From a virus: DNA of 22,590 nucleotides. The translations under genes were made by a program, and so were the position numbers. The stretch lies in the IMG/VR virus record IMGVR_UViG_3300035698_014131, positions 1-22,590 of that record; one strand, written 5' to 3'. The notes beneath the pieces were generated by a model that saw only the letters and a program-made list of their open reading frames with translations, did no database searches and was not told the DNA's origin. This document shows, in pieces, positions 1 through 22,590 of this stretch. Position 1 is the stretch's first letter, and each line of letters starts with the position of its first letter.

Positions 1-583
1 TAACTTCGTCACTTCCTAGACGATAAGAAGTGTGTTTATTGAATCGAAAGTCTCTTGTATCCTCTGTTTCTTGCTCTACGAGTCCTTCAAACATTTGTGT
101 ATTGTCATTTACTTCGCTGTAGAACTCGAAAAGTCTTTCAAGAAGGTCAATAGTTCCTTTAGCTTTATGTAAATCACCCGCATTCTGTGTAAAGAACTTG
201 AATGAAGGTATGATCCACTTCTCTACGAACTTGTCAAGGTTGTTTATCTGGTTTCCATTTGAGCGATACTCGTACATTCTCATTAGAACTGCTACAGTAT
301 CCTTGAAATGGTCCGTATTAAGGTACTGTGCAAGGTATTCTAGTATGATATCTTGTGAAACTGTACCAGTATTATCGTTTAAATAGTTCTGATACGTCAA
401 ATCGTTATCCATATCAAGAGTATTCTCAACTTTTATTAGCTGAACCCTCTCATATAGAGTCTCAAACGTAGCAGCAATCGCCTCTACTACTGCATCGTAG
501 CCGGGATTACCGTGAAGTTTATCGAGCGATTGATTGCTGATATCTTTAAGGAACTTATAGAAGTCGAATTCTCTTACTGACAT
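1..583 (-). CDS. Baseplate-associated tail protein (C-terminus outside window)
   Basis: The frame is open from an ATG at 583 to the window edge, giving about 194 residues with no stop; the C-terminus is missing. The protein starts MSVREFDFYKFLKDIS. It is mainly helical, acidic and aromatic, with a segment AGDLHKAKGTIDLLERLF at about residues 136-153. A KGT followed by a hydrophobic helix of this kind is common in baseplate proteins of the P2 gpI / T4-type wedge group, but I cannot name a specific family. It starts 3 nt after the stop of the gp6-like gene, so the two are very probably co-translated, and T4 places gp7 after gp6. Role in the wedge is inferred from position; coding status is secure because of the tight junction and long open frame. 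Confidence 0.8.
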   Translation of the reverse strand, partial: MSVREFDFYKFLKDISNQSLDKLHGNPGYDAVVEAIAATFETLYERVQLIKVENTLDMDNDLTYQNYLNDNTGTVSQDIILEYLAQYLNTDHFKDTVAVLMRMYEYRSNGNQINNLDKFVEKWIIPSFKFFTQNAGDLHKAKGTIDLLERLFEFYSEVNDNTQMFEGLVEQETEDTRDFRFNKHTSYRLGSDEV

Positions 584-586
584 AGA

Positions 587-2800
587 TTATCCTAGCACCA
601 CCCGCCCCAAAATTGGAAATTCAGCATCCGTTAGTACGTAATCGCCTAACTCATCCGTTCTTTCAACAAGATCAGGGTTTCTTGGTTCAACAACTACCCT
701 TGCTCTTGCTACACCAGTGAGATCATTAACGTCGTTTGCCAAGTCTATAGCATTGATACTCGCTCCAAGTGATTGATTTGAAGGTAAGAAGTAGTTTACA
801 ATCTCTGTACGTATAGAATTCGTTACGTCTTCGATTGTCAAGAGACTTGTTTCGTCTTTCTTGAACACAACTCTAATATCAAAGGTCTGATAGATCGGTG
901 CGACGATATGATTCCTTACTGTAGTTATCTTAATCTTGTCTAAATCATCAAGCATATCTTCTTTTGTTTCGATATTCAAGTACCCACCAACTTCGGGTAC
1001 AGGAACTACGAATACATCATTAGAAGTAAGACAAGTAGCGGGATAAATCTTTGCTTCTCCGATTAGAAGTTGTGTATTTGGCTTGACAAGAATAGTTCCA
1101 AGAAGACTTGCAGCGAAATCGCTGCTGTCTATGATAGAATTATCTAAAATGTAAACACCTTTGACTGTATACCAACCTCTAACATCACCTTCTCTATCAC
1201 AACAACACACTTCAGAGAGGTACCCATTAACATTGTATGTAAATTCATCTATCCTTACAAAGCATTCTTCTCCGTTTATGAAGAGAGATATCTCATCCTT
1301 TGTAACAGCAGGGTAAGCACCTGTAGTTGTATTCAAATTTGGATTCAAAACTTCAACTTCAAAGTGAACCACAGTACAACAGTCCTCATTAGAGAGTATA
1401 TCTGTTCTCTGATTGATCGTTGCTCCACGATTATCGTTACAAGGTCGAGTTGTATCACAGAATAACGCAGTAGACGTTCCAAAATTCAGCAAGTCTCCTG
1501 CATCTATGTCTGTAAGGTTGACTTGTGGTACTGGAAGTATGTCTCCATCTACTACTGTATACGCTTCATAGAATCCTTTTATATCCCAGTCGGTTGGAAT
1601 CTTAAGATCGTCGTCGTATCCTACGGTTTCAACCTCAGTATAAGAACTCCACCTCTCATTAAGGAAGTTATTCTCACAAGGAGAGCGTAAAAGTCCTGCT
1701 TCGATAGCCTCTGCATAGTTAAATGCTGCTGCGTCTGTAAGGTATGGGTACTCTCCGAGAACATACCACTTGTAATCGAAGTTGTTTACGAGTCTGTTTT
1801 GAATTCCAAAGTATAATGGGGCGAACTTTTTGATTCTATCTGTTGGTTCTATGTTAGTTCCTTCAGAACTCTCTAATGCTTGAGTAACTGTGAACTGTCC
1901 TTCGATAGTATCAAGGGGATCGTCTGGATTTACAAAGTAAATTGTATCAGCAAGACTATCAATTGAACCTGCTACAACCTTACCGCTTGTACCAGTCGTC
2001 ACAAAGTATTCAACTCTGATAGTTCTACCCGCTTCAGGTATCGCTCCGAAACTTCCTTCAGCAAATTGGATCTCTAGTAGACCTTTAGAGTTAATGAATG
2101 GAACATAAATCTTTGAATTTGATCCAGTATAGAACCAAGTGAGAACACCTTCCCATTTCTCCTCTTCACTTGCTTCATTCAATACGTAAACCGAAACATT
2201 CTTCCAGTCAATGAATGGGTTAGGAATCTCAAAGCTTTGAAGAGTAGTTCCGTCACTTACAAAGTCAACAGAGAAAGGAATTCCCTGAACAACTTCAAGA
2301 CTGATTATGTTTGGATCTGTTGAAGCAGAGTTTGGATCTTTGATTATTGATAGAGCATTTGTTATGTTAGAGAATACAAGTGATTTGTTTCTATCATTGC
2401 TACGTGAAGTTGTGAATTGAAGGTTCTTTGAAACTGCTGCAACCCAACCATAGTAATTAGGTAGTGTAGCAGTATCTAAACCCATAGCACTAAAGTCGGG
2501 AGTGACTGAGATTGTTGTAGAAGAACCTTTGAAACCGTGTGCTTTGTATCCTACGAGATGTCCCAACATATTTGAAGTCTCATAGAGTTGGGAAGTTGTT
2601 ATGTACTGCTCATTAGCCATAGCGTTCACATAGTTACCAAAGATTGCTCCGGTGTATGAGAACATGTTAACCATATGACTTAGGAACGTTCCTTCAAAGT
2701 TTGCGTCCTTGAATGCATCTGTCGCTTGAAGAAACTCAATGATGCTATCTTTAAGTCCTCTATAGTCAATATCTTTAAAATTAATATTCTGGTCTGACAT
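587..2800 (-). CDS. Baseplate wedge protein, T4 gp6-like (baseplate J family)
   Basis: The protein has 737 residues. Its N-terminal region (about 1-105) has the typical gp6 pattern: a helix with FEGTFLSHMVNMFSYTG, then NAMANEQYITTSQLYETSN, then LVGYKAHGFKGSSTTISV. This corresponds to the start of T4 gp6 and other baseplate J proteins, which form the inner ring joining the wedges around the hub. The C-terminal part (about 640-737) with TTVRNHIVAPIYQTFDIRV and NDLTGVARARVVV is typical of the J-like C-terminal domain. The middle contains unusual cysteine clusters (a CC near residue 475 and a CCC near 535). It lies directly downstream of a gp25-like gene, the same gp25/gp6 neighbourhood seen in many contractile tails. 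Family assignment is strong; the cysteine-rich insertion is unexplained. Confidence 0.88.
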   Translation of the reverse strand: MSDQNINFKDIDYRGLKDSIIEFLQATDAFKDANFEGTFLSHMVNMFSYTGAIFGNYVNAMANEQYITTSQLYETSNMLGHLVGYKAHGFKGSSTTISVTPDFSAMGLDTATLPNYYGWVAAVSKNLQFTTSRSNDRNKSLVFSNITNALSIIKDPNSASTDPNIISLEVVQGIPFSVDFVSDGTTLQSFEIPNPFIDWKNVSVYVLNEASEEEKWEGVLTWFYTGSNSKIYVPFINSKGLLEIQFAEGSFGAIPEAGRTIRVEYFVTTGTSGKVVAGSIDSLADTIYFVNPDDPLDTIEGQFTVTQALESSEGTNIEPTDRIKKFAPLYFGIQNRLVNNFDYKWYVLGEYPYLTDAAAFNYAEAIEAGLLRSPCENNFLNERWSSYTEVETVGYDDDLKIPTDWDIKGFYEAYTVVDGDILPVPQVNLTDIDAGDLLNFGTSTALFCDTTRPCNDNRGATINQRTDILSNEDCCTVVHFEVEVLNPNLNTTTGAYPAVTKDEISLFINGEECFVRIDEFTYNVNGYLSEVCCCDREGDVRGWYTVKGVYILDNSIIDSSDFAASLLGTILVKPNTQLLIGEAKIYPATCLTSNDVFVVPVPEVGGYLNIETKEDMLDDLDKIKITTVRNHIVAPIYQTFDIRVVFKKDETSLLTIEDVTNSIRTEIVNYFLPSNQSLGASINAIDLANDVNDLTGVARARVVVEPRNPDLVERTDELGDYVLTDAEFPILGRVVLG

Positions 2801-2811
2801 TCGGTTCCTCG

Positions 2812-3231
2812 TTATCTCTTAAGATCTTCTAGTGACAATGATTCGTCAAAGATTCCGGTTGTAATTCCATCTCCCAATAGGTAAGCAACTGTAACTGTAA
2901 TATGATACAGAGTTATATTCGACATATCTACTTCTATACCAAGGATAACTACTTCAGGTTCGTACAATTCTAATCCATCTTTCAATCTTTGTTCTATTTC
3001 GAACGCCATCATATTACCGGGGAGAGCATTCTCAAAGATAAGATCTTCAAAGTTAGAACCAAAGAGAGGTTCTAAAGGTTTATCACCAGAATTAGAAATC
3101 AAAAGTGTATAGATAGATTGATTGACCGCATCAATATCCTCAAGCATTTTCAAGTCACCATCATCATCCAATGTAAAATCAAATGGAATGTCTCTTCGGT
3201 ATGCAAATGGAATATCTTTTTGAACTACCAT
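2812..3231 (-). CDS. Baseplate wedge protein, gp25/GPW family
   Basis: The protein has 139 residues, the usual size for the gp25/gpW wedge protein that helps start sheath assembly on the baseplate. The diagnostic segment is NSGDKPLEPLFGSNFEDLIF (about residues 47-66), matching the family pattern G-x-(R/K)-P-x-x-P-x-(F/Y)-G-x-x-(L/F). It is followed by a helix (AFEIEQRLKDGLELYEPEV) and a two-strand end. The ATG at 3231 is preceded on the minus strand by AAGGAAT, a good ribosome site. It sits between the spike gene (14 nt upstream) and the gp6-like gene (11 nt downstream), exactly the neighbours expected of gp25. Confidence 0.88.
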   Translation of the reverse strand: MVVQKDIPFAYRRDIPFDFTLDDDGDLKMLEDIDAVNQSIYTLLISNSGDKPLEPLFGSNFEDLIFENALPGNMMAFEIEQRLKDGLELYEPEVVILGIEVDMSNITLYHITVTVAYLLGDGITTGIFDESLSLEDLKR

Positions 3232-3244
3232 TTCTTATTCCTTA

Positions 3245-5542
3245 TTATGGACAAGCATCTTCAGCACAAGTTCCCGGTACAAGCGGATTAAGTGCTGCGT
3301 ATAGTGCAACTTCGCTACAAGGTGCGGCACTTGCTGATACATCTGTAGCGAGAGGTTTGATATTAATTTCAACTGCTGTACAATCTTTACCGATACAATC
3401 TACAGCAGGAGTTTCAATACCTGATGTAACTTTTAATTGTCCATTTATGATTGTATCAGCACCAATCAATGTTGTACCTCTTGTTTCGTGGTTAGCTTCA
3501 AAGAGAACGTCTTTCTCGACATTCAATCTACCAGTGATTAAAACATCTCCATCCAAATTAATCGTTGGAGCTTTGATCTTATACCACTCAACAGCCTGTA
3601 ATCTCCAGAACTTATAAGTATCCTCTACACAAGAATCAGTATAGATAGAGTATCTGTGACCATTAGCATAGCGTTCCATATCACCAGAGTCAAGCTGCCA
3701 TCTCTGATCACCATCCTGTAGATGAAATGTTTGGTGTCCGTCTACAAGGTGAAACTTTTGATGACCTTTAAGAAGGTGGAAATGTTGATGACCTTCTACG
3801 ATCCTAAATGCTTGATTACCTTTATGTAACAGAACGAATTGATTACCAACATCATTCTCACCATCTTGATCCCAACCCGCAAACTTAGCGTCACAGCCTA
3901 AATTACTTGCTGAGTAGTTATTACTTTTAGGATGATTTGGTCGTGCATCAGTACATCCATGTTGATTCTCATCGTTGTCAGGGTTTCCAACTGGTTCATG
4001 TTCTGTACTAACTTCAAACGAATTAAATGCGCTACCATCTTCTCCACTTCCTTCTCCGCAAATTTCTATGAAGTGATGACCTTCATCTATATGAAGATGT
4101 TCCCAACCTCTATTGACTACTCTGTTATAGTTACCTTCATCAATATGATGGTTGTGGCTACCTCGATGAAGTCTATAGTTTCTATCACCGTGTTCTATCT
4201 CCATATTATCATTACCAGTATAGAATCTTGTGTTCCTATCAACTTGATATGTCTCGTTGACCTTATTCATATAGTAACGATAAACAAAATCTTCTACAAC
4301 TGTCTTCTCTCTACCGGGATTATGCTTTCTTTCTTCGAATCTTCCTAGTAGCTGTTGTCTCTCTTCACCTTCTATGTCGTCGTAGGTTATTTCGTTCTCT
4401 ACGCGTCTCTGTACTTCTGAATCTGTACTATCAATTGCCTTTGGATCGTTAGAAGTTCCATCAAATTTGACTGTTTTAGGACCAGACCACTTAATATCAG
4501 GTGTGCTTGCTATACCTCTTTGACGCTCATAGACCTTTTTTATAGATCTTTCGTTATTAAAGTCTTCTTTTTTGCGACTAGAATCAAGTTGAACCAGTTC
4601 TATAAAGTATTTAGAGGGGTGAATGAAAACTCTACGCTCTTTAAGTACATCCGTATCAACTATTTCTCCTTGCGGATTCCTCTCAGTGTTGACTAAAGGA
4701 TATTCAGGTTTCCAATCAGTACCACCTCTGTTCTCTTCGTCCTCTCCTTCGACTTCAAATTTATATTGATGTTCGTTATCGTCGTCGTTATGACCCCACT
4801 TATGCTCATCCCACTGATCTAATTCTTGTTGCTCTTCTTTTTCTGTTAATCTATCACTAGGTTTTGCGTTATGTATACCATTATATCCCGGCGTATCATG
4901 ATTTGCTGCACCGTCAAACGCTATTCTTATTTGTGACAGGAAGAAATCTTCAGGGAAGATTGGTTGTGGTTTCTCTTCATCTTTCTTAGGTGGAGGTATC
5001 GCTGCTTCTCCTCCTTCACCAAATATATTTTTACGAGTTGAAGATGCCCAATCTTGAACTGGGTGTTCTATCTTTTCGTCTTTTTTAGTTTCGTACTTCT
5101 TTACATTTGAACTATAACCACTCTTATCATCATATTGACTAGACTTATCAAACTCATAGTCTGGTCCCTTTTCTCCGTCTTTCCTCTTACCATTCTTTTC
5201 TTGGTAGTCTTCAACGTCCTCGATAGCAGGAGCAGCAGCAAAGTATACTGGGAAGTTATGATCTCCTGCTTCAAAGAAGATATAAACGTGACTACCAATA
5301 GAAGGTACATTCATTGTACCAATATTACGCAATCCTCCACCAGACATTCCTAAACCTGTAGCAGGAATCGCCCAAGGAAGATGAAATGTTTCTACATACG
5401 CTTTGTTATCACTATGAATACCCATAACACGAATACGTACACGCCCCGCTTTCTCTGGATCGTCTACATCTTCTACAACACCTCGATACATTAAAGGATG
5501 TTCTAGAATATCTTCACCGTACATATCAGTAACAACACCCAT
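3245..5542 (-). CDS. Baseplate central spike, gp5/VgrG-like, with histidine-rich nonapeptide repeats
   Basis: The protein has 765 residues. Residues about 15-105 look like the OB-fold of gp5/VgrG: GVVEDVDDPEKAGRVRIRV, then HLPWAIPAT and GSHVYIFFEAGDHNFPVYF. A long, charged, low-complexity linker follows (about 110-300). No T4-type lysozyme domain is seen. Two blocks of regular repeats with glycine every nine residues follow: about 435-490 (GDRNYRLHR, GSHNHHIDE, GNYNRVVNR, GWEHLHIDE) and about 572-620 (GNQAFRIVE, GHQHFHLLK, GHQKFHLVD, GHQTFHLQD, GDQRWQLDS). A VgrG-like tail (ITGRLNVEKD...) comes next, and the last ~60 residues carry five cysteines. By family knowledge it should trimerise into a membrane-piercing needle. 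Its start codon touches the stop of the hub gene (TAAATG). Confidence 0.85.
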   Translation of the reverse strand: MGVVTDMYGEDILEHPLMYRGVVEDVDDPEKAGRVRIRVMGIHSDNKAYVETFHLPWAIPATGLGMSGGGLRNIGTMNVPSIGSHVYIFFEAGDHNFPVYFAAAPAIEDVEDYQEKNGKRKDGEKGPDYEFDKSSQYDDKSGYSSNVKKYETKKDEKIEHPVQDWASSTRKNIFGEGGEAAIPPPKKDEEKPQPIFPEDFFLSQIRIAFDGAANHDTPGYNGIHNAKPSDRLTEKEEQQELDQWDEHKWGHNDDDNEHQYKFEVEGEDEENRGGTDWKPEYPLVNTERNPQGEIVDTDVLKERRVFIHPSKYFIELVQLDSSRKKEDFNNERSIKKVYERQRGIASTPDIKWSGPKTVKFDGTSNDPKAIDSTDSEVQRRVENEITYDDIEGEERQQLLGRFEERKHNPGREKTVVEDFVYRYYMNKVNETYQVDRNTRFYTGNDNMEIEHGDRNYRLHRGSHNHHIDEGNYNRVVNRGWEHLHIDEGHHFIEICGEGSGEDGSAFNSFEVSTEHEPVGNPDNDENQHGCTDARPNHPKSNNYSASNLGCDAKFAGWDQDGENDVGNQFVLLHKGNQAFRIVEGHQHFHLLKGHQKFHLVDGHQTFHLQDGDQRWQLDSGDMERYANGHRYSIYTDSCVEDTYKFWRLQAVEWYKIKAPTINLDGDVLITGRLNVEKDVLFEANHETRGTTLIGADTIINGQLKVTSGIETPAVDCIGKDCTAVEINIKPLATDVSASAAPCSEVALYAALNPLVPGTCAEDACP

Positions 5543-6862
5543 TTACTCACCCCCACCTATAGGATGGAAATCTCCGACTCTTGACAATGCTAATGTCTGT
5601 CTATATGGATACCCTTTAGTATTCCATACATGAACTACTCCTCGAACGAACCAATTTCCTTCAAGCTCTTCTACGTTCTCATTCAATCCATTTACCTTGT
5701 TCTCTATTTCTACTCTATCGCCAGACTTCATTCTTGGATCAGAAGTAATACCGTTAACTTGAATTTTCGTTTGTGCTTGCGCTGCAACTGCGGTAAGTAA
5801 TTGATTGTATACAAGTGCTTTACAGAAGGGTTTATCGTTCTCTCCTCGATAACCTGTAGGAATATGGAAACCGAACATATTATTTATCTCTTCTTCTTTC
5901 TCATACAGAGGATTTACCTGTTTTAAAGGTCTTTCCTGATAACCATTCTTGAGAGTATATTCTTTCTTCTTAAACCAATTGAATCTCTCGGCAGAAGCAC
6001 CAGACAATCCAATCTTATAGAATTCTTTATGACCAAAGTCTGGGAAATATTCTTTAACAATCTTCTGAGTATCGTGTTGAGCAGTTTGAATATCTTCATT
6101 GACTATATCTTTTAATTCTAATGTGTGTAAGTCACCATTCTTCATAATAGATTGTAGTGATTGGAAGTGGAATATATCATCTAAGTCAAAGAAACAATGA
6201 TAACCTGCTGCATCTCCTTTAGCAAGTGCATATTTCTTAAGATAGTTAAGTGTCTTTGCAGGACTCCAAAAAGGAATTGTGAAACTCTCTAGTTTATTCT
6301 GAGTCGCTTCAATTGTTTCTTCTCCTGCATTTGTTTTGATCTCATACTTACCGTCTTTATTAATGAGGTTCTTATGTATCCATTTAACAACGTCACTAAT
6401 CTTTATATCATTGAAACCCTTTGAGACTTTCCAGACTTGAAGATTTCTATATGCAGGGAATTGTGCTACAATGATTTCATTTCTGTCGTAACCGCCACCA
6501 TATAAATGACCGTGTTCCCAACCAGTAATATTTAGAATCTCCATTTTCAATTTTCTTACTTTACCGTAACCACCACCTTCATCTCTATTTGAGTATAGTT
6601 CCATTCTTAGGTAGTCATAACCTTCAGTGAGTAGTTTTTTCATTCTAAAGGTTCCTCTATCCGAGAACCTTATCTTACCAAAGACACAGAATTGATCGAT
6701 ACCTTCTTGAAGCTTTACTTCTATAACATCTTGGTGTGAGAATCTTTCGTCCTCTCCACCTTGACCCTTTCTGGCTTTACCGTCTTTTGTTATAGGAATG
6801 ATTACAGGGATTTCTCCACCGTGACCACCCCACGCAAGATCTCTTCCTTTTCCTTCACCCAT
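5543..6862 (-). CDS. Baseplate central hub, gp27-like
   Basis: The protein has 439 residues, close to the size of T4 gp27 (391). In T4, gp27 forms the trimeric ring holding the gp5 spike and continuing the tail tube. Visible features are the segment SFTIPFWSPAKTLNYLKKY (about residue 192), typical of hub proteins in the gp27/gpD-like group, then FFDLDDIFHFQSLQSI. A C-terminal beta barrel-like end shows SGDRVEIENKV and NWFVRGVVHVWN. The N-terminus has ERFSHQDVIEVKLQEGIDQF, a first barrel. It directly precedes the gp5-like gene with stop and start in contact, and follows the 51-aa frame by 3 nt. Family is judged by pattern and context rather than clear motifs, so it is a probable assignment. 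Confidence 0.68.
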   Translation of the reverse strand: MGEGKGRDLAWGGHGGEIPVIIPITKDGKARKGQGGEDERFSHQDVIEVKLQEGIDQFCVFGKIRFSDRGTFRMKKLLTEGYDYLRMELYSNRDEGGGYGKVRKLKMEILNITGWEHGHLYGGGYDRNEIIVAQFPAYRNLQVWKVSKGFNDIKISDVVKWIHKNLINKDGKYEIKTNAGEETIEATQNKLESFTIPFWSPAKTLNYLKKYALAKGDAAGYHCFFDLDDIFHFQSLQSIMKNGDLHTLELKDIVNEDIQTAQHDTQKIVKEYFPDFGHKEFYKIGLSGASAERFNWFKKKEYTLKNGYQERPLKQVNPLYEKEEEINNMFGFHIPTGYRGENDKPFCKALVYNQLLTAVAAQAQTKIQVNGITSDPRMKSGDRVEIENKVNGLNENVEELEGNWFVRGVVHVWNTKGYPYRQTLALSRVGDFHPIGGGE

Positions 6863-6865
6863 ACT

Positions 6866-7021
6866 CTATCCTACTATCTTATTGTTTTTACGAATCTCTT
6901 TCATTCTCTCTTCGTATAAATGCATAATCAGATCGAACTCATCAATTCCCAAATCGTTTGTTTGTCTAATATCCATTTTCGAAGTTATAAACATATCAAC
7001 TTGAGAAGTAAGTACTTCCAT
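6866..7021 (-). CDS. Small 51-aa protein, possible -1 frameshift extension of the upstream gene
   Basis: This is an open frame from an ATG at 7021 to a TAG at 6866, 51 residues, beginning MEVLTSQVDMFITSKMDIRQ and ending in a charged helix. It fits exactly between the preceding gene (14 nt after its stop) and the hub ATG (3 nt further), so it fills an otherwise unexplained gap in a very tightly packed block. A GAGAG element lies 6 nt before the ATG, so independent initiation is possible. The frame is also open upstream of the ATG, in the -1 frame relative to the preceding gene, and overlaps that gene's end at a run of five T. It may therefore be made as a frameshift fusion, as is common for tail assembly chaperones. 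I recognise no domain. Confidence 0.65.
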   Translation of the reverse strand: MEVLTSQVDMFITSKMDIRQTNDLGIDEFDLIMHLYEERMKEIRKNNKIVG

Positions 7022-7035
7022 ATAACTCTCGGTTG

Positions 7036-7045
7036 TTAAAAATCG
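7036..7045 (-). other. Possible -1 frameshift site (T5 run before stop)
   Basis: Read on the minus strand, the end of the 415-aa gene is TAC GAT TTT TAA. The five T allow the Phe tRNA on TTT to slip back one base onto TTT. The next codon then becomes TTA, and translation would continue in the frame of the 51-aa gene, which is open here, giving a roughly 472-residue fusion. The site is not a canonical X-XXY-YYZ heptamer because the A-site codon is the stop. A small inverted repeat (GAAGTA-CT-TACTTC) lies about 17 nt further on. Confidence 0.35.
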
Positions 7046-8283
7046 TAGAAGAATAGAATAAAATCCGAGAAGTCTATCGCTTCTATCTTTCCAAATGCTT
7101 TCTTGAAAAATTCATTAACAACTACAAAGAATTCATTGTAGCTTTGTAAGTACGCTCTTTTAACATCACGGACTGTTTCATAATCCAATGTATTAAAAAG
7201 TTGGATACGTTGAGCAGGAGACATCATATGCGCTTTACCATCTTTAACGAATGCCTTAATAGTACAAGCAGTTGTCAAGATCGATACTGTCGCTTCTGAA
7301 TCATTAAGTACAGCAGTTTCAATGAAGTTCATATCACCTCTGGTAGGAATCATTAAGTAGAGTCCAGTACCATCTGCCAATTCTATGTAACCTAGAGGGT
7401 TGGAAATGAATCTATCCTTGTTATCTCTGATACATTCAATCAATCCCATCGTATCTAACGTAACTCGTTTCTCTTCTCGATCTTCACCTTCTCCATAAGT
7501 TATTCTAAATGTAGAGTCTGAAGGTCTAGAGACACATCTAAGTACAAGAAGGAGATACAACCAATCGAATATAGTTAATTCTTCAACAGGATAATCGTTA
7601 GCGATACAACGTTGTAGTGATACATCCAGAGCGTTTGTGAATGCTAACTCTCTATGCTCCTCAAGTCTCGAATCGCCTCCCAACTCTTTCAACTTCTTAA
7701 TATCATTCTCAAACATTTCAAGATGCTTCGTCATAAACTTATATTCTTCAACAGACATTGAACGTAACTGAATCTTCGTCTTCTCTGTTAGTAATTCTAC
7801 TTCATCATTATAAAGAGACTTCTGCATTCCTCCAATGAAATCCATTACAGATTGATCAGATGCTTCGACAGATTCAAGAGTTGGAGGAGTTACGATTGGT
7901 TTCTTCTTTACTGGCTTTGTTTCGACTTGTGGTAGGGTCTTCTTTTTAGGTTTGGATTTCTTTTCTGCCTTTGCAGGTTTTACTTTTGGCATTTTCGGAG
8001 GATTATTAGCAGGTTGTAATCCCTTTTCTTTAGTATCTAATTTTCTAGGGATAGCAAGTTCTTCTGTTTCTTCATCTTCTGGAAACAATTTTCCTTTTGT
8101 TCTCTTTGCATTCGCTCGAATTTCTGGATGCTCGTTAGGATTATTGATAATTGAATCTAGAAGTTCTGGTGTAACTTGCTGTACATCCTGACTCATACCT
8201 ACTGGATTTGATCCGTGAGGCATTCTAGGTGCATTTCCTGCCTCAATTCGTGGCAAATTCTCGTCTAAGAATTCGTTAGACAT
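7036..8283 (-). CDS. Baseplate hub / tail assembly protein, possibly gp26-like
   Basis: The protein has 415 residues. About 1-140 is low-complexity and rich in P, K and E (KAEKKSKPKKKTLPQ and similar), probably unstructured. From about 145 on there is a folded helical domain, with VSLQRCIANDYPVEELTIFD followed by WLYLLLVLRCVSRPSDSTF, resembling the T4 gp26/gp51-type hub assembly domain (pattern L-T-x-x-D-x-x-Y-L-x-x-x-L-R-x-x-S). The end is rich in aromatics (FILFFYDF). The ATG at 8283 follows a strong ribosome site (AAGGGAGAG), and a TAAATA element lies 34 nt upstream. It lies between the tube and hub genes, where many myophages place tail assembly chaperones. Family assignment is tentative. 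Confidence 0.5.
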   Translation of the reverse strand: MSNEFLDENLPRIEAGNAPRMPHGSNPVGMSQDVQQVTPELLDSIINNPNEHPEIRANAKRTKGKLFPEDEETEELAIPRKLDTKEKGLQPANNPPKMPKVKPAKAEKKSKPKKKTLPQVETKPVKKKPIVTPPTLESVEASDQSVMDFIGGMQKSLYNDEVELLTEKTKIQLRSMSVEEYKFMTKHLEMFENDIKKLKELGGDSRLEEHRELAFTNALDVSLQRCIANDYPVEELTIFDWLYLLLVLRCVSRPSDSTFRITYGEGEDREEKRVTLDTMGLIECIRDNKDRFISNPLGYIELADGTGLYLMIPTRGDMNFIETAVLNDSEATVSILTTACTIKAFVKDGKAHMMSPAQRIQLFNTLDYETVRDVKRAYLQSYNEFFVVVNEFFKKAFGKIEAIDFSDFILFFYDF

Positions 8284-8316
8284 AATTTCTCTCCCTTGTT
8301 TTGTTGTGGACTGTAT

Positions 8317-8323
8317 TATTTAG
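8317..8323 (-). promoter_or_regulatory. Late-promoter-like element CTAAATA
   Basis: On the minus strand CTAAATA lies 34 nt upstream of the hub-assembly ATG. It resembles the T4 late -10 box TATAAATA. The same TAAATA core recurs in three other intergenic places on this strand, which is the main reason for calling it. Confidence 0.45.
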
Positions 8324-8448
8324 TCTATAAGACGCAGAAATAGCAATCTATTTTTAAATAGGAATGAATCTATAGACCCCTGCTAAAAATACATAGAGGC
8401 TCATAGACATTTTTATAAATGAAATGGTATAGGAATGTGGTTTAATGC

Positions 8449-8490
8449 TATAAAAATACCCCACCAGAGGATTGGTAAGGTATTTTTATA
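8449..8490 (-). terminator. Terminator hairpin after the tail tube gene
   Basis: A perfect 12-bp inverted repeat, TATAAAAATACC (8449-8460) and GGTATTTTTATA (8479-8490), encloses an 18-nt loop in which ACC/GGT can pair further. It begins 21 nt after the stop of the tube gene. The descending arm on the minus strand ends in a T-rich stretch. It is symmetrical enough to act from either side, but no + strand gene approaches it. Confidence 0.6.
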
Positions 8491-8510
8491 AGTTATTTTT
8501 GATGAAACTA

Positions 8511-9029
8511 TTAATCTTTTGTGTAGAAGCTATAAGTAATCGTAGCATCAAACACCAAAGGAGCATCTTTAGTTTCGTGACCGTAAGAGATCGCTCCGAT
8601 TGCTGACAAATATGCCATTGCCATTGTATATTTGGATTTAGTCTCTCTTGCAGTATCCAACTGCGATAGAGTAACTGTACCCATATAAACTGAAGGAGCT
8701 TCCCAAACAGGTCCACCGTCTTTCTCGTATCTATAAACTTGATCCAATACACTCTTCCACTCAGTAAGAACCTCATAGTCTGCATCAATAATAAACTGAG
8801 CAGCAAGAGGTTCATACGTTGGAGTTCCTGCAAGCTTATAAGTCATACCGAAATATGAAATTGCAACTTCGTTTACAGTAAGACCCGGAAGAGCAGACGT
8901 TCTCATTGAAGCGGTAACTCTTTGAGCATCCTGCAACTGAGCGAAACATCCACCTTGGAACAAGCAATTCCAATGATACGGTCTTGCAATGTCGCTGATT
9001 TTTTCTCTAAAATCGTTTAGACTATACAT
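8511..9029 (-). CDS. Tail tube protein, gp19-like
   Basis: The protein has 172 residues, matching the usual length of T4-type tube proteins (T4 gp19 has 163). It begins MYSLNDFREKISDIARPYHW, followed by CLFQGGCF and TSALPGLTVNEVAISYFGMTY, the typical entry into the tube beta barrel. PTYEPLAAQFIIDADYEVLTEW, DQVYRY and ATITYSF complete the pattern. This subunit polymerises into the inner tube that the sheath contracts around. It follows the sheath gene by 24 nt, the gp18-gp19 order of T4. A strong terminator hairpin directly downstream would let it accumulate, in keeping with its high copy number in the virion. Confidence 0.88.
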   Translation of the reverse strand: MYSLNDFREKISDIARPYHWNCLFQGGCFAQLQDAQRVTASMRTSALPGLTVNEVAISYFGMTYKLAGTPTYEPLAAQFIIDADYEVLTEWKSVLDQVYRYEKDGGPVWEAPSVYMGTVTLSQLDTARETKSKYTMAMAYLSAIGAISYGHETKDAPLVFDATITYSFYTKD

Positions 9030-9053
9030 ATGGTCTATCCTCTTTCTATACTA

Positions 9054-11450
9054 TTAGGCTGTTGTGACTGTAGGTGTAACTCTCGTTGCAAGTTCTTGGA
9101 GATTCACACTGGATCTCGTCACGAAGAACCTCAACCAAATAAATTCAGCAACAGGTGTAGGTTTAACATATAGATCTATGTACATTTCATTCTGCTCACG
9201 AACAGTAGGTCCGTTATTCGTCTCGTCACAAACTACCAAGAACTCTTCAAGACCTCTGTTGTTCAATACCCACTGGCAGAAGTCATTCATTATTGCAGTG
9301 ACTTGCGCTCTAGTAAACTCATCATTGAATTCAAATACAAACTGCTCTGCAAGTCTACGTGCTTTACGTTTCATATAAGCAAGTAGTCTGCGAACATTAA
9401 CACGGTTCAAATAACTTTCTCTATCGAGAAGAGTCTTCTGACCATAAACTGTAATTGCACTTCGGATAACTGCAATTGGGTTAACACGGTTAGCATAAAG
9501 TGCGTCCCTCTGTGGAAGACGGAACTTCTCACGGATATCAATTGCTTCAGAGATAACCGCACGACGACTACCCGCAGGTGCCCACCAAGGATAAAAGTTC
9601 TTATCTACCCAAGTATAAATTCCTGCAATTGTACCAGAAGGAGCAATCCATCTGTAGATACCTGTATACTTATCAAATATCTTTAGACGGTTATGATAAA
9701 GTGCTGCATAACTTCCTGTACTTCCACCAAGAAGCAAACTCTCCTGCGTCCAGTTAACGATTTGGTCTACAGTAGAATATTCATTTGGAACATCAAGAAT
9801 AGCAATCGCCTCACCATTCATATCTTCTGCAAGGTTTGCAAGTTCCAATTTACCACCGAGAGGTACGTCACCTTCGATAACAATATCAATATCGATATCT
9901 GACTCACGGTAGATGTCTGCTGCTTCATAGAGTTCGCCAAGAAGCGAAACAGTTTGACCTTCACGTTCTACAGTTTCGTAGAAGTTTTCAAGTTCTCCGT
10001 CATAACCACCCTTTAGAGGAATAGGAAGAGTAGTTGTAAATGTTTCGTCCTTACCTGTAAGAGCAAGCTTTGCACGGATCAACTTGGAATTGTTGTTGAC
10101 AACCTCTTCAACATAAAGCTTATTACCATTCTCATCGAATGCATTCTCGTCTGAAGAACAACGATGATACTCTACTTCGCCCCATGAATCTGAGATAGAA
10201 TCATAAGAGAGAATGAATATACCAAACTCCTTAAGGTTCTTTGGGAGATTGTTAGGGATCAAACCAAGGAAGTCAAACTCATTAACAAGCTCTGAGTATT
10301 TTACCTTAGAGAGAACACGTTTAATACTTGGTGAAGCTGAAGTTCCCCAGTTTGCAAACTCTTCTGGTACAAATGAATCGGACTTAAGAGTTTCGCGGGG
10401 TACTGTCAAGCTGTAAGGATATCTTTTAAGTTTCTCTGCATCCTCATAACCAAGAAGGAAAACGTGATAATCGTTATAATCGTTACCGGGACCAACTGCT
10501 GTAAGAACCAAGTCTTCTTGTTTTGCTTCTTCATTGATTGTACAGTTGTAATCGAATGTATCCGTATCGTCTGGATCGTAATATTCTGGATCTGTAGTTG
10601 TACCGTGCTTATAACGAATACCACCAACCCAAGTTTCCTCAACCCAAGCGACTCTTTGCCAAGTTACTTCACCGTCTGTTGTGCTATCACCGATGACTGT
10701 ATCCCAAGCAACGATATCGTCTGATACACTACCCTTGTCGGTTCTTTCAGCAGCACTATTCCAAGCGTTTCCTACAAGACCTGCAACGATACAGCGATAA
10801 ACGTAACCATTGGGGAAGAGAGGGTCTGCAACACCGGGAGCAGTTTCACCTGAGAAGTGTTCTACTTCACCAAGAGCAGTATCTTCTATCCAACCATCAT
10901 GAACAAGATCACCAAGAGCATATTCCTTTTGACGCTCTCTAGGATATGCACGATTAAATGTATGGCGGGAGTAGAAAGCCTGAGTACATTTGGAAGAAGT
11001 GTTGTAGTAATCGTCAATATCTTGCTGAGTAACAATCGTATTAGCGTCTTGAGTTTCAAGATACTCTGTAGGATCGTTATTATAGATTACTGGATCAAGA
11101 TTCGCTACAACTGGTAGACTTCCACCATCTTCACCATCTGAATTCGCATCATAACCAATTGCTGCAACTACTGCTCTCGGTCTATCAACTACTCTTGTGA
11201 AAAGAAGTTGGGCACCACGAGCAAAATAACCACTTGCAGCAAAGAAAGTCTTTGCGGTATCAGCGTTAGGTTCACCATATGACTCGACAAATTCTCGTTC
11301 CGAGTTGACAATATCGATTTTGAATGCCGGACCTCTAGCAGCAACACCAATAAGCATAGAAACAGTGTTTACTTGGTTACTAACATGATCCGAAAGGTCA
11401 ATTTCCAATACTCTCACTGCGGGAGATAGACCAGATCTGATTGTTACCAT
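9054..11450 (-). CDS. Tail sheath protein, gp18-like
   Basis: The protein has 798 residues, longer than T4 gp18 (659). The N-terminus has the sheath signature: SPAVRVLEIDLSDHVSN, then MLIGVAARGPAF and ESYGEPNADTAKTFFAASGYFA with LLFTRVVDRPRAVVA. The conserved C-terminal domain is also clear: NRVNPIAVIRSAITVYGQKT, LNRVNVRRLLAYMKRKA, then NRGLEEFLVVCDE and the final EFIWLRFFVTRSS. These are the parts that form the handshake strands around the tube. The extra length lies mainly in about residues 105-310, which contains an acidic, surface-like insertion (DPEYYDPDDTDTFDY). A late-promoter-like element lies 46 nt upstream and the tube gene follows. Confidence 0.92.
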   Translation of the reverse strand: MVTIRSGLSPAVRVLEIDLSDHVSNQVNTVSMLIGVAARGPAFKIDIVNSEREFVESYGEPNADTAKTFFAASGYFARGAQLLFTRVVDRPRAVVAAIGYDANSDGEDGGSLPVVANLDPVIYNNDPTEYLETQDANTIVTQQDIDDYYNTSSKCTQAFYSRHTFNRAYPRERQKEYALGDLVHDGWIEDTALGEVEHFSGETAPGVADPLFPNGYVYRCIVAGLVGNAWNSAAERTDKGSVSDDIVAWDTVIGDSTTDGEVTWQRVAWVEETWVGGIRYKHGTTTDPEYYDPDDTDTFDYNCTINEEAKQEDLVLTAVGPGNDYNDYHVFLLGYEDAEKLKRYPYSLTVPRETLKSDSFVPEEFANWGTSASPSIKRVLSKVKYSELVNEFDFLGLIPNNLPKNLKEFGIFILSYDSISDSWGEVEYHRCSSDENAFDENGNKLYVEEVVNNNSKLIRAKLALTGKDETFTTTLPIPLKGGYDGELENFYETVEREGQTVSLLGELYEAADIYRESDIDIDIVIEGDVPLGGKLELANLAEDMNGEAIAILDVPNEYSTVDQIVNWTQESLLLGGSTGSYAALYHNRLKIFDKYTGIYRWIAPSGTIAGIYTWVDKNFYPWWAPAGSRRAVISEAIDIREKFRLPQRDALYANRVNPIAVIRSAITVYGQKTLLDRESYLNRVNVRRLLAYMKRKARRLAEQFVFEFNDEFTRAQVTAIMNDFCQWVLNNRGLEEFLVVCDETNNGPTVREQNEMYIDLYVKPTPVAEFIWLRFFVTRSSVNLQELATRVTPTVTTA

Positions 11451-11547
11451 ATTATTATCCTCTTCTTTCTGACGAAAGTTCTCGTATTCTATTGATATTT
11501 AGGATTATAAGTTAAACATTACCTATATTTTTTAGATAAAATCTCCT
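11451..11547 (-). promoter_or_regulatory. Intergenic leader of the sheath gene with CTAAATA element
   Basis: This 97-nt gap carries CTAAATA on the minus strand (11496-11502), about 46 nt from the sheath ATG. It is preceded by CTTATAATC, similar to CTTATAGA in front of the 8317 element. A GAGGA ribosome site lies near 11458-11462. It is likely the late promoter for the sheath-tube transcript. Confidence 0.45.
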
Positions 11548-13899
11548 CTAAACCCAATTAGGTCCAGTAATTTCTGATTCCTCTAGAATATCTGTCGCTG
11601 TAACCTCTGTAGTTTCTATAAGACTGTTGTCTAAATCGAAATCATCGTGGTTAAAAAATCTAATAGGAATTGTAAGAATTGGCCCTGCTTGTTCTGCAAT
11701 AGGCTTATAAATCCAACCTTTTATAGTAAAGTTCAATTCAGATTTCACAATTCTTCTTTCAGTGTCGGCCCACTCGATTGGTATATCTCTATTAATGTTC
11801 CCGTCAAAATCTATTCTCAATTCTCTCGGCACTTCATTTAACAGAGCAATATTTTCTTTTATCTTTACGATAATATATGGAGCAATATATGGTACAATAT
11901 TTTCACTTATTTGATGAATATGCGTTTCGTACTTCGCTAGAATCGATAAATTCATATCAATATTGTATGGAATTGGCATTCTATCATTGTATTGTTTCGA
12001 ATTCTGTTTCATTCTTCTTGTTCTGTAGTAGTTCAAAGCACGTTCGCCATCGTATGCTATGTTTGCAATCGACACACTGAATCTTGGAACCTTTGTATCA
12101 TACATTGAATCAGGATCAGTATTCTCATAGAGTTGTTCAATGAGTTTTCTTTCCTTTGGAGCATAAGTAATATCAATCATTGTTTCAACATCAGTATCCA
12201 AAGTCTCATTAGTTGATTCAGAATCTACAACCTTCATACCTTTGAAGAGAGACATGAATACAATGATTTGATTTCTAACAGATCTGTAATAGTAGTATTC
12301 TTGATTAGGTCTTCTCATTCCACTTGTAGAAGAGGAAGGTGAACGAATTTCAAAGAATACTGGATCGTCTTCTCCGAGAACAATTGAACTCGAAACAGGA
12401 CAGACTGCATCATGTGTACCTTCTTTATCAACGTTTAAGATTTTATAATCTGTACCGTCAAGAACTCGATCCTCTCCGGGATCAGTGTTACGTGCCGCTT
12501 CGTCAAAAGTTCCTACAAGATCAATATCGTAGATTTTATATGTAACATTTTTAACAACGTTTGTAATTCCGGGATCTGTATTCCTTGCAGCTTCATTAAT
12601 CTCTAGAGTTCCCTCTTTGTTTACACTTTCAATAATATATGTAACTCCGTCAAGAACATTCGCCTCGCCGGGATCTGAGCTTTCTAATCCACCCGTAAAC
12701 CCAAGACCACCCGCTATAGTATTTTTTACATTTGCAGTGAAGTCTGTCTGGTCTGTTAAGTTATCATCGTCCCAGTTACCTACGAAATCACTGCTCTTGA
12801 TTATGTCATCTCGACCTACAAACTCAAATAGCAGGCTTGCGCCGACAGGGAACTCACTGGCAACAAAAGCTCTGCCGTGTATATCATATTCTGCTGCACA
12901 ATCGGTTCCGTTGGCAAGTGCATCAGATGTTGTTTTCGCGGGCCACGGTATATCAGTATTACAGTCATAAGCCTCAGACATCCAAAGTTCTAATTCGGCA
13001 AGTGTCTTTTTAGTTCCAAGACCGTAAGTGCCAACATGATAAGATGTGGTTACAGTAGCATTAGTAACTACTGGAGTTTTCCCACAGAAAACTTCTAAGT
13101 TATTGGTAATTGTGGCCGCCCCACCTGACAAATTGTATGCTGAGTGGCAATAACTAAATGTAGAGTTCAGTGCAGTTAACGCTGCACTTTTGCACGTCAC
13201 TGCTTGCGTCGTTTGCCCTATGAAGAAACATGAATGAATATCAACAACATCTGTGGCCACGTTTGAATAAACACCATATTGCATACTATTTATAGTGCAT
13301 CTCTCATATCTAATACCGATACCCGACGCTGAACTGTCTTGATATACAAAGGTATGCCCATTCCTGCCAAGGACAGTAATATTTGAAATGACTGGTTTCT
13401 GTGTAACTCCAGACAAGTCACCACCTAGCCAATAAAACACAGTACTCACATTAAAGGTAACACCTCTACCTGCCAATATCCCTGACACGCTCCATCCAGT
13501 AGTTACTGCACCAGAAGCAAGAAACTCACCCCATCTTTGTAAATTATCAGTATTTACATATCCGACAAGCATCCTGCCACTACCATCAGTTGGCATAGCC
13601 GCTTTGCACGTTGCTACAGTGGGATAAATATTTATGCTACTGCCAACCTTCAGCATGCATCGGTCACCGGCAACCCAAGTAGATATATCACCGGCAGTAG
13701 TGACCATGAACCTACCGTCTGATTGCTCACCAAGGATAAATGACAATTGATATATCTGTGTTCTGGTATCATTTGCTATATAATCTGCAAGAGTAAATGA
13801 ATCGAATAAAGGCGCATCCCATTGTTTAGCCTTGAAGTAGATATTTTGTCCATCTATCTCGTCGATCTCAAGCATCTCACCACATAAAAAATCTGACAT
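11548..13899 (-). CDS. Fibre-like beta-helix module fused to a gp15-like tail terminator
   Basis: The protein has 783 residues in four parts. Residues 1-115 (start MSDFLCGEMLEIDEIDGQN) are nearly identical to the neighbouring fibre protein. About 120-290 looks like a right-handed beta-helix with short repeating turns (RYERCTINS, VDIHSCFFIG). About 294-365 is a shared hinge (GTKKTLAELELW...DIHGRAF...GASLLFEF). About 405-496 holds three DPG repeats. Residues from about 528 to 770 match T4 gp15, the tail terminator and sheath stabiliser: YYYYRSVRNQIIVFMSLFKG, MIDITYAPKERKLIEQL, PRFSVSIANIAYDGERALNY, PIPYNIDMNLSILAKYETHI and ENIVPYIAPY. gp15 is expected just upstream of the sheath, as here. The fusion is unusual. 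No good internal start for a separate gp15 was found. Confidence 0.8.
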   Translation of the reverse strand: MSDFLCGEMLEIDEIDGQNIYFKAKQWDAPLFDSFTLADYIANDTRTQIYQLSFILGEQSDGRFMVTTAGDISTWVAGDRCMLKVGSSINIYPTVATCKAAMPTDGSGRMLVGYVNTDNLQRWGEFLASGAVTTGWSVSGILAGRGVTFNVSTVFYWLGGDLSGVTQKPVISNITVLGRNGHTFVYQDSSASGIGIRYERCTINSMQYGVYSNVATDVVDIHSCFFIGQTTQAVTCKSAALTALNSTFSYCHSAYNLSGGAATITNNLEVFCGKTPVVTNATVTTSYHVGTYGLGTKKTLAELELWMSEAYDCNTDIPWPAKTTSDALANGTDCAAEYDIHGRAFVASEFPVGASLLFEFVGRDDIIKSSDFVGNWDDDNLTDQTDFTANVKNTIAGGLGFTGGLESSDPGEANVLDGVTYIIESVNKEGTLEINEAARNTDPGITNVVKNVTYKIYDIDLVGTFDEAARNTDPGEDRVLDGTDYKILNVDKEGTHDAVCPVSSSIVLGEDDPVFFEIRSPSSSTSGMRRPNQEYYYYRSVRNQIIVFMSLFKGMKVVDSESTNETLDTDVETMIDITYAPKERKLIEQLYENTDPDSMYDTKVPRFSVSIANIAYDGERALNYYRTRRMKQNSKQYNDRMPIPYNIDMNLSILAKYETHIHQISENIVPYIAPYIIVKIKENIALLNEVPRELRIDFDGNINRDIPIEWADTERRIVKSELNFTIKGWIYKPIAEQAGPILTIPIRFFNHDDFDLDNSLIETTEVTATDILEESEITGPNWV
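13570..13899 (-). repeat. Duplicated 5' coding block, copy 1
   Basis: About 330 nt at the start of the gp15-fusion gene, matching 15552-15881 at a constant offset of 1,982 nt. Long stretches are nearly identical in DNA, for example both contain CAACCCAAGTAGATATATCA, so third positions are conserved too. This points to recent duplication or gene conversion. Confidence 0.85.
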
Positions 13900-13907
13900 T
13901 TTTTATC

Positions 13908-15881
13908 CTATACCTGACTTGTAACTTTGGCTGAATAATATCCAATATCAATATCAACAGTTATCGAACCATCCCCAGAAAGGGTACCATCTGGTGTATC
14001 GCTCCAAACACCTCTATCCTTCACAATATAAATTTTATTTGTAGAACCTACTTCTGAACCTGTAACTGTAAAGGTCGCTGTATTGTCTCCGTTGTCTGTT
14101 ATAGTTAATGTTGGGCGATCAATATCAGGTGTTACTATCGTAGGAGTAACATAAGTTTCAGCAGAATGAGAACTATCAACAGCATTAGAGGAACGTGCAA
14201 CTCCATATAATGTATATTCGACATCGTTTGCTAATCCATATATTAATCCAGTTCCAAGGTCTGCATCAAATGCTCCAAGGAAGTTATCATTATTATCATC
14301 ATACACTAATATAACATCCCCAGTAGTGTATGAAGCTCTATTTGTAATAGACATCAGAACATTCCCACCTGTTTCTGTGTCTGTTGCTGTAAATCCAAGT
14401 GGAAGCTCTGGTGGAGTTCCTGTAGTTCCCTGTATTGAAACATTATGAATTTTATAAGTGACACTACTGTTTACATTTCCTGCTCCGGGATCTACATTAC
14501 GAGCTACCTCATCAAACAAACCAGTCTTTGAAATATTTTTAATGATATATGTAACGTCTTTTGTGACATTAGCAACACCGGGATCTGTATTTCTTGCAGA
14601 TTCGTCAAATGAACCTTCTTTGTTTATACTTTCAATAACATATGAAATTCCATCGATGACATTCGCTTCACCGGGATCTGTACTTTCAAGTGTTCCTACC
14701 AAGATACTATTTGCCCCAAAGGTAACAGGCTTTTGAACCTCTGCTACGGTAGCTTCGTGGTAATCTCCGTCACCTGCTTCTGTGACGTAGTCAGGATTTA
14801 CAAAATCAAATCTTAGGCTTGCGCCGATTGGATAGCTGCCCGCCACAAATGGTATGCCATGGATGTCGTGCGTTGCAGCGCAGTCTGTTCCTGCTCCAAG
14901 AAGATCAGACGTATCTTTTGCAGGATAGAATATGTTAGGTCTTCCTTGATAGCTTTCAGTTTTCCATGTCTCTAATTCTTCCATTGTTTTTTTTGTGCCG
15001 AGCGTGCCATCAAGGCTTACGCTCGTGGTTACTATAGCATTTTTGGGCATATAGAAATCAATATCGTTCAGGAACGAGGCGCAGTTTTTCACTATATTTG
15101 CTTTATCGTTTCCTCCAATCCCATTCTTGTTTTTGGAGAAAGTGCAATTTCTCATTGTCTGTGCAGTCATTGTGATACGAAAGCCATACGTATTACTATC
15201 GAAGTGACAAGATTCTGCCACAATCATGTGTGCGGACTGAGTATCGTTAGCGTTAAGGCCGCTATCACGACTCCCAGAGAAGATACACCTTTTGAACAAT
15301 ATCGGATAAGTCGGGTCTACTGATATGTTAAAAAATGTGGCATCAGCCGCGTGACTCATCATCTCGATGTTCTCAATAATTAGCTGACTCGTGATTCCAG
15401 AGGCGTCTCCTGTTATATTATAAAAATTTACCCAAGGATGGCAGGATATGCCGCAATCTGGCAAAACACCTATAATTGGATAACCATTTGTTGTTGATCC
15501 GATACCCTCAAACCAAGTCGTGCAATTGTTAGTGTCCTGATAACAGAGCAACATCCTGTCGCTACCATCTATAGCCATTGCGGCCTTACAAGTTGCCATT
15601 GTCGGATAAATATTTATGCTGCTGCCAACCTTCAGCATACATCTATCACCAGCAACCCAAGTAGATATATCACCGGCAGTCGTGACCATGAATCTGCCGT
15701 CTGTCTGCTCTCCAGTAATAAATGAAAGCTGATATATCTGCGACCTGTTATCGTTCGCGATAAAGTTTGATAGTGTGAAAGAATTGAACAAAGGCGCATC
15801 CCATTGTTTCGCCTTGAAGTAAACATTCTGGCCGTCTACTTCGTCAACCTCAAGCATTTCGCCGCACAAGAAGTCTGCCAT
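13908..15881 (-). CDS. Fibre-like beta-helix protein with DPG repeats and Ig/FN3-like C-terminus
   Basis: The protein has 657 residues. The first ~115 are almost the same as in the downstream fusion protein, so this looks like a virion-anchoring domain used twice. About 120-285 shows beta-helix turns (LFKRCIFSGS, IVAESCHFDSNTYGF, TMRNCTFSKNKNGIGG), as in phage tail spikes and polysaccharide-binding proteins. A hinge GTKKTMEELETW...DIHGIPF...GASLRFDF follows at about 292-360, then three DPG repeats at about 395-487. The last ~165 residues are Ser/Thr/Asp-rich beta sandwich material (TLTITDNGDNTATFTVTGS), typical of Ig- or fibronectin-like surface domains. It probably displays a host- or glycan-binding surface; no catalytic residues could be assigned. 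Confidence 0.75.
   Translation of the reverse strand: MADFLCGEMLEVDEVDGQNVYFKAKQWDAPLFNSFTLSNFIANDNRSQIYQLSFITGEQTDGRFMVTTAGDISTWVAGDRCMLKVGSSINIYPTMATCKAAMAIDGSDRMLLCYQDTNNCTTWFEGIGSTTNGYPIIGVLPDCGISCHPWVNFYNITGDASGITSQLIIENIEMMSHAADATFFNISVDPTYPILFKRCIFSGSRDSGLNANDTQSAHMIVAESCHFDSNTYGFRITMTAQTMRNCTFSKNKNGIGGNDKANIVKNCASFLNDIDFYMPKNAIVTTSVSLDGTLGTKKTMEELETWKTESYQGRPNIFYPAKDTSDLLGAGTDCAATHDIHGIPFVAGSYPIGASLRFDFVNPDYVTEAGDGDYHEATVAEVQKPVTFGANSILVGTLESTDPGEANVIDGISYVIESINKEGSFDESARNTDPGVANVTKDVTYIIKNISKTGLFDEVARNVDPGAGNVNSSVTYKIHNVSIQGTTGTPPELPLGFTATDTETGGNVLMSITNRASYTTGDVILVYDDNNDNFLGAFDADLGTGLIYGLANDVEYTLYGVARSSNAVDSSHSAETYVTPTIVTPDIDRPTLTITDNGDNTATFTVTGSEVGSTNKIYIVKDRGVWSDTPDGTLSGDGSITVDIDIGYYSAKVTSQV
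15552..15881 (-). repeat. Duplicated 5' coding block, copy 2
   Basis: The partner of 13570-13899, encoding the N-terminal ~110 residues of the fibre-like protein. Identity falls away sharply after this block, in the beta-helix part, and returns in the hinge and DPG repeats. This mosaic pattern is typical of fibre genes. Confidence 0.85.
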
Positions 15882-15890
15882 AATATATTC

Positions 15891-16154
15891 CTATAGTGAT
15901 AGTATGTGTGTGGTTAATTGTATTGGATCTAGCTCTTCAACAGGTTGTATTGCTCCTAAATCCTTACCTAGTACAGTGACTATTCCTAATGATGTTTCAA
16001 CTTCAACTTCATCAATCCAACCTATATCTTCAGATACTTCTACTTTCTCAACAATTTCGAAGATAGGATTAGTTCGAACATCTTTCCAATCAAATCCTTC
16101 TGGTCTTTGATCACAAAGCACACCATTACAGAATACTATATCGATTAGCTTCAT
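15891..16154 (-). CDS. Small phage protein of unknown function
   Basis: The protein has 87 residues, beginning MKLIDIVFCNGVLCDQRPEG, beta-rich and acidic, with no signal or membrane segment. I do not recognise it. It is the first gene after the terminator at 16205-16230 and has a late-promoter-like ATAAATA 21 nt upstream, so it probably starts the late transcript that includes the two fibre-like genes. Its stop lies 9 nt before the next start. GATAGGAGCATAAT precedes the ATG, giving a good ribosome site. Its position suggests a structural or assembly role, but nothing in the protein proves this. Confidence 0.65.
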   Translation of the reverse strand: MKLIDIVFCNGVLCDQRPEGFDWKDVRTNPIFEIVEKVEVSEDIGWIDEVEVETSLGIVTVLGKDLGAIQPVEELDPIQLTTHILSL

Positions 16155-16174
16155 ATTATGCTCCTATCTATTTG

Positions 16175-16181
16175 TATTTAT
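16175..16181 (-). promoter_or_regulatory. Late-promoter-like element ATAAATA
   Basis: The minus strand reads TCATAAATACAAATAG, 21 nt upstream of the 87-aa gene and downstream of the terminator. It differs from the T4 late box TATAAATA only at the first base (C for T). A promoter is needed here because the terminator cuts off transcription from the upstream operon. Confidence 0.5.
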
Positions 16182-16204
16182 GATAAACTCTTGCATATAT
16201 AAAT

Positions 16205-16230
16205 AAAAAACCCCAATCAAAAGACTGGGG
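16205..16230 (-). terminator. Strong rho-independent terminator of the deaminase operon
   Basis: The minus strand reads CCCCAGTC-TTTT-GATTGGGG followed directly by TTTTTT. This is an 8-bp stem (one G-T pair) with a four-base loop and a T tract. The T tract is only on the minus side, so it acts on leftward transcripts. Confidence 0.9.
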
Positions 16231-16327
16231 GTAATAAAAATTAAAGGGGTGAGGATAAAATATGATTGATATTAACACTTAAGGTGGTACTGTGTATATC
16301 CGAAATGATTTATTCTCTACCCCTTTC
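16205..16327 (-). ncRNA. Candidate small structured RNA
   Basis: Between the CCTAAATA element at 16333-16340 and the terminator at 16205-16230, a transcript of about 120 nt would contain no gene. It would form a long hairpin: GAAAGGGGT plus GAG (near 16313-16326) pairs with CTC plus ACCCCTTT (near 16243-16254), with one bulged A. The presence of an RNA is inference; it may simply be a leader or trailer. Confidence 0.25.
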
Positions 16328-16342
16328 AATCTTATTTAGGGT

Positions 16343-16657
16343 CTAATCCTCCCAATCGTGCGAAGGAATCTCATTTTTTTCATCTTTTTCTTGAGATTCT
16401 TCTAATTGGTTTGCCAGATCTATAAGCTCACAAGTCGGAACTGGAACATCATCGACCTGATATGCCACTCTATGATCTCTTGTCATCTTTGCTAAAATCG
16501 GATAATCTTTTCTTATTTCTTTCTCAGCAGCATTAAGTTCTCCGACACATAACCATTTGTGAAGTGGATAACCGTTCCCAATCGATGCTTCATCTTCGAA
16601 GACCATAGCAGTTGCAACGTGTTTCCTATAGCAGTCTAAACAAGTTTCTTGAGCCAT
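16343..16657 (-). CDS. Small phage protein with CxxC-KH motif, unknown function
   Basis: The protein has 104 residues. The N-terminus has CLDCYRKHVATAMVFEDEA followed by GYPLHKWLCVGELNAAEKE. This pattern (C-x-x-C-x-x-K-H, a helix, then G-Y-P-x-H...AE-x-E) recurs in small proteins of many phages, to my knowledge without a known function. The two cysteines (6 and 9) and H13 could bind a metal. The C-terminal third is acidic. It starts 2 nt after the stop of the 88-aa gene, which carries its ribosome site (GGAGGAG), and is the last gene before the terminator. Confidence 0.7.
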   Translation of the reverse strand: MAQETCLDCYRKHVATAMVFEDEASIGNGYPLHKWLCVGELNAAEKEIRKDYPILAKMTRDHRVAYQVDDVPVPTCELIDLANQLEESQEKDEKNEIPSHDWED

Positions 16658-16659
16658 TA

Positions 16660-16926
16660 TTATTCTCCTCCGTAAATTTTATTTGAGTCATATGGTTCTG
16701 CAAATCTTGCTTTGGATATTTGTATCATCATCCTTACAAAGCTCATTACATTTGGAACATACTTTGTATCACTCCATATCCAAGGAGGATTATAAATAAC
16801 CTTGCTTGATTGTGGAAGAACTTTAGGCATTGGTGGTCTATCATCATTCGTACTTAAACGTTTCTCTTCCCAATGATTCCAACACGACACACTGATGGGA
16901 ATATTTTTCTTATTCAGATTCCCCAT
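16660..16926 (-). CDS. Small phage protein, unknown function (ATG start preferred)
   Basis: The protein has 88 residues, beginning MGNLNKKNIPISVS and ending RFAEPYDSNKIYGGE. A start at the upstream TTG (16932) is possible, but GGAG at 16934-16937 lies 7 nt before the ATG at 16926, so that ATG is chosen. The gene overlaps the end of the 422-aa gene by 17 nt, suggesting translational coupling. The middle is tryptophan- and proline-rich (NPPWIWSDTKYVPNV). It has no recognisable domain. It likely works with its operon partners. Confidence 0.65.
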   Translation of the reverse strand: MGNLNKKNIPISVSCWNHWEEKRLSTNDDRPPMPKVLPQSSKVIYNPPWIWSDTKYVPNVMSFVRMMIQISKARFAEPYDSNKIYGGE

Positions 16927-18178
16927 CGTCAATCTCCTCTATAGATTCAAATACAAAGTTTCTGTTCTTTGGGCCTTTCGTCAACTGAGTCCAAGCCGAG
17001 CCTAGATCCTTTTTAAGTTTATTAATATACAACTTTCCTTCGTTCTCATCAACATCGTCTGAAAGTTTGTATCCCTTTCCGGCTTTGATTGAATCGTTTA
17101 TCATTGTCTCTTTGCCAGTATCCCAATCCTGCTCCTTGTGTCTCCATAACATTATAGGTGCTTCTGGATCTGGAATATTTCGATAGATTGCTCCATCTTG
17201 TTCAAACTCCTCAGACCACTTCTTCGTTAGTTTAAAAAGTTCCTGTCCTGCGGTTGTCATATTTTGCCACATATCTTTTCTTGGATAGAACAATAAAGAC
17301 TCTTCGGTTCCTACTCCTCCACCTTCATCCCAAGCACCTGAAACTTTGAATACTCCAAATCCGGCATTCTTTATTTTATTAAGAAGAACTGCTTGTCTTG
17401 CTTTGTTCTTCCTCCCATCTTTGTCTGGAGACGCTTCATAATCTCCTCGATATGCTGTTATAATTCCAAACACACCGGGATCTACTAAGTGTTGCCAAGC
17501 TCTTGATAGACTTCTCTGAGACTCTTTATATATTCCATACTTATCATTCTCAATAAGAACTTCTGTACTACCTAAGAGATTACTAATTTCTTCTTCTTTA
17601 AAGAATCCATGCTTCTTCAATAAGTCTTCAGCCTCTTTCATCAGTGCTAGAGAAATTGGAATGTCTCTGACAGGTCTATTCTGACTCTCTTCTTCGTAGT
17701 CGTTTTGTGTTTCCATATAACCTTCTTTCGCATACTTCTCTAAGAAATCTTTTGGGGAAATCTTATCAGACTCTCCTGTTGCTAAATTGTCTATATTTAA
17801 TTGCCACGAAGTCCCAAGAAGAGCAGCAAATTTTCTAGTCTCAGGAGGTAGCTTCTTATGTGAACCATTATTAAATGCTGTGATAAGTTCTGCCAAAGAA
17901 AATAGAGTATCTTTTGCCTTACTATCCTTACCATAGAATTGGACAGAAGTGAACCTGTTCCAATCTCTTGCTCTTACGAGTCCTGCTCGAACTCCAAGAG
18001 TTTTGATCTTGTCTTCATTTTCAGGAGTATTAGGGAGTTCTTTCAGAGAATCAATTGCAGCGGAATGAAAACTCAATTTATTTTGAACTTTGGGATCTTT
18101 GATATCAATTTCGTGTCTGGTAACTTCTACTGCTTCGTTTATTTTTGGGTTGTACCAGTACCCTGCTCCTTGTGCCAT
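16910..18178 (-). CDS. Phage protein with DUF3293-like segment
   Basis: The protein has 422 residues. The N-terminal ~110 (start MAQGAGYWYNPKINEAVEVT, then RAGLVRARDWNRFTSVQFYG) resembles a domain found in T4-like phages without a known function. About residues 232-300 read VDPGVFGIITAYRGDY..., KNKARQAVLLNKIKNAGFGV and TEESLLFYPRK. This matches the DUF3293 pattern: a start like ITAY/ITAW, a basic helix with N-K-x-R, G-x-x-x-x-x-V/W and E-E-S-L-L. The rest is charged. It starts 5 nt after the deaminase stop, with AGGAG inside the deaminase end. Function is unknown. The DUF match is from memory, and a specific activity cannot be claimed. Confidence 0.6.
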   Translation of the reverse strand: MAQGAGYWYNPKINEAVEVTRHEIDIKDPKVQNKLSFHSAAIDSLKELPNTPENEDKIKTLGVRAGLVRARDWNRFTSVQFYGKDSKAKDTLFSLAELITAFNNGSHKKLPPETRKFAALLGTSWQLNIDNLATGESDKISPKDFLEKYAKEGYMETQNDYEEESQNRPVRDIPISLALMKEAEDLLKKHGFFKEEEISNLLGSTEVLIENDKYGIYKESQRSLSRAWQHLVDPGVFGIITAYRGDYEASPDKDGRKNKARQAVLLNKIKNAGFGVFKVSGAWDEGGGVGTEESLLFYPRKDMWQNMTTAGQELFKLTKKWSEEFEQDGAIYRNIPDPEAPIMLWRHKEQDWDTGKETMINDSIKAGKGYKLSDDVDENEGKLYINKLKKDLGSAWTQLTKGPKNRNFVFESIEEIDDGESE

Positions 18179-18183
18179 TTGTC

Positions 18184-18687
18184 TTATTCTCCTGAGTAGT
18201 AATCGGTTATCTTACAATATCCTTCTTCATCATCAAACCTATAAACAGAAACAAAAGCTTCTCTCAACATTGTCATAGAGATTACCAAGTCGTCGTACCA
18301 ACGTTCGTCCCAATATTTTTTACGTTCTTGATAATCTACACCATCTATTATAATAGTATTTATACCACATTGGATGATTCCTCTCGCACAATCTGTACAA
18401 GGAAGCCAACCTATGTAAATTTTACAATCTTCTAGTGCAATTCCTTTACGTGCTGCTGCGTATATAGCATTCCGTTCTGCGTGTTCTGTATAAAAATATT
18501 TTATTGGACGCTCGAATCTTTCTGAAACTGTATCGTTTTCTACAACATTCCGAGGGAATCCATTGTATCCTGTTGCTACAATAATATTATTGCTATCTAC
18601 TATGATTGCTCCGACCTTAGTTGAAGTGTCTTTAGACTTTGAAGCAACGTATGGGAGCATTCCTATAAAATATCCATGCCAAGGCAT
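18184..18687 (-). CDS. dCMP deaminase
   Basis: The protein has 167 residues, a normal length for phage deoxycytidylate deaminase, which converts dCMP to dUMP for thymidylate synthesis. The zinc motifs are complete: H69-A-E71 (TEHAERNAI) and P96-C97-T-D-C100, preceded by the nucleotide-binding segment STKVGAIIVD (22-31) and GYNGFP (40-45). The C-terminal ~45 residues are less conserved. T4-like phages carry such an enzyme (T4 cd). The start codon touches the stop of the 74-aa gene (TAAATG), so both are co-translated from the consensus promoter. Other members of the CDA/tRNA deaminase superfamily are possible but less likely, given GYNGFP. Confidence 0.92.
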   Translation of the reverse strand: MPWHGYFIGMLPYVASKSKDTSTKVGAIIVDSNNIIVATGYNGFPRNVVENDTVSERFERPIKYFYTEHAERNAIYAAARKGIALEDCKIYIGWLPCTDCARGIIQCGINTIIIDGVDYQERKKYWDERWYDDLVISMTMLREAFVSVYRFDDEEGYCKITDYYSGE

Positions 18688-18912
18688 TTATTCTTCTCCT
18701 ACATCTTTAATTTCAAGAAATTTTTTAAAGTTCTCAATTGTGTCTTCAATAGTATCACCAAATACTAAAGGTTCATCAATATGATTTCCACCGGGAAATT
18801 CTCTGATAGGACAGATACACCACTGCACATGTACTCCATTAACCTTTCGAGTTAATACGTGATGTCTGAATAAAGTTTCGTGCAACCATTTCTTGTAATT
18901 TCGCATTTGCAT
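18688..18912 (-). CDS. Small phage protein, unknown function
   Basis: The protein has 74 residues, start MQMRNYKKWLHETLFRHHVL, with a WCIC motif (31-34) and an acidic helix at the end. It is the first gene of the deaminase operon. The ATG at 18912 is 5 nt after AAGGAG (18918-18923). The predicted transcription start falls right at that ribosome site, so the leader would be only about 10-13 nt. A second in-frame ATG six bases on is a poorer candidate by spacing. I recognise no family. Confidence 0.7.
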   Translation of the reverse strand: MQMRNYKKWLHETLFRHHVLTRKVNGVHVQWCICPIREFPGGNHIDEPLVFGDTIEDTIENFKKFLEIKDVGEE

Positions 18913-18929
18913 AATTTCTCCTTAATAGT

Positions 18930-18958
18930 ATTATACAATAAATTCTTCTCGTTGTCAA
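18930..18958 (-). promoter_or_regulatory. Consensus sigma70 promoter for the deaminase operon
   Basis: The -35 TTGACA (18953-18958) and -10 TATAAT (18930-18935) are perfect and separated by 17 bp. The start should be near 18923, which leaves almost no leader before AAGGAG. Likely read by host RNA polymerase early in infection. Confidence 0.92.
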
Positions 18959-18977
18959 TAAGTTTTTTAGAATACTC

Positions 18978-19006
18978 TTGACAATTATCATTCATTCTGT
19001 TATAAT
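18978..19006 (+). promoter_or_regulatory. Consensus sigma70 promoter for the 202-aa gene
   Basis: The -35 TTGACA (18978-18983) and -10 TATAAT (19001-19006) are also perfect with 17-bp spacing, firing rightward with a start near 19013. The two -35 boxes form an inverted repeat TTGTCAA/TTGACAA 19 bp apart, so both promoters share one control region. Confidence 0.92.
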
Positions 19007-19041
19007 TAGTTTTTGATCTATTTAGAAAGAAGGAGATTTAT

Positions 19042-19650
19042 ATGTCATATGTGGAGTACACAGGTTACACAATTCCTCGTAGAGCAGGTTGGGAAGATGT
19101 TCTCGAACCTTTGGTACGCAAGATTACAGGAGCGCAACAGGCAGATTGTCGAGCGGGTTGTTATTATGATTCTAAGTTATTTTTTATGAAACCTCATTAT
19201 CTCGGAACTTATTGTGAGTGTTCTTATGGGATCAAAGAGAGAGATTTTGCTAAAGATAATAATCATTCAGTACAATGCTTTCACACTTTCTGGAAAGAAG
19301 TTGACGATGCATTCAAATCTCACCCAAAATATAATTCCAGTAACGTATTGAAGGTTGCTAGAACCAATATGATGAGACAACTATGTACAAAGAATCATAT
19401 CAGATACGAACCAAACGTTATAGAGAAACTATGTACTTGTCCTTATCAAAATAAGTGGCGAGAACTGGGATACGAACACGATGAAGGTTGTAAAGCAATT
19501 CAACCTAACTTCTGGTATAAGAAAACAGATCATAAAATCTGGTGGTATAGGTTCTTTTTCAGGGATTCATACTGCAATCAAGACATTACTTTGCCTGAAT
19601 TTGAAGAAATCGTCAAAAAATGTACAAATTATGTGAACCTTCACCCTTAA
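19042..19650 (+). CDS. Cysteine-rich protein with duplicated CxC...HxxxC motif
   Basis: The protein has 202 residues. Two related blocks are visible: C58-E-C60 ... H75-x3-C79 then FW (83-84), and C131-T-C133 ... H146-x3-C150 then FW (157-158). Both fit CxC-x(12-14)-H-x3-C-x(3-6)-FW, which suggests two small metal sites of one kind. The end carries aromatic WWYRFFFRDSY and a final helix with a Cys. The ATG at 19042 follows AAGGAG (19030-19035), and the gene has its own consensus promoter, so it is probably expressed early. Early phage genes of this sort often alter host functions, but that is inference. I do not recognise the family. Confidence 0.75.
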   Translation: MSYVEYTGYTIPRRAGWEDVLEPLVRKITGAQQADCRAGCYYDSKLFFMKPHYLGTYCECSYGIKERDFAKDNNHSVQCFHTFWKEVDDAFKSHPKYNSSNVLKVARTNMMRQLCTKNHIRYEPNVIEKLCTCPYQNKWRELGYEHDEGCKAIQPNFWYKKTDHKIWWYRFFFRDSYCNQDITLPEFEEIVKKCTNYVNLHP

Positions 19651-19669
19651 TATGTTAATCAGGTATAAT
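19640..19669 (+). promoter_or_regulatory. Weak possible promoter before the cassette
   Basis: TATAAT (19664-19669) is preceded at 18 bp by a poor -35 (TTCACC). It lies outside the cassette junction and could drive the restriction-modification genes, as cassettes normally lack promoters and rely on the target site. Confidence 0.25.
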
Positions 19670-19764
19670 AAAGTCACAGGTGTAGCTCGCAAAAACCGGT
19701 GATTCGTACGTTATGTGTAAAGAATATAAAGAAATAATTTAAGATTAATTATAGGATAAAAATT

Positions 19765-21321
19765 TTGAAACAAAAAAGAGATAGATACGAAATGCACAAG
19801 TATTGGGGAAAAAAGCCTTCAAATGACTTGAAAGAACTAATTGATCAATACACAGTTCAAGGAGATACTGTCCTTGATCCATTTGCTGGATATGGAGTAT
19901 TTGGATGTGAGGCTTTTATAATGAACAGAAATGTCATTCTCAATGACTTGAATCCTGTTGCAAATTTTCTCAATAATCAGCTTCTTCAAAAAGACATTGA
20001 TTTACAATTAATTGAAAAACAATGGAAAGTTATTAAAGCTGAATTTAAACCTTTTGTGGCAAAATGGCACGAATGGGATATAGACGGGAAAATGGTACAA
20101 TTAACTTCTATTCTTAGAGATAAGAATAATATTCCAATAAAAGCGAAATACAAAAGTAACGGGGATAGAAGTTGTACAGAATTTGAAATCAAAAAAAAGG
20201 CTGCTGATAAATATTTGGATTTTGAACATTCTCAACCCATTAATGACTGGTTTCCAACTATTCAACTCATCAGAAACTCAAGAATATCAGCAAAAGAAGG
20301 AATGACCGTTGCTGACCTTTTTACAAAAAGAACGCTTTCTTGTCACGCAAGACTTTTGTCATTAATTGAAGCCCATTCAAGCGGAGCGGAAAGCGATTTA
20401 TTCAAAGTTGCCTTTACCGCAAATTTAGCCAATTGTTCTAAACTTGTACCTCCAATAAAAAGTAGAGGCGCTATGGCTCCAGGTGCATGGATGACAGGTT
20501 TTTATACTGGTGAAACATATTTAGAAAATAATGTATTATCATATTTTGAAAATAGATTCAGTAAAATAATCAAAGGTAAAAATGACTATCTAAATCAATT
20601 TGGAAACAACGGAGAATTAAATTTTAATCAAATCCAATACGACAATAATTATCAAAACATTCAAAATGACGCTAAAGCACTTGACATTAAAGACGAGTCA
20701 ATAGATTACATTTTTACAGACCCACCTTATGGTGATGCTGTCCCATATTTTGAGCAAAGTATAATTTGGAATTCTTGGCTAAAATTAACACCTGATTATA
20801 AAAATGAAATAGTGATTTCTGACAGCAAGGAACGAGAAAAAGGGACTGCAAATTTTGAAAAGGATATTCATGTAGCTTTTTCTGAGATGAGACGAGTACT
20901 AAAAACAAACAAATATTTGTCACTTACTTATCATTCTTTATCTGGATTAGAATGGAAAGCGATAACTAATGCTTGTATAAAAAATGGGTTTGACCTTTTT
21001 GATTATAAATGGCTCGTTCAGAAATCATTTACCCCAAGACAAATTAACAGGTTAAAAAGTGTCAAAGGTGATGTTTTAGTTACTTTTAAAAAGTCTGAAA
21101 TAGAAAAAATCACTCAAAAAACTGACAATGAAGTAAGAAATATTTTTCTATGCAACTTAACAAAATGGCTCGAATCTAAGCCACTAGACACAAATGAAAT
21201 TTTTCTCAGAATCATGAAAATCGTATTTACTAAAAAAATATTAATAGGAAATGTTGATTTATCGAAGATACTAAGTGAGAATTTTAAATTCTCCGATAAT
21301 AATAAATGGAGATTAAAATGA
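19765..21321 (+). CDS. Site-specific DNA methyltransferase (N4-cytosine or N6-adenine)
   Basis: The protein has 518 residues. The AdoMet-binding motif I is DPFAGYG (38-44), followed by NDLNP (60-64). The catalytic motif IV is DPPYG (319-323), typical of amino methyltransferases. About 250 residues lie between them and probably contain the target-recognition part, so the order is motif I, recognition, motif IV (alpha-like). The N-terminal HKYWGKKP is common in this group. The start is TTG at 19765 with AGGA 8 nt before; an ATG at 19792 is a second choice. It protects DNA from the endonuclease encoded next, whose start overlaps its stop. The specificity cannot be read from sequence. Confidence 0.9.
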   Translation: MKQKRDRYEMHKYWGKKPSNDLKELIDQYTVQGDTVLDPFAGYGVFGCEAFIMNRNVILNDLNPVANFLNNQLLQKDIDLQLIEKQWKVIKAEFKPFVAKWHEWDIDGKMVQLTSILRDKNNIPIKAKYKSNGDRSCTEFEIKKKAADKYLDFEHSQPINDWFPTIQLIRNSRISAKEGMTVADLFTKRTLSCHARLLSLIEAHSSGAESDLFKVAFTANLANCSKLVPPIKSRGAMAPGAWMTGFYTGETYLENNVLSYFENRFSKIIKGKNDYLNQFGNNGELNFNQIQYDNNYQNIQNDAKALDIKDESIDYIFTDPPYGDAVPYFEQSIIWNSWLKLTPDYKNEIVISDSKEREKGTANFEKDIHVAFSEMRRVLKTNKYLSLTYHSLSGLEWKAITNACIKNGFDLFDYKWLVQKSFTPRQINRLKSVKGDVLVTFKKSEIEKITQKTDNEVRNIFLCNLTKWLESKPLDTNEIFLRIMKIVFTKKILIGNVDLSKILSENFKFSDNNKWRLK

Positions 21322-22427
21322 CAAACTTGAACTTTACGGAATTAGACAGATGCTTTAGAAACAATGATTTTCCAAGCATTGAAAACGATAATAGAGGAAT
21401 TAGATTTTTAAAACTTAGAAGTATGTCTCGAAAAGCGACTATGGAAGAGTTTTGCGAAATACATAATATTGATATTGAGGAATTAGGCTCAAGAGAATAT
21501 TTTCAACACATTTTTAGTCTTGAAGCAGTAACAGATGAGCAAATTAATGACTTTATCAATCAAAAGTATCAAGAAGAAAGACGAGAAAGAGCTGATAATC
21601 AAGATTATTTAGTTGACCAGATGAATAGACTTCAACATTTTGATTGGGGTGGTTCATTTGGAAATAGTTTGGAGAAAAATATTGTAAATAATTATGTCAA
21701 AAAAATACAATCTTATGACCTAATAAATGAGGAAATAGAAGGAAACCTTTTGTCAAGTTTGAGAGGATATACTTTAAACTCTTGGTATAATCATTGGACT
21801 TCTATTCTCATAGAAGATTTATTCAAAGACCACCAATCTGTATTGCCAACAGTTGGGTTAGTTAAGAAGATTGATTTTTTCATTAACGACATACCTTTTG
21901 ATTTAAAGGTTACATATTTTCCTGAACAACTGCTTGCAGACAAGTTAAAAGAAAGTGGTTACGGAAATGAACTAACAAGGTTAAAACAAATTTGCCGACA
22001 ACTTGAAATATTTATTCCAACCGACTTAAAGCCCAAAGAACTTAAATTACATCTTCATAATATTGTTGCAGAAGACCAACGAGAAGAAGCAAGAGAGTTT
22101 ATAGCAACTATAAAAGAGCATAAAAGAAATATAATTTCTGAAGCAGAAGAAAGCCCTGCCGAATTGAAAAAGTGGTTTTATGAAAATCAAGGAGAAGCAA
22201 GATTTGATGCTTCAAACAGATTTTTCTTAGTTCTTACAGATGAAACTGATATGACCAACAGTTGGAAATTAAAGAGAAATATTGTCTTTTTAAGAGAAGA
22301 AATAAACGAACATTTGGACAATTTATTAATGGATATGACAAGTCTTGAAACGGAATTTTATTGGCATCAAGACCAACAGACTTATATTTGCAAGTCTGAT
22401 ATTTTGTTCTTAAAATATGGTGAATAA
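21318..22427 (+). CDS. Type II-like restriction endonuclease, PD-(D/E)xK fold
   Basis: The protein has 369 residues from the ATG at 21318. An upstream ATG (21306) exists, but GGAG at 21308-21311 fits the 21318 start, and ATGA overlaps the methyltransferase stop, a classic coupled start. The core is D186-x8-D195-L-K197 within KKIDFFINDIPFDLKVTYFP, an intact PD-(D/E)xK site. It is preceded by an Asn/Trp-rich helix (LNSWYNHWTSILIEDLF) that likely carries the acidic residue of the N-terminal helix. The C-terminal part is charged and helical. Position after a methyltransferase makes a restriction enzyme by far the likeliest role. The recognition site is unknown. Confidence 0.82.
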   Translation: MTNLNFTELDRCFRNNDFPSIENDNRGIRFLKLRSMSRKATMEEFCEIHNIDIEELGSREYFQHIFSLEAVTDEQINDFINQKYQEERRERADNQDYLVDQMNRLQHFDWGGSFGNSLEKNIVNNYVKKIQSYDLINEEIEGNLLSSLRGYTLNSWYNHWTSILIEDLFKDHQSVLPTVGLVKKIDFFINDIPFDLKVTYFPEQLLADKLKESGYGNELTRLKQICRQLEIFIPTDLKPKELKLHLHNIVAEDQREEAREFIATIKEHKRNIISEAEESPAELKKWFYENQGEARFDASNRFFLVLTDETDMTNSWKLKRNIVFLREEINEHLDNLLMDMTSLETEFYWHQDQQTYICKSDILFLKYGE

Positions 22428-22441
22428 ACTATAAATAAATC

Positions 22442-22511
22442 ACATAACAAATCGTTTCACCTGACATTTTTCCGCTCCGCTTCAAAATGCAGGTGAACTC
22501 AGCCGTTATCT
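22442..22511 (+). other. attC recombination site of the cassette
   Basis: R'' is ACATAAC (22442-22448) and R' is GTTATCT (22505-22511); ATAAC pairs with GTTAT. Inside, TTCACCTGACATTTT (22456-22470) pairs with AAAATGCAGGTGAA (22484-22497) over 14 bp, leaving A22464 as an extrahelical base. The two 7-nt spacers at 22449-22455 and 22498-22504 are unpaired, as in known attC. The loop holds CCGCTCCGC, a string I recall from other attC sites. Length (70 bp) and orientation fit. Confidence 0.78.
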
Positions 22512-22541
22512 GTTCTTTGTACAAATCGAGGAGGGTGAGTG

Positions 22542-22590
22542 ATGAATGAGCAATCAGGGGAACAAATCCGAAAAAACCTTGAAGGGAAAA
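22542..22590 (+). CDS. Start of an unidentified gene (truncated by window end)
   Basis: An ATG at 22542 follows GAGGAGGG (22528-22535) at 6 nt, an excellent ribosome site. Only 16 codons are visible (start MNEQSGEQIRKNLEGK), with no stop. It lies 31 nt after the attC R', in cassette orientation. It could be the next cassette of an array or the phage gene originally downstream. Nothing can be said about function. Confidence 0.5.
   Translation, partial: MNEQSGEQIRKNLEGK

Follow-up and report, generated by a model that had tools for sequence, protein, structure and literature searches.

A restriction-modification-type integron gene cassette in a T4-like phage contig

Background

How did a restriction-modification-type gene pair come to lie between two integron-type recombination points, directly behind a gene of a T4-like phage? 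Integrons are bacterial gene stores, and the presence of defense genes among their cassettes is a current topic. The window analyzed here, i.e., the whole stretch of DNA, is a 22,590-bp linear IMG/VR virus record and represents a genome fragment; it contains a restriction-modification-type cassette within a T4-like phage contig, near its right end and on the plus strand. With a probability of roughly 0.72, the segment constitutes a lone integron gene cassette encoding a Type II-like restriction-modification (R-M) pair, the endonuclease being putative, that was inserted into a virulent T4-like phage just 3' of an early-type gene by an IntI of the host.

The carrier phage and the insertion site

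The minus-strand genes of the window encode a baseplate wedge, a baseplate hub with tail lysozyme, a tail tube, a tail sheath and a sheath stabilizer (as assigned by PHROGs), which together form a T4-type contractile tail module. The nearest matches of the tail sheath come from T4-like phages, at about 30-34% identity. Two adjacent minus-strand genes (11548-13899 and 13908-15881) encode proteins with a common long N-terminal region (M[AS]DFLCGEMLE[VI]DE...), one of which runs into a sheath-stabilizer domain (phrog_227, residues 533-757), while different repeats follow in the other. For a T4-like phage, a sheath stabilizer that is fused and duplicated is unusual.

The insertion is anchored to the phage by the gene directly upstream of the cassette (19042-19650, plus strand, 202 aa), whose homologs have the same neighbors in three relatives: L005 (9.4 kb), L044 (191.8 kb) and L045 (9.9 kb). 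The identity of this gene amounts to 54-71% in L005 and L044, and to 40% in L045. All three relatives share the gene order, their next gene lies within ~60 nt of the homolog of the 202-aa gene, and neither a cassette nor an attC site is present. Beside the 202-aa gene, they encode a membrane-anchored protein with weak squalene/hopene-cyclase-type repeats, an odd phage cargo (L005 4802-6334, L044 4004-5542 and L045 3947-5506).

The 202-aa gene is preceded by a sigma-70 promoter match (18978-19006, plus strand; TTGACA-17-TATAAT with TG, 12/12 consensus matches), found at the same place in L005 (12/12) and L044 (11/12), with none in L045. A second promoter-like sequence (19640-19669, plus strand; TTCACC-18-TATAAT, 10/12) is located 41 bp 5' of the cassette in the same orientation and was not seen in L005, L044 or L045. 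As the cassette is codirectional with both, its early transcription by the host polymerase is plausible. The perfect 12/12 promoter at 18978-19006 is one of a divergent pair, the other perfect 12/12 match lying ~20 bp away at 18930-18958 on the minus strand.

Cassette boundaries and the attC site

The cassette extends over 19711-22505 (plus strand, 2795 bp), i.e., from the first T after G19710 through G22505, with G/TT at each end (the slash marks the crossover point) and a single attC site at its 3' end. When a cassette opens at G/TT and inserts, the start of its own R' box stays on the left, while the TT of the target is found on the right. The left junction, G/TTATGTG (19710-19717, plus strand), comprises the target G and, after it, the opening bases of the cassette, and is the exact reverse complement of the R'' box of the same cassette. 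The sequence GTTATGTG at 19710 occurs only once on the plus strand of the window, and its complement, CACATAAC, starts the attC site at 22441; a chance match of the left junction in the ~115-nt gap ahead of the gene has a p near 0.002 by a simple 4^8 estimate. The right junction reads G/TTATCTG, with the crossover after G22505. Since the left junction is complementary to the cassette's own R'' and the right one reads G/TTATCTG, the segment 19711-22505 corresponds to one cassette. The pre-insertion site of the phage would have read ...TTCGTACG/TTATCTGTTCTTTG..., its right half starting with TTATCTG. The G+C content of the insert is 31%, compared with 38% in the phage.

The attC site (22442-22511, plus strand; R'' at 22442-22448 and R' at 22505-22511) directly follows the open reading frames in the same orientation, the last stop codon ending at 22427. 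It was detected with a covariance model (R1) whose 13 training sites all stem from other records, the window sequence being left out of the training. The sources include plasmid-borne class 1 integrons, a phage record that contains a Vibrio integron, Tetrasphaera phage TJE1, and the integrons of Methylococcales and their relatives; the arms were trimmed in the training alignment, since full-length sites misaligned in their 3' arms. In the R1 search of the window, 22442-22511 is the sole site (47.1 bits, E=7.3e-11), and the second-best match (10.3 bits, E=1.3) is at noise level. An attC site or array to the left of the cassette was considered and rejected, as R1 gave no match there. Rfam at gathering thresholds yielded no match in the window.

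Folded as DNA, the bottom strand of the site reaches -12.2 kcal/mol (z=-3.2 against dinucleotide shuffles, 1/200 of which are as good), whereas the top strand is weaker at -10.7 kcal/mol; better folding of the bottom strand is the expectation for attC. The minimum-energy fold consists of a 14-bp stem with one extrahelical base (22464), and a T within 22455-22457 is probably a second one. When the stem is aligned to canonical sites, CGTT[T]CACCTG[A]CATTTT pairs with AAAATG CAGGTG AAC, and the T sits where the aadA2, VCR and TJE1 sites carry their second extrahelical base. In this alignment the site is composed of R'' (ACATAAC), a 5-nt spacer, GTT, the T, CACCTG, the extrahelical A, CATTTT and the loop, followed by AAAATG, CAGGTG, AAC, a 6-nt spacer and R' (GTTATCT). 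Both boxes differ from RYYYAAC and GTTRRRY at one position each, a deviation that occurs in real attC sites (e.g., ACATAAC...GTTATAT in VCR). The site thus combines R''/R' boxes, an imperfect stem and extrahelical bases.

A sequence-only reading had placed an integron cassette at 19711-22505 and described its left junction as the exact reverse complement of the right-end R''. The coordinates agree with the attC model match and the G/TT edges, and the complementarity is borne out, the left junction being unique on the plus strand. The covariance-model search and the bottom-strand fold that it had proposed as checks returned the site and recovered the stem, respectively; its 14-bp stem with one extrahelical base corresponds to the minimum-energy fold, to which the probable second extrahelical base has to be added. 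The proposed comparison with relatives was likewise in its favor, as three of them share the gene order and are free of both cassette and attC.

The methyltransferase and its partner

The first gene of the cassette (19765-21321, plus strand, 518 aa, TTG start) encodes an N6_N4-type DNA methyltransferase with DPFAGYG and DPPYG motifs. It matches PF01555 (E=3.9e-13) and, over its full length, the PADLOC model MTase_II (E=3.6e-147), so the DNA methyltransferase of a Type II R-M system is present. The partner gene (21318-22427, plus strand, 369 aa) encodes a putative PD-(D/E)XK restriction endonuclease. Its open reading frame was called at 21306-22427; alignment of homologs sets the real start at ATG 21318 (MTNLNF...), which overlaps the stop codon of the methyltransferase as ATGA. 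In family, sequence and fold searches, the partner protein has no match in Pfam, NCBIfam, PADLOC or PDB; two restriction enzymes, 3ndh and 9ibq, were dropped as its PDB relatives (E>1). A D-x8-DLK motif is conserved among the homologs of the partner, and in an AlphaFold2 model (pLDDT 74) the conserved KKIDFFINDIPFDLK is located on a beta-hairpin (strands 189-193 and 196-204). A beta-hairpin is the usual location of the PD-(D/E)XK active site. The adjacency to a methyltransferase and the D...DLK motif on the predicted beta-hairpin suggest that the partner is a restriction endonuclease, and its assignment as such is putative.

The partner adjoins the methyltransferase in ~20 bacterial genomes of several phyla, at 61-88% identity. 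An integron integrase scoring above the family cut-off is encoded in 5/31 methyltransferase-bearing genomes, four of which have homologs of the pair together with attC hits (58 in a Methylococcales symbiont, 47 in a Zetaproteobacterium, 35 in a Methylococcaceae member and 7 in Colwellia). In one genome (L017), an attC site (49 bits) follows 13 bp past the stop codon of the last gene of the pair. In two Bacteroidota genomes (L009 4916-7743 and L010 4918-7743), the two copies of the pair share 98.5% identity along 2828 bp that run from GTT to GTT, and the DNA on either side is unrelated: the shared segment begins exactly at GTTCTCGG and finishes at CCGTT. This identity, bounded exactly by GTT at both ends, indicates that the pair moves between G/TT sites as a cassette. 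The same gene unit as in the window is therefore a cassette elsewhere, both with an attC (L017) and as mobile copies (L009/L010). The Bacteroidota 'intI' hits score below the family cut-off and were not counted as integron integrases; the L009/L010 genomes possibly possess a cassette system whose integrase is divergent. Next to the closest bacterial methyltransferases (81-85% identical), the gene for the nuclease is missing (L006), internally deleted (L007) or represented by its last part only (L011); the phage copy is whole.

No close relative of the methyltransferase or its partner was found in 50,697 phage records, the sole match being a partial methyltransferase at 26.8%, and a conserved-peptide search of 2.9 million IMG/VR contigs did not find the gene pair. 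Related phages carrying the pair without the site, which would have spoken against a cassette, were not encountered.

There is an appreciable, if less than even, chance that the methyltransferase alone matters to the phage, as an anti-restriction function, and that its partner is an inert passenger or something other than an endonuclease. The methyltransferases in published phage cassettes come with no reported endonuclease (PMC9892861), the partner is missing or eroded in the closest bacterial relatives (L006, L007 and L011), and it lacks a family match. On the other hand, the partner is whole and full length in the phage, and across phyla it has stayed beside the methyltransferase, its D...DLK motif retained. 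The two parts of the sequence-only reading fare differently: a precisely bounded integron-type cassette in a T4-like phage contig, absent from three relatives, stands, as does the methyltransferase of the proposed methyltransferase/endonuclease pair (PF01555, MTase_II), whereas its second gene is called an endonuclease by adjacency and motif, with no family or PDB match.

The right flank

The right flank (22506-22590, plus strand) consists of 36 nt followed by an incomplete open reading frame that starts at ATG 22542 after GGAGGG. The 79 bases left after the attC site have no significant similarity to the gene present at this place in the relatives, and they could be phage DNA or the start of another cassette. 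The first residues of the encoded peptide (16 residues) resemble those of the next gene in the relatives; as shuffled sequences match that gene equally well (p=0.54), homology is not claimed.

It is unlikely that phage DNA is fused in this contig to a portion of a bacterial integron array, by an assembly join or by uptake of several cassettes, with the last 79 bases as the start of the next cassette. The contig does end 79 bases past the attC site, and its right flank opens with TTATCTG followed by a ribosome-binding site and ATG, an arrangement common in cassettes; the lack of significant similarity to the phage gene of the relatives points in the same direction. Yet the left break falls exactly at the cassette recombination point, which a random assembly join would miss, and there is no attC on the left. 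A gene with its ribosome-binding site is found at such spacing in the relatives, too, and uptake of several cassettes would still represent integron recombination into phage DNA.

Capture of the cassette

A tyrosine recombinase was found neither in the window nor in the 191.8-kb relative L044, with a positive control, so the locus is not a complete integron (intI, attI); L044 also has no N6/N4 methyltransferase by Pfam. Because the 191.8-kb relative encodes no tyrosine recombinase, the recombination is most simply attributed to an integrase from the host, and the phage itself, as judged from this near relative, probably lacks one. Most likely, IntI of the host cell would recombine the folded bottom strand of the cassette attC with a G/TT site in the phage DNA during infection, and this target would not be attI but a secondary or 'attG'-type site. 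IntI is known to use degenerate secondary sites with a GNT/GTT core (PMC10127599), and attG sites are attributed to Loot et al. 2024, as cited in PMC12901181.

Compared with this integrase-driven capture, entry of the segment by homologous or illegitimate recombination with cassette-bearing host DNA, with no integrase event on the phage DNA, appears highly improbable. T4-like phages recombine freely, which counts for such an entry. The boundaries of phage arrays are also discussed in these terms in PMC9892861, but both edges of the segment fall on G/TT crossover points, and no neighboring integron sequence is recognizable on its left. That the attC hairpin is a chance inverted repeat or a terminator (terminators form hairpins too) and the gene pair an ordinary insertion is already refuted by the independent model match, the fold, the exactly complementary left junction and the attC that adjoins the homologous pair in L017.

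Once captured, the cassette would be transcribed early in infection by the host RNA polymerase from the upstream promoters. The methyltransferase may mark phage DNA at the site of the enzyme and thereby shield it from host enzymes with that specificity, while the partner nuclease, if active, could cut unmarked DNA of the host or of competing phages. The benefit of a nuclease in a lytic phage is uncertain. Phages can pick up such cassettes, perhaps for use against the host or rival phages. A far-reaching version, in which lytic T4-like phages use host integrons as a swappable armoury – the early operon serving as the landing site where IntI installs defense cassettes, here a working R-M pair turned on the host or rivals and passable to new hosts – is speculative and rather doubtful.

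Comparison with known systems

Cassettes with attC sites and methyltransferases in lytic phages are already known, having been published in 2023, a point that the sequence-only reading had missed. Qi et al. 2023 (PMC9892861) described attC arrays (CALINs) in lytic phages including TJE1, P12002L and PH101, found five methyltransferases among the phage cassettes, discussed orphan methyltransferases, and showed that IntI1 recombined phage attC sites. The window resembles these phages in having an attC without an integrase and a DNA methyltransferase as cargo. Moreover, the layout of the TJE1 attC (L083 1016-1075) is like that of the window attC, with CCTG[A]C and AACTCA in stem and spacer. Their screen required at least two attC sites, a phage CALIN being defined by at least two within 3 kb; with one attC in 22.6 kb, the window is filed as a lone cassette and not as a CALIN. 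Unlike the CALINs, it combines this one attC with a two-gene R-M-like pair and precise G/TT edges. No endonuclease partner is reported for the published methyltransferases, and for none of them is a solitary cassette in a T4-like phage described. What is new in the window is a lone cassette that occupies a non-integron site of a T4-like phage and contains an R-M pair that appears complete.

As for chromosomal integrons, bacteria that have intI and attC arrays carry the same pair as a cassette (L017/G015), and R-M cassettes in bacterial integrons have been reported, according to works cited in PMC9892861; in contrast, the window cassette resides in a virus, outside any integron. As a single cassette at a non-integron G/TT (target GTTATCT), it resembles attG and secondary-site insertions (Loot et al. 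2024 via PMC12901181; PMC10127599), which these sources describe for bacterial chromosomes and plasmids, whereas here the recipient is a phage genome on which IntI would have acted. Chloroviruses (PMC7019647) are also lytic DNA viruses with an adjacent methyltransferase and restriction endonuclease, the latter being putative in the window. They degrade host DNA with similar pairs, and their enzymes gave no mutual exclusion (PMC7019647); they are algal viruses that package the endonucleases in virions, and their route of acquisition is unrelated.

An R-M cassette placed precisely in a T4-like virus with no recognizable integrase shows an integron gene store reaching a lytic phage, and the window supplies a natural phage junction at which capture by an integrase can be tested. 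The find also suggests that lone cassettes are overlooked when attC screens of viral databases demand at least two sites. The attC motif resembling that of the window was found in only 8 IMG/VR records, TJE1 among them. Arrays of attC sites are carried by five viral contigs of 6-48 kb (L101, L103, L104, L105 and L108), and that of L108 (IMGVR_UViG_2834908352_000001) comprises >10 attC sites.
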